Of a stretch of DNA of 64,000 bases, positions 1 to 64,000 are shown one piece after another. The DNA is from Geodermatophilus siccatus (GTDB taxonomy: Bacteria > Actinomycetota > Actinomycetes > Mycobacteriales > Geodermatophilaceae), in contig NZ_FNHE01000011.1 in assembly GCF_900103785.1 (NCBI RefSeq), positions 124,001 through 188,000 on the forward strand. Direction: 5' to 3'. Below the pieces are notes generated by a model. It did no database searches. It saw only the letters and a list, made by a program, of their open reading frames with translations, and had not been told where the DNA came from. Each line of letters starts with the position of its first letter. Position 1 is the stretch's first letter. Made by a program: the position numbers and the translations under genes.

Positions 1-721
1 TGACCACCAGCCCCTGGGAGACCCGGCCGGCGGGGTTGGCGGCCCGGAAGGCCCGCACGTGCGAGGCCTGGACCTCGGCGAAGTCCTCGGACTGCTCGGC
101 CTTGACCACGCTGGAGGTCAGGAAGTGCGTGCCGTGCTCGCCGGCCCACGCCGCCGAGCGCAGGCTGCCCCCGCCGTACCACATCCGGCCGGCCAGCCCG
201 GGGGACTGCGGCTGCACCCGGTCGGACCACTCCTCGACGACGCCCTCCCGGCCGACGAAGGTCGACGCCCGCTCGCCGCGGACGAACCGCAGCAGCCGCT
301 CCACGCGCGCGTAGCTGAAGTCCTCGCGGTCGGCGGTGTCGGGGTAGAGGGCGTCCTTCACGTCGTCCCAGTGCATCGGCGGGCCGACGCTGACGCCCGG
401 GTGGAGCCGCCCACCGGAGAGGACGTCGACGGTGGCGAGGTCCTCGGCCAGCCGCAGCGGGTTCTCCCACGCCAGCGGCGTGACGGCGGTGCCGAGCCCG
501 ATCCGGCGGGTGCGCTGGGTGAGCGCGGCGAGGACGGCGACCGGCGAGGAGATGCCCGGCTGCAGGTGCCGGTGGCGCAACCACGCGCTGTCGAACCCGA
601 GCTGCTCGCCGAGCTCGACCATCGCGAGGGTCGCCTCGTGCCCGGGGCCGGGGTCGGCCGGGTCGAAGGTGCCGATGGTCAGGAAGCCGAGCTGTTCCAG
701 CGGGGTCCCGGGGGCGGGCAT
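1..721 (-). CDS. LLM-class flavin-dependent oxidoreductase, C-terminus cut by window edge
   Basis: Reading the minus strand from the ATG at 721 gives an open frame of 240 codons that runs off the window start without a stop, so the 3' end is missing. It begins MPAPGTPLEQLGFLTIGTFD and contains the typical luciferase-like elements: LVELGEQLGFDSAW-type alpha helix, the RTRRIGLGTAVTPL strand, and the LATVDVLSGGRLHPGVSVG segment that forms part of the TIM-barrel flavin site. Family members are FMN or F420-dependent monooxygenases or reductases of unknown substrate. A GGAG-like ribosome site lies just upstream of the ATG. It stands alone at the edge, so operon context beyond the window is unknown. 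Family assignment is firm; substrate is not knowable here. Confidence 0.85.
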   Translation of the reverse strand, partial: MPAPGTPLEQLGFLTIGTFDPADPGPGHEATLAMVELGEQLGFDSAWLRHRHLQPGISSPVAVLAALTQRTRRIGLGTAVTPLAWENPLRLAEDLATVDVLSGGRLHPGVSVGPPMHWDDVKDALYPDTADREDFSYARVERLLRFVRGERASTFVGREGVVEEWSDRVQPQSPGLAGRMWYGGGSLRSAAWAGEHGTHFLTSSVVKAEQSEDFAEVQASHVRAFRAANPAGRVSQGLVV

Positions 722-1131
722 GGGGCGGCTCCTCGATCGGTGCGGTGGGTTCCGTTCCATCGTCGGTCAGTGGCCGACGACGTGCTCCTGCGCCCCGCCT
801 CCGGCCGGGAGACGTGGGTGGACGCGGTGCTGCCGCAGGTCCCGGGGTCGTCGGCTCGCCGGCTCGCCGGCTCGCCGGCTCTCCTGGTCTCCTGGTCGAC
901 GCCGACGGCCATGATCTCCTGCCGCCGCGGGCCGGGGACGGCGACGGCGACCTCGGTCTCCTCGCCGTGCTGCGCGACGAACCCCTGCAGCACCACCGGT
1001 CCGACCGTCCCGTTGGGGGATCCCTCACATGCACGGCCTGCGATCCGGCGGGGGTGTCACGATCGCCTCGGAACGCAGCGCCACGAGATCCTCGGGCGGC
1101 CCGAAGCCCGCGCCGATCCGAGGCCGGGCAC
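722..1131. other. 410-base stretch without a convincing gene
   Basis: Between two minus-strand genes. A minus-strand frame (about 996 down to 679) starts plausibly with VVLQGFVAQHGEETEVAV but turns into low-complexity arginine/serine-rich sequence after an 8-bp tandem repeat and overlaps the next gene. I see no family match. It may be the decayed remainder of a small gene; it may also be plain spacer. Confidence 0.4.
852..896. repeat. Two adjacent 8-bp tandem repeats
   Basis: Unit cggctcgc is present about four times (852-883, last copy altered to cggctctc) and is followed directly by two copies of ctcctggt (881-896). Eight is not a multiple of three, so copy changes would shift any reading frame through here; this fits non-coding or decaying DNA. 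Confidence 0.85.
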
Positions 1132-1695
1132 TCAGTGCCTGGTCTCGTACCTGGTCAGGAGCACGCCGTCGGGAAACGTCCGGGTCTCCACCAGGGTCAG
1201 GTTCACCCAGTTGTCCAGGGCCGTGAAGAACGGCGTGCCGCTGCCCACCAGGACCGGTGCGGTGGCCAGCACGTACTCGTCGATCAGCCCGGCCCGCATC
1301 GCCGCTGCGGCGAGGGTGGCGCCGCCGATGTCCATGGGGCCGCCATCCTCGGCCTTGAGCCGGGTGATCTCGGTGACCGCGTCGCCGGTGACCAGGCGGG
1401 TGTTCCAGTCGACCGTGCTGATCGTGGAGGAGAACACCACCTTCGGCATGTCCTGCCAGCGGCGGGCGAACTCGATCTCCGCCGGTGTGGCGCCGGGCTG
1501 CTGGTCGGCGGTCGGCCAGTGGGAACTCATCGTCTCCCACAGTCTGCGCCCGTACAGCGCCAGGTCGGTCGCTCCCACCCGGTCGGACCACCACTGGAAC
1601 AGCTCGTCGCTCGGCACGCTCCAGCCGAGGTCGTCGCCGGGCGCGGCGATGTAGCCGTCCAGGGACAGGTTCATGCCGAAGGTCAGTCTCCGCAT
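1132..1695 (-). CDS. RibD C-terminal/dihydrofolate-reductase-fold family protein
   Basis: 187 residues, starting MRRLTFGMNLSLDGYIAAPG, the hallmark N-terminus of the RibD_C (DHFR-like) family that uses NADPH. Further family elements are the LALYGRRLWETM segment, KVVFSSTIS strand, and the glycine-rich DIGGATLAAAAMRAGLIDEY motif that contacts the nucleotide, ending with GSGTPFF. Length is normal for the stand-alone family. These small cytoplasmic proteins are usually orphan reductases, not true folate or riboflavin enzymes. A second, broken member of the family lies at 14235. The gene stands alone; no operon partner is evident. Confidence 0.88.
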   Translation of the reverse strand: MRRLTFGMNLSLDGYIAAPGDDLGWSVPSDELFQWWSDRVGATDLALYGRRLWETMSSHWPTADQQPGATPAEIEFARRWQDMPKVVFSSTISTVDWNTRLVTGDAVTEITRLKAEDGGPMDIGGATLAAAAMRAGLIDEYVLATAPVLVGSGTPFFTALDNWVNLTLVETRTFPDGVLLTRYETRH

Positions 1696-2078
1696 GCGTC
1701 ACCCCCCGCGAGTCGGTGTTCGGCGTACAGACCAGCACGGCGCGGAGAAGTCATCGGTCAGGCCACACCGAGGGCCGGTTGACCACCACGCCAAGCGGAT
1801 GCTGCCTACGGAAGGGAACCCCTACGTACACCTGACACCGGGGCACCCGCACCGCCATCACCGTGACCAGCGGTGTTGCGGGTACCCGTACGGTGAAGCT
1901 CTCACCAGCCGGGGCCTGGACGTACACGCACTGAGCCCCAGCCAGATCGAGATCGAACCCTGCCGGGCAAGGCGCAGAAGGCGGCGGAACTGCAGCGGCT
2001 GCGGGCCCGCGAGGCGATGGACGCCGCCTACGAGGCCGAACTGCTGCTGGGCCCGGCCGACGAGCCGACTCACGGCTG
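1696..2078. other. Intergenic region with possible gene fragments
   Basis: 383 bases between the RibD-like gene and the MCGACG gene. Short open stretches exist on both strands (for example plus-strand 1835-1932, encoding about 30 residues after an in-frame stop), but none has a start, ribosome site and family match together. One better fragment is listed separately at 1960. Confidence 0.4.
1960..2058 (+). pseudogene. Possible remnant of a helical coding sequence
   Basis: The plus-strand frame reads LPGKAQKAAELQRLRAREAM followed by DAAYEAELLLG, a charged, strongly helical segment with codon use like real genes here (third-position G/C). No start precedes it and the frame soon becomes unlike protein. 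It resembles N-terminal helices of DUF222/HNH proteins, but that likeness is weak. I list it as a possible fragment only. Confidence 0.25.
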
Positions 2079-2567
2079 TCACGCTCGGGCCGCGAAGTGG
2101 AGGAGGTCGGTGAGCGCGGCCTCCGGCTCGGGCCCGAGGACGCCGACCTCCGCCGTCCCGGACGAGGGGTCGACGTGCGCCGCGCCGCCGTCGGAGAACT
2201 CCACCACTCCACCGGGCAGCGCCGCCGCGGTGATCGTCCCGATGCGGGCGGCCGCCGCCACCCAGACGGTGGCCGCCTGCCGGTCCCACCCGGCCGGCGC
2301 GGGCGCCCGGGCCCAGTGCTGCTCGCCCGGGGGCGCGCCGTCCCGCTCCACGGCCGCCCAGAGCTCGTCGAGCGAGGCCACCGGGCGGCTGGCCCCGGTC
2401 GCGGTGGCCAGCAGGTAGCCGCCGCGCCAGGGCGTGACCCGCAGCCGCCGGCCGGTCAGCAGCCGGCCGGCGGCACCGGCCCGGGCGGCCCGCTCCGCGG
2501 GACCGGCCCCGGCCAGCACGTCCTCCCACGGTGCGACGGCCCGGCCGCTGCCGCAGGCGCCGCACAC
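2079..2567 (-). CDS. Unknown protein with MCGACG N-terminus, in asparaginase operon
   Basis: 162 residues from a GTG start at 2567, only four bases after the stop of the deacetylase gene, so it is almost surely co-transcribed. The N-terminus MCGACGSGRAVAPWEDVL carries a CxxC pair that could be a partial zinc knuckle, followed by an Ala-rich helix, two short beta-rich stretches (GRRLRVTPWRGGYLLATATG) and a C-terminal region ending in LTDLLHFAARA. No signal peptide or membrane segment. I do not recognise the family. Its position as third gene after asparaginase and the PgdA-like enzyme suggests an accessory role there, which is inference. Confidence 0.65.
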   Translation of the reverse strand: MCGACGSGRAVAPWEDVLAGAGPAERAARAGAAGRLLTGRRLRVTPWRGGYLLATATGASRPVASLDELWAAVERDGAPPGEQHWARAPAPAGWDRQAATVWVAAAARIGTITAAALPGGVVEFSDGGAAHVDPSSGTAEVGVLGPEPEAALTDLLHFAARA

Positions 2568-2571
2568 CGCG

Positions 2572-3453
2572 TCAGGCCGGGCGGGGCGAGCGGCGCAGGA
2601 AGTCCTGCGCGATCTCGTCGAAGGTCACCCAGCGCACGCCGTCGTGGCCCTTGATGTGGGCGATGATCCGCTCCAGGGCCATCAGCACCTGCGGCCGCCC
2701 GGAGACGTCCGGGTGGATGGTCATCGTGAACACCGCGTAGTCCTGCTCGCGGTAGACCCAGTCGAACTGGTCGGTCCACATCTGCTCGATGTCGCGCGGG
2801 TTGACGAACCCGTGGCTGTTCGGGCTGGTCTTGACGAACATCATCGGCGGCAGGTCGTCGAGGTACCAGTTCGCCGGGATCTCCACCAGCTCGGTCTCCC
2901 GGCCGCGGACCAGCGGCTGCATCCACGTGTCGGCCGGCTGCGAGTAGTCGATCTTCGTCCAGCTGTCGCCGACGCGGACGTAGTAGGGCTCGAAGTCGCG
3001 GTGCATGAGCGAGTGGTCGTAGGTGATGCCCCGCTCCAGCAGCAGCTCGTTGGTGACGGGGGAGAACTCCCACCACGGCGCGACGTACCCGGTGGGACGG
3101 CGTCCGGCCCGCTTCTCGATGAGCTCGATGCAGCGGTCGAGCACCGCCGACTCCTGCTCGCGGGTCATCGCGATCGGGTTCTCGTGGCTGTAGCCGTGCA
3201 CGCCGATCTCGTGGCCGGCCGCCACGCAGGCGTCGAACTGCTCCGGGAACGTGTCGATGGAGTGGCCCGGCCAGAAGAACGTCTGGGTCAGCCCCTCGCG
3301 GCGGAACAACTCGAGGATGCGCGGCACGCCCACCTCGCCGGCGAACAGCCCGCGGGAGATGTCGTCGGGGGAGTCCTCCCCGCCGTAGGACCCCAGCCAC
3401 CCGGCGACGGCGTCGATGTCGACGCCGAAGGACACGAAGATCTCCTTGGCCAT
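2572..3453 (-). CDS. Polysaccharide deacetylase, PgdA/cyclic-imide-hydrolase type
   Basis: 293 residues, full length. The N-terminus [20 protein letters not shown] closely recalls the Helicobacter pylori PgdA (HP0310) and the related cyclic imidases, a distinct NodB-fold subgroup lacking signal peptides. The metal site is visible as Asp14 (VDID) and His86/His90 in [11 protein letters not shown]; the family also shares [16 protein letters not shown] and [16 protein letters not shown]. Known members either deacetylate peptidoglycan or open cyclic imides such as succinimide to half-amides. With no export signal and an upstream asparaginase on the same transcript, a cytoplasmic amidohydrolase role looks as likely as cell-wall editing; this is inference. 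Start ATG at 3453 has GAGAACGG-like upstream purines. Confidence 0.88.
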
Positions 3454-3481
3454 GCCCGTTCTCCCCTCGATGTGTCGGTGC

Positions 3482-4444
3482 TCACAGCCGGCCGGCGAGG
3501 ACCCGCCCCGGGTCCCGCGGGTCCAGCGCCAGGGCGGCGGCCAGCAGCAGCCGCCCCTGCCACGGGCTCAGGTCGCCGCCGAACAGGGCGCCGTCGCGCG
3601 CCAGGCTCGCCCCGCCCCCGGCGTAGAGGGGGGCGACCGGACCCGACGGCACCCGCGAGCACACCAGGACCGGCACGCCGCCCGCCACCAGCTCGGCCGC
3701 CGCCGCAGCCACCGGCGGCGGGACGTTGCCCGCCCCGAAGGCCTCCAGCACGACCCCGGCGGCGCCGGCCGCGACCGCGGCGCGCAGCAGGGCGTCGTCC
3801 GACCCCTGGGCGCAGGCGACGACGTCGACCCGCGGCAGGTCGGCGGCCAGGTCCAGCGGCAGCGCGGGCGGCCGCGGCGGCCGCCCCAGGGGGACGACGG
3901 CCCCGCCCGCGACCCGCAGCACCGGTCCGCGGCCGGGAGCGCCGAAGGCCGCGCCGCGCAAGGTCTCGACCTTGCGCACCCCGCGCGCGGCGAAGACCAG
4001 GCCGTCGAAGGCCAGCAGCGCACCGAGGTCCCGGGCCGCGGGGTCGGCGGCGACCCGGAGCGCGTCGGCGAGGTTCGCCGGACCGTCGGGGGCCGGCGCG
4101 TCGAACGGCCGCTGCGCGCCGGTGAAGACCACCGGCCGCGGGTCGTCGTGCACCAGGTCGGCCAGGAACGCCGACTCCTCCATCGTGTCCGTGCCGTGGG
4201 TGACGACGACGCCGTCGACGCCGCCGGCCAGGTGCTCCCGCACCTCGCGGAGCAGCCCCCGCACGTCGGCGCCCGTGAGCGCGAAGCTCGGCACCGTCGT
4301 GAGGTCGCTGACGGTGACCTCCAGGCCCGGGAGCGGCCCGGCCGCGGCCAGCAGCTCGGCGGCCGGCGTGGTGGCCGACAGGCCGTCGTCGGTGCGGCGG
4401 CTGGCGATCGTGCCCCCGGTCGCCAGCAGGTGGACCCGTGCCAC
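3482..4444 (-). CDS. L-asparaginase, type I/II (Asn/Gln amidohydrolase) fold
   Basis: 320 residues from GTG 4444, preceded by GGGAGGGTGCC. Both catalytic threonine motifs are intact: ATGGTIAS with Thr12, and HGTDTMEE with Thr85-Asp86; Lys158 in ARGVRKVE fits the third conserved position. No signal peptide, so the enzyme should be cytoplasmic, hydrolysing L-asparagine to aspartate and ammonia. It is the first gene of a minus-strand operon, 28 bases before the PgdA-like gene. A longer frame extends upstream but lacks similarity to the family, so I chose the GTG that puts the GGTIAS motif at its usual distance. The C-terminal half is very Ala/Gly/Pro-rich, common in this genome. Confidence 0.9.
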
Positions 4445-4587
4445 GGCACCCTCCCGTCCTCGCACCCGACCTCCCGCAGCGGCCCCAGGTGACCACGGCG
4501 CGCCGAGCGACGCACCTCGGGGAGCGGTGTGAGCGGACCCACCCTCGGTGCTGACCTGCGTCGTTGCCGGACCGGTCCGTCCCGGGC

Positions 4588-4618
4588 TTGACGATGGTCG
4601 GCGGGACTCACTTAGAGT
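4588..4618 (+). promoter_or_regulatory. Candidate sigma-70-like promoter
   Basis: TTGACG at 4588-4593 and TAGAGT at 4613-4618 with a 19-base spacer, about 220 bases before the ferric-reductase-like gene. Spacing is slightly long and the call rests on hexamer match only. Confidence 0.35.
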
Positions 4619-4791
4619 TCTCGTCCGGACACCGCCCGTCATGGGGGGCCGCACGCCGCGAGGGCCACGGGGCTCTCGCGTCGCGCGGTGCGGGGGTGGC
4701 CCGCCGGAGCGCCCCGTCGCCCGGACGACCGCCGCCCGGGTGTTCGGAGCCCGGGCGCGCCCGACGCCCGCACGCACTGGAGAACGCCTTC

Positions 4792-4842
4792 ATGCACCAC
4801 CCTGCCCTCCGGCGTCCCACCACCGCGGGAGCCCGCCGGTGA
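4792..4842 (+). CDS. Possible 16-codon leader peptide before ferric-reductase gene
   Basis: ATG at 4792 is preceded by GGAG at a proper distance and opens MHHPALRRPTTAGARR followed by a TGA that overlaps the GTG of the downstream gene (GTGA). The arrangement would allow translational coupling. The peptide is His/Pro/Arg-rich without similarity I know. It could equally be a chance frame; conservation of the ATG and overlap in relatives would decide. Confidence 0.3.
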   Translation: MHHPALRRPTTAGARR

Positions 4843-6236
4843 CGACGGTCCTCGACCGGCCGCGCGTCTCGGACCTCACCGGCGAGATCCCCGTGCCGGT
4901 CACCCGCCGGGCCGCGCCCTCGACCCGCGCACAGGCGGTGGCGTGGACGGCGCTGCACGCGTTGCTCGCCGCCGCCCCGCTGGCCCTCTGCGCCACCGCC
5001 GTCCGGCCCGGGCGCGGCTTCCTCGTCGACCTCTCCGTGGCGCTGGGCTTCCTGGCCCTCTCGGTGATGGGGCTGCAGTTCGCCCTGGCCGCGCGGTTCT
5101 CCCGCGCCACGGCGCCGTTCGGCATCGACGCCGTCCTGCGCTACCACAAGCAGATGTCGGCGCTGTCCGTCCTCGCGGCGTTCGGGCACCCGGCGCTGCT
5201 GTTCCTCGCCGACGACCGGTACCTGGTGCTGCTCGACGTCGTGGACGCGCCGCTGCGGGCCCAGTTCGCCTGGCTGTCGGTGCTGGCGCTCGGGCTGCTC
5301 ATGGTGACCTCGATCTGGCGGCGGGCGCTGCGGATCCCGTACCAGGTCTGGCACGTGCTGCACTCGCTCCTCGGCGTCACCATCGTGCTGGCCGGCCTGG
5401 GGCACGCCTTCCTCGTGGACAACTGGATGAGCGCTCCGTGGGTGCGGCTGGGGTGGCTCGTCTACGCCACGGCGTTCCTGTGGCTGGCGGTGTGGGTCCG
5501 GCTGGTCAAGCCGCTGCGGCTGTGGCGCCGTCCCTGGCGGGTGGTGGAGCTGTGGCCCGAGCCCGGCGGCGCCGTGACCGTCGGCCTGGAGCCCGCGCAC
5601 CGGCACGGCGGGCGGCCGTGGTCGTTCACGGCCGGGCAGTTCGCCTGGATCCTCCCCGGCCGGGTGCCCTTCACCCCGACCTACCACCCGTTCTCGATCT
5701 CCTCGAGCGCGCTGCGCCCCCGCGTGGAGTTCACCATCAAGCAGGTCGGCGACTTCACCTCCTCCATCCGCCGGCTGCGGGTGGGTGACACCGTCTACGT
5801 CGACGGTCCGCACGGCTCGTTCACCCTCGACCGGCACCCGGGCATGGGCTACGTCCTCCTGGCCACGGGCGTCGGCGTCACGCCGTTCCTCAGCATGCTG
5901 GCCACGCTGGCCGACCAGGGCGACCGGCGCCCGGTGTGGCTGTTCCTCGGCAACCGCAGCGAGGACCAGATCACCGGCATCCGCCAGCTCGAGCGGCTGA
6001 AGGGCCGGCTGGACCTGCGGGTGGTGCACGTGATCAGCCGGGCGTCCGAGGGCTGGCCGGGCGAGCGCGGCCGCATCGACGCCGCGCTGCTGGCCCGCCA
6101 CCTGCCGCCGCACGCCCGCTCGCTGCAGTACTTCGTCTGCTCCCGCGAGGAGACGGTGCGGGCGGTCCGTGCCTCGCTCGGCGAGCTCGGCGTGCCCGCG
6201 GACCGGGTGCACAGCGAGCAGTTCGGGATGGTCTGA
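4839..6236 (+). CDS. Ferric-reductase-like transmembrane flavohaem protein with FAD/NAD domain
   Basis: 465 residues from GTG 4839. The N-terminal half is a ferric-reductase-like membrane domain: helices near residues 30-55, 60-85, 95-125, 135-160, 165-190 and 200-225, with paired histidines (YHKQM, FGHPALL, WHVLHSLLG, LGHAFL) suited to bind two haems. After residue about 235 comes a ferredoxin-reductase unit: FTAGQFAWI, the FAD motif YHPFSISSS, GPHGSF, and the NAD(P) motif LLATGVGVTPFLSML, ending SEQFGMV. It should move electrons from cytosolic NAD(P)H across the membrane, to ferric iron or oxygen. The upstream frame is open further, but the family begins near here. A tiny membrane ORF follows at once. 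Confidence 0.88.
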   Translation: MTTVLDRPRVSDLTGEIPVPVTRRAAPSTRAQAVAWTALHALLAAAPLALCATAVRPGRGFLVDLSVALGFLALSVMGLQFALAARFSRATAPFGIDAVLRYHKQMSALSVLAAFGHPALLFLADDRYLVLLDVVDAPLRAQFAWLSVLALGLLMVTSIWRRALRIPYQVWHVLHSLLGVTIVLAGLGHAFLVDNWMSAPWVRLGWLVYATAFLWLAVWVRLVKPLRLWRRPWRVVELWPEPGGAVTVGLEPAHRHGGRPWSFTAGQFAWILPGRVPFTPTYHPFSISSSALRPRVEFTIKQVGDFTSSIRRLRVGDTVYVDGPHGSFTLDRHPGMGYVLLATGVGVTPFLSMLATLADQGDRRPVWLFLGNRSEDQITGIRQLERLKGRLDLRVVHVISRASEGWPGERGRIDAALLARHLPPHARSLQYFVCSREETVRAVRASLGELGVPADRVHSEQFGMV

Positions 6237-6237
6237 C

Positions 6238-6318
6238 GTGCGTGCCGACGGACCGGCCTGGGTGGTCAGCGGCGTGCTGCTGGCCCTCTGCGTGCTCTGG
6301 GCGCTCCTGCAGACCTGA
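6238..6318 (+). CDS. 26-residue single-span membrane peptide
   Basis: GTG at 6238 begins one base after the stop of the ferric-reductase-like gene. The peptide MRADGPAWVVSGVLLALCVL continues WALLQT and stops at 6318. It has a short charged N-terminus and one hydrophobic span of about 18 residues, the usual shape of small regulatory or assembly subunits of membrane enzymes. It is too short for standard gene finders. Immediate adjacency supports a partner role with the reductase, but this is inference; there is no separate ribosome site, so translation would depend on coupling. Confidence 0.45.
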   Translation: MRADGPAWVVSGVLLALCVLWALLQT

Positions 6319-6395
6319 CGCGTCCGGGGAGCGCGGTCGCGGGCACTGTGCCGACAATCCACCACGGAACCGTCCGCACAGCCTGAGGAGACCCG

Positions 6396-7961
6396 GTGGC
6401 GACCTTCAGCTCCGCCCCGCTGACCCCGACCGCCTTCCTCGACCGCTCCGCGCGGGTGTTCCCCGAGCGCACCGCGGTGGTCGACGGTGACCGGCGGTTC
6501 ACCTACCGGGAGTTCGCCGACCGCTCGCGCCGGCTCGCCGGGGCCCTGGCCGCCCGGGGCGTGTCGCCCGGGGACCGGGTCGCTGCGCTGTGCACGAACA
6601 GCTCGGCGATGCTCGAGCTGCACAACGGCGTGCCGTGGGCCGGTGCGGTCCTGGTCCCGCTCAACACGCGGCTGAAGGCGGGCGAGCTGGAGTACATCCT
6701 GCGGCACTCCGGCGCCGCGGTCCTCGTCGCCGACGCCGCGTTCGCCGCGACCGCCACCGAGGTCGCCGCGGCGGTGGGGATCCCGGTCGTGGTGGCCGGC
6801 GGCGAGGCCGACGAGTACGAGCGGTGGCTGACCTCGGCCGAGCCGCTGGCCCGGCCCTGCGACGACGAGTGGGCGCTGCTGGCGCTCAACTACACCTCCG
6901 GCACGACCGGCCGGCCCAAGGGCGTCATGTACAGCCACCGGGGCGCCTACCTGCAGGCGATGGCGATGGCGCTGCACACCGGGCTGGCACCCGGCAGCCA
7001 GTACCTGTGGACGCTGCCGATGTTCCACTGCGACGGCTGGTGCTTCCCCTGGGCGGTGTCGGCCGGCGGCGCCACCCACGTGTGCCTGCCCCGGGTCGAG
7101 CCCGCCCGCATCTGGCAGCTGCTGCGCACCGAGGGCATCACCCACTTCAGCGCGGCGCCCACCGTGCTGACCATGATCGCCAGCGCCGAGGAGGCGGAGG
7201 CCGGCCCGGTCTCCCCGCGGGTCGCGGTGCAGACCGGCGGTGCGCCGCCCACCCCGACCCTGCTGGCCCGGATGTCCGCGCTGGACATGGACGTCACCCA
7301 CCTCTACGGGCTCACCGAGACCTACGGGCCGGTGGCGGTCAACCAGTGGCACCCGGAGTGGGACGACCTCCCGGACGAGCGGCAGGCCGAGCTCAAGGCC
7401 CGGCAGGGTGTCGCCAACGTGGTCGCCGAGCCGCTGCGGGTGGTGGGGGAGGACGGCGCGGACGTGCCCCGCGACGGGGAGACGATCGGGGAGATCGTCG
7501 CCCGCGGGAACGACGTCATGCTCGGCTACTACCAGGACGAGGAGGCGACGGCGAAGGCGACGCTGCCGGGGCCGGACGGCGGACCCGGCTGGTTCCGCAC
7601 CGGGGACCTCGCGGTCGTCCACCCGGACGGCTACCTCGAGATCCGGGACCGCAGCAAGGACATCATCATCTCCGGCGGCGAGAACATCTCCTCGGTGGAG
7701 GTCGAGCGGGCCCTGGACGCCCACCCCGCCGTCCTGGAGTCCGCCGTGGTCGCCGAGCCCCACGAGAAGTGGGGGGAGGTCCCGGTCGCCCACGTGACGC
7801 TGCGGCCCGGTGGCGAGGTCACCGACGAGGAGCTCGCGGCCTTCGTGCGGTCGCGGCTGGCCGGGTTCAAGGTCCCCAAGCGGTTCGTCTACGGCGACCT
7901 GCCGAAGACCTCCACCGGCAAGGTGCAGAAGAACCTGCTGCGCGAGCGATCCTCCGGCTGA
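6396..7961 (+). CDS. Acyl-CoA synthetase (AMP-forming), fatty-acid type
   Basis: 521 residues from GTG 6396 with GGAG seven bases upstream. The adenylate-forming motifs are complete: phosphate loop YTSGTTGRPKGVMYSH near 168, A5 segment YGLTETYGP near 305, GWFRTGDLAVVHPDGYLEIRD near 390-410, hinge RSKDIIISGGENIS, and the catalytic lysine in KTSTGKVQKN close to the C-terminus. It activates a carboxylate with ATP to an acyl-AMP and then forms the CoA thioester in the cytoplasm. The FHCDGWCFPWAVSAGGATH segment is typical of medium/long-chain or aryl acid ligases. Chain length cannot be read from sequence. Its transcript ends at the strong hairpin at 8082. Confidence 0.92.
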   Translation: MATFSSAPLTPTAFLDRSARVFPERTAVVDGDRRFTYREFADRSRRLAGALAARGVSPGDRVAALCTNSSAMLELHNGVPWAGAVLVPLNTRLKAGELEYILRHSGAAVLVADAAFAATATEVAAAVGIPVVVAGGEADEYERWLTSAEPLARPCDDEWALLALNYTSGTTGRPKGVMYSHRGAYLQAMAMALHTGLAPGSQYLWTLPMFHCDGWCFPWAVSAGGATHVCLPRVEPARIWQLLRTEGITHFSAAPTVLTMIASAEEAEAGPVSPRVAVQTGGAPPTPTLLARMSALDMDVTHLYGLTETYGPVAVNQWHPEWDDLPDERQAELKARQGVANVVAEPLRVVGEDGADVPRDGETIGEIVARGNDVMLGYYQDEEATAKATLPGPDGGPGWFRTGDLAVVHPDGYLEIRDRSKDIIISGGENISSVEVERALDAHPAVLESAVVAEPHEKWGEVPVAHVTLRPGGEVTDEELAAFVRSRLAGFKVPKRFVYGDLPKTSTGKVQKNLLRERSSG

Positions 7962-8081
7962 CCGCGGATCAGGTGTCGCCCGGGGGCGCAGGCGTCCCCG
8001 GAGAGGCGTCGTGCCGAGTGGCCGCCGCCGGAGGGCCGGCAGCGGCCAATGACGGCCCACGGGCCAGCGGGGTGTCGTACC

Positions 8082-8135
8082 CCGCGGGAGCTCCGCCCCT
8101 GCTTCCCGGTGGAAGCAGGGGCGGAGCTCCCGCGG
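8082..8135. terminator. Perfect 25-bp stem, 4-base loop, between convergent genes
   Basis: Arms 8082-8106 and 8111-8135 are exact reverse complements; the loop is cggt. It sits between the ends of the acyl-CoA synthetase (plus) and the nitrile hydratase operon (minus), so it likely terminates both. There is no T-run on either side, as is common in high-GC actinobacteria. Confidence 0.85.
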
Positions 8136-8171
8136 AGTGGTGGTGCTCAGCCGGGCCTCGGGACGCCGCTG

Positions 8172-8765
8172 TCAGACGGCGGCGGTCCCGATCAGGCCCT
8201 TGCGGGTGACCAGGCCGGCGAGCTCCTCCTCCGGCATCCCGTCGGTCCCCTCGGGCCGGCGGGGGACGACCATGTACCGGGACTCGGCGCTGGCGTCCCA
8301 CACGCTGATCCGCGTCCCGGCCGGCAGCTCGAGCCCGAACTCCCGCAGCACGCCGCGCGGGTCGCGTACGACCCGGGACCGGTAGGCCTCGCTCTTGTAC
8401 CAGGCCGGGGAGGGGCCGAGCAGCGCGATCGGGTAGCAGGAGCACAGCGTGCAGACCACCACGTTGTGCTCGTCCTCGGTGTTGGCGACGACCTTGAGCC
8501 GCTGCTCCTGCAGGCCGCCGGACATCGACAGCCCGAGCTCCCGGATCGCGGCGTTGGCGTCGGCGAGCAGCCGGTCCCGGAAGTCCGGGTCCACCCAGGC
8601 GCGCGCGGTGATCCGGGCCCCGTTGGCCGGGGAGCCCCCGGCGAGGAACTCGTCGATGCGCCGGTCGATCTCGCCCTCGTCGACGAGGCCGCGCGCCTCC
8701 AGGAGGGCCTCGACGTGCCGGACCCGCTCGGAGATCGCCGAGCTGCCGTGGTGGTCTGCGCTCAT
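8172..8765 (-). CDS. Nitrile hydratase alpha subunit, cobalt type
   Basis: 197 residues. The metal-binding signature VCTLCSCY is intact with Cys105, Cys108, Ser109 and Cys110; Thr at 106 marks the cobalt rather than the iron class. N-terminal helices (RVRHVEALLEARGLV) and the downstream GPSPAWYKSEAYRSRVVRDPRGVL and WDASAESRYMVVP segments are standard. With beta it hydrates nitriles to amides. Its ATG overlaps the preceding gene by four bases (ATGA), so it is the last cistron of betaN-betaC-alpha. No activator gene (P14K/P47K type) follows, only the hairpin; the cobalt-loading helper may be one of the two beta-like genes or lie elsewhere. Confidence 0.93.
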   Translation of the reverse strand: MSADHHGSSAISERVRHVEALLEARGLVDEGEIDRRIDEFLAGGSPANGARITARAWVDPDFRDRLLADANAAIRELGLSMSGGLQEQRLKVVANTEDEHNVVVCTLCSCYPIALLGPSPAWYKSEAYRSRVVRDPRGVLREFGLELPAGTRISVWDASAESRYMVVPRRPEGTDGMPEEELAGLVTRKGLIGTAAV

Positions 8766-9052
8766 GGTGTCCCTCCTCGGGGGTCGGCGGGCTCCAGGTA
8801 GTCCTCCCAGAGCTCCACGGTGACGGCGTGGTCGCCGTCACCGAACAGGTCCGCGGCGGCGAACCGCACGTGGTAGACGGCCTGCGTCGTGCCCGGCAGG
8901 CCACGGGCCCGGTCGTCGGCGAGCGGGTGGTGCCCGGCGAGCTCGACCACCCGGCCGACCGCGCCGCGGGCGTACCGCGGCAACCGGGTGTGCCCCGCCG
9001 GGTCGGCGGTGCTGGTCCGCACCGCGTCCCCGGGGGCGAACCGGTCAGCCAC
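8762..9052 (-). CDS. Nitrile hydratase beta, separate C-terminal (SH3-like) half
   Basis: 96 residues from GTG 9052, which overlaps the end of the preceding gene by eight bases. The sequence RFAPGDAVRTST...RLPRYARGAVGRVVEL...YHVRFAADLF-like region and VTVELWEDYLEP matches the C-terminal beta-barrel of the beta subunit, where it packs over the alpha metal site. In ordinary enzymes this barrel is fused to the N-terminal helical half; here it is its own gene. Three-subunit forms are known from thiocyanate hydrolase and the toyocamycin nitrile hydratase. It could alternatively be annotated as an SH3-like accessory protein. Confidence 0.85.
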   Translation of the reverse strand: MADRFAPGDAVRTSTADPAGHTRLPRYARGAVGRVVELAGHHPLADDRARGLPGTTQAVYHVRFAAADLFGDGDHAVTVELWEDYLEPADPRGGTP

Positions 9053-9401
9053 CGGCCGGCTCCTCCGGCGTGGCCAGTTCCTCCGGGGTGGCCAGTTCCT
9101 CCGGGGTGGCCAGTTCCTCCGGGGTGGCCAGTTCCTCGGGGGTGGCGACGCCCTTCTCGACCAGCAGGGTCGTGATGGCCGTGAACCACTTCTCGTAGTA
9201 GGAGCTCGAGAGATAGGCGTCCGGCGGCATCCGCTCGATGGCGTCGCGGAACTCGTCGAGGTTGTAGACGCCGCGCCGGATCAGCGCCGCGTTGAGGGCC
9301 AGGACGTGCGCTTCCCAGTCGGCGTGGAAGGCCGGCTCGTCGGGCTCCTCGACGATCGCGGGGAAGCCGACCATGCCGCCGACGTCGTTGATGCGGCTCA
9401 C
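9045..9401 (-). CDS. Nitrile hydratase beta, separate N-terminal half with repeat tail
   Basis: 118 residues from GTG 9401 (GGATCGGCGG upstream). MSRINDVGGMVGFPAI matches the start of beta subunits (xxIHDxGGMxGF), followed by EPAFHADWEAHVLALNAALIRRGVYNLDEFRD and SSSYYEKWFTAITTLLVEKGV, the helical half that wraps alpha. Instead of continuing into the barrel, it ends in about four copies of the hexapeptide ATPEEL, encoded by an 18-bp tandem repeat, and a stop. The barrel is encoded by the next gene. The N-terminal half also resembles accessory P14K proteins, so a chaperone role is a less likely option. It is the first gene of the operon, divergent from gamma-glutamyltransferase. Confidence 0.85.
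   Translation of the reverse strand: MSRINDVGGMVGFPAIVEEPDEPAFHADWEAHVLALNAALIRRGVYNLDEFRDAIERMPPDAYLSSSYYEKWFTAITTLLVEKGVATPEELATPEELATPEELATPEELATPEEPAGG
9055..9144. repeat. 18-bp tandem repeat, five copies, in-frame
   Basis: Unit gccagttcctccggggtg: three exact copies at 9073-9126, one variant at 9127-9144 and one diverged copy at 9055-9072. It encodes the hexapeptide ATPEEL on the minus strand at the C-terminal tail of the N-terminal nitrile hydratase beta half. The identical copies suggest recent expansion by slippage. Confidence 0.92.
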
Positions 9402-9525
9402 CCGCCGATCCTGTCCCGTCCCACCGGATCGGTCCAGCGCGCCGGGCGCCCGACGGGCGGGCCGACCGCTCCAGGAGCAGGCTGAGTCCCTGGACCGCGA
9501 CCGTCCCGACGCCCGAGGAGTCCCC

Positions 9526-11334
9526 GTGCCGCGTCGACGCACCGTCTTCACCGCCCTGACCGCCGCCGTCCTGGCCGGGGTCGCCCCGGCCGGCACCGCG
9601 GCCGCCGCGCCGGGGGACGCCGCCGTCCCGCCGCCGGAGAAGGTGCCCCGCGCGGTCGGGACCGGCGGCGCGGTCGCCACGGTCGACCCCGACGCCACCC
9701 GGGTCGGCCTGGAGGTCCTGGCCGCGGGCGGCAACGCCGCCGACGCGGCGGTCGCCGCGGCCGCCGCGCTCGGCGTGAGCGAGCCCTACTCGGCGGGCGT
9801 GGGAGGCGGCGGCTTCTTCGTGTACTACGACGCCGCGACCGGCGAGGTCACGACGGTCGACGGCCGGGAGACCGCGCCGCAGGCGATGGGCGCCGACGCC
9901 TTCGTCGGGGAGGACGGCGAGCCCCTGCCCTTCGAGGAGGCGGTGACGAGCGGGCTGTCGGTCGGCACGCCGGGGACCCCGCTGACGTGGCAGCGGGTGC
10001 TCGACGAGTTCGGCACGCTCTCGCTGGCCGAGGCGCTGGAGGGCGGCACCGAGCTGGCCGAGGAGGGCTTCGTCGTGGACGAGACGTTCCGCCAGCAGAC
10101 CGCCGACAACGAGGAGAGGTTCCGCCGCTTCGCGCCCACCGCCGAGCTGTTCCTCCCCGGCGGCGCGCTGCCCGAGGTGGGCTCGGTGTTCCGCAACCCC
10201 GACCTCGCGCGCACCTACGATCTGCTGGCCGCCGACGGGGTCGAGGCCCTCTACACCGGTGAGCTGGGCGAGGAGGTCGTGCGCACCGCCCAGGAGCCCC
10301 CGCTCGCGGAGGGCGCGGCGCCGGTGCGGGCCGGCCTGCTGGAGGAGTCCGACCTCGCCGCGTACGAGGCGCCCATGCGCGAGCCGACCCGCGTCGAGTA
10401 CCGCGGCCTGGAGGTCTACGGGATGGCGCCGCCGTCCAGCGGTGGCTCGACGGTCGGGGAGGCCCTGAACGTCCTGGAGGGCTCCGACCTGGCCGCGCTA
10501 CCGGAGGTCGACGTGCTGCACACCTACCTGGAGGCGAGCGCGCTGGGCTTCGCCGACCGCAACGCCTACGTCGGCGACCCCGCCTACACCCAGGTACCTC
10601 TGGCCGAGCTGCTCTCCGACGCCTTCGCCGCCGAGCGGGCCTGCCTGGTCGACCCGCAGCGGGCGGCGCCCAAGCCGGTGCCGGCGGGTGTCCCGGACGG
10701 CGAGTACGGCCCGTGCCCGGCCGCGGCCGCAGCCACCGACGACGGCGGTCCGGAGGGGCCGTCCACGACGCACCTCACCGTGGCCGACGCCGAGGGCAAC
10801 GTGGCCGCCTACACGCTGACCATCGAGCAGACCGGGGGCAGCGGGATCACCGTCCCCGACCGCGGGTTCCTGCTGAACAACGAGCTGACCGACTTCACCT
10901 TCGCGCCCGCCGACCCGACCCGTCCCGAGCCGAACCTGCCCGCTCCGGGCAAGCGGCCGCGCAGCAGCATGGCGCCGACGGTCGTGCTGCAGGACGGCGA
11001 GCCGCTGCTGGCGCTCGGCTCGCCCGGCGGCGCCACGATCATCACCACCGTGCTGCAGACGCTGGTGGACCGCCTCGACCGCGGCACCGACCTGGTCGAC
11101 GCCATCGCGGCCCCGCGGGCCAGCCAGCGCAACGCCGCGACGGCCGACGCCGAGCCGGCCTTCATCGACGCGTACGGCGCCGAGCTGACCGCCCGCGGGC
11201 ACGCCTTCGCGGCGGTCGACGAGATCGGGGCCGCCACCGGGGTGGAGTTCCTGCCCGACGGCCGGCTGCTGGCCGCGGCCGAGACCGTGCGGCGCGGCGG
11301 CGGCAGCGCGGGGGTGGTGCAGCCGGGCGGCTGA
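9526..11334 (+). CDS. ggt: Gamma-glutamyltransferase, secreted
   Basis: 602 residues from GTG 9526, with GAGGAG upstream. The start gives a Tat/Sec-like signal peptide (RRRTVFTALTAAVLAGVAPA, then Ala-rich cleavage site). The Ntn-hydrolase core is clear: AAGGNAADAAVAAAAALGV, the GVGGGGFFVYYD loop and, at the autocleavage site, STTHLTVADAEGN whose second Thr becomes the nucleophile of the small subunit. GSPGGATIITTVLQ near the C-terminus is also conserved. It hydrolyses or transfers gamma-glutamyl groups from glutathione-like substrates outside the membrane; in an actinobacterium, which uses mycothiol, poly-gamma-glutamate or other gamma-glutamyl peptides are possible. A longer upstream frame would bury the signal peptide, so it was not used. 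Confidence 0.92.
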   Translation: MPRRRTVFTALTAAVLAGVAPAGTAAAAPGDAAVPPPEKVPRAVGTGGAVATVDPDATRVGLEVLAAGGNAADAAVAAAAALGVSEPYSAGVGGGGFFVYYDAATGEVTTVDGRETAPQAMGADAFVGEDGEPLPFEEAVTSGLSVGTPGTPLTWQRVLDEFGTLSLAEALEGGTELAEEGFVVDETFRQQTADNEERFRRFAPTAELFLPGGALPEVGSVFRNPDLARTYDLLAADGVEALYTGELGEEVVRTAQEPPLAEGAAPVRAGLLEESDLAAYEAPMREPTRVEYRGLEVYGMAPPSSGGSTVGEALNVLEGSDLAALPEVDVLHTYLEASALGFADRNAYVGDPAYTQVPLAELLSDAFAAERACLVDPQRAAPKPVPAGVPDGEYGPCPAAAAATDDGGPEGPSTTHLTVADAEGNVAAYTLTIEQTGGSGITVPDRGFLLNNELTDFTFAPADPTRPEPNLPAPGKRPRSSMAPTVVLQDGEPLLALGSPGGATIITTVLQTLVDRLDRGTDLVDAIAAPRASQRNAATADAEPAFIDAYGAELTARGHAFAAVDEIGAATGVEFLPDGRLLAAAETVRRGGGSAGVVQPGG

Positions 11335-11342
11335 CCCCCCGG

Positions 11343-12896
11343 TCAGCTCCCGGGAGAGCGTCTCCGGCCCAGCTGCACCAGCACCGCCACGGCCAGCAGC
11401 AGCGCCCACACCCCCTGGACGGCGACCAGCAGCGGGGTCGGGCCCCCGGTTCCCAGCGCGGCGAGCAGCGGCAGGCTGCCGACGACGCCGACGTCCACGC
11501 CCTGCACGAGCGTGGCGCCGACCCCGGCCGGCAGCACGCCCATCGGGGTGGAGACCACCGGCCCGGACCAGTCCGGGTCCGGCCGCAGCGCCCCGCGCAG
11601 CGCCGCGGCCGCCCACGCCGGCACCGCGGCCAGCCCGAGCAGCGCCCAGCTGCCGAGGAGGCCCGTGCCGACGCCCAGCAGCAGCCCGCTGAGGGTGCAG
11701 ACCAGCGCGGTCGCGACCAGCGGGACGACGGCGCGGCTGCGCACCACGGCCGCGGCTGACAGCGCGAACAGCCGGTCCAGCTCCGGTGCGCCGTGCGCCT
11801 CCCGCGCGGCTCGCCCGGCTGCCGTCGCGGCCAGCCCCCAGCCGACCAGGCAGCCGGCCCAGACCGCGGGCGGCAGCGCGCCCAGCCCCTCGGTGCGGGC
11901 GACGACGACCGGGACGGCGGCGGCGACGGCGAGCTGGCCGAGCTGCCACCGGCCGCGGGCGAGGACGGCGAGGTCGGCGGCCACCACCGCCTGCCAGGGG
12001 CGGCGCACCCGGGAGAACCGGCGGCTGCGGCGGGGCGGGCGGTCCCGGCCGGCCAGCGCGCGGCCCAGCTGCCGGGTGTCCAGCGAGAGCAGCGAGCCGC
12101 CGGCGTCGCGGGCCGTCGCCCCGCCGGCGAGCAGCCGCCCGGCGTCCAGCCGGCCCAGGCCCCGGTCGGCCTGCACGAGCAGGGCCGCGGCGGCGACCGC
12201 GGCGACCGCGGGCGCCCAGCCCGGCAGGGTGCCGGCGACCGGGACGCCGACCGGGCCGCCGCCCGCCGCTGCGAGGGTGCCGGCGACCGCGGGGACGACG
12301 GCCGCCGCGCCCGCGACCGCACCGGCGACCCCGGCCACGCCGCGGCCGCGGCGCCCGGTCTGCAGCAGCGCCGTCCCACCGACCGCGGCGACGGCCAGCG
12401 CGACCGCGGCACCCAGGCCGCCCAGCACCGAGGCCGCCGTCGGCGCGGCGGCGGCCCCCAACACCAGCGGCAGCGCCAGCAGCACGGCGACGGCGCCCGC
12501 GGCGACGGTCAGCCGCACCAGCTCGCCGCGCAGCAGGCTCCGGCGGTCGGCGGGCAGCGGCAGCCACCACGCGGCGGCCGCCGGCGTGGCGCTCACCGGC
12601 CCCAGCCGGGCCAGGACGACGACCACGCCGGCCAGCGCGACCAGCGTCAGGGCGGCTGAGGTGAGCGAGGCGGGCAGCGTCGTCCCGGTGACCGGCGCGC
12701 CCGCCAGCGCGATCCGCTCGCGCAGCGAGGCGAGGCTGCCGCCGGCCACGGCCACGCCGATCCCGGCGGTGACGAACCCGCCCCAGGCCTCGGAGAGCCG
12801 CTCGCCCAGCGTGGTCCGCGCCCGCGCCGCCGTCGCGGAGCGGGTCCAGCGGCGCACCGCCGCACCGTCCAGCGGCGCGGCCACCTCGGTCGCCAC
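11343..12896 (-). CDS. Multispanning membrane protein, DUF6297-like ABC partner
   Basis: 517 residues, about twelve hydrophobic spans made mostly of Ala/Val/Leu, with a cytosolic N-terminus (ARTTLGERLSEAWGGFVTAG). Short Arg-rich loops such as RRGRGVAG, GRDRPPRRSRRFSRVRRPW and RPDPDW separate them. It follows the ABC ATPase gene by three bases on the same strand, so the pair very likely forms one exporter, the membrane part being of the DUF6297 kind common next to such ATPases in actinobacteria. No substrate can be inferred. Extreme Ala/Gly content makes this gene low in complexity, but the alternation of spans and charged loops looks real. Confidence 0.75.
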   Translation of the reverse strand: MATEVAAPLDGAAVRRWTRSATAARARTTLGERLSEAWGGFVTAGIGVAVAGGSLASLRERIALAGAPVTGTTLPASLTSAALTLVALAGVVVVLARLGPVSATPAAAAWWLPLPADRRSLLRGELVRLTVAAGAVAVLLALPLVLGAAAAPTAASVLGGLGAAVALAVAAVGGTALLQTGRRGRGVAGVAGAVAGAAAVVPAVAGTLAAAGGGPVGVPVAGTLPGWAPAVAAVAAAALLVQADRGLGRLDAGRLLAGGATARDAGGSLLSLDTRQLGRALAGRDRPPRRSRRFSRVRRPWQAVVAADLAVLARGRWQLGQLAVAAAVPVVVARTEGLGALPPAVWAGCLVGWGLAATAAGRAAREAHGAPELDRLFALSAAAVVRSRAVVPLVATALVCTLSGLLLGVGTGLLGSWALLGLAAVPAWAAAALRGALRPDPDWSGPVVSTPMGVLPAGVGATLVQGVDVGVVGSLPLLAALGTGGPTPLLVAVQGVWALLLAVAVLVQLGRRRSPGS

Positions 12897-12899
12897 CGC

Positions 12900-13598
12900 T
12901 CAGAGCTCCGCGATGCGGCCGGCGGCCTCGGCCGGGGCCAGCAGCCGGCAGGCGTCGTCGCCCACCACGAGGACCTCGTCGGCGACCGTCCCGACCACGT
13001 CGGCGTCGTGGCTGGCGAAGAGCACGGCGGTGCCGGCGTCCCGCAGGGCGGCGAGCCGGGCGGCCAGCCGGGCCCGCATGCCCGCGTCGAGCCGGCGCTC
13101 GGGCTCGTCGAGCACCAGCAGCCGGGCGGGGCGGACGAACGCGGCCGCGAGCGCCAGCCGCCGCCGCTGGCCGGAGGAGAGCGCCGAGGGCAGCGCGTCG
13201 GCGCGCTCGCCGAGGCCGAACGCCTCGACCTCGGCGTCCACGACCTCCTCGGCCGCGGCCACCCCGTGCCCGCGCGCGGTCAGCAGCAGGTGCTCGCGGC
13301 CGGTGAGCGAGACGAAGAAGGCGTCGTCGTCCAGGACGGCGGCGACGTCGCGGCGGAAGGCCGCCGACAGCTCGTCGACCGGCGCGCCGGCGAAGGCGAC
13401 GGTGCCGTCGAGCGGCTCGAGCAGGCCGACCAGCGTGCGCAGCAGCGTGGACTTGCCCGAGCCGTTCGGGCCGACGACGGCCACGGCGCGGCCGGCGGCC
13501 AGGCGGAGGTCGACCGGGGCGCACACCGGGGCGGCCCCGTGCCCCACGGAGAGGTCCTCGACGACGAGCAGGTCGGGCGATCCGGGTGCGTTCCGCAT
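12900..13598 (-). CDS. ABC transporter ATP-binding protein
   Basis: 232 residues from ATG 13598. Walker A is GPNGSGKST near residue 43, the signature is the degenerate SALSSGQRRRLALA, Walker B is LLVLDEPERRLD and the H-loop is FASHDADVV. The DEPERRLD form is typical of ATPases paired with DUF6297 membrane proteins. It energises the product of the adjacent gene (three bases downstream). Upstream and divergent, 74 bases away, is the DUF6221 gene. The unusual signature (SSGQ rather than SGGQ) retains the catalytic Ser and Gly. Confidence 0.88.
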   Translation of the reverse strand: MRNAPGSPDLLVVEDLSVGHGAAPVCAPVDLRLAAGRAVAVVGPNGSGKSTLLRTLVGLLEPLDGTVAFAGAPVDELSAAFRRDVAAVLDDDAFFVSLTGREHLLLTARGHGVAAAEEVVDAEVEAFGLGERADALPSALSSGQRRRLALAAAFVRPARLLVLDEPERRLDAGMRARLAARLAALRDAGTAVLFASHDADVVGTVADEVLVVGDDACRLLAPAEAAGRIAEL

Positions 13599-13672
13599 GG
13601 CCCGCCCACCGTAGGACGGCGGTCGGAGCGCAGCCGGTTCCGGCGCGCGTGCCCACGGCCCAGGATGGCCGC

Positions 13673-14068
13673 ATGGACGCCGACCCCGGGCTCGAACCCG
13701 ACCTCGAACCGGACCTGGACGGCTTCCTGCTGGCCCGGATCGCCGAGGACCAGCGGCTGGCCGCCGAGGCCGCCCAGGCGAGCGGCCGCGAGTCCTGGGA
13801 CGGCGGCGTGACCGCGCCGCACGGCGCCGCCGACCACGTCGCCCACCACGACCCCGCACGGGTGCTCGCCGAGTGCGCCGCCAAGCGACGGCTCGTGCTG
13901 GCCTGCCGCGACGTCCGACCCGACCTGCGGCTGCTCGGCGCCCGCCCGGCGGGCCTGGACATCCCGCTGCCCCCCACCGACCAGCACCAGTTGGCCGCGC
14001 TCACCCTGGCGCTGCTCGCGCTGCCCTACGCCGCGCACCCCGACTACCGGCCGGCCTGGCGCCCCTGA
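13673..14068 (+). CDS. DUF6221-like small protein
   Basis: 131 residues from ATG 13673. The N-terminus is acidic (MDADPGLEPDLEPDLDGFLL) with helix LARIAEDQRLAAEAAQ; the middle has DPARVLAECAAKRRLVLACRDV and the end reads LALLALPYAAHPDYRPAWRP, which is the recognisable C-terminal signature of DUF6221. The function of the family is unknown; its members are cytoplasmic and found in many actinobacteria. Followed by a strong hairpin at 14099. Confidence 0.75.
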   Translation: MDADPGLEPDLEPDLDGFLLARIAEDQRLAAEAAQASGRESWDGGVTAPHGAADHVAHHDPARVLAECAAKRRLVLACRDVRPDLRLLGARPAGLDIPLPPTDQHQLAALTLALLALPYAAHPDYRPAWRP

Positions 14069-14098
14069 CCGGACCCGGCGACCCCCGAGCACCCCGGT

Positions 14099-14148
14099 TG
14101 CGCGCGTGGAGACGCATCAGCGGGTGCGGATGCGTCTCCACGCGCGCA
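14099..14148. terminator. Perfect 20-bp stem, 10-base loop
   Basis: Arms 14099-14118 and 14129-14148 are exact complements around loop agcgggtgcg, 31 bases after the DUF6221 stop. Flanking ccggt/accgg bases extend the pairing imperfectly. No T-run follows. Confidence 0.8.
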
Positions 14149-14234
14149 CCCACCGGGGACCCGGCACACCCCGGCGATGAGTCGCGGGGCCCGGGCGGTC
14201 GGTTCTGCGACGGGAAGCGCACCCGGGAGGCACG

Positions 14235-14453
14235 GTGCGCACGCTCGCGATCACCCAGGACACGACCGTCGACGGTGCGGTGGAGATGCTCGGCGACTGG
14301 TTCGACCCGCAGGGGCAGTCGGGGTGGACGACTCCGACCTGGTCGAGGGGATCCACAGCGAGGACGAGCGTGCCGACGCCCTGCTCCTCGGCCGGCGGAC
14401 CTCCGAGGACTCCCGCAGCTACTGGCCGGTCACGTACTGCGCCATGCCGCGGC
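14235..14453 (+). pseudogene. Broken RibD/DHFR-fold reductase gene
   Basis: GTG 14235, with GGGAGGCAC upstream, starts MRTLAITQDTTVDGAVEMLG DWFDPQ-, the clear N-terminus of a RibD_C-type reductase. At a run of Gs near 14322 one base is missing; the next frame continues VDDSDLVEGIHSEDERADAL, LLGRRTSEDSRSYWP, again typical. After residue about 70 the similarity ends at CAMPRP and the C-terminal two thirds are absent. So the gene has both a frameshift and a truncation and cannot make a normal enzyme. An intact relative of the family lies at 1132. The break point precedes the LacI promoter by about 60 bases. Confidence 0.75.
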
Positions 14454-14515
14454 CTGACCGGCCCGCCACGCCTCGGCGGGCCGTGGCCGGCACACGGCGG
14501 TTGCGGATCCGGCTC

Positions 14516-14545
14516 TTGACAGCGACGTGAACGGCCTCCTACTTT
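14516..14545 (+). promoter_or_regulatory. Promoter of the LacI-type regulator
   Basis: TTGACA at 14516-14521 and TACTTT at 14540-14545, spacer 18 bases. The predicted start of transcription falls in or next to the first LacI-type operator at 14550. Confidence 0.7.
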
Positions 14546-14549
14546 TCGA

Positions 14550-14563
14550 CCTAATCGTTTAGC
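14550..14563. promoter_or_regulatory. LacI-family operator, upstream copy
   Basis: CCTAATCGTTTAGC, a near-palindrome with central CG typical of LacI/GalR proteins. It matches the second copy at 14593 in 12 of 14 positions and would cover the transcription start. Confidence 0.75.
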
Positions 14564-14592
14564 GGTGACGAGCACCACAGGTCGCCGTGGGA

Positions 14593-14606
14593 CCTAAACG
14601 TTTAGG
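14593..14606. promoter_or_regulatory. LacI-family operator, perfect palindrome overlapping the ribosome site
   Basis: CCTAAACGTTTAGG is a perfect 14-bp palindrome, 43 bases (four helical turns) from the first copy. Its last bases form the AGGAGG ribosome site of the regulator gene, so operator and translation signal overlap. Two in-phase sites suggest DNA looping and autoregulation. Confidence 0.8.
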
Positions 14607-14612
14607 AGGCCA

Positions 14613-15668
14613 GTGGTGGGGCGGAAGCCGACCTTGCGTGACGTCAGCGTGGCCAGCGGCCTGTCCACCTACACGGTGTCCCGGGCACTCAGCGACGGCG
14701 ACGGGGTGTCGGCGGCCAGCCGGGAGGCGGTGCTCAAGGCCGCCCGCGAGGTCGGCTACGTGCCCAACGCCGCCGCCCAGCAGCTGCGCAAGAACACCCG
14801 GAGCTCGGTCGCGGTGATCACCGCGAGCACCAGCAACCACTACTACCTGGAGCTCATGCGGGGGATCGACCGGACCCTGCGCCGGTCCGGCCGCACGACC
14901 GTCGTGGCCGACATCGCGGCCGAGGGGCGGTACACCACCGCCCTCGAGGACGCCACGGTGCAACACCTGATCCAGTCGCGCGCCGCCGGGGTCATCTCCA
15001 CGCTGACGCTCCGCGGCAGCAACCTCGACCTGCTGCACGACTGGGACATCCCGGTCGTGTTCGTCGACGCCGCCCCACCGGAGGAGGCCGGACTCGTCCC
15101 GAGCATCACGACGGACAACCGGTCGGCCAGCCAGGCCGTCGGCGACCACCTCGCCGAGCACGGCTACGGGCAGTGGCTGCTGCTGGCCTACCCGAGCCGC
15201 TGGTCGACGCGGGTCCCGCGCGAGGCGGGCCTTCGCGAGACGGCCCGGCGGCACGGCGCCGAGCTGACGGTCGTGGAGAGCGAGAACGACGTCGACTCGG
15301 CGGTGCGGGCCCTGGAGGCCCACCTCGACCGGTCCGGCCCGGCGCCGCGGGCCCTCGTGGCCGGGAACAACCCCCTGCTGCAGGGCGCCCTGCGGGTGCT
15401 CCGGTCCCGCGGTCTGCGCGTGCCCGACGACGTGGCCGTCATCGCGTTCGACGAGTTCCCGTGGGCGCCGCTGCTGGACCCGCCGCTGACCGTGCTCGAC
15501 GAGCACAGCGAGACGATCGGTGAGCTGGCCGCGCAGACCCTCACGCGGCTGATCGACGCGCAGATCGAGGCGGAGCGGGCAGGCCGGCCCGTGACGCCGG
15601 CCTACCTCCCGGACGACCGACGGGAGGTGGCCTTCGACCTCGTCGTCCGCAAGTCCTGCGGCTGCTGA
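14613..15668 (+). CDS. LacI-family transcriptional regulator
   Basis: 351 residues from GTG 14613 placed seven bases... just behind AGGAGG. The helix-turn-helix is RKPTLRDVSVASGLSTYTVS RAL-type at residues 4-28, followed by hinge AAREVGYVPNAAAQQLR and a periplasmic-binding-like sensor (VAVITASTSNHYYLELMRGI, VAVIAFDEFPWAPLLDPPLT). The effector is probably the sugar carried by the ABC transporter encoded next. Two matching operators precede the gene, so it should repress itself, and the transporter genes if they are read from the same promoter, since no other promoter is obvious in the 67 bases before the binding protein. The C-terminus ends CGC. Confidence 0.93.
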   Translation: MVGRKPTLRDVSVASGLSTYTVSRALSDGDGVSAASREAVLKAAREVGYVPNAAAQQLRKNTRSSVAVITASTSNHYYLELMRGIDRTLRRSGRTTVVADIAAEGRYTTALEDATVQHLIQSRAAGVISTLTLRGSNLDLLHDWDIPVVFVDAAPPEEAGLVPSITTDNRSASQAVGDHLAEHGYGQWLLLAYPSRWSTRVPREAGLRETARRHGAELTVVESENDVDSAVRALEAHLDRSGPAPRALVAGNNPLLQGALRVLRSRGLRVPDDVAVIAFDEFPWAPLLDPPLTVLDEHSETIGELAAQTLTRLIDAQIEAERAGRPVTPAYLPDDRREVAFDLVVRKSCGC

Positions 15669-15735
15669 CCCCGCCGCCCCCTTCCTGACCCCCGTAGCAC
15701 CCGGGCGGCTGTCCGCCCCGTCGAAGGAGACACCC

Positions 15736-16704
15736 GTGCGCCGTACGACCCGTCCCACCCCCGCCCGGCTCATCGCCGGCCTGAGCGCGATCGTCCTGCC
15801 CCTGTCGGTCACGGCCTGTTCCTCCGGGGACGCCGAGACGGCGGCCGGGCCGGAGTCCATCGAGAGCATCGGCCTGCTGGTGCAGGACATGTCCAACCCG
15901 TTCTTCTCCGCGATGGACCGCGGCCTGCAGCAGGCCGCCGAGGAGATCGGCGCGACCGCCAACACCCAGGACGCGCAGCTGGACCTGGGCACCCAGACCA
16001 GCCAGATGGACGCCTTCATCCAGCAGGGCGTCGACCTCATCGTCGTCAGCGCGGTCGACCAGGATGGCATCGAGCCGGCGATTCAACGGGCCAAGCAGGC
16101 CGGGATCATCGTGATCGCGGTCGACACGCCCGCGGTGGGTGCCGACGCGGTCGTGGAGACCGACGCGGTCCAGGCCGGGGAGACGTCCTGCACGTACCTG
16201 TTCGAGCAGCTGGGCGGGCAGGGCAACGTCCTGCTGGTCGACGGCACGCCGATCCAGACGATCATCGACCGGATCGAGGGCTGCAAGAACGTCGCGCAGA
16301 ACTTCCCCGGCATCAAGATCGTGGGTCAGCAGGCGTCGGAGAACGACCGGGCCTCGGGCCTGGCCGTCACCACCGACATGCTCACGGCGACCCCCGACGT
16401 CCAGGGCATCTTCGGCATGAACGACCCGTCCGCCCTCGGTGCGGTGCTCGCCGTCGAGCAGGCCGGCATCGCCGGACAGGTGAAGGTGACCGGCGTCGAC
16501 GGCAGCCCCGAGGCCGTCGACGAGCTGAAGCGGGCGGGCTCGCCGTTCATCGGCACCGCCACTCAGGCGCCCGGCGAGATGGTCCGCCGGGCGGTCGAGC
16601 TGGCCCAGCAGATGGTCAGCGGCGAGGAGATCGCCGAGACCCACATCCGGATCCCGAGCGAGCTGGTGACCCGGGACAACGTCAACGAGTACGCCGGCTG
16701 GTGA
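15736..16704 (+). CDS. Ribose-type sugar ABC transporter, substrate-binding lipoprotein
   Basis: 322 residues. The signal peptide ends in lipobox LSVTAC with Cys28, so the protein is anchored to the membrane outer face. The mature part is a type-1 periplasmic-binding fold: IGLLVQDMSNPFFSAMDRGL, IVVSAVDQDGIEPAIQRAKQ, VIAVDTPAVGADAVVETDAV, and VTGVDGSPEAVDELKRAG. AAGA-GGAG precedes the GTG start. It captures a sugar or polyol for the two membrane components encoded downstream. The specificity is not readable; ribose, xylose, galactose or myo-inositol-like ligands are all found for the family. Confidence 0.92.
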   Translation: MRRTTRPTPARLIAGLSAIVLPLSVTACSSGDAETAAGPESIESIGLLVQDMSNPFFSAMDRGLQQAAEEIGATANTQDAQLDLGTQTSQMDAFIQQGVDLIVVSAVDQDGIEPAIQRAKQAGIIVIAVDTPAVGADAVVETDAVQAGETSCTYLFEQLGGQGNVLLVDGTPIQTIIDRIEGCKNVAQNFPGIKIVGQQASENDRASGLAVTTDMLTATPDVQGIFGMNDPSALGAVLAVEQAGIAGQVKVTGVDGSPEAVDELKRAGSPFIGTATQAPGEMVRRAVELAQQMVSGEEIAETHIRIPSELVTRDNVNEYAGW

Positions 16705-16786
16705 CCCGACGTGGGGCGGTCCCGGCTGGACCGCCCCACCCGGGCCGGCCGGGCCCGGCCCTCAGGACCCCGAGAGGACTCGATCG

Positions 16787-18310
16787 ATGACGCAGGACAT
16801 CCCCCTCTTGCGACTGGAGGGCGTGACGAAGCGCTACGGCGCGACGACCGCCCTCGACGGGGTGCACTTCGACCTGCGCGCGGGCGAGGTGCACGCCCTC
16901 ATGGGCGAGAACGGCGCCGGCAAGTCGACGCTGATGAAGATCCTCGCCGGCAACGTGCAGCGCGACGCCGGCCGCATCCTCCTCGACGGGGCGCCCGTCG
17001 AGATCGAGAGCCCCAAGGACGCCACGGCGCTGGGCATCGCGATCATCCACCAGGAGCTCAACACCGTCCCGGCGATGACCGTCGCGGAGAACCTCGCCCT
17101 CGGTCGCGAGCCGCGGACGAGGTGGGGCTCCCTCGACCGGCGGGCCCTGCTGCGCGAAGCCAGGGAGAAGCTCGACCGCATCGGCGCCGACATCGACCCG
17201 CGCCGCGAGCTCGGCTCCCTGTCGGTCGGCATGCAGCAGATGGTGGAGATAGCCCGAGCGGTCAGCGAGGACGCCCGTGTCCTGGTGCTCGACGAGCCCA
17301 CCGCGGCGCTGTCGCGCGGGGAGTCGCTGCAGCTGTACCGCCTGGTCCGGGAGATGCGCGCGGCCGGGGTGGGGCTGGTCTACATCTCCCACCGCATGGA
17401 GGAGGTGTGGGAGCTCGCCGACCGGATCACGGTGTTCCGGGACGGCGGCTACGTCGGCACCCGGGAGCGCACCGAGATCAACCCCTCCGATGTCGTCCGC
17501 ATGATGGTCGGGCGCTCCTTCGACGACCTCTACGCCCACGCGCCCCGGCAGCCCGGCGACGTCGTCCTCGACGTGCAGGGGCTGACCGACGGCGAGCTCG
17601 TCGGCCCGGTGGACTTCCAGGTCCGCGCCGGCGAGGTCGTGGCCATGGCGGGGCTCATCGGCGCCGGTCGGACCGAGACCTGCCGGCTCCTGTTCGGCGC
17701 CGACCACGTCCACGGCGGCAGCGTCCGGGTCCGCGGACGGGAGGTCCGGGCCCGCTCGCCCCAGCAGGCCATCGCCGCGGGCCTCGCCATGGTCCCCGAG
17801 GACCGCAAGGCGCAGGCGCTCTTCCTGGACCACACCGTCGAGGACAACATCGCAGTCAGCTCCCTGCAGGAGCACAGCCGCGCCCAGGTGCTCCGGCGCG
17901 ACTCCGTGCGGACCGCCGTCAAGCGGCACATGCGCCAGCTGCGGATTCGCGAGAGCGCCATCGGTCTCCCCGCCCGGGCGCTGTCGGGCGGCAATCAGCA
18001 GAAGGTGGTCCTCGCGCGCTGGCTGATGCGCGAGGCCGACGTGCTGGTCCTCGACGAACCCACCCGCGGGGTCGACATCGGCGCCCGCCGGGAGATCTAC
18101 GAGCTCATCGAGGAGCTGACGGCGGCCGGCAAGGCGGTCCTCGTCGTCTCCTCCGACCTGCCCGAGGCCATCGGGATCAGCGACCGTCTGCTCGTCATGC
18201 GCGCCGGCCGCATCGTCGCCGAACTGGACTCGCACACCACCACCGAAGAGGACGTCATGTCCCACGCCACCGGGACGGCCACCAGCCCATCAGGAGCACA
18301 CCATGTCTGA
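16787..18310 (+). CDS. Sugar ABC transporter ATPase, two nucleotide-binding domains
   Basis: 507 residues with the double ATPase layout of RbsA/MglA. First domain: Walker A GENGAGKST near 39, signature LSVGMQQMVEIARA, Walker B VLVLDEPTAAL. Second domain: degenerate Walker A LIGAGRTE near 288 as in all members, signature LSGGNQQKVVLARWL, Walker B VLVLDEPTRGVDIGAR. GAGAGGAC is upstream of the ATG. It powers the permease encoded by the next gene, which starts eight bases before this one ends. Confidence 0.95.
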   Translation: MTQDIPLLRLEGVTKRYGATTALDGVHFDLRAGEVHALMGENGAGKSTLMKILAGNVQRDAGRILLDGAPVEIESPKDATALGIAIIHQELNTVPAMTVAENLALGREPRTRWGSLDRRALLREAREKLDRIGADIDPRRELGSLSVGMQQMVEIARAVSEDARVLVLDEPTAALSRGESLQLYRLVREMRAAGVGLVYISHRMEEVWELADRITVFRDGGYVGTRERTEINPSDVVRMMVGRSFDDLYAHAPRQPGDVVLDVQGLTDGELVGPVDFQVRAGEVVAMAGLIGAGRTETCRLLFGADHVHGGSVRVRGREVRARSPQQAIAAGLAMVPEDRKAQALFLDHTVEDNIAVSSLQEHSRAQVLRRDSVRTAVKRHMRQLRIRESAIGLPARALSGGNQQKVVLARWLMREADVLVLDEPTRGVDIGARREIYELIEELTAAGKAVLVVSSDLPEAIGISDRLLVMRAGRIVAELDSHTTTEEDVMSHATGTATSPSGAHHV

Positions 18311-19385
18311 GTCCGCCCCCCGGAGCGCCACCGCTCCGGCCTCCCCGGGCCCGTCGTCGGCCCCCGAGTCGATCCCCGTCCCCGCGGCCGAGGAACGTGT
18401 CGCCGCCCAGCGCGGGGTCGACCTCGCCCGCTGGTGGGACCGGGTCGGCATCCTCGTCGTGCTGGTCGCCCTCGTGGCGCTGATGGTCTTGATCGCGCCG
18501 AACTTCGCGAGCGTGTCGAACTTGCTCAACATCGCGCGGTCGATCTCGATCAACGCGATCCTCGCCGCCGGGCTGACGCTGGTCATCCTGACCGCCGGCA
18601 TCGACCTGTCCGTCGGGTCCATCCTCGCCGTCTCCGGCGTCGTGTCAGTCCTCGCCGCGGTCGGCGGGCTGCCGGCGTGGGTGGCGATCGTCCTCGGCGT
18701 CGTGGCGGGCTGCCTCGCCGGCCTGGTGAACGGCATCCTGACGGCGTACCTCGGCCTGGCGGCCTTCATCGTCACGCTGGGCACGATGACCGCCCTCCGG
18801 GGGCTGGCCTACACCATGACCGACGGCCAACCCATCGTGTCCAACACGCTGAACTTCCGGGACATCGGCAACGGCTACGTGGCCGGCATCCCGGCGCCGG
18901 TCGTGGTGATGATCGTCGTCTACCTGGTCATCTGGTTCCTGCTGGAGCGAACCCGGTACGGCAAGCAGGTGTACGCCGTGGGCGGCAACGCGGAGGCCGC
19001 CCGGCTGGCCGGCATCAACGTCCGGCGGGTCACCACGTCGGTCTACGTGATCGCCGGCGCCTGTGCCGGTCTGGCCGGCATCATCTTCGCCGCGCGGGTG
19101 GTCTCCGCCCAGCCCACCGCCGGCACCGGCTACGAGCTCGACGCCATCGCCGCGGTCGTGCTGGGCGGCACCAGCCTGGCCGGCGGCCGGGGCCGGCTCT
19201 ACGGCACGCTGATCGGCTCGATCATCCTGGGCGTCCTCAGCACCGGGTTGATCCTGATGAACGTCCAGTTCTTCACACAGCTGCTGATCAAGGGCGGCGT
19301 GATCATCCTGGCCGTCGCCATCGACGGGCTCAAGCAGCGGCCGCTGCGACGCCAGCGGGTCCGTGCCGCTGGGGCCGTCACATGA
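18303..19385 (+). CDS. Sugar ABC transporter permease (RbsC type)
   Basis: 360 residues. A soluble N-terminal extension of about 45 residues rich in Ala/Pro/Ser precedes eight to ten membrane spans; the characteristic segment LAAGLTLVILTAGIDLSVGS and the cytoplasmic coupling helix region VGGNAEAARLAGINVRRVTT are intact, as is GTSLAGGRGRLYGTLIGSII. It overlaps the ATPase gene by eight bases and the next gene by four, so the four coding regions from 15736 form one tightly coupled transcript. Confidence 0.94.
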   Translation: MSESAPRSATAPASPGPSSAPESIPVPAAEERVAAQRGVDLARWWDRVGILVVLVALVALMVLIAPNFASVSNLLNIARSISINAILAAGLTLVILTAGIDLSVGSILAVSGVVSVLAAVGGLPAWVAIVLGVVAGCLAGLVNGILTAYLGLAAFIVTLGTMTALRGLAYTMTDGQPIVSNTLNFRDIGNGYVAGIPAPVVVMIVVYLVIWFLLERTRYGKQVYAVGGNAEAARLAGINVRRVTTSVYVIAGACAGLAGIIFAARVVSAQPTAGTGYELDAIAAVVLGGTSLAGGRGRLYGTLIGSIILGVLSTGLILMNVQFFTQLLIKGGVIILAVAIDGLKQRPLRRQRVRAAGAVT

Positions 19386-20791
19386 GCGCCCACCCCACCC
19401 GGCCCGCCGTCCCCGTGTCCCCGACCTCCCAGGAGGAGTTCGTGTCCCTGCCCGACGTCCACGTCCGGGACCCCCTCGGCGGCCGGCGCCGGAACGAGCC
19501 GGTGGTCTTCACGGTCCCCGTCGAGCTGGAGGGCGACCTCTGGACGGCACGGACCGCGGAGGGCGACGAGGTGACCTGTCAGGTGCTGCGCGCGCAGCAG
19601 GCGCCGGGGTCGACCACCCTGGTCGCCGCGGTCAGCTTCGTCGGCGAGACGAAGCTGACCCTGACCGGTCCCGCGGCCGCCGACGTCGACGGCATCCGGG
19701 AGCTGCCCGCCCGGGAGGCGGACGCCTTCGTGCGGCTGGACACCGGCGTCTTCGACCTCGAGATGTGCAGGGGGACGGCGCAGGGGACCGGGTCCTCGAA
19801 GTGGGGCCTGCGGCACTTCTCGTCGACCGCGGAGGGCGTGGACCTGCTGCCGTCGGGCAACAACGCGATCGGTGGCTTCTACGGTCCGTTCTTCACCCCC
19901 GAGAACGGCCTGATCAACCCGCCCGAGCACACCACCGTGGAGATCGAGGTGGTGGAGCGCGGGCCGGTGCAGCACCACTACCGGATGCACGGCACCGTGC
20001 CCGACGGCCTCCTGCCCGAGCTGCGCGGGAAGCGCTTCAGCATCGACTGGGTCTTCACCCACGGCAGTTCGCACTTCACCCGCGTCTACCGGGTCGACGA
20101 GTTCCAGACCGTCATCAATGGCCGGTCCGTGACCAACAAGATCACGGTCGGGGACGAGTTCGAGAGCGGCCAGGGCAGCGTCGTCTTCGACCGGTTCGCG
20201 GCCCTGGGCGGCACCCGCTACCGCAGCGGCGACCCCTACGCCGGTCAGCTGGCCGACATGGTCGGCGACACGCTGGCGACCTCCACGTCGCGCAGCGAGA
20301 CCTTCGACCGCTTCCGGACGGCGCTGACCGGCGACATCGAGGCGGCGCACTGGGACCTCTACTGGCGGCTGTTCTGCGTGTGGGAGGGGGCGCTCGACGA
20401 GGCGGAGATCCGCGAGCGGCTGGGCCGCGTCCGGGCCGCCTCGCACGTCCTCGCCGACCTGCCCGACCGGCGGTGGCAGCTGGACGCCGAGCCGGTGGAC
20501 GTCTCGGCGGTCGAGCACGAGACGGTGTTCGCCGGTCCGGCGGCCAAGACCGTGGAGTTCCACTCGGAGACCGGCCGGACCATGGTCTGGTGGACGTCGG
20601 CTCCCTCAGGGGCGTTCCAGATCGTCCAACGACCGCAGTCCGGCTGGGTCAACTGGGGGACCAACGGGGAGAACGAGTGCCCCGAGCTCCCGGTCGGCGT
20701 GACCGTCAGGACCGCCTACGGCCAGTTCGCCGACAGCTGGAGCGCCGTGGCCGACCAGCTCGAGTCCCCGCCCGTGGTCACGCAGTCCTGA
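19382..20791 (+). CDS. Unknown beta-rich protein coupled to sugar transporter genes
   Basis: 469 residues from ATG 19382, overlapping the permease stop (ATGA). No signal peptide, so cytoplasmic. The sequence is beta-rich and acidic, with VVFTVPVELEGDLWTARTAE and GETKLTLTGP at the N-terminus, then DAFVRLDTGVFDLEMCRGTA, KWGLRHFSSTAEGVDLLPSG, IGGFYGPFFTPENGLINPPE, RGPVQHHYRMHG, and FTHGSSHFTRVYRVDEF. This pattern of long beta strands broken by aromatic loops recalls RIFT-barrel/beta-sandwich proteins of the YetA/exo-rhamnogalacturonan lyase kind, but I cannot confirm it. Its position makes it the likely first enzyme acting on the imported sugar; this is inference. Confidence 0.7.
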   Translation: MSAHPTRPAVPVSPTSQEEFVSLPDVHVRDPLGGRRRNEPVVFTVPVELEGDLWTARTAEGDEVTCQVLRAQQAPGSTTLVAAVSFVGETKLTLTGPAAADVDGIRELPAREADAFVRLDTGVFDLEMCRGTAQGTGSSKWGLRHFSSTAEGVDLLPSGNNAIGGFYGPFFTPENGLINPPEHTTVEIEVVERGPVQHHYRMHGTVPDGLLPELRGKRFSIDWVFTHGSSHFTRVYRVDEFQTVINGRSVTNKITVGDEFESGQGSVVFDRFAALGGTRYRSGDPYAGQLADMVGDTLATSTSRSETFDRFRTALTGDIEAAHWDLYWRLFCVWEGALDEAEIRERLGRVRAASHVLADLPDRRWQLDAEPVDVSAVEHETVFAGPAAKTVEFHSETGRTMVWWTSAPSGAFQIVQRPQSGWVNWGTNGENECPELPVGVTVRTAYGQFADSWSAVADQLESPPVVTQS

Positions 20792-20804
20792 CGCGGCCCG
20801 TCGC

Positions 20805-20842
20805 GACCGGCCCCGCACGTCCGCCGACGTGCGGGGCCGGTC
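20805..20842. terminator. 16-bp stem hairpin between convergent genes
   Basis: Arms 20805-20820 and 20827-20842 pair perfectly around loop ccgccg. It lies between the sugar operon's last gene and the convergent esterase, so it should end both transcripts. Confidence 0.85.
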
Positions 20843-20858
20843 TGCGCCCGGGCCCGGC

Positions 20859-21791
20859 TCAGCGGTGCAGCAGCTCCCCGAAGGCCGCGCAGGTCTCGTC
20901 GACGGCGGCCTGCGCCGCCGGGGACACCGCGCCCATGGCGAAGAAGCCGTGGATCAGCCCGTCGTACCGGCGGACCCGGGCCTGCACCCCCGCGGCGCGC
21001 AGCGCCTCGCCGTAGGCCTCGCCCTCGTCGCGCAGCGGGTCGTACTCCGCGGTGACGACGACCGCCGGCGGCAGCCCGGAGAGGTCGGCGGCGTGCAGCG
21101 GGGACAGCCGCGGGTCCTTGGCGTCGTCCCAGGCTCCGGCGTAGTGGCCGTAGAACCAGTCCATGGTCGGCTGCTCGAGGAAGTAGCCGCGGGCGTTCTC
21201 GGTGCGCGAGGGATAGTCGCCGAGCGCGTCGACCGCCGGGTAGACGAGCAGCTGCGCGGTGAGCGGTGTGCCCTCGGCGGTCAGCTGCTGGGCGACGACG
21301 GCGGCGAGGTTGCCGCCCGCGCTGTCGCCGGCCACGGCCAGCCGGTCGTCCCCGCCCAGCTCGTCCCGGTGCGCGGCGATCCAGCGGGCGGCGGCGACGG
21401 CGTCGTCGGCCGCGGCGGGGAAGGGGTGCTCCGGGGCGAGCCGGTAGTCGACGGCGACGACGACCGCGCGGCTGCCGCGGCAGATCTCGCGCACCGACCG
21501 GTCGTGGGTGTCGAGGTCGCCGATCACCCAGCCGCCGCCGTGGAAGAAGGCGACCGTGGGGAAGGGGCCCTCGCCCTCGGGCCGGTACACGCGGGCGCGC
21601 AGGTCGCCCTCGGCGCCGGGCACGGTGGTGTCCTCGACCGCCGCGACCGGCACGACCAGGTCCGGGGAGCGCGCGGCGCTCATCACCAGGTACTGGGTCC
21701 GGGCGGCCTCCGCCGTCCCCTCGTGCATGGGCGGCAGGCCGGTCTCGGCCAGCATGGTGAGCAGAGCGGCGATGTGCGGGTCGACCGGCAC
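20859..21791 (-). CDS. Alpha/beta hydrolase of the hormone-sensitive-lipase family
   Basis: 310 residues from GTG 21791 with CAGGAGG upstream. The oxyanion motif HGGGWVIGDLDTHD, nucleophile motif GDSAGGNLAAVVAQQ, acid-residue region VVVTAEYDPLRDEG and catalytic histidine in YDGLIHGFFAMGAVSP are all present, which defines class IV/HSL esterases. Cytoplasmic; hydrolyses short to medium acyl esters. It is a single-gene unit, divergent from the LLM oxidoreductase at 21983. Confidence 0.92.
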   Translation of the reverse strand: MPVDPHIAALLTMLAETGLPPMHEGTAEAARTQYLVMSAARSPDLVVPVAAVEDTTVPGAEGDLRARVYRPEGEGPFPTVAFFHGGGWVIGDLDTHDRSVREICRGSRAVVVAVDYRLAPEHPFPAAADDAVAAARWIAAHRDELGGDDRLAVAGDSAGGNLAAVVAQQLTAEGTPLTAQLLVYPAVDALGDYPSRTENARGYFLEQPTMDWFYGHYAGAWDDAKDPRLSPLHAADLSGLPPAVVVTAEYDPLRDEGEAYGEALRAAGVQARVRRYDGLIHGFFAMGAVSPAAQAAVDETCAAFGELLHR

Positions 21792-21982
21792 CGGGCCTCC
21801 TGTGCGTGCGTGTGCTGGGTCACGGCAACCTATCCGCGCCGGACGACGGTCCCGGCACTCGGGTGTCCGCACCTGGCGACCCGGGCGACCCGCCGCTGAC
21901 CTCGGGCCGGGGCGCGGCCTGGTTGACTGGTTGAACACTGGACCGTCGCCGGTGGCGGCCCCCACCCCCGAGGAGGACAGCC

Positions 21983-23011
21983 GTGCACGTCGGCGTCGAC
22001 AGCTTCGTCGCAGCGGTGACCGACCCCTCGACCGAGCGACCGGTCGGGCCCGAGGAGCGGATGGCGCACCTGCTCGAGGAGATCGCCCTCGCCGACGAGG
22101 TCGGGCTGTACTCCTTCGGCATCGGTGAGCACCACCGCCCGGAGTACTACGACTCGGCACCGCCGGTGATCCTGGGCGCCGCAGCCGCGCGCACCTCGCG
22201 CATCCGGCTGGGCAGCGCGGTCACCGTGCTCAGCGCCGCGGACCCGGTCCGCGTCTTCCAGCAGTTCGCCACGCTGGACCTCGTCTCCCGCGGCCGCGTC
22301 GACCTGGTGGTCGGCCGCGGCTCGTTCGTCGAGGCGTTCCCGCTGTTCGGGCTGTCGCTGGCGGACTACGACGAGCTGTTCGAGGAGAAGCTGGACCTGC
22401 TGCTGCGGCTGCGGGACTCCGAGGAGGTGACCTGGTCGGGCCGGCACCGCCCCCCGCTCACCGGGCAGGGCGTCTACCCGCGGCCGCTGCAGGACCCACT
22501 GCCGATCTGGGTCGGGGTCGGCGGGACGCCGGAGTCCTTCGTCCGCGCCGGGCTGCTCGGCCTGCCGCTGATGGTGGCGATCATCGGCGGGGAGCCGCGG
22601 CAGTTCGCGCCCCTGGTCGACCTCTACCGCCGGGCCGGCGCGCAGGCCGGGCACGCGCCCGAGCGACTGCGGGTGGGGCTGCACGTCTTCGGCTACGTCG
22701 CGGAGAGCACCCGGGCCGCCGCCGACACGATCTACCCGGGCTGGCACGAGATGTTCACCAAGGTCTCCCGCGAGCGCGGCTTCGCCCAGCCGACGCGGGC
22801 GCAGTTCGACGCGACCAGCGGCCCGAACGGCGCCTTCTTCACGGGCGACCCGGACACCGTGGCCGACAAGCTCGTGCGGGTGTCCGGGCAGCTCGGCGGG
22901 GTCGACCGCGTCTCGATCCAGATGACCAACCCGCGGCTGGCGCACGCCGACCTGCTCCGCGGCATCGAGCTGCTGGGCACCGAGGTGGCCCCGCGGGTTG
23001 CGTCCGCCTGA
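21983..23011 (+). CDS. LLM-class flavin-dependent oxidoreductase
   Basis: 342 residues from GTG 21983 with GAGGAC upstream. The luciferase-like TIM barrel is clear: ALADEVGLYSFGIGEHHRPE near 35-55, RIRLGSAVTVLSAADPVRVF, LDLVSRGRVDLVVGRGSFVE, and LPIWVGVGGTPESFVRAGLL. EHHRPEYYDSAPPVILGAAA is typical of the subgroup of alkanal-monooxygenase-like proteins. Uses reduced FMN (or F420) delivered by another enzyme. The substrate is unknown. It ends three bases from the convergent gene at 23014. Confidence 0.9.
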   Translation: MHVGVDSFVAAVTDPSTERPVGPEERMAHLLEEIALADEVGLYSFGIGEHHRPEYYDSAPPVILGAAAARTSRIRLGSAVTVLSAADPVRVFQQFATLDLVSRGRVDLVVGRGSFVEAFPLFGLSLADYDELFEEKLDLLLRLRDSEEVTWSGRHRPPLTGQGVYPRPLQDPLPIWVGVGGTPESFVRAGLLGLPLMVAIIGGEPRQFAPLVDLYRRAGAQAGHAPERLRVGLHVFGYVAESTRAAADTIYPGWHEMFTKVSRERGFAQPTRAQFDATSGPNGAFFTGDPDTVADKLVRVSGQLGGVDRVSIQMTNPRLAHADLLRGIELLGTEVAPRVASA

Positions 23012-23013
23012 GG

Positions 23014-23646
23014 TCAGACGCTCCCCTGCGCGGTGGCGAGCAGGACCGGGTCGTCCTGCCCGGCCCAGGTGCCGGTGAGCGTCGCGGCGCCGTCGGCGGG
23101 CGCGACCGGCGCCAGCACGCGGCGCACGACGAGCTCCAGGTCCCCGGCGCGGACGGTCGTCGCGTCGGCGGTGTCGGTGGCGGTCGGCGGGCCGAGGGCG
23201 CCGACGCCGGCCGCCGTCCCGCTGCCGGTGACGTGCGCGGTGGGGTCACGGCGCTCCTGCCGGTCGTCGACCACGACGTGCTCCTCGGCCTGCGGGGCGC
23301 CGGTGAGCACCGCGGCGGCCAGCGCGGCGACGTAGACCGGGTCGGCGCAGGCGTCGTAGACCCAGCGCCGGCCGAGCACCGAGTGCTCCGTCGTCCCCAC
23401 CAGGTGCTCCGCCAGCTCCGGGGCGGGGGCGCCGCGGTAGGTCACCGGCACGTGCAGCAGGGTGTCGCCGACGCGCAGCACGAACGTCTCGGTGCCGACC
23501 TCGCCGGCCGGGTCGTCGAAGCGGTAGGCGGCGACCTGCTCGAGCTCGGCGCCTGCGGCCGCGGCACCCCACGGGCGGCCGGGCGCCCAGCCCGCCACCA
23601 GCTCGAGCTTCGACGGCCGCAGGGTGGCCCGGTGGATGAGTGCCAT
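23014..23646 (-). CDS. Maltokinase N-terminal-cap-like protein
   Basis: 210 residues from ATG 23646. MALIHRATLRPSKLELVAGW, AAYRFDDPAGEVGTETFVLR, VPVTYRGAPAPELAEHLVGT, TEHSVLGRRWVYDACADPVY and VAALAAAVLTG match the cap domain found in front of actinobacterial maltokinases, here as a stand-alone protein (CG0192-like). In maltokinase the cap helps couple the enzyme to TreS or to substrate; the stand-alone form has no established activity. No maltokinase or GlgE gene is in the window. Cytoplasmic, no motif for catalysis. Confidence 0.82.
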   Translation of the reverse strand: MALIHRATLRPSKLELVAGWAPGRPWGAAAAGAELEQVAAYRFDDPAGEVGTETFVLRVGDTLLHVPVTYRGAPAPELAEHLVGTTEHSVLGRRWVYDACADPVYVAALAAAVLTGAPQAEEHVVVDDRQERRDPTAHVTGSGTAAGVGALGPPTATDTADATTVRAGDLELVVRRVLAPVAPADGAATLTGTWAGQDDPVLLATAQGSV

Positions 23647-23832
23647 GAGGCCGACCGTACGGGCCGGTGGCCGGGCTGCCCGGACGGGTGCCGTCGCCGC
23701 TGGCTGCCGCGGATCCCCCGTCCGCCGTACGCTCCTACGACCGGGAACGGGCGGCGGGACGCCGTTCGTGCTCCCCGGTCGGAACGCACCGGGAACCCGT
23801 CCGTCGGGGCAACGGGTGGAGGAGGCGGGGCG

Positions 23833-24483
23833 ATGGCGCAGGGTCCGGCGTCCATGCCGGTGCTCAGCCGGGGCAGGCACCGCAGTCCGGCGCGCGGGGC
23901 GTGCTTCCTGGAGTACACCGCCCTCCTGGCCGGCGAGCCGTTCACCGACGCCCCGGGCTGCGTGGACGGGGAACTGGCCGCGGTCCTGCGGCACGCCAAC
24001 GACCGGCTGTCGGACGGCGACCGGTTCCGCTTGACCCCCCTGCTCGGTCGCGCGATCGGCCTGGTGGTCCCGGGGCCGGCGGCGTCACGGCGCCCGCGCC
24101 GCTCGGCGCGCCGGGCCGGGGGGGAGGACGCGCACGCCCTCGCCGTCCACGACGCGGTCGTCGGCGAGCTGCGCGAGTCGGTCTCGCGGCGCTTCACGGC
24201 CGCCCTGGGCCACCGCCCGTCCCCGGCGGAGTGGCGCGGGCACGGCTGCGGCCGGGACGTCGACCGGCTGTTCTGGTCCCTGATGCTGGAGCCCACCCCG
24301 GTCAGCACCTCGGCCGCGTACGTGGACCGGCTGGTCGACCGGCTGGTCCTGCTGCACGAGTGCTACGAGCAGGAGATGGCGCGGCTCGGACCCGCCAGGC
24401 GGTCACCGGGACCGACGCCGTCCTCGGGCACGACCGCGTCGTCCTCGGACGCCGTCCCGGCCGCGTCCCCGCCGGGGGTCTGA
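23833..24483 (+). CDS. Conserved hypothetical protein, SRGRHRSPARGACFLEYTAL type
   Basis: 216 residues from ATG 23833, GGAGGCGGGGCG upstream. The core SRGRHRSPARGACFLEYTAL, LAGEPFTDAPGCVDGELAAV and LRHANDRLSDGDRFRLTPLL GRAIGL is a pattern I recognise from actinobacterial proteins of unknown function, sometimes encoded near stress or metal genes. A charged middle (RRPRRSARRAGGED) and a helical part FWSLMLEPTPVSTSAAYVDR follow, then a Ser/Thr/Pro-rich tail. No signal peptide or membrane segment. Function unknown. Confidence 0.7.
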   Translation: MAQGPASMPVLSRGRHRSPARGACFLEYTALLAGEPFTDAPGCVDGELAAVLRHANDRLSDGDRFRLTPLLGRAIGLVVPGPAASRRPRRSARRAGGEDAHALAVHDAVVGELRESVSRRFTAALGHRPSPAEWRGHGCGRDVDRLFWSLMLEPTPVSTSAAYVDRLVDRLVLLHECYEQEMARLGPARRSPGPTPSSGTTASSSDAVPAASPPGV

Positions 24484-24540
24484 CCGCCGCGCCGCACGCG
24501 GACCGACCCCGGCGTCCGCGCCCCGACGCCCTGTGGTGCG

Positions 24541-25782
24541 GTGGGCGGGATGCGGACACCGCGAGGGACGGACGCGGCGGTCTTCCTGCTGGGCCTGTCG
24601 GCGCTGCTGACGATCTACGCGCCCCAGCCGCTGCTGCCGGCGCTCGCCGCCGACGTCGGCGTCTCCGCGACCGCCGCCGCCTGGACGGTGAGCGCGACGG
24701 CGCTGGGGATCGCGGTGGCCGCGCCGTTCGCCGGGGCGGTGTCGGACCGGCTGGGCCGCAAGCGCGTGATGCTGACTGCGATCGCCGTGCTGGCCGGGGC
24801 GACGGTGGCCTGCGCTCTCGCCCCCGGCTTCGCCGTGCTGCTGGCCTCGCGGGCGGCGCAGGGCCTGGCCGTCCCCTTCGTCTTCGCGGTCGCGGTGGCC
24901 TACGTGGCCGAGGAGGTGCCCGCGTCCCGGTCGGCGGCCGTCAACGGCCTCTACGTCTCGGGGACGGCGTTCGGCGGCTTCCTCGGCCGGTTCCTCTCCG
25001 GGGCGGTCGCGGATGCGTTCGGCTGGCGGGCGTCGTTCGCGGCCCTGGCGCTGGTGCTGGTGGTCGTGCTCGGCGGGGTCGCGGCGTCGCTGCCGCGGGA
25101 GCGGCGGTTCGCGCCGACGACCGGTGTCCTCGGCGGCCTGCGCGGCATCGGCGGCCACCTGCGCAACCGGCGGCTGCTGGGCACCTGCGCCCTGGGCGCC
25201 GCGGTGCTGTTCGTGCAGGTCGGCGCCTTCACCTACGCCGGGCTGCACCTGTCCGGGCCGCCGTTCGGGCTGGGCACCGCGCAGGTCGGGGCGGTGTTCG
25301 CGGTGTTCCTCGTCGCCGTCGTCGTCACGCCGCTGACCGGGTGGCTGGTGTCGCGGGGAGGCCGTCGTGGCGTGCTCGTGGTGGCCACCGCCGTCGTGCT
25401 CGCCGGGCTGGCACTGACCCTCGTGCCGGCGACCGCGGCCGTCGTCGCCGGACTGGCCGGGGCGTGCACCGGCGTGTTCGCCGCGCAGGCGTGCGCCACC
25501 GCCCAGGCCGCGGCCAGCGGCGGCGAGGCCCGGTCGAGCGCGGTCGGCCTGTACCTGACCTGCTACTACGCCGGTGGCGCCATCGGCGCCGTCGTCCCGG
25601 CGCCGCTGTTCTCGTCGGCCGGGTGGCCGGCGTGCGTGGCGCTGCTCGGCGCGGTCGCCGTCCTGGGTGCGGGCACGGCGCTGGTGAGCTGGCCGGCGCG
25701 GGCCGGCGTCCAGCCCTCCGCGAGCCGGGCCCGGACGGCGTCGAGCGGGTCGGCGCCGATCGGCGAGCCGTCCGGCCGGTAG
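24541..25782 (+). CDS. Major facilitator superfamily transporter, 12 spans, DHA1-like
   Basis: 413 residues if GTG 24541 is used; ATG 24550 is equally possible. Twelve hydrophobic spans; the motif-A loop reads GAVSDRLGRKRVMLTAIAVL between spans 2 and 3, and a long central loop (LPRERRFAPTTGVLGGLRGI) divides the halves. Likely a proton-driven drug or metabolite exporter. Its last 24 codons (PSASRARTASSGSAPIGEPS GR) do not look like MFS sequence: they run antisense through a copy of the DNA ligase gene's 3' end (see the repeat at 25711), so the native C-terminus has probably been replaced. Confidence 0.88.
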   Translation: MGGMRTPRGTDAAVFLLGLSALLTIYAPQPLLPALAADVGVSATAAAWTVSATALGIAVAAPFAGAVSDRLGRKRVMLTAIAVLAGATVACALAPGFAVLLASRAAQGLAVPFVFAVAVAYVAEEVPASRSAAVNGLYVSGTAFGGFLGRFLSGAVADAFGWRASFAALALVLVVVLGGVAASLPRERRFAPTTGVLGGLRGIGGHLRNRRLLGTCALGAAVLFVQVGAFTYAGLHLSGPPFGLGTAQVGAVFAVFLVAVVVTPLTGWLVSRGGRRGVLVVATAVVLAGLALTLVPATAAVVAGLAGACTGVFAAQACATAQAAASGGEARSSAVGLYLTCYYAGGAIGAVVPAPLFSSAGWPACVALLGAVAVLGAGTALVSWPARAGVQPSASRARTASSGSAPIGEPSGR

Positions 25783-25784
25783 CG
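25711..25784 (-). pseudogene. Detached copy of the DNA ligase 3' end
   Basis: These 74 bases match 27163-27236 at 64 positions (86 per cent). Read on the minus strand they encode VRYRPDGSPIGADPLDAVRA RLAEG, compared with VRYRPDRSPADADPLDAVRA LLAGG at the end of the intact ligase. The stop codon is lost (TGG for TGA). The fragment overlaps the end of the MFS gene on the other strand and lies on the far side of the FAD monooxygenase gene, so the monooxygenase is bracketed by direct repeats. Confidence 0.8.
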
Positions 25785-25971
25785 GACGGCGAGCGGAGCG
25801 GGAGCCGGAGCGGACGTGCCTGCGGGGGTGCTCCGCCCGTGCCCCCGTGGTGGGCAGCGGGAGGGCGTCCGGGAACGGTGGTCGGGCACGCCGCGCCGGG
25901 CGCGCAGGGGTGGCATCCGGCGCCGGCCTGTGAGGAGATGCCCTCTCGGACGGGACCACGCGGAGGTGGGC

Positions 25972-27150
25972 ATGACCCGAGCGATCGTCGTCGGCGGCGG
26001 GGTCGCCGGGCCCGTCGTGGCGATGGCCCTGCAGCGCGTCGGCATCGAGGCCACCGTGCACGAGGCGCACGCCGGCCCCGCGGGCGACGTCGGCGCGTGG
26101 CTGGGCCTGCAGACCAACGGGCTCGACGCGCTGCGCGCGATCGACGCGGAGCAGGCGGTCGCCGGCGTGGGCTTCCCGACCCCGGTCATCGAGTTCCGCA
26201 GCTGGACCGGGAAGGTGCTGGGCGCCGTCCCCACGTCGGGCCCCGACGGGAGCGTCGGCCTCTCCCTGCGGCGCTCCGACCTCTACCGGGCGCTGCACGC
26301 CGAGGCGCTGCGCCGCGGCGTGCACGTCCGCTACGGCTCCCGCCTGGTCGACGCGCGCTGCACCGCCTCCGCGGTGACGGCCGTCTTCGCCGACGGCACC
26401 GCCGAGGAGGCGGACCTCCTGATCGGGGCCGACGGCGTCCGCTCCACCGTCCGGGCCCTGGTCGACCCCGGGGGGCCGCCACCCCGCTTCGTCCCGGTGC
26501 TCAACACCGCGGGGTACTCCGAGCACGTCCCGCCGGACGCCGAGGTCGGCCGGCTCACGATGGTGTTCGGCCGGCGCGGGTTCGCCGGGTACCTCGCGGC
26601 GCCGTCCGGGGGGACCTGGTGGTTCGCCAACCCGCCGCTGACCCGTGAGCCGCCGGCCGGCGAGGTGGCGGGCACCTCGGACGCGGAGTGGCGCGCCCTG
26701 CTCTCCGACCTGCACCACGGGGACCGGTCGCCGGTCCTGGACCTGGTCGAGGCCACACCCGGCCCGCTGCGCGGGTGGACGACGTACGACGTCCCGACCG
26801 TGCGCCGGTGGTCCGCCGGCCGCATGGTGCTGATCGGGGACGCCGTGCACGCCACCTCGCCCGCGGCCGGTCAGGGGTCGTCGCTCGCCGTCGAGGACGC
26901 CGTCGTCCTCGCCCGCTGCCTGCGCGACCTGCCGCTCCCCGCGGCCCTGGCGGCGTTCGAGGGACTGCGCCACGAGCGGGTGGAGCGGGTCGTCGCCCAG
27001 GCATTCCGCACCAGCAGCGCCAAGTCGCCCCCCGCCATCGGCCGGGTCGCCCGCGACCTGGTGATGCCGTTCGTGCTGCGGCGCCGCGACCCGCAGGCCT
27101 GGGTGCGGGCCCACTCCGTCGACTGGGACGCTCCCGCGGTCCCCGCCTGA
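25972..27150 (+). CDS. FAD-dependent monooxygenase (class A, PHBH fold)
   Basis: 392 residues from ATG 25972 with CGGAGGTGGG upstream. N-terminal Rossmann motif VVGGGVAGPVVAMALQRVG, second FAD motif LLIGADGVRSTVRALVDPGG near 145, and the third, VLIGDAVHATSPAAGQGSSL AVEDAVVLA, near 290 define the PHBH class that hydroxylates aromatic or polyketide-like substrates using NAD(P)H. Arg-rich YGSRLVDAR and FANPPLTREPP are in variable substrate regions. The gene stands alone and is flanked by direct copies of the ligase tail, evidence that it was inserted here between the MFS and ligase genes. Confidence 0.9.
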   Translation: MTRAIVVGGGVAGPVVAMALQRVGIEATVHEAHAGPAGDVGAWLGLQTNGLDALRAIDAEQAVAGVGFPTPVIEFRSWTGKVLGAVPTSGPDGSVGLSLRRSDLYRALHAEALRRGVHVRYGSRLVDARCTASAVTAVFADGTAEEADLLIGADGVRSTVRALVDPGGPPPRFVPVLNTAGYSEHVPPDAEVGRLTMVFGRRGFAGYLAAPSGGTWWFANPPLTREPPAGEVAGTSDAEWRALLSDLHHGDRSPVLDLVEATPGPLRGWTTYDVPTVRRWSAGRMVLIGDAVHATSPAAGQGSSLAVEDAVVLARCLRDLPLPAALAAFEGLRHERVERVVAQAFRTSSAKSPPAIGRVARDLVMPFVLRRRDPQAWVRAHSVDWDAPAVPA

Positions 27151-27161
27151 GGGCTCCGCGT

Positions 27162-28694
27162 TCAGCCCCCGGCGAGCAGCGCGCGGACGGCGTCGAGCGG
27201 ATCGGCGTCGGCCGGCGACCGGTCCGGCCGGTAGCGCACCACCCGGGCGAAGCGCAGCGCGACGCCGCCGGGGTAGCGGGGGCTGCGCTGGGCGCCGTCC
27301 AGGGCGACCTCGACGACCAGCTCGGGTTCCAGCAGCACGCCCCACTCGTGCTGCTCGCGGGCGAGCCCGGGGAAGGTCCGCGTCTGCCAGTCGAGCAGCT
27401 CGTCGGTCATCCCCTTGAAGGTCTTGCCGACCATCACCGGCTCGCCGCCGTCGGGGTCGCGGGCGCCCAGGTGGATGTTCGACAGCCTCCCGGCGCGCCG
27501 GCCGTACCCCCACTCCGCGCCGAGCACGACCAGGTCGAGGGTGTGCACCGGCTTGACCTTCTGCCAGGCCCGCCCGCGGCGGCCGGCGGCGTAGGGCGCG
27601 TCGAGCGCCTTGACCACCACGCCCTCGTGCCCCGCGCCCAGCGCGGCGTCGAGCACCTCGGCGGCCTGCTCGGGCGTGGGCCGGCGGACGCCGGGCATCC
27701 GCAGCGCCGCGTGCTCCGCGCCGGCCAGCAGCCCCGCCAGCGCGTCGAGGCGGACGGCCAGCGGCTCGTCGAGCAGGTCGCGGCCGTCGAGGTGCAGCAG
27801 GTCGAAGAAGAACGGGCTGAGGACGACGGCGGGGTCGGGCTCGTCACTGCCGAAGCGGCTCATCGTGTCCTGGAAGGCGCGCGGCCGGCCGTCGTCGTCC
27901 AGGGCGAGGGTCTCCCCGTCGAGGACGGCGGTGCGGCACGGCAGCGACCGGACCTGCGCGACCAGCTCGGGCACCCCGTCGGTCACCTCGCGCAGGGTGC
28001 GGGTCCAGACGCGCACGACGTCGCCGTCGCGGTGCACCTGGATCCGGGCGCCGTCCAGCTTGTGCTCGACCGCGACGGCGTCGCCGAGGTCGGCCAGCAC
28101 GGCGTCCAGCGAGGCGCCGGGGCCGGCCAGCATCGGCCGCACCGGGCGGCCGATCCGCAGGTGCACGGCCTCCAGCGCGTCCGTGCCGCCGGCCAGGGCG
28201 GTGGCGGCGGTGTCGGGCAGGCTGCCCGACAGCATGAACGCTCGCCGCACGGCTGCGGTGGGGACGTCGGCCGCGGCGGCGATCGCGTCGAGGACGACGC
28301 CCTCCAGCGCGCCCTGCCGCAGCTCGCCGGTGAGCAGCCGGACGAGGAAGCGCTGCTCGTCGGTGGTGGCGGCGGTGAACAGCTGCCCGAGGAGCGCCTC
28401 CCGCCGGGCCGCCGACCCGGTGCCGGTCGTGCCGGCCAGCTCGGTGAGCGCACGGTCGACGTCGGGGACGGTCAGCTGCGGTGAGGTGGCCGGGTCGTGC
28501 GCGAGGCGGCTCAGCGTGCGCCAGCCGACCCCGAGCCGGCCCTGCAGGGGATCGCCGGCCAGCCACGCGGGAACCGCCCGCACCTCGTCGCCGTCCGCGC
28601 GGCGCAGCAGGTCGGCGATGGCCGTGGCCTTGGCCGTGCGCGAGCGGGTGGCCGCCACCGCGGCGGAGGCGGTGACGACGTCGGCGAACAGCAC
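27162..28694 (-). CDS. ATP-dependent DNA ligase
   Basis: 510 residues from GTG 28694. An N-terminal DNA-binding domain (RTAKATAIADLLRRADGDEV ... TGELRQGALEGVVLDAIAAA) precedes the nucleotidyltransferase core: motif I EHKLDGARIQVHRDGD with the adenylated lysine near residue 205, motif III FFFDLLHLDGRDL, motif IV HEGVVVKALDAPYAAGRRGR, and motif V WQKVKPVHTLDLVVLG. A C-terminal OB fold follows. This is the LigB-like replicative-style architecture of actinobacteria, where NAD-dependent LigA is the main ligase and this one acts in repair. A much longer open frame upstream is not ligase-like; GTG 28694 fits family length. Confidence 0.93.
   Translation of the reverse strand: MLFADVVTASAAVAATRSRTAKATAIADLLRRADGDEVRAVPAWLAGDPLQGRLGVGWRTLSRLAHDPATSPQLTVPDVDRALTELAGTTGTGSAARREALLGQLFTAATTDEQRFLVRLLTGELRQGALEGVVLDAIAAAADVPTAAVRRAFMLSGSLPDTAATALAGGTDALEAVHLRIGRPVRPMLAGPGASLDAVLADLGDAVAVEHKLDGARIQVHRDGDVVRVWTRTLREVTDGVPELVAQVRSLPCRTAVLDGETLALDDDGRPRAFQDTMSRFGSDEPDPAVVLSPFFFDLLHLDGRDLLDEPLAVRLDALAGLLAGAEHAALRMPGVRRPTPEQAAEVLDAALGAGHEGVVVKALDAPYAAGRRGRAWQKVKPVHTLDLVVLGAEWGYGRRAGRLSNIHLGARDPDGGEPVMVGKTFKGMTDELLDWQTRTFPGLAREQHEWGVLLEPELVVEVALDGAQRSPRYPGGVALRFARVVRYRPDRSPADADPLDAVRALLAGG
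27163..27236. repeat. Downstream partner of the 74-bp direct repeat
   Basis: The intact 3' end of the ligase gene, matching 25711-25784 at 64 of 74 positions in the same orientation. The 1.38 kb between the repeats contains the FAD monooxygenase gene. Confidence 0.85.
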
Positions 28695-28747
28695 GGCGCC
28701 ATGGTGGCAGCCGGGTCCGACACCACCGCGGTGCCGGTGCCGCAGCG

Positions 28748-28796
28748 CTGTCAGGCGGGCGGCGGCCGTGCCAGCCGCGTGACAGGGCCGTGCGAG
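28748..28796 (+). promoter_or_regulatory. Candidate SARP-binding heptamer repeats before the MFS/PIG-L operon
   Basis: CTGTCAG at 28748, GTGCCAG at 28768, GTGACAG at 28779 and GTGCGAG at 28790: the last three are spaced exactly 11 bases, one helical turn. SARP regulators bind such phased direct heptamers. A similar set lies before the methyltransferase at 35111, and a SARP gene lies between. The SD-start sequence GGAGGACGAGATGG is also shared by both target genes. Confidence 0.6.
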
Positions 28797-28838
28797 GGGG
28801 CGCGGCCACCGTGAGGACCCGTGGAGGTGGAGGACGAG

Positions 28839-30044
28839 ATGGCCGGTCGATCGGTGGACGCAGCGGCGCCGGCCCGGGCGGTCGGCGCGCCGGAGCGGGG
28901 CCGTGGGACGGCGACGCCGGTGGCGGTCCTGGGGATCGGTGCGTTCGCGACCGGCACCGACCTCTTCGTCGTGGCCGGGGTGCTCCCCGGTCTGGCCGAC
29001 GACCTCGGGCTCACGGTCGGCACCGCCGGCCTGACGGGAACGGTGTCCGCGGCCGCGTACGCCGTCGGCGGCCCGGTGCTCGGCGCTGCGCTCGGCGCGC
29101 GCCCCCGGCGGCGGGTGCTGATCGGGTCCCTGGCGTCGTTCGGGGCGTGCACCGCGATCGCGGCGGCGGCACCGACGTTCGCGGTGCTCCTCGTCGCCCG
29201 GGTGCTGGGCGCCCTCGCGGCGTCCGTGCACGTGCCGGTCGCTGCCGCGGCAGCCGTCGCGGCGGTCCCGGCGCGGTCCCGTGGCCGGGCACTGGGGGTG
29301 GTCCTCGGCGGGGCCTCGGCCGCGATGGTCCTGGGTGCACCGCTCGGCGTCCTGCTGGCCGGGCTGCTGTCGTGGCGTGCGGCCTTCGGCCTGGCCGCTG
29401 TCTTCGCGGCCGGCGGCGTCGTCGTCCTGCTGTGCGGCGACGTCGGGTCCGGTCGGCTGCCCCCGTCGACGCTGTCCGAGCGGCTGCGCCCGGTCCGCCG
29501 CCCCGCGGTCGTCGTCACGCTGGGCGCGACGGTCCTGGTGATGGCCGGCTCGAACGGCGTGTACAGCTACCTCGGCGTGCTCCTGGACCCGGTCGCCGGA
29601 CCGGCCGGTCCCGGCCTGGTCATGGCGGCGTTCGGCCTCGGCGGCGCGGCGGGAGCCCGGTGGGGCGGGATCCTGGCGGACCGGCTCGGGGACCGGCGCC
29701 TGGTCCTGCTGGCGGGAGGGGCGCTGACGGCGGCGGTCGCCGCGCTCCCGCTGGTGGCCTCGACCGGCGGCGCGCTGCTGGTCGTCGTGGCCGGGTGGGG
29801 GACCGCGGCCTGGGCGTTCACCGCGGCGCAGCAGCACCGCGTGCTCCGGCTGGGCGGGGACGCGGCGTCGGTGTCCCTGGCCCTGAACAGCGCGGCGACC
29901 CACGTCGGTTTCGCGGTGGGTGCGCTGCTCGGCGGTCTCGTCGTGGACACCGCCGGCCCCGGCCCGCTGGCGCTGCTCGGCGTCGCCCTCGGCAGCGCCG
30001 GACTGATCCTGCACCGATCCCTCGACCTGGAGGTCCGATCATGA
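28839..30044 (+). CDS. MFS exporter, chloramphenicol/sugar-efflux (DHA1) type
   Basis: 401 residues from ATG 28839, chosen because GGTGGAGGACG lies just upstream; a GTG at 28821 is in frame. Twelve membrane spans beginning VAVLGIGAFATGTDLFVVAG VL, with the DHA1 feature GTDLFVVAGVLPGLADDLGL (compare the TSEFVVAGLLP of Cml/Ara exporters) and motif-like GAALGARPRRRVLIGSLASF. Central loop LPPSTLSERLRPVRRP. It should export a small molecule. It overlaps the PIG-L gene by four bases, so exporter and deacetylase are made together, and the upstream region carries the putative SARP repeats. Confidence 0.9.
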   Translation: MAGRSVDAAAPARAVGAPERGRGTATPVAVLGIGAFATGTDLFVVAGVLPGLADDLGLTVGTAGLTGTVSAAAYAVGGPVLGAALGARPRRRVLIGSLASFGACTAIAAAAPTFAVLLVARVLGALAASVHVPVAAAAAVAAVPARSRGRALGVVLGGASAAMVLGAPLGVLLAGLLSWRAAFGLAAVFAAGGVVVLLCGDVGSGRLPPSTLSERLRPVRRPAVVVTLGATVLVMAGSNGVYSYLGVLLDPVAGPAGPGLVMAAFGLGGAAGARWGGILADRLGDRRLVLLAGGALTAAVAALPLVASTGGALLVVVAGWGTAAWAFTAAQQHRVLRLGGDAASVSLALNSAATHVGFAVGALLGGLVVDTAGPGPLALLGVALGSAGLILHRSLDLEVRS

Positions 30045-30811
30045 CCGAGTCCGTGACCGTCGTCGCCGAGCTGGGCACCGTCCTCGGCATCTGGGCGCAC
30101 CCCGACGACGAGGCCTACCTGTCCGGCGGGCTGATGGCGCTGGCTCGCGACGGCGGCTCCCGCGTGGTGTGCGTGACCGCGACGCGAGGCGAGCTGGGCA
30201 CCCCCGACCCGGAGGCGTGGCCGCCCCCGCGGCTGGCCGCGGAGCGCACCCGCGAGCTGGCGCGCTGCCTGGCGCTCCTCGGCGTCTCCGAGCACCGCTG
30301 GCTCGGGTACCGGGACGGCGAGTGCCCGGACGCCCCCGCGTCCGAGGCGGTCGCGGCCTTGTGCGAGGTGATCGACGAGGTCGCCCCGGACACCGTGGTG
30401 ACGTTCGGCCCGGACGGCATCACCGGTCACCCCGACCACCGGACGGTGTCGGCGTGGGTGACCGCGGCGTTCGACCGGGCGGCCGCGCGGGGGGCCCGGC
30501 TGCTGTACGCGGCGGCCCCCGAGCGGCGGGTGCCCCGGTGGCAGGACCTGGACGAACGCCTGGGCGTCTACCTGCCGGGTTACCCCGTCGCGGTCCCCGA
30601 CGAGCAGCTGGCGGTCGACCTGGTGCTGGACCCGGACACGGCAGCCCGCAAGGTCCGGGCGCTGGCGGCCCAGACGACCCAGACGGCCGGCCTCATCGCC
30701 ACGATGGGGATCGACTGCTACACCGCCTGGGTCGGTGAGGAGTCGTTCGTCGAGCACCGGCGCTCGGCGCCGGTCGCCCAGCGGCCGGTCGCGGCGGTCA
30801 CGCGCGGGTGA
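30041..30811 (+). CDS. PIG-L family deacetylase (MshB/Mca-like)
   Basis: 256 residues from ATG 30041 inside the MFS stop (ATGA). Zinc site motifs are intact: AHPDDEAYLSGGLMAL near residue 19 and GHPDHRTVSAWV near 130, with CVTATRGELGTPDP and WLGYRDGEC between. The family removes acetyl groups from GlcNAc-linked compounds; members include MshB of mycothiol synthesis and Mca, which cleaves mycothiol conjugates so that mercapturates can be exported. Coupling with an exporter fits Mca-like detoxification or tailoring of a secreted product; neither is proven. Its last codons are part of an 18-bp sequence repeated at the end of the SARP gene. Confidence 0.9.
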   Translation: MTESVTVVAELGTVLGIWAHPDDEAYLSGGLMALARDGGSRVVCVTATRGELGTPDPEAWPPPRLAAERTRELARCLALLGVSEHRWLGYRDGECPDAPASEAVAALCEVIDEVAPDTVVTFGPDGITGHPDHRTVSAWVTAAFDRAAARGARLLYAAAPERRVPRWQDLDERLGVYLPGYPVAVPDEQLAVDLVLDPDTAARKVRALAAQTTQTAGLIATMGIDCYTAWVGEESFVEHRRSAPVAQRPVAAVTRG

Positions 30812-30832
30812 GCGTCGCATCCAGGTGACCTG
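30795..30832. repeat. Left partner of a repeat flanking the cupin/HxlR pair
   Basis: The first 18 bases, cggtcacgcgcgggtgag, recur exactly at 32220-32237. The whole 38 bases, taken as reverse complement, also align with 32202-32239 (29 of the first 35 positions), because the shared core is nearly palindromic. Both copies cover a stop codon of the outer genes (PIG-L, SARP). Confidence 0.65.
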
Positions 30833-30897
30833 AGGGACCGGGCTCTGCCCGAGGACATCCTGCACTCCAGGGCGCGGCTCAGCGAAGGGCACGCTCG

Positions 30898-31329
30898 TCA
30901 GACGGGTACGGAGTCGTAGCGGGAGGAGATCTCGCGGCGGACGACCGGGTCACGCAGGCTGTCACCGGGAAGCCGGCTGAGGGCCTTGAACATCTCGTGC
31001 AACCCGGCCGGGGCCATGATCGCCAGCAGGGTCCCGCCGCCTCGCCGCGCTGTGATCATGTGCGGGCTGCCGACCGGGACGAGGTAGTAGTCCCCGCGTC
31101 CTGCGGTGACCGCATCCCCGTCGCACTCGAAGTCGAACGTGCCGTCCAGGACGAAGAACGACTCACTGGTCCGCTGGTGCACGTGCGGGATCGTCCAGGG
31201 GCCCTCGTCCCCGCGGAACTCCGCCAGGGCGAAGGCGCCCCCGGCCTGGTCCTCGACCAGGACGCGCATCGAGACCACGCCCAGGTCGCAGATCTCCCCG
31301 GCGTCCTTGTTCACGTAGTACCCGGCCAC
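30898..31329 (-). CDS. Cupin-domain protein (quercetin-dioxygenase-like)
   Basis: 143 residues from GTG 31329, eight bases after GGAGGAGG; a longer frame upstream lacks a ribosome site. A single cupin barrel: FALAEFRGDEGPWTIPHVHQ RTSESFFVLDGTFDFECDGD with the His-x-His ... Glu metal motif 1, and VPVGSPHMITARRGGGTLLA as motif 2. These small cupins bind a metal and act as dioxygenases, isomerases or sensors. Divergent from the HxlR regulator 110 bases away, a common regulator-target arrangement. Confidence 0.85.
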   Translation of the reverse strand: MAGYYVNKDAGEICDLGVVSMRVLVEDQAGGAFALAEFRGDEGPWTIPHVHQRTSESFFVLDGTFDFECDGDAVTAGRGDYYLVPVGSPHMITARRGGGTLLAIMAPAGLHEMFKALSRLPGDSLRDPVVRREISSRYDSVPV

Positions 31330-31439
31330 TGTGACCGCCTCCTCCAGTGAGAGGAACCCACGATGCTGCGCCGTCCTCGGGCACTCCAGCCCAGAAAGTG
31401 AACCGCCCCGGTGACCCTCCGGGTGCCAGACTGCGGGGT

Positions 31440-32126
31440 GTGCGGACCTACGGTCAGTACTGCCCGGTCGCACGGACGGCCGAGCTGTTCGCCGAGCGCT
31501 GGACGCCGATCATCATCCGGAACCTGCTCGCGGGTGTGACGACCTTCGGCCAGTTGCTGGCCGGGGCGCCGGGCATCCCGAAGGCGCTGCTCGTCCAGCG
31601 GCTGGCCGGCCTGCAGAGGGCTGGCATCGTCGAGCGTCGCACCGGCCCCGGCCGCCGGGTCACCTACGACCTCACCGATGCCGGCCGGGACCTCAAGCCG
31701 CTGTGCGACGCGATGGGCGCCTGGGGGATGCGCTGGCTCGAGGTCGAGCCGCAGCACATCGACCCGGCCTACGTCCTGTGGGCCACCGCGCGACTGGTCG
31801 ACGTCGACGCCCTGCCACCCGGCCAGGTGACCGTCCGGGTCGAGCTGCGCGAGGCAGCCGCCGGCCCCTACTGGTTGCTGCTGCACCGCCCCGTGGCCGA
31901 GGTCTGCACCCACTACCCGGGGACCTCCGAGGACCTGGTCCTCCGCACGGACGCCGACGCCCTCGCGCGCTGGCACCTGCGCGAGTGCAGCTACGCCCAC
32001 CTGGTCCGTCAGCAGCGCATCCGGATCGACGGGCCGCCGGGCCTGGTCCGCGCGTTCCCCCGGTGGATCCGCCCCAGCCCGCACGCCGTGCACCGCATCC
32101 CTGCGTCCGCCCTGCCGTCCTCCTGA
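31440..32126 (+). CDS. HxlR-family winged-helix transcriptional regulator
   Basis: 228 residues from GTG 31440, the start that puts YGQYCPVARTAELFAERWTP at the N-terminus as in the family; there is no clear ribosome site, so a leaderless mRNA is possible. The winged helix reads IIRNLLAGVTTFGQLLAGAP GIPKALLVQRLAGLQRAGIV ERR with wing GRRVTYDLTDAGRDL. A Cys in QYCPV is the conserved residue used by many HxlR proteins as a redox or aldehyde sensor. The C-terminal extension of about 110 residues (SCP2-like, VTVRVELREAAAGPYWLLLH) is found in larger members. It likely controls the divergent cupin gene. Confidence 0.88.
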   Translation: MRTYGQYCPVARTAELFAERWTPIIIRNLLAGVTTFGQLLAGAPGIPKALLVQRLAGLQRAGIVERRTGPGRRVTYDLTDAGRDLKPLCDAMGAWGMRWLEVEPQHIDPAYVLWATARLVDVDALPPGQVTVRVELREAAAGPYWLLLHRPVAEVCTHYPGTSEDLVLRTDADALARWHLRECSYAHLVRQQRIRIDGPPGLVRAFPRWIRPSPHAVHRIPASALPSS

Positions 32127-32201
32127 GCCCTTCCCGCAGGCAGCTGGGGGTCCTCCACCCGCGTCAGCCGCACTCAGTCGTCGCCGACCGCGCCTGGGGC
32201 C

Positions 32202-32239
32202 CAGGTCACCTCCGTGCGACGGTCACGCGCGGGTGAGGT
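32202..32239. repeat. Right partner of the repeat flanking the cupin/HxlR pair
   Basis: Counterpart of 30795-30832. It covers the stop codon of the SARP gene and contains AGGTCACCT where the left copy has AGGTGACCT. Together they bracket 1.37 kb holding only the cupin and HxlR genes. Confidence 0.65.
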
Positions 32240-35051
32240 TGCGTTCGATGGCCAGCCGCGCCACCTCGAGCACGGCGGCCCGGTCGGGGACCTCGACGGT
32301 GGCCGGCCGCGGTGGGGTGCTGCGGGCGGCGGCGTCGGGAGCCCGGTCGGAGGCCGCGTCGAGCAGGTCGGCCGGCTGCTCGTCGCCGAGCCGGCGGAGG
32401 AGGTCGGCGAGGTTGCGCAGCGTCGTCCACTGGTGGGTCCAGTTGCCGGTGCGGGCGAAGTAGTCGACCACCTCCCGGTACCCGACCAGCGCCTCACGGA
32501 CCCGGCCGGCGTCGGCCCGTGCGGGGAGCAGCCCCACGGAGGCGATGCCGACGACGAAGGTGGCCCCCGCCGTCCGGGCCAGGTCGATGGCCCGGACGTA
32601 GTGGGGCTCGGCGCGGTCCCGGCGGCCGACGGAGGTCTCGATCTCCCCGGTGACGTAGGCACCGAAGGCCCGCATCGAGGGCGAGACCGCCTCGGCGAGC
32701 CCGCGGTCGTTGAGGCTCCGCGCCCGGTCGGCGTCCCCCGCGTAGGCCAGCGCGAGGGCGGCGATCCCGAGCAGCTCGCCGGGCCGGGCCCGGAGCGCGG
32801 CCGCGGCGAGGGCGTGCTCGGCGGCCTCGGCGTACGCCCCGCGGGCCAGGGCGACCACCGACAGCGGCAGCAGGCAGTACCCCGTCCCGATCGCGTCGGT
32901 CGCGCGATCCAGCCCCGCGCGGGCGAGCCGGACCGCCGTGGGGAGGTCGCCGCGGTGGTAGGCGGCCTCACCGGCCGTGCCCAGCACCGCGGCCTCCCGC
33001 GGGTGGCCGGTGAGCGCCGGGTCGGCGGCCAGCTCCTCGGCCCAGCTGCGGAGCTCGACGAGGTCGCGGTAGGTGACGGCGTCGTACAGCCCCAGGACCA
33101 TCGCGATCGCGTCGTCGAGGGCGCCGCGGCTGCGGGCCGACCGCCAGGCGGCCCGCAGGTTGGCCACCTCCCGGCGCAGGACGGCGTCGGCCTCGGGCTC
33201 GCGGTCGGTGAGGGTGGTGGCGGCGAACCAGGCGGCCAGCTCGACCGCCCAGCGCTGCATGCGGTCGGTCGCGGCCTCCCGCTCTCCGGCCGCCGCCAGC
33301 CGGTCCAGCCCGAACGCCCGCAGCGTGTCGAGCATGCGGTAGCGCGCGCCCCCCTCCGCGATGTCGGCCTCGACCATCGAGGCGTCGACCAGGCGGGCCA
33401 GGACGCTCCCCGGGTCGCTGCCCAGGTCCAGGTCGGCGGCGAGCCGCTCGGCGGTCCCCAGGTCGACGCCGTCGACGAACACCGACAGCTGCCGGAACAG
33501 GCGCCGCTCGTCCTCGGAGAGGAGCTGGTAGGACCACTCGACGGTCGCGCGCAGCGTCCGGTGCCGGGCGTCCCCACTGGGGCGCCCCCCACCCAGCAGG
33601 TCCAGCGAGCGGGTCAGCCGGCTGCGCAGGTCCGTGAGGGAGAAGGTCGACAGCCGGCCGGCAGCCAGCTCGATGGCGAGCGGCATGCCGTCGAGCCGGT
33701 GCACGATGTCCGCCACCGTGCGCAGCTCGTCGGGTGTCGGTGGGGGGCCGGGGCGCACCCGGTCGGCCCGGTCCAGGAAGACCGCCACGGAGGGGACCCG
33801 GGCGAGGTCCCGGTCGCCGTCCGGGAGCGGGAGCGGGGCCAGCCGGACGACGCACTCGGCCGCCAGACCGAGCGGCTCCCGGCTCGTGGCGAGCACGGCG
33901 ACCCGCGGGCAGGCGGACAGGACGGCGTCGACCGCGTCGCGGACCGCGTCCAGCAGGTGCTCGCAGTTGTCGACCACCAGCAGGCCGGGGCGGTCGCCCA
34001 GGACGGCGACGCAGGCCGCGAGGACGTCGCCCCGGACGACCTCCAGGCCCAGGGCCGCCGCCAGCGCGTGCGGGACGGCGGCCGGATCGGTGACGGGTGC
34101 GAGCAGCAGCGTCGCGGTCGTCCCGCTGCGTCGCGCGACCTCGACGGCGACGCGGGTCTTCCCGACACCGCCCGGCCCGACGAGCGTGACCAGCCGCTCG
34201 CTCTCCAGGCGCCGGTGCAGCGCAGCGACCTCCGCGTCCCGGCCGATGAGCCGGGTCGCGGGCCGGACGGACACCCGGGGTCCGGGTACCGGACCGGCAG
34301 CACCTCCGGCGACCTCCCGTTCCAGCTGGTCCAGCTCCGGTGACGGGTCGAGGCCGGTCTCCTCGGCCAGCCGCTGCCGGTACCCGCGCGCGGTCCGCAG
34401 CGCCTCGGGCGCCCGCCCGGTCGCCGCCAGCGCCCGCACCAGCAGCAGCACCGCGGGTTCGCGCAGCGGGTCGTCGGCCAGGGACGCGGCCGCCAGGCCC
34501 AGCACCTCCTCCGCCTTCCCGGCGGCGATCGCGCTGCCGATCAGCGCGTCGGTCACCTCCCGCAGGAGCCGCGTGCACTCCTCGACCGCGGCGGCGATCG
34601 GCAGGACGTCGGTGAGGTCGGACAGGACCGGTCCCCGCCAGAGGGCCCGTGCCTCCCGCAACACGGCGAGCGCACCGGCCGGGTCCTGCCGTCCGCGCGA
34701 GCGCGCCGCCGCGAGCAGCGCCCGCGCCCGCGCCACGTCGAGGGCGTCGCCCTCGAGCACGAGCCGGTAGCCGTCCGGCTCGGTCTCCAGCCGGGCCGCC
34801 GCGGAGCCGAGGTGCCCGCGCAGCCGGGACACGTGGCTGTGCAGGGCCTGGCGGCCCGACTCCGGCACCTCCGACGGCCACAGCGCGTCCACCAGGGTGT
34901 CCACCGGCACGGTCCGGCCCTCGGCGAGCGCGAGCAGGGCCAGCACTGCCCGTCGCTTGGGACCGCGCACGTCGACCACTCGGCCGTCGACGACCAGCCG
35001 CAGCGGCCCGAGCACCTCCACCCGGACCCCCGCCGCCTGGTCGCCCGACAT
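32223..35051 (-). CDS. SARP-family regulator with BTAD, AAA/NB-ARC ATPase and TPR-like C-terminus
   Basis: 942 residues from ATG 35051 with GGAGGTGCGCG upstream. Residues 8-100 are an OmpR-like winged helix (VEVLGPLRLVVDGRVVDVRG PKRRAVLALLAL, SGRQALHSHVSRLRGHLGS); 105-250 form the bacterial transcriptional activation domain (DALDVARARALLAAARSR, LREPAVLLLVRALAATGRAP EALR). A STAND ATPase follows with Walker A GPGGVGKTRVAVEVAR near 290, Walker B LLVVDNCEHLLDAV, and GMPLAIELAAGR. The last 350 residues are helical TPR-like repeats. This is the AfsR/RedD-type large regulator that activates secondary-metabolite or stress genes when ligand or ATP state changes. It is divergent from the methyltransferase gene across phased heptamer repeats. 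Confidence 0.93.
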   Translation of the reverse strand: MSGDQAAGVRVEVLGPLRLVVDGRVVDVRGPKRRAVLALLALAEGRTVPVDTLVDALWPSEVPESGRQALHSHVSRLRGHLGSAAARLETEPDGYRLVLEGDALDVARARALLAAARSRGRQDPAGALAVLREARALWRGPVLSDLTDVLPIAAAVEECTRLLREVTDALIGSAIAAGKAEEVLGLAAASLADDPLREPAVLLLVRALAATGRAPEALRTARGYRQRLAEETGLDPSPELDQLEREVAGGAAGPVPGPRVSVRPATRLIGRDAEVAALHRRLESERLVTLVGPGGVGKTRVAVEVARRSGTTATLLLAPVTDPAAVPHALAAALGLEVVRGDVLAACVAVLGDRPGLLVVDNCEHLLDAVRDAVDAVLSACPRVAVLATSREPLGLAAECVVRLAPLPLPDGDRDLARVPSVAVFLDRADRVRPGPPPTPDELRTVADIVHRLDGMPLAIELAAGRLSTFSLTDLRSRLTRSLDLLGGGRPSGDARHRTLRATVEWSYQLLSEDERRLFRQLSVFVDGVDLGTAERLAADLDLGSDPGSVLARLVDASMVEADIAEGGARYRMLDTLRAFGLDRLAAAGEREAATDRMQRWAVELAAWFAATTLTDREPEADAVLRREVANLRAAWRSARSRGALDDAIAMVLGLYDAVTYRDLVELRSWAEELAADPALTGHPREAAVLGTAGEAAYHRGDLPTAVRLARAGLDRATDAIGTGYCLLPLSVVALARGAYAEAAEHALAAAALRARPGELLGIAALALAYAGDADRARSLNDRGLAEAVSPSMRAFGAYVTGEIETSVGRRDRAEPHYVRAIDLARTAGATFVVGIASVGLLPARADAGRVREALVGYREVVDYFARTGNWTHQWTTLRNLADLLRRLGDEQPADLLDAASDRAPDAAARSTPPRPATVEVPDRAAVLEVARLAIERNLTRA

Positions 35052-35110
35052 CGCGCACCTCCGGTGCCCAGCGTGCCCGCCTCGGCCCCCGGACGGGAGG
35101 GTCGGCCGCC

Positions 35111-35149
35111 CTGTCAGCGGGCTGCCAGCGCCTGCGAGAGCCGTGACAG
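35111..35149 (+). promoter_or_regulatory. Candidate SARP-binding heptamer repeats before the methyltransferase
   Basis: CTGTCAG at 35111, CTGCCAG at 35122, CTGCGAG at 35132 and GTGACAG at 35143, spaced 11, 10 and 11 bases. The set lies in the 150-base region between the SARP gene and the methyltransferase gene and resembles the repeats at 28748. Confidence 0.6.
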
Positions 35150-35201
35150 GGCCCGCGCCCACCGTCTGTCGCGACACCGCAGGACAGTGGAGGAGGACGA
35201 G

Positions 35202-36248
35202 ATGGACCAGAGCAGGGTGACGGCGTTCCTCGAGCGCTTCGTCACCGACCTGGGCGCGGGTGGATCCGTCGGCGCGGTGGCGATCGGCCACCGGCTGGGG
35301 CTCTACCGCGCCCTGGCGCAGGGCCCGGCGACGCCCGAGCAGCTCGCCGAGCGCAGCGGGTGCCACCCCAGGTACCTCACCGAGTGGCTGCGCGGCCAGG
35401 CCGCCGGCGGGTGGGTGGGCTACGACGCGGCGACCGGCGCGTTCTCGCTCACCGAGGAGCAGGCGTTCTGCCTGGCCGACCCGAACGGGCCCAACCTGGC
35501 CGCGGCGTCCCTCGTCGTCCTCGGCTACCTGCGTGCGGAACCGAGGATCACCGAGGCCTTCCGCACCGGTGCCGGCGTCGCCTGGAGCGAGCACCACGAG
35601 GACGTCTTCGTGGGGTGCGACGCCTTCTACCGACCCGGCTACGTGGCCCAGCTGGTGCCGGACTGGATCCCCGAGCTCGACGGGGTCGAGGAGAAGCTGG
35701 CCGCCGGGGCGCGGGTCGCCGACGTCGGGTGCGGTCTCGGCTCGACCTCGGTGCTGCTCGCCCAGGCCTACCCGCGCACGACCGTCGTCGGCTCGGACTC
35801 GCACGCCGGGTCGATCGACCTGGCCCGCAAGAAGGCCGCCGACGCCGGGGTCGGCGACCGGGTGAGCTTCGAGGTGGCCTCCGCGCAGACCTTCTCCGGC
35901 AGCGACCACGACCTCGTGACGATGTTCGACTGCCTGCACGACATGGGGGACCCGGTGGGTGCCGCCCGCCGGGTGCGCGAGGCGCTGGCGCCCGACGGCA
36001 CGTGGTTGCTCGTCGAACCGTTCGCCGGCGACACGGTGGAGGACACCCTCGACCCCGTGGGGCGGCTGTACTACAACGGCTCGACGTTCCTGTGCGTCCC
36101 CAACGCGCTCGCCCAGCCGGGCGGCCGCGCACTCGGCGCCCAGGCCGGTGAGGCCGCCATCCGCGAGGTCGCGGCCGAGGCGGGCTTCACGCGGTTCCGG
36201 CGGGCGGCGCAGACGCCGTTCAACCTGGTCTACCAGATCCGTCCGTAG
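35202..36248 (+). CDS. Class I SAM-dependent methyltransferase with N-terminal winged helix
   Basis: 348 residues from ATG 35202; GTGGAGGAGGACGAG precedes it. The first 110 residues form a helical/winged-helix dimerisation part (GAVAIGHRLGLYRALAQGPA TPEQLAERSGCHPRYLTEWL). The SAM site is ARVADVGCGLGSTSVLLAQA near 170, with acidic loop VVGSDSHAGSIDLARKKAAD and DLVTMFDCLHDMGDPVGAAR RVREAL. This build is shared with O-methyltransferases and with methyltransferases acting on small molecules. It is a single gene, divergent from the SARP gene, with the putative SARP repeats in between. Confidence 0.88.
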   Translation: MDQSRVTAFLERFVTDLGAGGSVGAVAIGHRLGLYRALAQGPATPEQLAERSGCHPRYLTEWLRGQAAGGWVGYDAATGAFSLTEEQAFCLADPNGPNLAAASLVVLGYLRAEPRITEAFRTGAGVAWSEHHEDVFVGCDAFYRPGYVAQLVPDWIPELDGVEEKLAAGARVADVGCGLGSTSVLLAQAYPRTTVVGSDSHAGSIDLARKKAADAGVGDRVSFEVASAQTFSGSDHDLVTMFDCLHDMGDPVGAARRVREALAPDGTWLLVEPFAGDTVEDTLDPVGRLYYNGSTFLCVPNALAQPGGRALGAQAGEAAIREVAAEAGFTRFRRAAQTPFNLVYQIRP

Positions 36249-36284
36249 CCCCCGGCCGGCGCCGCGGTCCCGGCCGGCGGGGGG

Positions 36285-36710
36285 TCAGCTCCCGCCGGCC
36301 GGCCCACCGAGGTGCGCCTGCTTAGGGGCCAGGCCGCGCAGGGCCTCGGTGGCGACCCGGTCCCGGTCGGCGCCGGCGGCCGCGGTGACCGCCGCGCCGA
36401 CGAGGCCCTCGACCAGGGGAGCGGGGGAGAGGACCACCCGCTCGCGGACGTCGTCGTCCAGCAGTTCCAGCGCGGTCTCGGCGGAGAGGACGGCGCTGCC
36501 GAGGTCCATGAGGACGACGACGCCGTCCCCGCTGTCGGCCGCGGTGACGGCGTCGGCGATCGCCGTCGCGTCGGTGCCGAGGCCGCCGTCGACGTCCCCG
36601 GCCGCCACGCCGACGGCGAGCTCGCGGCCGGGCAGCATGCCGCGGGCGAGCTCGACGGCGGCGTCGGCGAGGGCGCGGCTGTGCGACACGACCACCAGTC
36701 CGACCGGCAC
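36285..36710 (-). CDS. dhaM: Dihydroxyacetone kinase phosphoryl-donor subunit (PTS EIIA-mannose fold)
   Basis: 141 residues from GTG 36710. MPVGLVVVSHSRALADAAVE carries the phosphorylated histidine (His10 in VSHS), and GDVDGGLGTDATAIADAVTA, VVVLMDLGSAVLSAETALEL are family signatures. Only the EIIA domain is present, without fused HPr or EI domains. It passes phosphate from the PTS to DhaL-ADP. Last gene of dhaKLM, three bases after dhaL. Confidence 0.92.
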   Translation of the reverse strand: MPVGLVVVSHSRALADAAVELARGMLPGRELAVGVAAGDVDGGLGTDATAIADAVTAADSGDGVVVLMDLGSAVLSAETALELLDDDVRERVVLSPAPLVEGLVGAAVTAAAGADRDRVATEALRGLAPKQAHLGGPAGGS

Positions 36711-36713
36711 CGC

Positions 36714-37342
<629 letters not shown>

Positions 37343-37346
<4 letters not shown>

Positions 37347-38344
37347 GCGCCCCAGCGCAGGGACGGGGTGCGCACGGGGGCGTCCCACAGCCGCAGCAGC
37401 TCGTCGTCGGCCTTGAGCAGGGTGACCGAGCAGCCGGCCATGTCCAGGCTGGTCATGTACGAGCCGACGAGGTTGCGGGCGACCCCGACCCCGGCCTTCT
37501 CCAGGACGGCGACCACCTCGGCGTACATGAGGTACAGCTCGAGGAGCGGGGTGCCGCCCATGCCGTTGACGAAGGCGATCACCCCGTCGCCGCCGGTCAT
37601 GTCCAGGTCGGCCAGGACCGGCTCGAGGAGCATCTCGGCGACCTCCCGCGCCGGCGCCAGCGGGACGCGGCGGCGGCCGGGCTCGCCGTGGATCCCGATG
37701 CCGATCTCCATCTCGTCGTCCGGCAGGTCGAAGGTCGGCCGGCCGGCCGCGGGCACGGTGCAGGAGGTGAGCGCCATGCCCATGCTGCGGCCGTTGGCGT
37801 TGACCCGCTTGGCGATGTCGGCGACCTGGGCCAGCGGCCGGCCCTCCTCGGCCGCGGCGCCGGCCAGCTTCTCGACGAGGACGGTGACGCCGACGCCCCG
37901 CCGTCCGGCGGTGTAGAGGCTGTCCTGGACGGCGACGTCGTCGTCGGTGACCACCGCGACGACCTCGGTGTCGGCCTCGGCGGCCACCAGCTCCGCCGCC
38001 ATCTCGAAGTTCATGACGTCGCCGGTGTAGTTCTTCACGATGTGCAGCACGCCGGCGCCGCCGTCGACGCCGCGGGTCGCCGCCACCACCTGGTCGGGGA
38101 CCGGCGAGGTGAACACCTCCCCGGCGCAGGCCGCGTCGAGCATCCCCATCCCGACGAACCCGGCGTGCATCGGCTCGTGCCCCGAGCCGCCGCCGGAGAC
38201 CAGGCCGACCTTGCCCCGCACCGGTGCGTCGGCCCGGAGGACGACGCGGTTCTCGTGGTCGACCCGCAGCTCGGGGTGCGCCAGGGCCAGGCCGCGCAAC
38301 GCCTCGGGGACGACGTCCGCGGGGTCGTTGATGAGCTTCTTCAT
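37343..38344 (-). CDS. dhaK: Dihydroxyacetone kinase, substrate-binding subunit
   Basis: 333 residues from ATG 38344 with CAGGAGGCTGCG upstream. [66 protein letters not shown] and [20 protein letters not shown] are hallmarks; the His in GIHGE forms the covalent hemiaminal with dihydroxyacetone. First gene of a three-gene operon that turns dihydroxyacetone into DHAP for glycolysis. No DhaR/DhaS regulator and no PTS EI/HPr genes are in the window. Confidence 0.95.
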
Positions 38345-38451
38345 CGCAGCCTCCTGGCCTCGGCGTTCCCGGTGACGGGGGTCCCGGGGCAGGAGGCTAG
38401 GAGGGTGCACCGACGGGCACAAGCGAGGCCGGGGTCGTTCCCCGGTCCGCG

Positions 38452-38919
38452 TCACGGGACGACGACGACCGGCCAGCGGCTGCTGCGCACCAGGCGGTTG
38501 CCCAGCGACCCGAGCAGGCGGTGCCCCACCCGGGCCGAGGCCCCGACCACGACGAGGTCGGCCCGCAGCTGCGTGGCCAGGCGGCACAGCTGGGCGAACG
38601 GCTCGCCGCGCACGGCGACGAACTCGGCGCGGACCCCGGCGTGCGCGGCGTCGTCCTCCACCTGCGTGCGCAGGTCGGCGGTCCGCTGCGCCATCGTCTC
38701 CCGGATCGGCCACGGCTGGTCGGGGGAGAGCAGCGCCATCACCGGCGGGGTCTCGACGTGGACCACGACGAGCCGGGCGCCCTCGCGACGGGCGACCCCC
38801 GCGGCGTACGCGCCGGCCCGCGCCGAGGGCGGCGACCCGTCGAAGCCCACGACCACCACGGACGGGCCGTCGGTGCCGAGCTCGAACGCCGGCCGCTGCG
38901 GCGCGGCCTCCTCAGCCAT
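38452..38919 (-). CDS. Universal stress protein (UspA family)
   Basis: 155 residues. [20 protein letters not shown] opens the fold and the ATP-binding motif is [30 protein letters not shown] (G-2x-G-9x-G-S/T pattern) at the C-terminus. A single-domain cytosolic protein, normally induced under stress or dormancy. The start overlaps the end of the preceding gene by eight bases, so the two are translationally coupled. Confidence 0.92.
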
Positions 38920-39676
38920 GGTGCCCGCCGATCCGGCGGGGCCGGTCCTGCGGGCAGGGCGACGACGCGGCGGACGGCGACGACGCGGAGGACGGCGACG
39001 ACGCGGAGGACGGCGTGGCCCGCTCGGGGGACGGCGTCGCCGTGGGGGTCGGCTCGGGGCTGGGCGTCGCGGACGGCGCCGGTCCTGCGGCGGACGACGA
39101 CGGCGGGGCGGGTGCTGCCGCGGCCTGCGCCTCGGGGACCGGGGCGGGCGGCGTCGCGACGGCGGCCGGGGTGGCGGGCTGCGCAGCCGGGGCGTCCGCG
39201 TCCGCGTGCGCGGGAGCGGCTGCGGGCCGCGGCCGCGGCGCGGACGGTGCGGTGGGCACGACCGGTCCGGCGTCCGCCGGTCGTCGGCTGGTGGCCGGTG
39301 CCGTCGCGGCGTCCTCGGGCACGTGGGCCGCCTCGGTGGCGCCGGTCGGCATCGCAGCGGCCGGGCCGGGAGTGCCGCGCGGTGCCGAGGCGGCCGGCAG
39401 GGCCGTGTCGGCGGGGCCGGGTCCGGCCGGTGCGGGCTGCTGGTCGCCCGCGGTGCCGGCCAGGACGGCCCCGCCAGCGATGACCGCGGCTGCCGCCCCG
39501 GCCGCCAGGGCGAGCCGGCCGCGGCGCGTCGCGCGCGGCTCGGGGGACCGCCGCGGCTCGCCGCCCAGGATGCGGAGGGCGGCCACCGCCGGCGGGCTGA
39601 GCCGGGTCCGGCCGGCGCGGAGCTCCGCGAGCACGACGCCGGCGAGGTCCTGACGCAGGTCGTCTGCGTCGGGCAT
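38912..39676 (-). CDS. Single-span membrane protein with long Pro/Ala/Ser tail
   Basis: 254 residues from ATG 39676. A small cytosolic helical part (MPDADDLRQDLAGVVLAELR AGRTRLSPPAVAALRILGGE) is followed by one hydrophobic span (RLALAAGAAAAVIAGGAVLA) and about 170 residues of Pro/Ala/Ser/Thr-rich sequence with repeats such as SPEPTPTATPSPE and SSASSPSSASSPSAASS. The tail would lie outside, in the cell wall. It resembles spacer proteins more than enzymes; an anti-sigma or wall-anchoring role is possible but unsupported. Coupled to the Usp gene. Confidence 0.6.
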   Translation of the reverse strand: MPDADDLRQDLAGVVLAELRAGRTRLSPPAVAALRILGGEPRRSPEPRATRRGRLALAAGAAAAVIAGGAVLAGTAGDQQPAPAGPGPADTALPAASAPRGTPGPAAAMPTGATEAAHVPEDAATAPATSRRPADAGPVVPTAPSAPRPRPAAAPAHADADAPAAQPATPAAVATPPAPVPEAQAAAAPAPPSSSAAGPAPSATPSPEPTPTATPSPERATPSSASSPSSASSPSAASSPCPQDRPRRIGGHHG

Positions 39677-39711
39677 CGGACAGCCTCCTCGGGCGCGGTG
39701 GGGTCGAGCGG

Positions 39712-40536
39712 TCAGTCGGCCAGCACGGCCTGGACCTCGAGCTCGACGAGCAGGTGCGTGCCGACGAGGGAGAGACCCAGCTCGACGGCCTGGTTCCAGT
39801 TCATCCGGAAGTCCTCGCGGTCGAGCCGGGCGGTGGCCGTGAAGCCCGCCCGGACGCCGCCCCACGGATCGGGGCGGGTGCCGCCGTAGCGCAGCTCCAG
39901 CGGCACGTCGCGGGCGGTGCCGGCGAGGTCCAGCCGGCCGTGCACGGTCCAGCGGCCCGGCCCCGCGGGCTCGACCGCGGTGCCGGTGTAGCGGACCTCG
40001 GGGAAACGCTCGACGTCGAGGAAGTCCGCCGAGCGCAGGTGGGCGTCGCGCTGGTCGTTGGCGGTGTCGATGCTGGCCGCGTCGATCACCGCCTCGCACC
40101 GCGACCCGTCGAGCGGCTCGGCCACCACGATCTCGCCGGAGAAGTCGCGGAACCGACCGTGCACGGTCGAGAGGGCCAGGTGCCGGGCGGTGACCTCGAT
40201 CGTGGAGTGCGCCGGGTCGATGACCCACCGGCCGGCCCGCGGGGTGCCGGAGTCGCCGGGGCGGCTCAGCACGAGCAGCCCGAGGTCGGTGCCGGCCGGT
40301 CCGGTGGCCACGGTGCGTGCGACCGGGACGCACCCGGGGGCGGCCACGATGACCGTCGCCGTCCCCGGAGCGGGGACCGGGACGGCGAAGCGGCCCGCGG
40401 CGTCCGCGGCGGCGCGGCCGAGCTGCCGGCCGGTGCCGTCCACGAGCGTCACCGTGGCCGCCTCCAGCGGCTCGCCGTCCCGGCCCAGGACGGTCCCGGT
40501 GACGGCGTCCCGGACGTCCGGCCGACCGGCGCTCAC
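39712..40536 (-). CDS. YceI family protein with N-terminal carboxypeptidase-regulatory-like domain
   Basis: 274 residues from GTG 40536, whose GTGA overlaps the exporter gene's stop. Residues 8-90 (TGTVLGRDGEPLEAATVTLV DGTGRQL, GRFAVPVPAPGTATVIVAAP) are one CarboxypepD_reg/Cna-B-like beta sandwich; residues 100-274 are a YceI lipocalin-like barrel (WVIDPAHSTIEVTARHLALS TVHGRF, SADFLDVERFPEVRYTGTAV, DVPLELRYGG, FRMNWNQAVELG), which binds isoprenoid-like lipids. There is no signal peptide, unlike typical exported YceI proteins. The same beta-sandwich unit occurs three times on the partner exporter. Confidence 0.88.
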   Translation of the reverse strand: MSAGRPDVRDAVTGTVLGRDGEPLEAATVTLVDGTGRQLGRAAADAAGRFAVPVPAPGTATVIVAAPGCVPVARTVATGPAGTDLGLLVLSRPGDSGTPRAGRWVIDPAHSTIEVTARHLALSTVHGRFRDFSGEIVVAEPLDGSRCEAVIDAASIDTANDQRDAHLRSADFLDVERFPEVRYTGTAVEPAGPGRWTVHGRLDLAGTARDVPLELRYGGTRPDPWGGVRAGFTATARLDREDFRMNWNQAVELGLSLVGTHLLVELEVQAVLAD

Positions 40537-42974
40537 CGCAGCGCTCCCAGCGTCATGTCGTGCGCCACCTCGGCCCCGGCGGGCAGCCGCAGCGCCTCGG
40601 CGACGGGGGCGAAGCCGCTCGCGGTGACCGTGTAGTCGCCGGGCAGCAGGTCGGCGAAGGCGTAGCCGCCGTCCCCTCCGGTGCGGGTCGTGGCCAGCAC
40701 GGTGCCCCCGTCGTCGAGCAGGGTGACCGTCGCCTCCGGCAGCGGACGCCGGTCGCTGGCGGCGCGGACCGTGCCGGTGAGCCGGGCGCCGCCCACGAGG
40801 ACGAGGTCCCGGACGACGGTGCCGCCGTCGGGCAGCTCGACGGTGCCGGCGACCGGCTGGTGCCCCGGCGCCTGGGCGGTCAGGGTGTAGACCCCGGCCA
40901 GCAGCTCGCCGAGCCCGAACGTCCCGTCGGTGGCGGTCGTGGTGCTCGCCACCACGTCGCCCTGGACGTCGGTCAGGGTGACCAGCGCCCCGGGCAGCGG
41001 CCCGCCGGTCGCCCCGCACACGGTGCCGCGGACCTCGCCGCTGCCCGCCAGGACGACGTCCCGGTGCACGGCGGAGTCGGCCACGGCGACCATGGCGGCG
41101 TTCGGGGCCAGCTGCGGCGCGGCGGCGATCAGCAGGTAGGTGCCGCCGGTGGCCGGCCGCAGGCGGTAGCCGCCGTCGTCCCCGGTGCTGGCGCGGTCGA
41201 CCTGCCGCCCGGTGACGTCGGCCAGCGTGACCGAGGCGCCGGCCAGCGGCCGGCCGTCGCCGCGCAGCACCCGGCCCAGCACCAGCCGTCCGTCCGCGTG
41301 GTGTGCGTTGCCGTCGGCGCCGGGCGCCACGCCGTTCGCGCTCGCGGCGGCGGCCGGGGGGACGGGCTGCGTCTGCGGCGCGCGAGGGGCCTGCGCGGCG
41401 GCGGCCGGAGCGGCGGCCGCGGGAGCGGCCTCGCCTGCGGTGTTGCTGCGGCGCAGCGGCACCTCCTGGATGAACAGGACGGCGAGCACCGCGACCGCGG
41501 AGATGACCGCCGCGAAGACGAACACGTCGCCGATGACGTCGCCGTAGACGGCCCGGACCAGGCCCTGCACCGGGGCGGGGAGCCCGGTGAGGTCGAGGGA
41601 CTCCGAGCCGCCGCCCTGCGGTGCGGGCAGGCCCATCGCCACCAGGCCCTCGGCCACCCCGTCGCTGACCCGGTTGGCGGCGATCGAGCCCAGGACCGAG
41701 ACGCCGGCGGCACCGCCCATCGAGCGGAAGAAGGTGACCACGGAGGTCGCGGCGCCGATGTCGCGCAGGTCGACGGTGTTCTGCACCGCCAGGACCAGGT
41801 TCTGCATGGTCATGCCGACGCCGAGGCCGAGCAGCGCCATGTAGGCGGCCATGACCGCGTAGTCGGTCTCGTGGTCGATCGTGCCGAGCAGGCCCATGCC
41901 GGCGACCAGCAGGATCGAGCCGGCCACCAGGTAGACCTTCCACTTCCCGAACCGGGTGACGAGCTGGCCGGAGACCGTGGAGGAGACCAGCAGCGCGCCG
42001 ATCATCGGGATCGTCGCCAGCCCCGCCTTGGTCGGCGACCAGCCGCGGGCGATCTGGAAGTACTGACCGAAGAAGACCGAGGCGCCGAACATCCCGACGC
42101 CGACCGCGATCGAGGCGATGATCGCCAGCGCGGTGGTCCGGTCCCGCACGATGGGCAGCGGGATGATCGGCTCCCGCACCCGGCTCTCGACGAGCACGGT
42201 GAGCAGCAGGGCGACGAGGCCGCCGCCGGCCATGACCGCCGACTGCCAGGAGACCCAGTCGAACTCGTTGCCGGCGAAGGTCACCCAGATGAGCAGGTCG
42301 CTGACCGCGGCGGTGACGAGCGTGGCACCCAGCCAGTCGATGCTCACCGTCCGGCGCACGGTCGGCAGGTGCAGCGTCTTCTGCAGCAGGACGAGGGCGA
42401 TGAGGGCCAGCGGCACGCAGGCGTAGAAGGTCCAGCGCCAGCCGAGCCACGAGGTGTCGACGATGACGCCGCCGAGCAGCGGGCCGCCCACGGTGGCCAC
42501 GGCCATGACCGCGCCCAGGTAACCGGAGTACCTGCCCCGCTCCCGCGGCGGGATCATCGCCCCGATGACGACCTGGACCAGGGACTGCAGGCCGCCCATC
42601 CCGATGCCCTGGAGCACCCGGAACCCGATGAGCATGCCCATCGACTGGGTGAGGCCGCAGAGCGCGGAGCCGATGACGAAGATGACGATCGCGAGCTGGA
42701 CCAGCAGCTTCTTGCTGTAGAGGTCGGCGAGCTTGCCCCAGATGGGCGTCGACGCCGTGGCCGCCAGCAGGGCCGCGGTGACGACCCACGTGTACTGCGA
42801 CTGGGTGCCCTCGAGCCTGGCGGTGATCGTCGGCAGCGCGTTCGCGACGATCGTGGTGCTGAGCAGGCCGACGAAGAGGGCCATCAGCAGGCCGCTGAGC
42901 GCCTCGAGCGTCTCGCGGCGCGTCATGGCGGACTCGACGGCGACAGGCCTCGTGGCCCGGTGGGTGGTGCTCAT
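40533..42974 (-). CDS. 14-span DHA2/EmrB-type MFS exporter with three C-terminal regulatory-like repeats
   Basis: 813 residues. Residues 20-510 are a 14-span drug:proton antiporter: motif GKLADLYSKKLLVQLAIVIF, LQGIGMGGLQSLVQVVIGAM IPPRERGRYSGYLGAVMAVA TVGGPLLGG (motif C), ending FVFAAVISAVAVLAVLFIQE. An Ala/Pro linker (515-560) leads to three repeats of about 85 residues, each beginning G-V-x-G/GRVLRGDGRPLAGASVTLAD and ending in YTVTASGF-like strands: CarboxypepD_reg/Cna-B-like sandwiches. By the usual topology of 14-span exporters the C-terminus is cytosolic. Translationally coupled to the YceI gene with the same domain. Confidence 0.9.
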   Translation of the reverse strand: MSTTHRATRPVAVESAMTRRETLEALSGLLMALFVGLLSTTIVANALPTITARLEGTQSQYTWVVTAALLAATASTPIWGKLADLYSKKLLVQLAIVIFVIGSALCGLTQSMGMLIGFRVLQGIGMGGLQSLVQVVIGAMIPPRERGRYSGYLGAVMAVATVGGPLLGGVIVDTSWLGWRWTFYACVPLALIALVLLQKTLHLPTVRRTVSIDWLGATLVTAAVSDLLIWVTFAGNEFDWVSWQSAVMAGGGLVALLLTVLVESRVREPIIPLPIVRDRTTALAIIASIAVGVGMFGASVFFGQYFQIARGWSPTKAGLATIPMIGALLVSSTVSGQLVTRFGKWKVYLVAGSILLVAGMGLLGTIDHETDYAVMAAYMALLGLGVGMTMQNLVLAVQNTVDLRDIGAATSVVTFFRSMGGAAGVSVLGSIAANRVSDGVAEGLVAMGLPAPQGGGSESLDLTGLPAPVQGLVRAVYGDVIGDVFVFAAVISAVAVLAVLFIQEVPLRRSNTAGEAAPAAAAPAAAAQAPRAPQTQPVPPAAAASANGVAPGADGNAHHADGRLVLGRVLRGDGRPLAGASVTLADVTGRQVDRASTGDDGGYRLRPATGGTYLLIAAAPQLAPNAAMVAVADSAVHRDVVLAGSGEVRGTVCGATGGPLPGALVTLTDVQGDVVASTTTATDGTFGLGELLAGVYTLTAQAPGHQPVAGTVELPDGGTVVRDLVLVGGARLTGTVRAASDRRPLPEATVTLLDDGGTVLATTRTGGDGGYAFADLLPGDYTVTASGFAPVAEALRLPAGAEVAHDMTLGALR

Positions 42975-43324
42975 GCAGTGTCCTTCGCGAATGACGGCCG
43001 CCGGCCGTGCGCAGGTACCAGGGAGGCGGTCGGCGCTTCACTCGGCCGCCGCACAGGTTGTATTACGCAACGATATGCGGAGGTCTTCCCGGAGGCCGCC
43101 GAGACGTGCGTCACGTCGGCTCACGCCGGGCCGCCGGCCGGTGGACGGCGCGGCTGACTGGTCCTCGGGAGGTCGGTCCGCGTGCGAAGTCGTCTCGCGA
43201 TCCGGTCGTCGAGGTCAGCCGTCCGGTCCTGCGCATCCCGGGAGCAGCGGCTGTAGTCCCACGTTGTCCGCACCCAGGCCGCTCACCTGCACGTTCTCGT
43301 TGTGCTTCCTGCCAGATCGAACGT
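42975..43324. other. Divergent region between exporter and HNH gene
   Basis: 350 bases. It holds an AT-rich patch with an imperfect dyad (43058-43070) that likely carries the exporter promoter. No further gene or RNA is evident; the half next to the HNH gene is featureless. Confidence 0.5.
43058..43070 (-). promoter_or_regulatory. AT-rich imperfect dyad, probable exporter promoter/operator
   Basis: TTGTATTACGCAA, symmetric at its ends (TTG...CAA) and at 9 of 13 positions overall. On the minus strand it contains TAATAC (43065-43060), a fair -10 element, 86-90 bases before the exporter start. A TetR- or MarR-type repressor could bind here; none is encoded next to it. Confidence 0.35.
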
Positions 43325-45291
43325 GTGATCGGACCCGTGGACGACGGGATGCAGGGCACGCCGAGTGCCGCTGCGGCCCCTGTCGTGGGGTGGGCGGCCG
43401 GGCCGCTGGGTGCGGTGCAGGCCGCGGACCAGGAGATCGCCCGGCAGACGGCGATCAAGGCCCGGGCGGTGGCGGCGTTCGCCGCGTCCCGGCCCGCCGG
43501 TGCCGACCGGGCCCAGGGGGAGCGCGGGCCGATGTCGGCCGAGCGGTGGGCCGCCCGGCCGGAGGTGCTGCGGTCGGTGTCGGAGTGGGCCACCCCGGAG
43601 CTGGCGATCGCACTTGACCTCACCCAGCAGGGCGCGGAGAAGGAGCTGGCGCGATCCCTCACGCTGGTGTCCCGGCTGCCCGCGACGCTGGCGGCGCTGG
43701 AGTCGGGGGTGGTGCACGCCGGGATCTGTGGCACCTGTTCGAGCACGTCGCCCCGATCGCCGATGAGCGGCTGCGTGCGGAGGTGGATGCCGAGCTGCTG
43801 GCCTGGCTGGCCGGACGGCACCGGGTGACCTCGCCGGCGCAGCTGGGTGACAAGGCGCGCCGGCTGGTGGCGCAGCGGGATGCCGCGGCGGCCGGCCGGC
43901 GGCTGGCCCGGGCGCTCAAGGAGCGCGGCGTGTCGGTGCGCCCGGAGCGGGCCGAGGGCATGGCGGCGGTGAGCGTGTACTGCACCCTGCCGGAGGCGCG
44001 GGCGTTCCACGCCGCGCTGGTGCAGTGCGCCGAGGCGCTGGTGGATGAGCCGGGTGCGCCGGTGCGCACCCGCGGGCAGCAGATGGTCGACGCACTGCTG
44101 GAGCTGGTGCTGCGCCCCGGGGAGACCGAGCTGCCGCCGGTGCGGGTGCTGCTCACGCTGGTGGCCTCGGTGGCCACCATGCTGGGTGGGGATGCGCCGG
44201 CGGAGCTGGACGGGGAGGTGCTGCCGGCGGAGATGGCCCGCCGGCTGGCCCACGCCTTCGCCGGTGTCGACCCGGTCGACGGCGCGGCCGGGCCGGGGTC
44301 GGCGGTGGCGTGGCAGGAGGCCGAGCAGGCCGAGCTGGCCGCCTGGTGGGACGAGGTGGAGCGCCGCCTGCTCGCCGGCGAGCTGCCCGACGAGCCCGAG
44401 TGGGACCCGAATCCGCTGTCCGCCGCAGCGCCGGGCACCGCGCCACCGCCGGACACCGACCCGGCGCCGTCCCCGGGCACCGACGCACCGCCGGACGCCG
44501 AGGCCCCAGCGGGCGCCCACCGAGCACTGGGCACTGCTGCGTCACCGCCGGACACAGATCCAGCACCGGATGGCTGGTGGGCGACCGCGGACCGGGCCGT
44601 GCAGAACGCCGATGCGGCGGTGCGCGCCGCCCGGATGGCACTCGGCCACGCCGCCCGCAGCGTGCGCACCGAGCGGGCCGACGCCGCCGACCGGGCCGCC
44701 TGGACCGCGAGCCCGGCCGGGCGGGCCGACGCCGCGACCGACGCCCTCGGTGCGCTGGCCGCGGCCGCGGACGCCCGGCGCGCGCAGCTGGCCGCGCTGC
44801 TGGACCGCACCGCCGGCGGCGGGCTGGCCGACCGGCCCCGGCTCGCGCTCACCGACGCGGTCAGCGGCGCGCTGCTGACCCTGACCGACCTGCCGGCACT
44901 GCGCCGCACCGGCGCCTGCGGCAGGCCCGCCTGCCGTCGCCTCGAGGCCTGCGGCCACGACCTGACCGGCCGGCCCGGCCTGACCCGGCCCGGCGCCACG
45001 AACGGCTACCGGCCGGGGGCGGCGCTGGACCGCCACGTGCGCGCTCGGGACCGGCGCTGCCGGTTTCCCGGCTGCCGCCGCCGGGTGCCCGTTGCCGGCG
45101 AGCTGGACCACCACCGGCCGCACGCCGCCGGGGGGACGACTGCCGCGGCCAACCTGGCCGGCTGCTGCACGAGTGACCACCGCGGCAAGCACCAGGCACC
45201 GGGCTGGACCGACACCCTCGCGGCCGACGGCACGCTGACCGTCACCACCCCCACCGGCCTGACCGCCGTCACCGAACCACCGCCCCACTGA
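43325..45291 (+). pseudogene. DUF222/HNH endonuclease gene with a one-base frameshift
   Basis: From GTG 43325 the frame encodes VVGWAAGPLGAVQAADQEIA ... ALDLTQQGAEKELARSLTLV SRLPATLAALESGVVHAG, the DUF222 N-terminus. At 43723/43724 one base is missing (GGG-ATC where GGG-CAT-CTG is expected); after it, the next frame reads LWHLFEHVAPIADERLRAEV DAELLAWLAGR and continues to the stop at 45291. The C-terminus has the HNH site RDRRCRFPGCRRRVPVAGEL DHHRPHAAGGTTAAANLAGC, and there is a Pro/Asp-rich linker with TDPAP repeats. Such genes occur in many diverged copies in Geodermatophilaceae. Either a true pseudogene or a sequencing error. Confidence 0.85.
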
Positions 45292-45399
45292 GCCGAGCGG
45301 GCCCGGGCCGTGGCCGCCCGGGCCTGAGGCGGCACGACAGCCACGCCCCGACCGCACGAGGCCGCACGCTGCAGGGAGGGAGACCCCGAACGCTCCGCG

Positions 45400-45435
45400 G
45401 CGAGGGCCCGAACCGGTGGCCGGTTCGGGCCTCGC
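45400..45435. terminator. Hairpin between convergent HNH and lipoprotein genes
   Basis: Arm 45400-45416 pairs with 45420-45435 (16 pairs, one bulged G) around loop tgg. It follows the HNH gene by 108 bases and the minus-strand lipoprotein by 38. Confidence 0.75.
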
Positions 45436-45473
45436 TGCGGCAGAGACGGTGCGCCCGGCAGGAGCCGAGCGGC

Positions 45474-46088
45474 TCAGGTGGTGGGCGACGAGGTGCTGGT
45501 GCCGTCCTCGGTCGGGTCCTGGTCGGGGTCGTCGTCCGGGAAGTCGAACGGCGGCGTCGGGTTCTGGCCCTCGGCGGACACCGGCACGTCGACGGTCACC
45601 TCGCCGGCCTCGCCGAAGGTGAAGGTGACGGGGATCGACTGCGACGAGCGCAGCTCCCGCCCCAGGTCCAGCAGCGTCACGTCGGGCGGTCCCTCGGCCC
45701 CCACGTAGAGGGTGTCCTCGGCGTCCACGGTCAGCGGCAGCCCCTGGCCCTCGGCGGTCTCGACCCGCACCCCGCCGAAGTCCGGCCCGCTGATGTCGGT
45801 CAGCGTGACCGGCTCCCCGCCGGTGTTGGTGACCGCCATGAACAGCCGTGCGTCCTCGCCGGCCTCGTGCACGCCGTCCAGCGGGTACTCCAGCTGCACC
45901 TGCTGCAGGCCGACGTCGTCGTCGAGCCGGACGTCGGGGCCGACGGCGCCGCCCTCGACCTCGGCGGGATCGTCCGACAGCGTCTGGTCCGGCTCGGTGC
46001 TGCCGCAGCCAGTCAGGGCGAGCAGCACGCCGGCGGCGCCGGCCGCCAGCCGCATCCGGGGGAACGGCAGTGGACATCGGGCGGTCAT
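45474..46088 (-). CDS. Lipoprotein, PCuAC-like beta-sandwich without the copper motif
   Basis: 204 residues from ATG 46088 (GGAGGCCCGCTCG upstream). Signal peptide RMRLAAGAAGVLLALTGCGS with lipobox LTGC, so it is anchored outside. The mature part has LQQVQLEYPLDGVHEAGEDA RLFMAVTNTGGEPVTLTDIS, then GLPLTVDAEDTLYVGAEGPP and SIPVTFTFGEAGEVTVDVPV, a small beta-sandwich like the LpqE/DUF461-PCuAC group, but lacking the His/Met copper ligands. The tail is Asp/Pro/Ser-rich. Function unknown; possibly a wall-associated structural lipoprotein. Confidence 0.78.
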   Translation of the reverse strand: MTARCPLPFPRMRLAAGAAGVLLALTGCGSTEPDQTLSDDPAEVEGGAVGPDVRLDDDVGLQQVQLEYPLDGVHEAGEDARLFMAVTNTGGEPVTLTDISGPDFGGVRVETAEGQGLPLTVDAEDTLYVGAEGPPDVTLLDLGRELRSSQSIPVTFTFGEAGEVTVDVPVSAEGQNPTPPFDFPDDDPDQDPTEDGTSTSSPTT

Positions 46089-46116
46089 CGAGCGGGCCTC
46101 CTGTCGCGATCGGGGT

Positions 46117-46154
46117 CATCGGGACCGAGGGGTTCGAACCCCTCGGTCCCGATG
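46117..46154. terminator. 38-bp perfect palindrome with ttcgaa centre
   Basis: Every base from 46117 to 46154 pairs with its mirror; the centre is ggttcgaacc. As RNA it forms a long stem capped by UUCG, an unusually stable loop. It lies 74 bases after the Spo0M-like gene's end and 29 bases before the lipoprotein start, both on the minus strand, so it likely ends the first transcript. Confidence 0.75.
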
Positions 46155-46227
46155 CGTGCCCGGTCGGCCGAGGCTGGTCCCGCGCGGGCCCTGAGGTGTT
46201 ATGGAACCGTCATGTCCCGCGCCGGGC

Positions 46228-47007
46228 TCAGAACCAGCCCCGCCGGGCGCCGAGCTGCCGGACGGCGGCGTCGAGGTGCGCGGCCACGGTGCGGACGTCG
46301 GTGTCGGAGTGGCTCAACCGCAGCCGGCCGCCGACGTCCCGTCCCTCGCTGAGCAGCCCGCCCCGCCGGTCGACCTCCAGGACGACGTCCACGCCCTGCG
46401 GGTCGGCGAGGAAGGTGACCTCCAGCTCGTTCACCCGGCCTCGCAGGCCGGGCGGCGGGCTGAACTCGACCTCCTGGTAGAAGGGCAGCTCGCTGCCGCG
46501 GACGTGGCCCTTCTCCACGTCGGCGCCGCGGAAGGCGAAGCCGAGACCGTCGAGCGCGTGCAGCACGGTGCGCTGCACGGGCAGCGGCAGCACGGTGACC
46601 GGGTCGAGGTCGCCGGGGTCGACCGAGCCGGGGATGTCGACCCGGGTGCGCAGGCCGACGCGCATGCCGCGCAGGTGCCAGCCGTCGATCGCCGTGATCG
46701 GGCACTGCCACGGCACCGGCAGGCTGAACGGGACCTGGTACTGCTGGCCCGGCTCCAGCCGCCCGGCCCCGGCGATGGCGGCGGTGCCGAAGGTGACCTC
46801 CTCGCGCCACGAGGAGTCGCCGCTCTCCACCTCCACGGTGGCCTGCAGCGCGACGCGCACCTCCGTGACGTCCTGCGGCACCGTGCCCCCGGTGACGTGC
46901 ACGGTGCCGGTGACAGCGCCGCCCGGGGTCGTCTCCGGCCGGTCGAGCACGGTCTCGACGCCGGCGCCGCCGGAGCCCAGGCGCGCCATCATGCCGCGGA
47001 AGGCCAT
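46228..47007 (-). CDS. Spo0M-like sporulation-control/arrestin-fold protein
   Basis: 259 residues from ATG 47007 (CGAGGAGGACCG upstream). Arrestin-like beta-sandwich: VETVLDRPETTPGGAVTGTV HVTGG, VEVESGDSSWREEVTFGTAA, QYQVPFSLPVPWQCPITAID GWHLRGMRVGLRTRVDIPGS VDPGDLDPVTVLPLPVQRTV and FYQEVEFSPPPGLRG. These match Spo0M of Bacillus, where it affects sporulation and septum formation; in non-sporulating actinobacteria the role is unknown. Cytoplasmic. Divergent from the M50 protease gene with 150 bases between them. Confidence 0.88.
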   Translation of the reverse strand: MAFRGMMARLGSGGAGVETVLDRPETTPGGAVTGTVHVTGGTVPQDVTEVRVALQATVEVESGDSSWREEVTFGTAAIAGAGRLEPGQQYQVPFSLPVPWQCPITAIDGWHLRGMRVGLRTRVDIPGSVDPGDLDPVTVLPLPVQRTVLHALDGLGFAFRGADVEKGHVRGSELPFYQEVEFSPPPGLRGRVNELEVTFLADPQGVDVVLEVDRRGGLLSEGRDVGGRLRLSHSDTDVRTVAAHLDAAVRQLGARRGWF

Positions 47008-47157
47008 CGGTCCTCCTCGTTCGTGGGGGTCGTCGGACGGGGTCGGGATCACGACGGTCGGAGCCTGTCACGGGGCTCGTCCGCGTGTCACCGCCCCGTG
47101 ACCAGGGCACCGGGTCCGGATGGACCTCCCACCGGCACCGTCACCGAGGAGGGGAAC

Positions 47158-48348
47158 GTGAGGGAGACCTTCAGCCTGGGCCGGATCGCCGGCATCCGCG
47201 TCGGCGTGAACGCCAGCGTCCTGGTGATCGTGCTGATCATCGCCGGGGGACTGGCGTTCGGCCGCTTCCCCCCGGTGCTGCCCGGCCGCGGTGCCGCCGC
47301 ATACGTCGTCGCCGCGTTGGCCGCCGCCGTCGCCTTCCTCGCCTCGCTGCTGGCACACGAGCTGGCCCACGCCCTGGTGGCCCGCCGCAACGGGGTCGAG
47401 GTCGAGGGCATCACCCTGTGGCTGCTGGGGGGCGTGGCCCGCCTCCGGGGAGGGGCCCGCACGCCCGGGGCGGAGTTCCGCATCGCCGGCGTCGGCCCGC
47501 TCACCAGCCTCGTCCTCGGCCTCCTCCTCATGGCCGGTGCTGTGCTGGCGCGGCTGGCGGGCGCCGACGGGCTGCCGGTCGCCGTCCTGGAGTACCTCGC
47601 CGGCATCAACGTGGTGCTCGCCGTCTTCAACCTGGTCCCGGCCGCCCCGCTCGACGGCGGGCGGCTGCTGCGCGCGTTCCTGTGGCGCCTCCGCGGCGAC
47701 GCCTGGTCCTCGGCGGTGACCGCGGCGCGGGCGGGCCGGTTCTTCGGCTTCGCCCTGATCGCCCTGGGCTTCCTGCAGCTGGTCACCGGCCGGGGGTTCG
47801 GCGGGCTGTGGCTGGCCCTCGTCGGGCTGTTCGTGGTGAACGCGGCGACCGCCGAGGAGCAGCACGCGCACGTGTCCGGCCGCCTGGGCGGGCTGACCGT
47901 CGGCGCGGTCATGAGCAGCCCCGCGCTGGTCGCCGACCCCGACCTGGCCGTCGAGCGGTTCCTGCACGAGGTGGCGCTGGTGCGGCGCTTCAGCACCTAT
48001 CCGCTCGTCGACAGCTCCGGCGCACTCGTCGGCCTCGTGACGCTCAACCGGTTGCGCTCGGTCCCGCCCGCGGCCCGGGCCACGACCCGGCTCCGGGACG
48101 TCGCCTGCCCGTCGCCGGAGATCCCGGTCGCCCGGCCCGGCGAGCCGCTGACCGAGCTGCTGCCGCGCATGGAGGGGTGCAGCGACGGCCGCGCGGTCGT
48201 CCTCGACGACGGCCGGGTCGTGGGCGTCGTCTCGCCGAGCGACGTCGCCCGGACCCTCCAGCTCGCCGACCTCGCCGCCTTCGACCGCTACCCGTCGGCA
48301 GGCGGCGGGGCCGACGTCGCCCGCGTGCCGGACGCGGGCCGGCCCTGA
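47158..48348 (+). CDS. Site-2 protease-like M50 metalloprotease with CBS pair
   Basis: 396 residues from GTG 47158 with GAGGAGGGGAAC upstream. Six spans; the zinc motif LLAHELAHALVARRNGVEVE has His67, Glu68 and His71, and NLVPAAPLDGGRLLRAFLWR supplies the third ligand Asp. A C-terminal cytosolic CBS pair (LGGLTVGAVMSSPALVADPD, FSTYPLVDSSGALVGLVTLN, RAVVLDDGRVVGVVSPSDVA RTL) should sense adenosine nucleotides. This is the Rip3-like class, which cuts membrane-bound anti-sigma factors or similar. A longer upstream frame has no similarity. Confidence 0.92.
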   Translation: MRETFSLGRIAGIRVGVNASVLVIVLIIAGGLAFGRFPPVLPGRGAAAYVVAALAAAVAFLASLLAHELAHALVARRNGVEVEGITLWLLGGVARLRGGARTPGAEFRIAGVGPLTSLVLGLLLMAGAVLARLAGADGLPVAVLEYLAGINVVLAVFNLVPAAPLDGGRLLRAFLWRLRGDAWSSAVTAARAGRFFGFALIALGFLQLVTGRGFGGLWLALVGLFVVNAATAEEQHAHVSGRLGGLTVGAVMSSPALVADPDLAVERFLHEVALVRRFSTYPLVDSSGALVGLVTLNRLRSVPPAARATTRLRDVACPSPEIPVARPGEPLTELLPRMEGCSDGRAVVLDDGRVVGVVSPSDVARTLQLADLAAFDRYPSAGGGADVARVPDAGRP

Positions 48349-48378
48349 CCGGCCCGGCCCTGACCGGCCCTGACCGGC
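48343..48378. repeat. Three copies of CCCTGACCGGC
   Basis: Copies at 48343, 48358 and 48368 lie at and just after the M50 gene's stop codon (the TGA is inside the first copy), before the convergent SDR gene. Irregular spacing; probably local duplication. Confidence 0.7.
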
Positions 48379-48404
48379 TCTGCCCTCGACCGCCCGGGAG
48401 CGGG

Positions 48405-49253
48405 TCAGGCGCCGCCGGCGAAGCGGCGCTCGGCGCGGGCGACCAGCACCGGGTAGAGCCGCGGCGCCAGCCGGACCAGCAGGTCGACGACCTTGGCGTC
48501 GTTGCCGACCAGGATGCGCGGCCGGCCGGCCTCCACCCCGTCGACGACGATCCGCGCGGCCTGCTCGGGCGGCATCCGCAGCAGCTTCTCGTTGTACCGA
48601 CGGTGCCGGGCCTCCTCGGCGGCGGTGACCTCCTGGCCCTGCGCCTTGGCGTGCTCCCACGCCGCCGTGGCGATGTTGGTCCGCACCCCGCCGGGGTGGA
48701 CGACGCTGACCTGCACCGGGTGCCCGGCGGCCAGCAGCTCCGCGCGCAGGCTCTCGGTGAGGCCGCGCACGCCGAACTTGCTGGTGCAGTACGCCGTCAT
48801 GCTGCCCTGGCCCATGATCCCGTTGAGGCTGGAGACGTTGACGACGTGCCCGTCGCCGGAGGCGATCAGGTGCGGCAGGAACGCCTTGGTGCCGTGGAGG
48901 ACGCCGAACAGGTTGATCGACAGGACCCGGTCGTACTCGGCCCAGTCGGTGTCGAGCACCGCACCGCCGCCCGCGACACCGGCGTTGTTGTAGACCTGGT
49001 GGACGACGCCGAAGTGCTCCGCCACCGCGGTCGCGTACGCCTCGACGGCCGCGCGGTCGCTGACGTCGAGCCGGGCGGTGTGCACCTCCGCGCCCAGCGC
49101 CCGGGCCCGGTCGGCGGTCTGCCCCAGGCCCAGCTCGTCGACGTCGGACAGCGCCAGGCGCGCGCCGCGCCTCGCCAGCTCGAGGGCCAGCTGCCGGCCG
49201 ATGCCGGAGCCGGCGCCGGTGACGACGGCGACCTTGCCGCGCACGGTGCTCAT
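48405..49253 (-). CDS. Short-chain dehydrogenase/reductase
   Basis: 282 residues from ATG 49253, overlapping the hydrolase gene by four bases. Classical SDR: VVTGAGSGIGRQLALELARR (TGxxxGxG), NNAGVAGGG, VVNVSSLNGIMGQGSMTAYC TSKFGVRGLTESLR with the catalytic Ser-Tyr-Lys, and HPGGVRTNIATAAWE. Uses NAD(P). In this operon with a Baeyer-Villiger enzyme and a hydrolase, the likely role is oxidation of a secondary alcohol to the ketone, or of the released alcohol. Confidence 0.93.
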   Translation of the reverse strand: MSTVRGKVAVVTGAGSGIGRQLALELARRGARLALSDVDELGLGQTADRARALGAEVHTARLDVSDRAAVEAYATAVAEHFGVVHQVYNNAGVAGGGAVLDTDWAEYDRVLSINLFGVLHGTKAFLPHLIASGDGHVVNVSSLNGIMGQGSMTAYCTSKFGVRGLTESLRAELLAAGHPVQVSVVHPGGVRTNIATAAWEHAKAQGQEVTAAEEARHRRYNEKLLRMPPEQAARIVVDGVEAGRPRILVGNDAKVVDLLVRLAPRLYPVLVARAERRFAGGA

Positions 49254-50170
49254 CGGGGGTCTCCTGAGGGGGTCGAGCGGGCGAGGTCGGTGGTGAGCTC
49301 GACGAGGCGGTCCACGACGCCGGGCGCCAGGTGGTGGCCCATGCCGGCGATCTCGACGTGCCGCGCCCCTGCGATGGCGTCGGCGGTGGCCCGCCCGCCG
49401 GTCGGGTGCACCATCAGGTCGCGGTCGCCGTGCACGACCAGGGTGGGCGCGGTGATGCGGGCCAGCTCCGCCGTCCGGTCGCCGGAGGCCTGGATGGCGC
49501 CGATCTGCCGGGCCACCGGCGCGCCGGCACCGGAGTCGCCGCCGCGGTGCCACACCGCGGTCGCCCAGGCCCGCTCGACCTCCTCGTCGGGCGGGAAGGC
49601 CGTCGAGCCGAGGTGCGCCAGCATCGCCAGGTGCCGCTCGACGGACGCCTCGACCGTGCGCGCCGGGCTCCTGGCCAGCCGCAGCAGCGTCGAGCGGGCC
49701 GGCTGACCCACCCGCCGGTGCCCGGTGGTCGAGAAGATCGACGTCAGGCTGAGCACCCGCGCCGGGTGCCTCGCCGCGACGGTCTGGGCGATCATGCCGC
49801 CCATCGACATCCCGACCAGGTGCACCTGCTCGATGCCCAGGGCGTCGAGCAGGCCCACGGCGTCGGCGGCCACGTCGGCCAGGTCGTAGGCGTCCGGCCG
49901 CGGCCGGGCCAGCAGCTGGCGCAACCGGCCGGGCGGCGGGACGCCGATCCGCGAGGACCGGCCGGCGTCGCGGTTGTCGAGGCGGACGACGCGGAAGCCC
50001 CGCTCGACGAAGCCGTCGACCATCCGCTGCGGCCACGAGGTGAGGTCCAGGCCCAGGCCGGCGATGAGCAGCAGCGGCGTCCCGTCGTCCGGCCCGTCGA
50101 TCCGGTGGCAGATCCGCGGGCCGGCCGGGAGGTCGACGAAGCGATCCGTGTCCTGCGCCGTCGCTGTCAT
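49250..50170 (-). CDS. Alpha/beta hydrolase (esterase)
   Basis: 306 residues from ATG 50170. [20 protein letters not shown] (oxyanion loop), [20 protein letters not shown], nucleophile [20 protein letters not shown], Asp in [17 protein letters not shown] and His in [20 protein letters not shown] define the catalytic triad. Overlaps the monooxygenase gene by four bases. Within the cassette it would cleave the ester made by the Baeyer-Villiger enzyme. Confidence 0.92.
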
Positions 50171-51663
50171 GCGGTCACCACCGCGCGGTCGGCGGAGCGG
50201 GACAGGTGCAGCTCGGGGTCGGTGACGCTGTCGGCGCGCAGCAGCTTGACGTCGGCCGAGTAGCTCATCGAGGTCAGCCACGGCATCCGGTCGCCCTGGC
50301 GGGGCAGCTGGTCGACCGCACGCTGGATGTAGCCCGCGGCGAAGTCGAGGAACGGCCGGGTCGGCATGTCCGGGTCGCTGGGCTCGGGCCGGGCCACGTC
50401 GTACCCGTGGGCGTCCATGTACGACAGCAGCCGGCAGAAGTGCTCGCAGAGCAGGCCGATCTTCAGCGTCCAGGAGGAGTTCGTGTAGCCGATCGCCAGC
50501 ACGAAGTTGGGGACGCCGGAGAGCATCATCCCCTTGTAGGCGACCGTGTCGGGCAGGTGCACCGGCTCGCCGTCGACGGTCAGCGAGATGCCGCCGATGG
50601 CCTGCACGTTGAGCCCGGTCGCGGTGACGATCACGTCGGCCTCGAGCTCCCGGCCGGAGGCCAGCCGCACGCCGTCCTCGGTGAAGGTCTCGATCCGGTC
50701 GGTGACGACGTCGGCCGTCCCGTTGCGGATGGCGCGGAACAGGTCCCCGTCCGGCACGGCGCACAGCCGCTGGTCCCACGGGTCGTACGGCGGGTTGAAG
50801 TGCACGTCGACCGGATAGCCCTCGGGCAGCTGCTTGGTGTTCACCCAGCGGATCAGCCGGCGGGCCGCCCTGGGGTACTTCTGGCAGAACCTCCAGATGC
50901 CGATGCCGCGGGCGATGTTCTTGCGCCGGGTCAGCGCGAAGGCGCGCTCCTCACCCAGCAGGGCGCGCAGCCGGTCGGCGAGGGCGTCGTTGCGCGGGAC
51001 GGGCATGACGTAGGACGGCGTGCGCTGCAGCATCGTCACGTGCCCGGCGGTCCCGGCCATCGCCGGCACCAGGGTGACCGCGGTGGCGCCGCTGCCGATC
51101 ACCAGCACCCGCTTGCCGGCGTAGTCGAGGTCCTCGGGCCAGGCTTGAGGGTGGACGACCGGGCCGCGGAAGCGCTCCCGGCCGGGGAAGACGGGCGTGA
51201 AGCCCTCGTCGTAGCGGTAGTAGCCGCCGGCGCAGAACAGCCAGCCCGCCGAGAGCTGCAGCCGCTCGCCGGTGTCGGTGCGCTCGACGTCGACGGTCCA
51301 GCGGGCGTCGGCGGTCGACCACGAGGCCGCCAGCACCCGGTGGGAGTACCGGATGTGGGCGTCCAAGCCGTTCTCGGTGATCGTCTCGCGCAGGTAGGCG
51401 AGGATCCGCGACGCGTCCGCGATCGACTGCTCGTCCCGCCATGGCTTGAACTCGTAGCCGAAGGTGTGCAGGTCGGAGTCCGAGCGGATGCCGGGGTAGC
51501 GGAACAGGTCCCAGGTGCCGCCGGAGGCCGCGCGGGCCTCGAGGACGGCGAAGCTCTTCGCCGGCAGCTCGGTCTTCAGGTACCGGCCGGCCCCGATGCC
51601 GGAGATCCCGGCCCCGACGACGAGGACGTCGAGGTGCTCGACCGGCGTCTGCGTGGTGGTCAC
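50167..51663 (-). CDS. Flavin-containing Baeyer-Villiger-type monooxygenase
   Basis: 498 residues from GTG 51663. FAD motif [20 protein letters not shown], the BVMO fingerprint [12 protein letters not shown] (FxGxxxHxxxWP) near 165-180, and the NADPH motif [19 protein letters not shown] are all intact; [19 protein letters not shown] is typical of the EthA-like subgroup. Inserts oxygen next to a ketone to make an ester or lactone, or oxidises sulphides. First gene of a three-gene minus-strand operon and divergent from a PucR regulator. The upstream part of the longer frame covers the operator region and is not coding. Confidence 0.94.
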
Positions 51664-51677
51664 CCGTCCGACTCTCC

Positions 51678-51733
51678 GTGGTGGGCACCACTTGCGCCAC
51701 TGCATCGTGCACCACGATGCTCACCACGTGGTG
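51678..51733. promoter_or_regulatory. Three palindromes between monooxygenase and PucR genes
   Basis: GTGGTGGGCACCAC at 51678-51691, GCATCGTG-CAC-CACGATGC at 51702-51720 and CACCACGTGGTG at 51722-51733. All share GTGGTG/CACCAC or CGTG/CACG half-sites and fill the 64-base gap of the divergent pair, so they are strong candidates for operators of the adjacent regulator. Confidence 0.7.
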
Positions 51734-52972
51734 CAGTCTGCTGCAGGCGGGCGGTGGCCCGAGGTCTCCCCTCGGGTGCGGGAGCTCTTCCGGAGGGGTG
51801 CCGAGGTGGCCCTCGACCCCCACGACGCGTGGGTCGAGGAGCTGCACACGGCCTCCCTGGGCGGGCCGCGGATGCGGCCGGTCGCCGAGGACCCGGTCCT
51901 CGCCGCGGCGACCCGGCGGGTCAGCCTGGCCAACCTGCTGCACTGGGCGGCGGCCAACGTGCAGCACCCGGGACGACGGGTGCCGCCCAACACCGGGCCG
52001 GAGTCGCTGGAGGCGGCGCGTGACCTGGTGCGCCGGGGCCTGGACGAGTCGGCCCTGGACGCCTACCGCGCCGCCCAGGGCGTGGCCTGGCGGCGGTGGA
52101 TGGAGATCTGCTTCGAGCTGACCTCCGACCCCGCCGAGCTGCGCGAGCTGCTCGACGTCTCCGCCCTGTCCATCGCCACCTTCATCGAGGACACCGTCGC
52201 GGCCACCTCCGAGCGGATGCGGGCCGAGCGCGACGAGCTCACCCGCGGCGCGCACGCCGAGCGGCGGGCCGCGGTCAGCCTGCTGCTGGAGGGAGCCCCC
52301 ATCAGCCGGGCCCGCGCCGAGGCCCAGCTCGGCTACGGCCTGGCCGGCCCGCACACCGCCGTCGTCGTGTGGAGCCGATCGGGGACGGCCTCCGACCAGC
52401 TCGAGGCCGCGGCCGAGGCCGTCGTCCGGGCCGGCGGGGCCGCGCACCGGCTGACCGTCGTCGCCAGCGCCGCCGCGCTGTGGGTCTGGCTGCCGGTGGC
52501 GACCGCGCCGAACGCGGGGCAGCTCGCCGACGAGCTGGCCGCGCACCCCGACGTCCGGGTGGCCGTGGGCCGCCCGGGCCGGGACGTCGACGGCTTCCGC
52601 CGCAGCCACCTCGACGCCGCCACCACCCAGCGCATGGTCGCCCGGCTGACCAGCCCCCAGCAGGTGGCCCGCTACGAGGACGTGCAGCTGGTCGCGCTGC
52701 TCACCGCCGAGCCGACGCAGACCGACGAGTTCCTCGCCGACACCCTGGGCGGCCTGCTGCACGCCGACGCCGACACCCAGCAGGCGGTGCGGACCTACGT
52801 CCGCGAGCTCGGCAACACGTCGCGCACCGCCGAGCGGCTCTACACCCACCGCAACACGGTGCTGCGCCGGCTGGCCCGCGCCGACCAGCTGCTGCCGCGC
52901 CCGCTCGCCGAGAACGTCGTCAGCGTCGCCGCGGCGCTGGAGGTGCTGCGCTGGCGGGGGACCGCCCACTGA
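51728..52972 (+). CDS. PucR-family regulator with C-terminal helix-turn-helix
   Basis: 414 residues from GTG 51728; GTG 51731 and 51707 are alternatives, and none has a ribosome site, so the mRNA may be leaderless. The N-terminal 150 residues are a helical sensor (EVSPRVRELFRRGAEVALDP), followed by a GGDEF-like CdaR middle (TAVVVWSRSGTASDQLEAAA EAVVRAGG, DVRVAVGRPGRDVDGFRRSH LDA) and the PucR HTH (DTQQAVRTYVRELGNTSRTA ERLYTHRNTVLRRLARADQL L). These proteins activate catabolic operons when they bind the substrate; the target is almost certainly the divergent monooxygenase operon. Confidence 0.9.
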   Translation: MVQSAAGGRWPEVSPRVRELFRRGAEVALDPHDAWVEELHTASLGGPRMRPVAEDPVLAAATRRVSLANLLHWAAANVQHPGRRVPPNTGPESLEAARDLVRRGLDESALDAYRAAQGVAWRRWMEICFELTSDPAELRELLDVSALSIATFIEDTVAATSERMRAERDELTRGAHAERRAAVSLLLEGAPISRARAEAQLGYGLAGPHTAVVVWSRSGTASDQLEAAAEAVVRAGGAAHRLTVVASAAALWVWLPVATAPNAGQLADELAAHPDVRVAVGRPGRDVDGFRRSHLDAATTQRMVARLTSPQQVARYEDVQLVALLTAEPTQTDEFLADTLGGLLHADADTQQAVRTYVRELGNTSRTAERLYTHRNTVLRRLARADQLLPRPLAENVVSVAAALEVLRWRGTAH

Positions 52973-52975
52973 GCC

Positions 52976-53941
52976 TCAGCGGACGCGCAGCAGCACCTTG
53001 CCGGTGGCCCGGCGCTCGTCGAGCTCGGTGACCGCCGCGGCGGCGTCGGCGAGGTCGTGCACCGAGCCGAGGACCGGGGCGAGGGCGCCGCGCTCGAGCA
53101 GCGGCTGCAGGTCGCGCCACTGCTCCTGGACGTAGCCGGGGTCGCCCGTCCAGAACGCGCCCCAGCCGACGCCGACGACCGAGACGTTGTTCAGCAGCAA
53201 CCGGTTGACCTTGACCGTGGGGATCTCCCCGCCGGTGAAGCCGAGGACCAGCAGCCGGCCCTCCCGCGCCAGGCTGCGCAGCGAGTCGGTGAAGCGGTCC
53301 CCGCCCACCGGGTCGGCCACGACGTCCACGCCGCGGCCGCCGGTGAGCTCCTTGACCCGGTCGCGGAACCCGTCGGCGAGCACGACCTCGTCGGCGCCGG
53401 CGGCCCGCGCGGTCTCGCCCTTGCCCTCGCTGGACACCACCGCGAGCACGCGCGCGCCGTAGGCCTTGGCCAGCTGGATGCCCGCCGTCCCCAGGCCGCC
53501 GGCGGCGCCGTGCACCAGCACCGTCTCGCCCTCGCGCAGCTGACCGCGCCGGCGCAGCGCGAAGTGCATGGTCAGGTAGTTCATGGGCAGCGCCGCGCCC
53601 TGCTCGAAGCCCACGCGGTCGGGCAGGGGGAAGACCAGGCCCGGGTCGGCCGCGGCCACCTCGGCGAACCCGCCGAAACCGGGGAAGGCCGCCACCCGCT
53701 GCCCGGGCCGGAAGCCGCTGCCCTCCGGCGCGCTGCGCACCGTGCCGGCGACCTCGCTGCCGGGGACGAACGGCAGCTCCGGCTTGACCTGGTACTGGCC
53801 GCGGCTGAGCAGCACCTCGGGGAAGGTCACCCCGGCGACGTGCACGTCGATCAGCACACCCGCGTCCGCGTCGGGCTCGGGGACGTCGACGACCGAGATG
53901 GCCGAGGGGCCGTCGAGGGTGGCGATCTGGGCGGCGCGCAC
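52976..53941 (-). CDS. Zinc-free NADPH:quinone oxidoreductase, MDR superfamily
   Basis: 321 residues from GTG 53941 with GGAGGACCC upstream. GroES-like part: VTFPEVLLSRGQYQVKPELP FVPGSEVAGTV; Rossmann part: LVHGAAGGLGTAGIQLAKAY GARVLAV, VDVVADPVGGDRFTDSLRSL; C-terminus LDERRATGKVLLRV. Catalytic zinc ligands are absent, as in quinone/enoyl reductases. Cytosolic NADPH-dependent reduction of quinones or enones. Convergent with the PucR gene (three bases apart); it may share the role in ketone metabolism but is not in that operon. Confidence 0.92.
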   Translation of the reverse strand: MRAAQIATLDGPSAISVVDVPEPDADAGVLIDVHVAGVTFPEVLLSRGQYQVKPELPFVPGSEVAGTVRSAPEGSGFRPGQRVAAFPGFGGFAEVAAADPGLVFPLPDRVGFEQGAALPMNYLTMHFALRRRGQLREGETVLVHGAAGGLGTAGIQLAKAYGARVLAVVSSEGKGETARAAGADEVVLADGFRDRVKELTGGRGVDVVADPVGGDRFTDSLRSLAREGRLLVLGFTGGEIPTVKVNRLLLNNVSVVGVGWGAFWTGDPGYVQEQWRDLQPLLERGALAPVLGSVHDLADAAAAVTELDERRATGKVLLRVR

Positions 53942-54022
53942 GGGTCCTCCTGGACAGTGGGGGTGCTCAGGCGGCGAGCTTGTCAGAGCGCGGAACCGGG
54001 GTCGCACCGCGGGGTGGCGGCC

Positions 54023-54199
54023 TCAGTCGGTCTCCGGCTGCTCCGTCGACTCCGGTCCGACGGCGGGGGCGGCGCCGCCGAGCTCCGTGCTCCGTGTCGA
54101 CTCCGCGTCCTCGAGCCTCGGGACGCGCGGGTCGTCGGGCAGCGGGGGAGCGCTCTCCTGCGGGCCGTCGTCGCGCGGCGGGGTGCTCTCGGTGTCCAT
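54023..54199 (-). CDS. Small acidic, Pro/Glu-rich protein
   Basis: 58 residues from ATG 54199 (GGGGGTC upstream). MDTESTPPRDDGPQESAPPL, PDDPRVPRLEDAESTRSTEL, ending GPESTEQPETD. Unstructured and highly charged; no family known. A similar short acidic ORF lies at 57365. Real coding is likely but not certain. Confidence 0.45.
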   Translation of the reverse strand: MDTESTPPRDDGPQESAPPLPDDPRVPRLEDAESTRSTELGGAAPAVGPESTEQPETD

Positions 54200-54230
54200 G
54201 ACCCCCGGGGTACCCCGCCGGGCGGCGGAC

Positions 54231-54758
54231 TCATCCCCTGGCGAGCCGGCGCAGCCGGCGGACCGGCTCCCGGACGGCACACAGCGTCAGCCGCACCGGC
54301 AGGGTCGCGACGGCCTGACCGACCCGGACGCCGAGGCGCCACAGGTCGGCGTAGTCCGGCGGCCGGGGCGCGGTCGGCGGAGGGTCGGGCGGGGGCGGCG
54401 TCGCGGGCACGATGAGGTCCACCGTCGTCCGGCGGCGCGTGCTGCGCAGCGACTCGAACGACGGGATCGCCGGCGCGGCGGGCGACTCCTCGTCGTCCGG
54501 GTGGGTGTTCGGCGGAGCGAGCCGTTCCTCGCGCTGGCCCCCGGGCGTGCGGCCGGGCGGCTCCGGGACGACGCGGCGGATCGCCGCGATGCTGCCCGGG
54601 CCCAGCCCGTTGACCGCCCGGAGGTCGGCCCGGGTGAGGCCGGCGAGCTGCGCGGTCGTGGTGATCCCGGCCCGGGCCAGTGCGGTGACCGCCCGCGCGG
54701 GCAGGCCGAGGTCGCTGACTGTCTCCCCGGGCGCGGTCCCCGGCGACGTGGTCGGCAT
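54231..54758 (-). CDS. Protein with RNA-polymerase alpha-CTD-like helix-hairpin-helix
   Basis: 175 residues from ATG 54758. Residues 12-62 (VSDLGLPARAVTALARAGIT TTAQLAGLTRADLRAVNGLG PGSIAAIRRVV) match the fold and residue pattern of the polymerase alpha C-terminal domain, a tandem HhH DNA/protein-binding module. A basic Pro-rich linker follows, then RPPDYADLWRLGVRVGQAVA TLPVRLTLCAVREPVRRLRR LARG, an amphipathic C-terminal helix that might bind the membrane. It could be a nucleoid or transcription-accessory protein; no function is established. Confidence 0.68.
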   Translation of the reverse strand: MPTTSPGTAPGETVSDLGLPARAVTALARAGITTTAQLAGLTRADLRAVNGLGPGSIAAIRRVVPEPPGRTPGGQREERLAPPNTHPDDEESPAAPAIPSFESLRSTRRRTTVDLIVPATPPPPDPPPTAPRPPDYADLWRLGVRVGQAVATLPVRLTLCAVREPVRRLRRLARG

Positions 54759-54845
54759 GGTGTCCAACCTAGGACCGGCCGCCCGGCCGCACCGGTCCAG
54801 GGCTCCTGCAGGATGCGCACAGTCCGTACCCACAGGAGGCTCCCG

Positions 54846-55706
54846 ATGGCCGCTGCCCGTCCCGGCGGGACCCCGCCCCCGATCCACACCGAGGGCACGC
54901 TGGCCTCGGGGCTGTACCGGCAGGCCTGGACCGTCGAGGACCCGGTCGGCGCCGTCGTCCTGGTGCACGGCGCGCACGAGCACGGCGGCCGGTACCGGCA
55001 CGTTGCCGAGCGGCTGGCCGCCGCGGGGTACGCCACCCACGCCGTCGACCACCCCGGCCACGGCCGGTCCCCGGGCCGCCGCGGCAACATCGGCAGCATG
55101 GCCGCCGCCGTCGAGGGCGTGGCCGAGCTGGTGCGGTCCGCCGGCGAGCAGCACCCCGCCGTCCCGCTGTTCGTCTACGGGCACAGCCTGGGTGGGCTGA
55201 TCGCGCTGCAGTACCTGACCGGGACGCCGGACGCCCGGGTCACCGGCGCGGTGGTGTCGGCGGCGGCGCTGGACACCAGCACCGCGAACGCCGTCCAGCG
55301 GGCCGTGGCGCCGCTGCTGTCGCGGGTCCTGCCCGACCTCGGCGTCCTGCAGCTCGACGTGGAGGCGGTCAGCCGGGACCCCGAGGTGGTCCGCGCCTAC
55401 CGGGCCGACCCGCTCAACCACAACGGCCGGATGGTCGCCCGCACCGGCGCCGAGCTGATGACCGCTGCGCTGGCCATGCCCCGGCGGCTGCCCTCGCTGA
55501 CCATGCCGCTGCTGGTGCTGCACGGCACCGCCGACCGGCTGGTGCCGCCGGCCGCCAGCGAGGTCGTCCGGGCGCACGCCGGCTCGCCCGACCTCACGCT
55601 CCGGACCTACGAGGGCCTGTTCCACGAACCGCACAACGAGCCCGAGAGGGACGAGGTCCTGGCCGACGTCGTCGCCTGGCTCGACGCCCACCGCCCCTCC
55701 TCCTGA
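54846..55706 (+). CDS. Alpha/beta hydrolase, monoacylglycerol-lipase-like
   Basis: 286 residues from ATG 54846; CACAGGAGGCTCCC upstream is a textbook ribosome site. GAVVLVHGAHEHGGRYRHVA ERLAAAGYATHAVDHPGHGR S, nucleophile FVYGHSLGGLIALQYLTG, Asp in LVLHGTADRLVPPAASEVV and His in GLFHEPHNEPERDEVLADVV AWL match bacterial monoglyceride lipases. Cytosolic. Divergent from the HhH gene, 87 bases apart. Followed by the regulatory region of the Rpf gene. Confidence 0.92.
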   Translation: MAAARPGGTPPPIHTEGTLASGLYRQAWTVEDPVGAVVLVHGAHEHGGRYRHVAERLAAAGYATHAVDHPGHGRSPGRRGNIGSMAAAVEGVAELVRSAGEQHPAVPLFVYGHSLGGLIALQYLTGTPDARVTGAVVSAAALDTSTANAVQRAVAPLLSRVLPDLGVLQLDVEAVSRDPEVVRAYRADPLNHNGRMVARTGAELMTAALAMPRRLPSLTMPLLVLHGTADRLVPPAASEVVRAHAGSPDLTLRTYEGLFHEPHNEPERDEVLADVVAWLDAHRPSS

Positions 55707-55813
55707 CCGCTTGCCGCCGGGCGGGAGGCCGTGCGGCGGGAGCGGGAGTGACCACGGCTACACCGGCGCGACACGCCGCGTCGACCTGCGGCGCGCCGGT
55801 TCCGGGGCTGATC

Positions 55814-55829
55814 TGTGACGGCCGTCACG
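55814..55829. promoter_or_regulatory. CRP/GlxR-like binding site
   Basis: TGTGACGGCCGTCACG fits the consensus TGTGA-N6-TCACA in 15 of 16 relevant positions. It lies about 50 bases before the expected start of the riboswitch RNA (a TAGCTT -10 is at 55853). In Mycobacterium tuberculosis the CRP homologue is known to control rpfA through such a site. Confidence 0.65.
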
Positions 55830-55861
55830 ACGACAATGCACATGACTGCACGTAGCTTTTC

Positions 55862-56076
55862 GTGTGCGCTCAGCAAACGAGAGAGCGCGGCGCCGGTCCG
55901 CCAAACCCTGCCCACCGGTCGCCCTCCAGATCCCAGGGCAGGGGTGGGGGACCCACGACCACGGCGCGCCACGACTCGAGCCGCACGACTCGAGCGGAGG
56001 ACCGCCTCGGGGTGAAGCCGCGGACCGCGGCCGGGCACCGATCGCCCGAACCCGACAGCTCACCTCGCCGGCGGTG
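55862..56076 (+). ncRNA. Cyclic-di-AMP riboswitch (ydaO-yuaA type)
   Basis: The leader of the Rpf-like gene contains the conserved elements of this class in order: CAGCAAACGAGAGAGCGC, GCCGGTCCGCCAAACCCTGC, GGCAGGGGTGGGGGACCC, CCTCGGGGTGAAGCCGC, GCGGCCGGGCACC and CCCGAACCCGACAGCTCACC. Spacing and total length (about 215 bases) agree with actinobacterial examples, which usually precede cell-wall hydrolase genes. Binding of c-di-AMP normally switches expression off. Boundaries are approximate. The 3' part near 56060-56080 (gcggtgatcggagatcacc) can form the final stem that decides readthrough. Confidence 0.88.
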
Positions 56077-56089
56077 ATCGGAGATCACC

Positions 56090-57178
56090 ATGGCCAAGCA
56101 CCGCGCACCCCGCTACGTCCGCACCAAGAAGGCCCTCGCCAAGGCGCCCGTCGCCGCCGGCGCCACCGTCGTCGGGTTCAGCGTCCTGGGCTCCCCGGCC
56201 CAGGCCCTCGCCGCCACCACCCACGACTGGACCGGCGTCGCCGAGTGCGAGTCCGGCGGCGACTGGAGCATCAACACCGGGAACGGCTACTACGGCGGGC
56301 TCCAGTTCAGCCAGTCGACCTGGGCCGCACACGGCGGCACGGCGCTCGCACCCCGCGCTGACCTGGCGACTCCCGCCCAGCAGGTCGAGATCGCCGAGAA
56401 GGTCCTCGCCGGCCAGGGCATCGGCGCCTGGCCGACCTGCGGCAGTCGCCTGACCGACGGCACCACGGCGGCCGCCGCCGAGACGCCGGGGGCCGCGCCG
56501 AGCGCCGCCCCGGCGACCAGCCCGGAGGACGCCGACACCCACGGCCGCCACGCCTCCGGGTCGGGCTACACCGTCGAGCGCGGCGACACGATCGCGACGA
56601 TCGCCGCCGCCCACGGCCAGTCCTGGCGGGACCTGTACCAGCGCAACGTCGACGTCATCGGCGCCGACCCGGACGTGATCCTCCCGGGACAGGTCCTGCA
56701 CACCGCCGGCCCGGCGGCCGCTCCCACCGCCGGCCTGGCCGGGAACGCCGCGCCCGCGCCGATGATCGCCCCGCTCGCAGCTGCGGCTCCGGCGGCTGCT
56801 GCCGCCCCCGCGGCCACCGCGAGCATCACCAACAGCGCCGGCGAGGTGGCCTCGCAGGTGCAGGCCGCGGCGGACCGGGTGGTCAGCGAGGTCCCCGGCG
56901 CCGGCTCGATCACCATCGGCGGCACCCGGGCCAGCGCGACCGACCCGAACGGCCACCCGTCCGGCCTCGCGCTGGACTACATGGTCACGTCCGACGCCGC
57001 CCTCGGTGACGCCATCGCCGAGTACCACATCGCCCACTGGGACGAGCTCGGCGTCGAGTACGTCATCTGGCAGCAGCGGATCCTGACCTCGCCCGACGGC
57101 GTGTGGAAGGCCATGGCCGACCGCGGCAGCGCGACGGCGAACCACATGGACCACGTGCACGTGAACTACGCCGGCTGA
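56090..57178 (+). CDS. Rpf-like transglycosylase with LysM and M15-like C-terminal domain
   Basis: 362 residues from ATG 56090. A cationic signal region (KHRAPRYVRTKKALAKAPVA AGATVVGFSVLG) ends near residue 41. The Rpf fold is HDWTGVAECESGGDWSINTG NGYYGGLQFSQSTWAAHGG, with catalytic Glu52. A LysM peptidoglycan-binding domain (GYTVERGDTIATIAAAHGQS WRDLYQRN) is at about 158-205. After an Ala/Pro linker, residues 265-362 (HPSGLALDYMV, DHVHVNY) resemble the ARB-07466/VanY-like domain with a possible zinc site. It cleaves peptidoglycan during resuscitation and growth, and is governed by the riboswitch and CRP site upstream. Confidence 0.93.
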   Translation: MAKHRAPRYVRTKKALAKAPVAAGATVVGFSVLGSPAQALAATTHDWTGVAECESGGDWSINTGNGYYGGLQFSQSTWAAHGGTALAPRADLATPAQQVEIAEKVLAGQGIGAWPTCGSRLTDGTTAAAAETPGAAPSAAPATSPEDADTHGRHASGSGYTVERGDTIATIAAAHGQSWRDLYQRNVDVIGADPDVILPGQVLHTAGPAAAPTAGLAGNAAPAPMIAPLAAAAPAAAAAPAATASITNSAGEVASQVQAAADRVVSEVPGAGSITIGGTRASATDPNGHPSGLALDYMVTSDAALGDAIAEYHIAHWDELGVEYVIWQQRILTSPDGVWKAMADRGSATANHMDHVHVNYAG

Positions 57179-57196
57179 GTCCCCGGCCCGCACGTC

Positions 57197-57233
57197 GGCG
57201 GCCCCCCACCCGTTCCGCGGGTGGGGGGCCGCC
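57197..57233. terminator. Perfect 16-bp stem after the Rpf gene
   Basis: Arms 57197-57212 and 57218-57233 are exact complements around loop ttccg, 18 bases after the Rpf stop. GC-only stem without T-run. Confidence 0.88.
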
Positions 57234-57364
57234 GCCGTGCGAGGATCCGTGGGCGACGCCGGCTGGCGCACCGCGGCCCCGTCCGGGGCACCGCCCCGAG
57301 CCGATCGGCCCCGCCGCGGGGCCCGGCCCGGGCGTGCGGAGGCCGGGGAGGACGGGGTCCTCCC

Positions 57365-57517
57365 TCAGAGCAGCTCGTCGAGGTCATCCGGGCCCGGACC
57401 GGTGCCGCCGGAGTCGCGCAGCGGCGAGGTGTCGGGCAGGTCGTCCTCCGGCGGCTCGGGCGCCACCGGACCCTCCGAGTACAGGGTGCTCGGGTCCCGC
57501 GGGTCCATCTCGCTCAT
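57365..57517 (-). CDS. Small acidic protein
   Basis: 50 residues from ATG 57517. MSEMDPRDPSTLYSEGPVAP EPPEDDLPDTSPLRDSGGTG PGPDDLDELL is acidic and disordered, with a hydrophobic-acidic C-terminal motif DDLDELL. Convergent with the Rpf gene. No family known; coding is likely from base composition and the ending but unproven. The 220 bases between it and the next gene (57518-57740) show nothing else I can name. Confidence 0.45.
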   Translation of the reverse strand: MSEMDPRDPSTLYSEGPVAPEPPEDDLPDTSPLRDSGGTGPGPDDLDELL

Positions 57518-57740
57518 GCCGACCCAGGTGCCCCGGTGAGCCGCGGGGAACCGTCCGCGGACGGACCGACTCGCGCGTGGCGCTCGGTGTCCATGGCCAG
57601 ACGTCCTAGACATCTGTTGCGGACCTGTTCCGTTCCCCGCATGCTGTCCCCGGCGGGGCCCCGGGGCAGGACCTGGGTGAGCTCCGCCGCCAGCTCCCCG
57701 CCGCCCACCGGGCCGCGGGTGCGGACCGGGCGGTAAGCGG

Positions 57741-58778
57741 TCAGGCGGGACGGTCGAGCAGTTCCTTCAGCGTCCGGTCGACGAAGGCGTTGTCGGCGGC
57801 GTTCATCCCGAGGCCGGCGAAGTGCCCCCAGATCGTGTCGATGACCCGGACCTCGCCCTGCTCGATGAACTGCGAGGCCCACTGCTCGTCCTCGGGCGGG
57901 AAGTACAGGTCGGTCCGGGCGGGCATGGCCACCAGCGGGCAGCGGATGGAGCGCAGCGCCGCCTCGGTGTCCCCGTCGAAGCCCGGGGTCCGGCCGACGT
58001 CGCCGTGCTCCCAGGTCCAGAGCATCGCCAGCAGGTTGTTCGGGTCCCGGTCCTCGTCGAGCCAGAACCCCTCCCAGAACCCCACCAGGAAGTCCTCGAG
58101 CGAGGAGTAGCCCATGGTCCGGTACTCGCGCTCCCAGTAGAACGCCTGCGACAGGCCCCACCCGGCGTAGATCCGGGCGAAGGCCCGCATGCCGGCGGTG
58201 GGGCGGGCGTCGGGGGAGTACTCGCCGCCCCGGAACGCCGGGTCGAGCGTCAGCGTGGCCCGCAGGCTCTTCAGGAAGACCTGGTTGTGCTCGCTGGTGC
58301 GGCTGGAGCCGACGATCGGGGCGGCCCGCTTCACCATCTCGGGGTGGCTGACCGCCCACTGGTAGGTCTGGCCGGCGCCCATGGAGGAGCCGAGCACGAG
58401 CTCGATCGACTCGATGCCCCACTGCTGCGTCAGCAGCCGGTGCTGGGCCTCGATCTGGTCGGCGAAGGTGACCGGGGGGAAGTGGGGGCCGTCGAACGGG
58501 GGTGGGGTGGTGCTCGGGGAGGTCGACAGGCCGTTGTTGAGCTGGTTCGGGACGACGATGAAGTACCGCTCGGGGTCGCAGGCCAGGCCCGGGCCGATCG
58601 ACCACTCGTTGGCGTCGTGCCAGGCGCTGAACCAGGTGGGGTGCACGATCACGTTGGACCGGTCGGCGTTCAGGGTCCCGTAGGTCTTGTAGGCCAGCTG
58701 CGCGCCCCGCAGCGTCGCACCGCTCTGCAGCGGCAGGTCGCCGAGGTCGAACAGCTCGTGGTCCATCGGAGCCGGCAC
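57741..58778 (-). CDS. MetX-like alpha/beta hydrolase (homoserine-acetyltransferase fold)
   Basis: 345 residues from GTG 58778 (AGAGGAACCCGCC upstream). LAYKTYGTLNADRSNVIVHP TWFSA, the nucleophile ELVLGSSMGAGQTYQWAVSH, and Asp/His in AMPARTDLYFPPEDEQW and IDTIWGHFAGLGMNAAD form the catalytic triad of the E22/MetX-like group. The NQLNNGLSTSPSTTPPPFDG loop departs from true homoserine acetyltransferases, so it is probably an amide/ester hydrolase or acyltransferase of unknown substrate. It is followed upstream by the MarR gene on the same strand, 75 bases apart, and both lie next to the amide cluster. Confidence 0.87.
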   Translation of the reverse strand: MPAPMDHELFDLGDLPLQSGATLRGAQLAYKTYGTLNADRSNVIVHPTWFSAWHDANEWSIGPGLACDPERYFIVVPNQLNNGLSTSPSTTPPPFDGPHFPPVTFADQIEAQHRLLTQQWGIESIELVLGSSMGAGQTYQWAVSHPEMVKRAAPIVGSSRTSEHNQVFLKSLRATLTLDPAFRGGEYSPDARPTAGMRAFARIYAGWGLSQAFYWEREYRTMGYSSLEDFLVGFWEGFWLDEDRDPNNLLAMLWTWEHGDVGRTPGFDGDTEAALRSIRCPLVAMPARTDLYFPPEDEQWASQFIEQGEVRVIDTIWGHFAGLGMNAADNAFVDRTLKELLDRPA

Positions 58779-58853
58779 GGCGGGTTCCTCTCAGCCGGGA
58801 GGTCGGCCAGCCTGCTCGCCGGGCTGTGCTCGGCGCAACCCCGAACGCCGGGG

Positions 58854-59282
58854 TCAGGGGGTCGCGAGCCGCTCCAGCAGCCGGCGCAGGGTGCGCGCCT
58901 CGGTCGAGGACAGCGCGGCCAGGCCGTCGCGCTCGGCCTCGGCGATCCGCGGGGCCAGCGACCGGCACAACGCCCGGCCGCGTTCGGCGGCGTGCACGAC
59001 GACACGGCGACGGTCGGTCGCGTCGACGTTGCGGTAGAGCAGGGAGCGCTCCACCAGCCGGTCCACGATCCGGGTCACGGTGGGCCCGGAGATGCGGGTG
59101 CGGCCGCTCAGGTCGCTCATGGACAGCGGGCCGCCCTCGGTCAGGGTGTGCAGCACCCGCCACTGGTCCAGGGTGAGGTCGCTCCCGACGAGGATCTCCT
59201 CGACGCGGGAGGTCAGGCCGGAGGTCACCTGCCGTAGCAGGTCGACGTGGGGCAGTGACCCCCCCGACGCCTCCTGCCGCAT
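58854..59282 (-). CDS. MarR-family transcriptional regulator
   Basis: 142 residues from ATG 59282, preferred over the in-frame ATG 59315 because GAGAGGCGAGC precedes it. Winged helix: DLTLDQWRVLHTLTEGGPLS MSDLSGRTRISGPTVTRIVD RLVERSLLYRNVDATDRRRV VVHAAERGRAL. It probably acts as a dimeric repressor released by a small phenolic or acidic ligand. It is divergent from the AmiC-like gene (137 bases) and precedes the MetX-like gene, so either may be its target; the dyad at 60507 is another candidate site. Confidence 0.92.
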   Translation of the reverse strand: MRQEASGGSLPHVDLLRQVTSGLTSRVEEILVGSDLTLDQWRVLHTLTEGGPLSMSDLSGRTRISGPTVTRIVDRLVERSLLYRNVDATDRRRVVVHAAERGRALCRSLAPRIAEAERDGLAALSSTEARTLRRLLERLATP

Positions 59283-59418
59283 GCTCGCCTCTCCCTCGCC
59301 CGGGACCCTTCCCATGGCCGGGGCCGGTCAGCATAGTGAGGCCCGACTCGGGCCGATTCTCGCAGAGGTCCGGGACGTCCCGCCCCAACGACCACGCACT
59401 CCACGCCTGGGGGGATCG

Positions 59419-60477
59419 ATGCGTCGTCGATCCACCGAGGTCGCGCGGGTCGGGCTGGTCGTACCCCTGCAGGGTCCCGCGGGCCTCTTCGGACCGTCCT
59501 GCGAGGCGGTCGCCGCGACGGCGGTGCGGAGCATCAACGACGCCGGCGTCCTCGGCCGGCAGCTGGCCGTCGAGGTCATCGACGGAGGCGCGCGCCCGGA
59601 GCAGGTGGGCGCCACCGTCGGCCGGTTGATCGATGCCGGGCGGATCGACGCGGTGACCGGCTGGCACATCTCGGCGGTCCGGCACGCCGTGGCCCCCGTG
59701 ACCGCGGGGCGGATCCCCTACGTCTACACCTCCCTGTACGAGGGCGGGGAGTCCCGGCCCGGCGTCTTCTGCTCCGGTGAGACGCCCGCGCGGCAGATCG
59801 CCCCCGCCCTGCAGTGGCTGCGCGACGTGTGCGGCGTGCGGCGGTGGTTCGTGGTGGGCGACGACTACGTCTGGCCCCGTGCCTCGGTCGAGGTCACCCG
59901 GCAGTTCGCCCGGCGACTGGACCTGCAGCTGGTCGGGACCGCGTACGTGCCGCTGGGGACCGACGACTTCCGCGGCGTCGTCGAGCGCATCCGCGCCAGT
60001 GACACCCAGGGGGTGCTGCTGTACCTGGTCGGGCAGGACGCGGTCCAGTTCAACCGCGTGTTCGCCGAGCACGGGCTGCAGGACGGGCTGATCCGCTTCA
60101 CCCCGCTCATGGAGGAGAACATGCTCCTGGCCAGCGGGGCGGAGGCGACGAGGAACCTCTTCGTCTGCGCGTCCTACTTCCGGTCGCTGGCCACGCCGTC
60201 GGCGCTGGAGTTCTGCGGCGACTACGTCGACCAGCACGGCCCCGACGCGCCACCCCTGAACAACGCCGCGGAGTCCTGCTGCGAGGGGCTCATGGCCCTG
60301 GCGGCCCTCGCCCGGCGGGCCGGCAGCCTCGACGTCCACCGGATGGTCGCCGTCGCCGACGGGCTCGGGTACGACGGGCCGCGCGGCCCGGTGTCCTTCG
60401 CCGGCAACCACCTCCAGCAGCGGGTCCACCTCGCCGTGGCCGACGGCTACGACTTCGACGTCCTCGCCACGCTGTAG
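59419..60477 (+). CDS. AmiC-like cytosolic amide-binding protein
   Basis: 352 residues from ATG 59419, preceded by GGGGGATCG. Type-1 periplasmic-binding fold of the AmiC/FmdD/UrtA family: VARVGLVVPLQGPAGLFGPS CEAVAATAVRSINDAGVLGR, YVYTSLYEGGESRPGVFCSG ETPARQIAPALQWL, and DAPPLNNAAESCCEGLMALA. There is no signal peptide or lipobox, so like Pseudomonas AmiC it should be a cytosolic sensor rather than an ABC binding protein. No AmiR/ANTAR partner is encoded here. It heads the amide cluster, 76 bases before a separate promoter for fmdB. Confidence 0.85.
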   Translation: MRRRSTEVARVGLVVPLQGPAGLFGPSCEAVAATAVRSINDAGVLGRQLAVEVIDGGARPEQVGATVGRLIDAGRIDAVTGWHISAVRHAVAPVTAGRIPYVYTSLYEGGESRPGVFCSGETPARQIAPALQWLRDVCGVRRWFVVGDDYVWPRASVEVTRQFARRLDLQLVGTAYVPLGTDDFRGVVERIRASDTQGVLLYLVGQDAVQFNRVFAEHGLQDGLIRFTPLMEENMLLASGAEATRNLFVCASYFRSLATPSALEFCGDYVDQHGPDAPPLNNAAESCCEGLMALAALARRAGSLDVHRMVAVADGLGYDGPRGPVSFAGNHLQQRVHLAVADGYDFDVLATL

Positions 60478-60501
60478 TGGAGGTCGTGCCCCCGGCACCT
60501 C

Positions 60502-60545
60502 TTGACACTTCCTTTCACCTGAATAAGTTGCACCTGAAAGGAAGT
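60502..60545 (+). promoter_or_regulatory. Promoter embedded in an 11-bp inverted repeat
   Basis: TTGACA at 60502-60507 and TAAGTT at 60524-60529 (16-base spacer). Arms acttcctttca (60507-60517) and tgaaaggaagt (60535-60545) are exact complements that flank the -10, and CACCTGAA occurs twice inside. The patch is far more AT-rich than its surroundings. A repressor on the dyad would cover the polymerase site. GGAG of fmdB follows at 60548. Confidence 0.75.
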
Positions 60546-60553
60546 GAGGAGCC

Positions 60554-60883
60554 ATGGCCACGTACGTGTTCCGGTGCCCCGACTGCACGGTGTTCGAGGT
60601 GGTGATCCCGATGTCCGCGCTGCGCCCCACGCACCCCTGCCCCACGTGCGCGGGGGAGTCCCGCCGGGTGTGGACCGCGCCCGCGCTGGCGACGACACCC
60701 GGCGCACTCCACCGCGCCGTCGCGGCCGCCGACGCGAGCGCCGAGGCGCCGCAGGTGGTCCGGTCGATCCCCGCCGGCAGGCCGCGGCCGCGGAGCCGCC
60801 GCTGGAGTCCCGTCACCGGCGCCGCCCCCGTCAACGCGGCACACCGCCCCGCGGGCCCGCACCCCGCACTGCCGCGCTGGTGA
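60554..60883 (+). CDS. fmdB: FmdB-family zinc-ribbon protein
   Basis: 109 residues from ATG 60554 with GTGAGGAGCC upstream. MATYVFRCPDCTVFEVVIPM and THPCPTCAGESRRVW provide the two CxxC pairs of a single zinc ribbon; the rest is a basic, Pro/Arg-rich tail. FmdB was named as a regulator encoded with formamidase (fmdA) genes, and that linkage is present here. It binds metal and possibly RNA or DNA; its exact role is unsettled. Confidence 0.88.
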   Translation: MATYVFRCPDCTVFEVVIPMSALRPTHPCPTCAGESRRVWTAPALATTPGALHRAVAAADASAEAPQVVRSIPAGRPRPRSRRWSPVTGAAPVNAAHRPAGPHPALPRW

Positions 60884-60886
60884 CCC

Positions 60887-61528
60887 GTGGGCGCCGTCGG
60901 CCTGCTCTACGTCGGTGCCGTGCTGGTGGTCAACGGCGTCATGCTGCTGGGGCACGTGAGCCCAGCCGGTGCCGCACCGCTGAACCTCTTCGTCGGTGGG
61001 CTCCAGGTGGTCACGCCGACCTACCTCATCATCGCCGCGGACGGCGACCAGGCGCAGATCGCGCTCGCCGCCGGGCTTTACTACTTCGGCTTCACCTACC
61101 TGTGGGTGGGGATCAACGGCATCGCCGGCTGGCCGGGCGAGGGGCTCGGCTGGTTCTCCCTGGTCGTGGCCGCTGCCGCCGTGGGGTTCGCCGCCCACTC
61201 CTGGCTGGTGGTGGGTGACCGGACCTTCGCCGTCATCTGGCTGCTGTGGGCGGTCCTGTGGTTCGGCTTCTTCCTGCTGCTGGCCCGGCACGAGGACCAC
61301 CTCACCGGCGCGGTCGGCGTCCTGGCCCTGGGCGAGGGGCTGCTCACGGCCGCCGTCCCGGCCTTCCTGATCATCACCGGCTGGTGGAGCGAGTCGCTCA
61401 CCACCGCCCTCGTCGTCGCCGTCCTCGGGGTGCTCCTGCTCGCCGTCAGCGTCCCGCTCGGCCGGACCCTGTCCGTCCCCGCTCCGCCCGCCCCCACCCA
61501 GCCCGGTGCCGCACCGGGCGCCCAGTGA
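60887..61528 (+). CDS. AmiS/UreI family amide-urea channel
   Basis: 213 residues from GTG 60887, three bases after fmdB. Six spans; MGAVGLLYVGAVLVVNGVML, LNLFVGGLQVVTPTYLI, GLYYFGFTYLWVGINGIAGW and VIWLLWAVLWFGFFLLLAR are characteristic, including the LYYFGFTYLWVG signature. The family forms hexameric channels for urea or short-chain amides. It supplies the formamidase encoded 12 bases further on. The C-terminal tail is Pro/Ala-rich. Confidence 0.92.
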   Translation: MGAVGLLYVGAVLVVNGVMLLGHVSPAGAAPLNLFVGGLQVVTPTYLIIAADGDQAQIALAAGLYYFGFTYLWVGINGIAGWPGEGLGWFSLVVAAAAVGFAAHSWLVVGDRTFAVIWLLWAVLWFGFFLLLARHEDHLTGAVGVLALGEGLLTAAVPAFLIITGWWSESLTTALVVAVLGVLLLAVSVPLGRTLSVPAPPAPTQPGAAPGAQ

Positions 61529-61540
61529 GAGGAAACCGCC

Positions 61541-62788
61541 ATGCCCGAGGTCGTGTTCACCGTCGACCAGAGCCGGTCCATGCGGGACCAGGCCGTCCCC
61601 GGCCACAACCGCTGGCACCCGGACATCCCGCCGGCGGTCACCGTCCGTCCGGGGCAGGACTTCCGGGTGGAGTGCCGGGAGTGGACCGACGGCCAGATCG
61701 GCAACAACGACTCGGCCAACGACGTGCGGGACGTCGACCTCTCCCACGCCCACATGCTCTCCGGGCCGATCGCCGTGGAGGGGGCCGAGCCGGGTGACCT
61801 CCTGGTCGTGGACATCCTCGACCTCGGGCCGGTGCCGCAGACCCAGGGCCCCAACTGCGGGGAGGGCTGGGGGTACTCCGGCATCTTCGCCAAGGTCAAC
61901 GGCGGGGGCTTCCTCACCGACTACTTCCCGGACGCCTACAAGGCCATCTGGGACTTCCGCGGGCAGAAGTGCACGTCCCGCCACGTCCCCGGGGTCGAGT
62001 ACACCGGCATCACCCACCCCGGCCTGTTCGGGACCGCGCCGTCGGCGGACCTGCTGGCCCGCTGGAACGCCCGCGAGCGGGCGCTGATCGCCACCGATCC
62101 CGACCGGGTCCCGCCGCTCGGGCTGCCGCCGCTGCCGGACAACGTCCTGGGCGGCACGGCCACCGGCGACCTGCTCGAGGCGATCGGGCGGGACGGCGCC
62201 CGCACCGTGCCGGCGCGGGAGAACGGCGGCAACCACGACATCAAGAACTTCACCCGCGGCAGCCGGGTCTTCTACCCGGTGTACGTCGACGGCGGGCTGC
62301 TCTCCGGCGGGGACCTCCACTTCAGCCAGGGGGACGGCGAGATCAACTTCTGCGGCGCCATCGAGATGGGCGGCTTCATCGACTTCTCCGTCGACCTCAT
62401 CAAGGGCGGCATGGAGACCTACGGCGTCACCACGAACCCGATCTTCATGCCCGGCCGGGTCGAGCCGCGCTACTCGGAGTTCCTGACGTTCATCGGTGTC
62501 TCGGTCGACCACCGCGACGACACGAACGTCTACATGGACGCGACGCTGGCCTACCGCAACGCCTGCCTGAACGCCATCCGCTACCTGGAGAAGTGGGGCT
62601 ACACCGGCGAGCAGGCCTACCTCATCCTCGGCACCTCGCCGATCGAGGGCCGGATCGGCGGTGTGGTGGACATCCCCAACGCCTGCTGCTCGGTGTTCCT
62701 GCCGACGGAGATCTTCGACGAGGACATCCGGCCCGGCGGCCGGGGCCCGCAGCGCAGGGACCGCGGGCAGGTCTGCGTCACCTCCTGA
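61541..62788 (+). CDS. fmdA: Formamidase/acetamidase
   Basis: 415 residues from ATG 61541 (GAGAGGAAACCGCC upstream). MPEVVFTVDQSRSMRDQAVP, GHNRWHPDIPPAVTVRPGQD FRVECREWTDGQIGNND, ENGGNHDIKNFTRGSRVFYP VYVDGGLLSGGDLHFSQGDG EINFCGAIEMGG and TYLILGTSPIEGR-like AYLILGTSPIEGRIGGVVDI PNACC are diagnostic for FmdA. The Glu/His/Asp metal residues of the FmdA_AmdA fold are kept. It hydrolyses formamide or acetamide to ammonia and the acid in the cytoplasm, for nitrogen supply. Core enzyme of the cluster. Confidence 0.95.
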   Translation: MPEVVFTVDQSRSMRDQAVPGHNRWHPDIPPAVTVRPGQDFRVECREWTDGQIGNNDSANDVRDVDLSHAHMLSGPIAVEGAEPGDLLVVDILDLGPVPQTQGPNCGEGWGYSGIFAKVNGGGFLTDYFPDAYKAIWDFRGQKCTSRHVPGVEYTGITHPGLFGTAPSADLLARWNARERALIATDPDRVPPLGLPPLPDNVLGGTATGDLLEAIGRDGARTVPARENGGNHDIKNFTRGSRVFYPVYVDGGLLSGGDLHFSQGDGEINFCGAIEMGGFIDFSVDLIKGGMETYGVTTNPIFMPGRVEPRYSEFLTFIGVSVDHRDDTNVYMDATLAYRNACLNAIRYLEKWGYTGEQAYLILGTSPIEGRIGGVVDIPNACCSVFLPTEIFDEDIRPGGRGPQRRDRGQVCVTS

Positions 62789-62843
62789 CCGGGGTGCTGC
62801 GGCCGGGCGCGGGTGGACGACGGTCCGCCCGCGCCGCCGCGCC

Positions 62844-63998
62844 GTGACCCGGGTCCCCGCGGGCGGGCCGGGAGCCGTCCGCCTGGTTGCCGCCGGCGTG
62901 GTGGCCAACCTCGCGGTCGGGACGCTGTTCGCCTGGAGCCTCGTGGCGCCCCGGGTGGTGGCCGACGTCGGGGCGCCGCCGGGGAGCGGCCCGGCGGTGT
63001 TCGCCCTCGCCCTCGGGGTGTTCACCGTCGTCCTGCTCGGTGTGGGGCGCCTGCTGGCGCGGCTGGGACCGCGCCGGCTGCTCGTCGCGGCCGCCCTCGC
63101 CGCCGGGGCGGGGTTGGGGCTGACCGCCGCGGGGGAGGAGCCCGGGACGCCGTGGCTGGGGATCGGCCTGCTGTTCGGCGCGGCCAACGGGTCGGCCTAC
63201 GGCGTCGCGGTCGCCCTCGCCGCCCGGGTCCCCGCTGCCCGCCGGGGCACGGCCAGCGGTCTGGTGGTCGGCGCGTACGCGGCCGGGCCGGTGGTGCTCG
63301 GCCTGGTGTCCCCGCACGTCCTGCCGGCGGTCGGCTGGCGGGCCTGCCTGGCCGTCCTCGCCGTGCTCGTCGCCGGTCTGGTGGGCCTCGCCGCAGCCCT
63401 CGCCCCCAGCGATGCGGGGGACCGGCAGCGCCACGAGCGCGTCGAGGAGCCGGTGCCCTGGACGACGGCGGGAGCCCTGTGGGTCCTCTTCGCCGGGGGT
63501 GCCGCGCCCGGTCTGGTCGTCTTCGCCGCCGCCGCGCCCCTGGCCGCCGCCCGGGGCCTGGGGCCCGGAGCCGTGGGAGCGGCCGTCTCCCTGCTGGCCG
63601 CCGGCAACCTGGCCGGCCGGCTGGGTGCCGGGTGGTGGTCGGACCGCGTCGGACGCCTCCCCGCCCTGGCGACCGCGCTCGCGGCCACCGCCGTCGCGGT
63701 CGCCGGGCTGGCCGTGGAGGCCGCACCCGGCGTCGTCCTGACCGGCCTGCTCGTCGTCGGGCTGGCGTACGGCGCGGTCTCCGCGCTGGTCCCGGCGGCG
63801 ACGGCGGACCGCGTCGGCGTCCGCGCCTTCCCGACGGTGTACGGCCGGGTCTTCACCGCGTGGGGGTGTGCAGGCCTGCTCGCGCCCCTCCTCGGTGGGC
63901 GGCTGACCGACGCCGGCGGTCCGCAGGCCGCACTGCTCTGGCTCACCGTCCCGCTCGCCCTCGCGGCGGCCGCGCTGGCCGTCCTCGCCCGGAGGTGA
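62844..63998 (+). CDS. MFS transporter
   Basis: 384 residues from GTG 62844, ending two bases before the window end. Twelve spans beginning VRLVAAGVVANLAVGTLFAW SLVAPRV, resembling the OFA (oxalate/formate antiporter) group in that opening; GRLGAGWWSDRVGRLPALAT is the second motif-A loop. A hydrophilic loop (APSDAGDRQRHERVEEPVPW) links the halves. Coming 55 bases after formamidase, it may export formate or acetate or import amide; this is inference from position. The start is supported by family length rather than by a strong ribosome site. Confidence 0.85.
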   Translation: MTRVPAGGPGAVRLVAAGVVANLAVGTLFAWSLVAPRVVADVGAPPGSGPAVFALALGVFTVVLLGVGRLLARLGPRRLLVAAALAAGAGLGLTAAGEEPGTPWLGIGLLFGAANGSAYGVAVALAARVPAARRGTASGLVVGAYAAGPVVLGLVSPHVLPAVGWRACLAVLAVLVAGLVGLAAALAPSDAGDRQRHERVEEPVPWTTAGALWVLFAGGAAPGLVVFAAAAPLAAARGLGPGAVGAAVSLLAAGNLAGRLGAGWWSDRVGRLPALATALAATAVAVAGLAVEAAPGVVLTGLLVVGLAYGAVSALVPAATADRVGVRAFPTVYGRVFTAWGCAGLLAPLLGGRLTDAGGPQAALLWLTVPLALAAAALAVLARR

Positions 63999-64000
63999 GC

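Follow-up and report, generated by a model that had tools for sequence, protein, structure and literature searches.

Small SARP regulators such as DnrI and ActII-ORF4 recognise heptamers repeated every 11 or 22 bp close to the -10 element, lack a STAND part and drive biosynthetic clusters. The locus analysed here, in a 64-kb stretch of the Geodermatophilus siccatus genome (64,000 nucleotides, referred to as the window), shares this operator layout, whereas its regulator differs in size, in its STAND-like part and in its targets. AfsR of Streptomyces coelicolor is a large protein with DNA-binding and BTAD parts, like the window SARP, and with a STAND part that the latter probably has as well; it contacts DNA through T88, S91 and R92, and the afsS promoter has 11-bp direct repeats by a suboptimal -10 element, CACTGT, where the window has the predicted CACCGT (accessible part of PMC10936776). 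At pimM, the operator of the SARP-LAL regulator PimR has 4-bp spacers between its three heptamers, and a 3-bp spacer occurs in a secondary PimR operator, so that a 10-bp step as in the second array of the window is known from a described system (excerpt of PMC5930380).

Gene products and candidate operators in the window

The original prediction had placed a 942-residue SARP between an exporter/deacetylase operon and a methyltransferase gene and divergent from the latter, and this arrangement is confirmed (Table 1). The N-terminus of the regulator matches PF00486 (31.1 bits; cutoff 26.2), followed by the BTAD domain PF03704 (88.5 bits; cutoff 22.1), and the sequence contains the Walker A-type motif GPGGVGKT. 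The NTPase part stays below the cutoffs of AAA_22 (25.9 of 27 bits) and nSTAND1 (21.3 of 27.1 bits), and the domain search found no TPR family in the C-terminus at E 0.001. An alignment with AfsR covers residues 5-591; the DNA-contacting AfsR residues correspond to S72, S75 and R76, the exchange of threonine for serine being conservative. Against the AfsR orthologue equivalog NF053617 the protein reaches 109.4 of 1430 bits.

Table 1 Features of the locus (window coordinates)
Feature	Position	Strand	Basis and remarks
CTGTCAG, probably outside operator 1	28748..28754	+	20 bp upstream of first phased heptamer; out of phase
Operator 1 (predicted), upstream of MFS-PIG-L	28768..28796	+	Exact sequence + matrix; GTGCCAG 28768, GTGACAG 28779, GTGCGAG 28790; steps 11-11
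Predicted -10 CACCGT, operator 1	28807..28812	+	10 nt after last heptamer
MFS exporter (MFS_1)	28839..30041	+	ORF + domain search; optional module member
PIG-L family deacetylase, motifs AHPDDE + GHPDH	30041..30808	+	Domain search + alignment
Cupin (minus) + HxlR regulator (plus)	30901..32123	mixed	Between PIG-L and SARP; outside module
SARP: OmpR-type DNA-binding domain, BTAD, STAND-like NTPase; 942 aa	32226..35051	-	ORF + domain search
Operator 2 (predicted), SARP-methyltransferase intergenic	35111..35149	+	Exact sequence + matrix; CTGTCAG 35111, CTGCCAG 35122, CTGCGAG 35132, GTGACAG 35143; steps 11-10-11
Predicted -10 CACCGT, operator 2	35160..35165	+	10 nt after last heptamer; identical to operator 1 hexamer
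Rv2258c/TnmJ-like SAM-dependent methyltransferase (HTH_65 + Methyltransf_25)	35202..36245	+	Domain search

The deacetylase belongs to the PIG-L family (PF02585; 108.9 bits, cutoff 28.2), and its zinc-motif residues H20, D22, D23, H130, D132 and H133 are invariant in seven aligned sequences. Its scores against MshB (66.7 of 224.35 bits), Mca (52.7 of 277.15), BshB2 (71.1 of 195.25) and BshB1 (47 of 182.5) miss the equivalog cutoffs; LnmX, a protein of the leinamycin cluster, is among its matches. The stop codon of the MFS gene overlaps the PIG-L start (30041), and the exporter shows a distant resemblance to Cmx/CmrA chloramphenicol exporters (NF033135; 184 of 400 bits, cutoff missed). In the methyltransferase, PF21320 (50.2 bits; cutoff 24.1) and PF13649 (54.6 bits; cutoff 27) were detected, and the closest solved structure is TnmJ (PDB 8g5s).

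All eight heptamers of the original prediction are present, exactly at their coordinates. The one at 28748, proposed as an additional member of the first array, was rejected as a fourth operator 1 site because of its wrong phase and its change to CTGTCGT in the close relative G016; it probably occurs by chance. With a matrix built from four other genomes only, the own genome being excluded, operators 1 and 2 are the top 11-11 and 11-10-11 matches of the window (28.5 and 35.7), and the maxima of 200 dinucleotide-shuffled windows (24.2 and 20.2, respectively) lie below them. The heptamer (STGNCAS) nearly forms a palindrome, and operator 2 also scores 24.5 on the minus strand; the orientation of the arrays therefore depends partly on the -10 element.

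STGNNAG-4-STGNNAG-4-STGNNAG occurs once in the own genome, at the MFS-PIG-L promoter, and so does STGNNAG-3-STGNNAG-4-STGNNAG, the three-heptamer core of operator 2, at the methyltransferase promoter; on the scale of the whole genome, exact arrays are thus restricted to the two promoters of the module. Among 12 genomes 9 exact matches were found, 8 of them at module promoters and the lone other one in G044 (L137), and seven related genomes without a SARP orthologue have none. One-mismatch arrays are scattered through all genomes scanned, and a reversed-pattern control, which lumps in one-mismatch hits rather than counting exact matches separately, gave higher counts than the forward pattern.

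The two target genes had also been described as sharing their SD-start context, GGAGGACGAGATGG. This stands for the window and for G016, which keeps the sequence upstream of the two genes; it is missing there in G042, G044 and G031, and we rejected it as a sign of co-regulation, since we saw it in no more than two species. The own genome has three copies, one upstream of each gene and a third at a place that, judged by eye, falls within a multicopper-oxidase-like frame.

Arrays and -10-like hexamers in other loci

Comparison of the upstream regions across relatives revealed conservation of the arrays at orthologous loci: they precede both units in five of five Geodermatophilaceae loci, the PIG-L array of G031 being degenerate. 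A matrix built from the five Geodermatophilaceae methyltransferase promoters was applied to 12 other loci, where 11-10-11 ranked first of 729 spacings (mean 18.1, next 10.9). In 11 of these loci the array was matched by at most 3 of 1000 shuffles and in the remaining one by 12 of 1000, statistics that overstate independence because the loci are homologous. At the PIG-L/MFS promoters of 13 other loci, 11-11 ranked first of 81 spacings. For 23 methyltransferase homologues not beside a SARP orthologue, the best 11-10-11 score was -1.4 and the spacing ranked 88. Arrays that are degenerate or called in a different register were found at L144, L150, L153, L155 and L156. A de novo test for 11-bp repeats at 12 other methyltransferase-family loci, 10 of them with a SARP within the stretch, placed six at 0-11 of 300 shuffles and six at 23-275.

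Of 54 promoters, 41 have a hexamer of the form NANNNT 10 nt downstream of the last heptamer, and no other distance is found in more than 3; at 10 nt it is present in 15 of the 16 testable PIG-L/MFS promoters of the window's clade and in 15 of 17 methyltransferase promoters (four-heptamer calling). This fixed distance fits the AfsR/afs-box layout. A -10 element at 14 nt, or a -35 element TGACAG with a 17-bp spacer, was dropped since the invariant A and T support the hexamer at 10 nt.

Eleven PIG-L genes without an adjacent SARP, picked from 80 PIG-L loci, had been meant as a negative control; there, too, 11-11 ranked first (mean 6.0). By eye, nine of the eleven bear arrays of the CGGCAAG type (L159 and L161 do not), and the control failed because most of its members carry arrays of another heptamer. 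It was discarded as such and became the lead to the arrays of the Actinoplanes type. In six genomes of this type, PIG-L and methyltransferase, the latter with a SARP upstream, are located on separate contigs and share one array type with the heptamer CGGCAAG. No SARP was found next to the Actinoplanes-type PIG-L genes, though arrays are present.

Spread of the gene trio

The trio of PIG-L deacetylase, SARP/BTAD-STAND regulator and Rv2258c/TnmJ-like methyltransferase is found repeatedly across loci of soil actinobacteria, among others in Geodermatophilus, Blastococcus, Trujillonella, Pseudonocardia, Micromonospora, Nonomuraea, Gordonia and Streptomyces. Its spread is patchy: a SARP orthologue is present in 5 of 86 Geodermatophilaceae genomes, the members of this family do not cluster together in the cassette tree, and in the stretches fetched around each of the 80 PIG-L loci the trio is not visible in 53. 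In the SARP tree (FastTree, midpoint-rooted, drawn without support values) the window's clade is sister to a Nocardioides/G119/G127 group; Catellatospora-type SARPs lie among other SARPs and Actinoplanes-type ones stand apart. A single origin of all SARPs beside PIG-L and methyltransferase was rejected from the positions of these two types, and SARPs may thus have become paired with these enzymes on several occasions. At least four gene arrangements, one with the genes apart, place the target pair under SARP-type operators that have one layout in common but involve differing heptamers and SARP lineages.

Around 19 loci (up to 10 kb per side where the contig allows; families counted with hits in at least three other loci at 35% identity) we found no further conserved ORF family beyond SARP, methyltransferase, PIG-L and sometimes MFS, and no conserved synthase or scaffold genes of a classic SARP-controlled cluster. 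The earlier statement that no synthase lies nearby thus holds comparatively, for genes conserved between loci. The exporter, included in the module by the original prediction, turned out to be lineage-specific and not core, with MFS detected in 7 of the 19 loci. MFS-like sequence was also seen by eye at L153 and at L142, which is not among the 19. Cupin and HxlR genes were not found near the module in the stretches fetched from four related genomes, on which ground HxlR was rejected as regulator of the arrays.

A proposed SARP regulon, its alternatives and known systems

The arrays, their spacing, the -10 distance, the confinement in the own genome and the linkage of PIG-L and methyltransferase, or their common heptamer type, are computed; conserved arrays, confined exact arrays and the hexamer at a fixed distance support the small SARP-controlled regulon that had been envisaged. 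Very probably, the SARP directly activates a dedicated set of two operons, MFS-PIG-L and methyltransferase, whose products would act on one molecule. The SARP would bind the phased heptamers side by side, adjoining the weak -10 element as AfsR does at afsS, and would turn on both transcription units, the STAND half presumably gating activation upon a ligand. PIG-L deacetylase/amidase and methyltransferase would modify the same small molecule, which in some lineages the MFS pump would export. Binding, activation, ligand and common substrate are all four points that we infer from sequence.

This regulon could well serve detoxification or resistance, although we rate this somewhat short of probable: the SARP would sense an incoming toxic molecule and induce its methylation and export, together with its deacetylation or, alternatively, the cleavage of a thiol conjugate by amidase activity. 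Such a role is suggested by the lack of a synthase or other conserved gene family around the 19 loci, the patchy spread with Geodermatophilaceae ungrouped in the cassette tree, the resemblance of the optional MFS to chloramphenicol exporters, below cutoff as it is, and the weak similarity of PIG-L to MshB, Mca and BshB. However, MFS was detected in a minority of the loci, the two cases seen by eye apart, none of the equivalog cutoffs was reached, and SARPs are chiefly known for switching on production (accessible part of PMC10936776).

It is also possible, though less likely than not, that the SARP induces late tailoring enzymes alone, for an endogenous product whose scaffold is made elsewhere in the genome. 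TnmJ, the nearest solved methyltransferase, belongs to an enediyne pathway, PIG-L also matches LnmX and SARP control suits production; yet neither exact pattern has another match in the own genome, so that this operator, in its exact form, does not control whatever scaffold genes there may be, and no conserved partner genes were found near the 19 loci.

That the arrays are operators of a regulator other than the neighbouring SARP appears very unlikely. Their assignment to the SARP is a prediction from sequence, the L137 array of G044 lies away from the module and Actinoplanes-type PIG-L arrays have no SARP found alongside, but 11-bp-phased heptamers near a -10 element are the published SARP layout, the seven genomes without a SARP orthologue have no exact arrays and the window's HxlR was not found in related loci. 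Chance motifs in G+C-rich sequence, which short, degenerate heptamers picked after viewing the sequence and scattered one-mismatch arrays might bring to mind, are practically negligible as an explanation and were rejected in view of the spacing ranks in other loci, the 23-homologue control, the -10 distance, the shuffled windows and the exact matches.

The dedicated SARP regulon may, as a tentative extension, be a mobile, synthase-free response system in which a SARP/STAND sensor and two conserved enzymes recognise and remodel one small molecule. If this is true, SARPs would not be limited to switching antibiotic production but would also serve as dedicated sensors for the modification or detoxification of metabolites. 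In a genome of 5.2 Mb, exact operators mark just two promoters as predicted targets of the window SARP, and evolutionary comparison defines these operators at single-base resolution. With so few genes involved, it becomes possible to test what STAND-type SARPs respond to. The geometry of array and -10 element, seen across lineages, can also be used to look for SARP targets, among them remote ones, which cluster-based methods would miss.

The regulatory mechanism is already known; for the cassette of SARP, PIG-L (LmbE) deacetylase and methyltransferase, open-licence papers contained no description that we found, nor a match for a BTAD-domain regulon with conserved direct repeats. The window deacetylase is of the PIG-L family like MshB, Mca, BshB and LnmX, the equivalog cutoffs of the first three being missed. 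Its methyltransferase is of the same family as TnmJ and the Rv2258c-like enzymes (HTH_65; PDB 5f8c) over nearly the whole length; TnmJ belongs to the tiancimycin pathway (accessible part of PMC9464397), whereas no pathway was found beside the window methyltransferase. The distance from repeats to -10 element equals that at afsS if the latter's -10 is set at -12 to -7 by convention (repeat positions from the accessible part of PMC10936776), but AfsR/afsS has two heptamers and the window three or four. The window SARP is not an AfsR orthologue, and its targets, unlike those of AfsR, adjoin the regulator gene. The PimR heptamer CGGCAAG is the common one in Actinoplanes-type arrays, while the window lineage has STGNCAG, and PimR governs a regulator gene of polyene (pimaricin) biosynthesis, a target that differs from those of the window SARP (excerpt of PMC5930380).

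Genes and heptamer arrays of the window

The regulator (a SARP), the PIG-L deacetylase and the methyltransferase are preceded in the window by an MFS transporter gene (table). In the domain search the SARP matched Trans_reg_C and BTAD, with AAA/STAND matches below cutoff. The PIG-L protein has the zinc-motif residues and falls below the equivalog cutoffs of MshB, Mca and BshB; the transporter scores far under the Cmx/CmrA cutoff, and TnmJ and 5f8c are the solved structures nearest to the methyltransferase. Among five genomes compared, the cupin and HxlR genes lie between PIG-L and SARP only in that of the window. In the close relative G016, PIG-L and SARP overlap at their 3' ends, and the ligase adjoins the MFS operon there as well.

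Features of the module and its surroundings in the window
Feature	Position	Strand	Remarks
DNA ligase, ATP-dependent	27165-28694		NF002868 above cutoff; divergent from MFS operon
Single heptamer	28748
Operator 1	28768, 28779, 28790		spacing 11-11, before MFS/PIG-L
MFS gene	28839-30041		MFS_1 domain match; overlaps PIG-L start
PIG-L gene	start 30041		PIG-L domain match
Cupin and HxlR regulator	30901-32123	minus (cupin), plus (HxlR)	between PIG-L and SARP
SARP gene	32226-35051	minus	942 codons; divergent from methyltransferase
Operator 2	35111, 35122, 35132, 35143		spacing 11-10-11, before methyltransferase
Methyltransferase gene	35202-36245		HTH_65 and Methyltransf_25 domain matches
Dihydroxyacetone-kinase-like genes	36285-38713	minus	DhaM/DhaL/DhaK by eye; downstream of methyltransferase

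Each of the eight heptamers from which a small SARP-controlled regulon had been predicted was found exactly at its stated position. With a matrix trained on four other genomes, the window's own excluded, operator 1 was the top 11-11 array of the window (score 28.5, 200 shuffled windows reaching 24.2 at most) and operator 2 the top 11-10-11 array (35.7 against 20.2 at most). A search for exact patterns of three STGNNAG heptamers covered 12 genomes, of which five have a SARP orthologue and seven lack one. Of the four matches of the 11-11 pattern, three lie at the module (own genome, G016, G044) and the fourth at another place in G044; the five matches of the 10-11 pattern all lie before the methyltransferase in the five orthologue-bearing genomes, and neither pattern occurs in the other seven. 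The window served as template for both patterns, and with its own two matches set aside the module holds six of seven. One-mismatch matches carry little weight, since they turn up scattered in genomes of every kind and the backward-read control, with such matches counted in, is commoner than the forward pattern. The sole exact array off the module (G044 locus L137, about 2671-2699) lies, as judged by eye, just beyond the end of a minus-strand ORF resembling 6-phosphogluconolactonase.

Conservation and spread of the cassette

Among 146 genomes, own included, SARP orthologues were found in four further ones: G016 (92%), G042 (78%), G044 (67%) and, in two segments, G031 (72% over residues 1-715, 64% over 715-941). 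PIG-L (66-94%) and methyltransferase (74-96%) accompany them, and all four have the same order of PIG-L, convergent SARP and divergent methyltransferase. Of the five genomes, the MFS gene was found only in the window's own and G016; in the remaining three the array directly precedes PIG-L. G031 also has a second methyltransferase (L037 5898-6941), 55% identical to that of the window and convergent with that of the module.

Genome contigs scanned with a PIG-L alignment yielded 292 relatives, from which the best 80 loci were kept, G016, G042, G031 and G044 again among them. In 19 of these 80 (L156 and L157 being near copies) PIG-L is convergent with a SARP that has 50% identity or more, and 17 of the 19 also have the methyltransferase. 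The predicted module is real and conserved; its exporter is optional, MFS being found by the same search in 7 of the 19 loci. These are recorded under Geodermatophilus, Blastococcus, Trujillonella, Pseudonocardia, Virgisporangium, Micromonospora, Allorhizocola, Gordonia, Aldersonia, Thermoactinospora, Acrocarpospora, Nonomuraea and Streptomyces, plus one MAG. In five of the best 80 loci the SARP is divergent from methyltransferase-PIG-L, and in three, as in G119 and G127, the methyltransferase is divergent from PIG-L-SARP; the trio was not seen in the fetched stretch of 53, some being short contigs.

An all-against-all ORF comparison of the 19 loci (18 fetched and the window, up to 10 kb per side, less at contig ends; families defined by matches in at least three other loci) yielded no further conserved family and no conserved biosynthetic partner, the listed frames overlapping SARP, methyltransferase or PIG-L/MFS, the one exception being L160, which has a second SARP. 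The three proteins have correlated distances (Spearman 0.61-0.68; 120 pairs of 16 sequences, leaving out L145, L152, L154 and L157), and in the cassette tree the Geodermatophilaceae are not united in a single clade, the branches concerned having modest supports of 0.53-0.78. Together this suggests that the cassette moves as a unit. Other SARPs, 34-40% identical to the window's, lie beside or close to methyltransferases of this family (L129-L135, L039, L040), where the evidence for 11-bp repeats is mixed; a SARP paired with such a methyltransferase seems to be a recurrent arrangement.

Spacing of the arrays and promoter layout

Twenty heptamers, taken from the methyltransferase promoters of the five Geodermatophilaceae, were made into a matrix, and 12 other loci were scored with it (11 from named genera outside the family, including three Pseudonocardia, and one MAG; the near copy L157 excluded). 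The 11-10-11 spacing came first of 729 combinations (mean 18.1, runner-up 10.9; all combinations, mean -3.5, SD 3.5). For eleven of the 12 loci no more than 3 of 1000 dinucleotide shuffles did as well, and for L150 12 of 1000; the top array at this spacing in L150 and L153 is in a different register from the one seen by eye. Before PIG-L/MFS, 11-11 ranked first of 81 spacings both in 13 other loci (without L142, L153 and L157) and in the five home loci, and for none of the 18 upstream regions did more than 10 of 1000 shuffles do as well. For 23 methyltransferase homologues not beside a SARP orthologue, 11-10-11 ranked 88th of 729 (mean -10.2), none scored positive, and the lowest shuffle counts were 7 and 9 of 300; L010 and L011, beside another SARP, were excluded here, their methyltransferases being scored de novo in L040 and L039. 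Shuffle and homologue controls leave the shared ancestry of the loci in place. Information content is at most 0.33 bit per column upstream of the array versus up to 2.9 bits within it.

When 13 methyltransferase promoters were aligned on the array (without the near copy G016, L144, L150 and L153), an A and a T four apart were invariant, giving a -10-like NANNNT hexamer exactly 10 nt past the last heptamer, with S as first base in 12; at both window promoters it reads CACCGT. Four-heptamer calling placed NANNNT at gap 10 in 15 of 17 methyltransferase promoters, with one gap-11 match, and the two misses, L150 and L153, have it there under two-heptamer calling. Automatic calling in five promoter sets found it at gap 10 in 41 of 54 promoters, the other 24 gaps averaging 0.33 matches and never exceeding 3: methyltransferase 10/17 and PIG-L/MFS 15/16 in the window's clade, PIG-L 5/10 and methyltransferase 6/6 in the Actinoplanes type, and 5/5 Catellatospora-type methyltransferases. 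Three promoters that were too short and those of the Nocardioides type, G119 and G127 are excluded; gap-21 matches arose where the caller ended one heptamer short. In L083 (12100-12262) and L084 (4560-4776), GTGTCAC/GTGACAC-type repeats in 11-bp phase run in both directions between PIG-L and methyltransferase, as if serving both.

Eleven PIG-L genes with no SARP found nearby, meant as negative controls, again ranked 11-11 first, and nine have CGGCAAG-type arrays by eye. Three such heptamers, with up to one mismatch, were searched in six such genomes of Actinoplanes/Paractinoplanes; these are drafts, so that genes apart are genes on different contigs, not neighbours. Four genomes gave seven matches and two none. 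PIG-L accounts for three of the matches; three more stand immediately before a methyltransferase homologue on a different contig, and one lies elsewhere. In each of the six genomes such a methyltransferase (41-44% identity) lies downstream of a SARP (37-45%) on the same strand and is itself preceded by CGGCAAG-type arrays, with SANNNT at gap 10. The two separated genes therefore have one operator type in common. Because the Actinoplanes-type regulators stand apart from the window's clade in the SARP tree, the pairing may be either older than the window's cassette or independent in origin.

Function and comparison with known SARPs

The natural reading is that PIG-L and methyltransferase act on a common small-molecule substrate, which may be either an endogenous product or an incoming toxin. 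The mycothiol route known from lincomycin (PMC4351081, PMC5518657) may serve as one model of how a PIG-L enzyme could act on conjugates. No description of this regulon, which has an optional exporter and for which no conserved biosynthetic partner was detected, turned up in the literature searched.

Judged from sequence, the regulation belongs to an established type, a SARP with afs-box geometry. The afs box of AfsR comprises two 11-bp repeats from -40 to -19, adjoining the -10 CACTGT (PMC10936776). If that -10 is placed by convention at -12 to -7, it begins 17 nt after the last repeat begins, the same step as to the predicted -10 here. The AfsR contact residues T88, S91 and R92, named in the same paper, align with S72, S75 and R76 of the window's SARP. 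PimR requires two heptamers for binding, and its known heptamers are set apart by 4-bp spacers and, in one case, a 3-bp spacer (PMC5930380).
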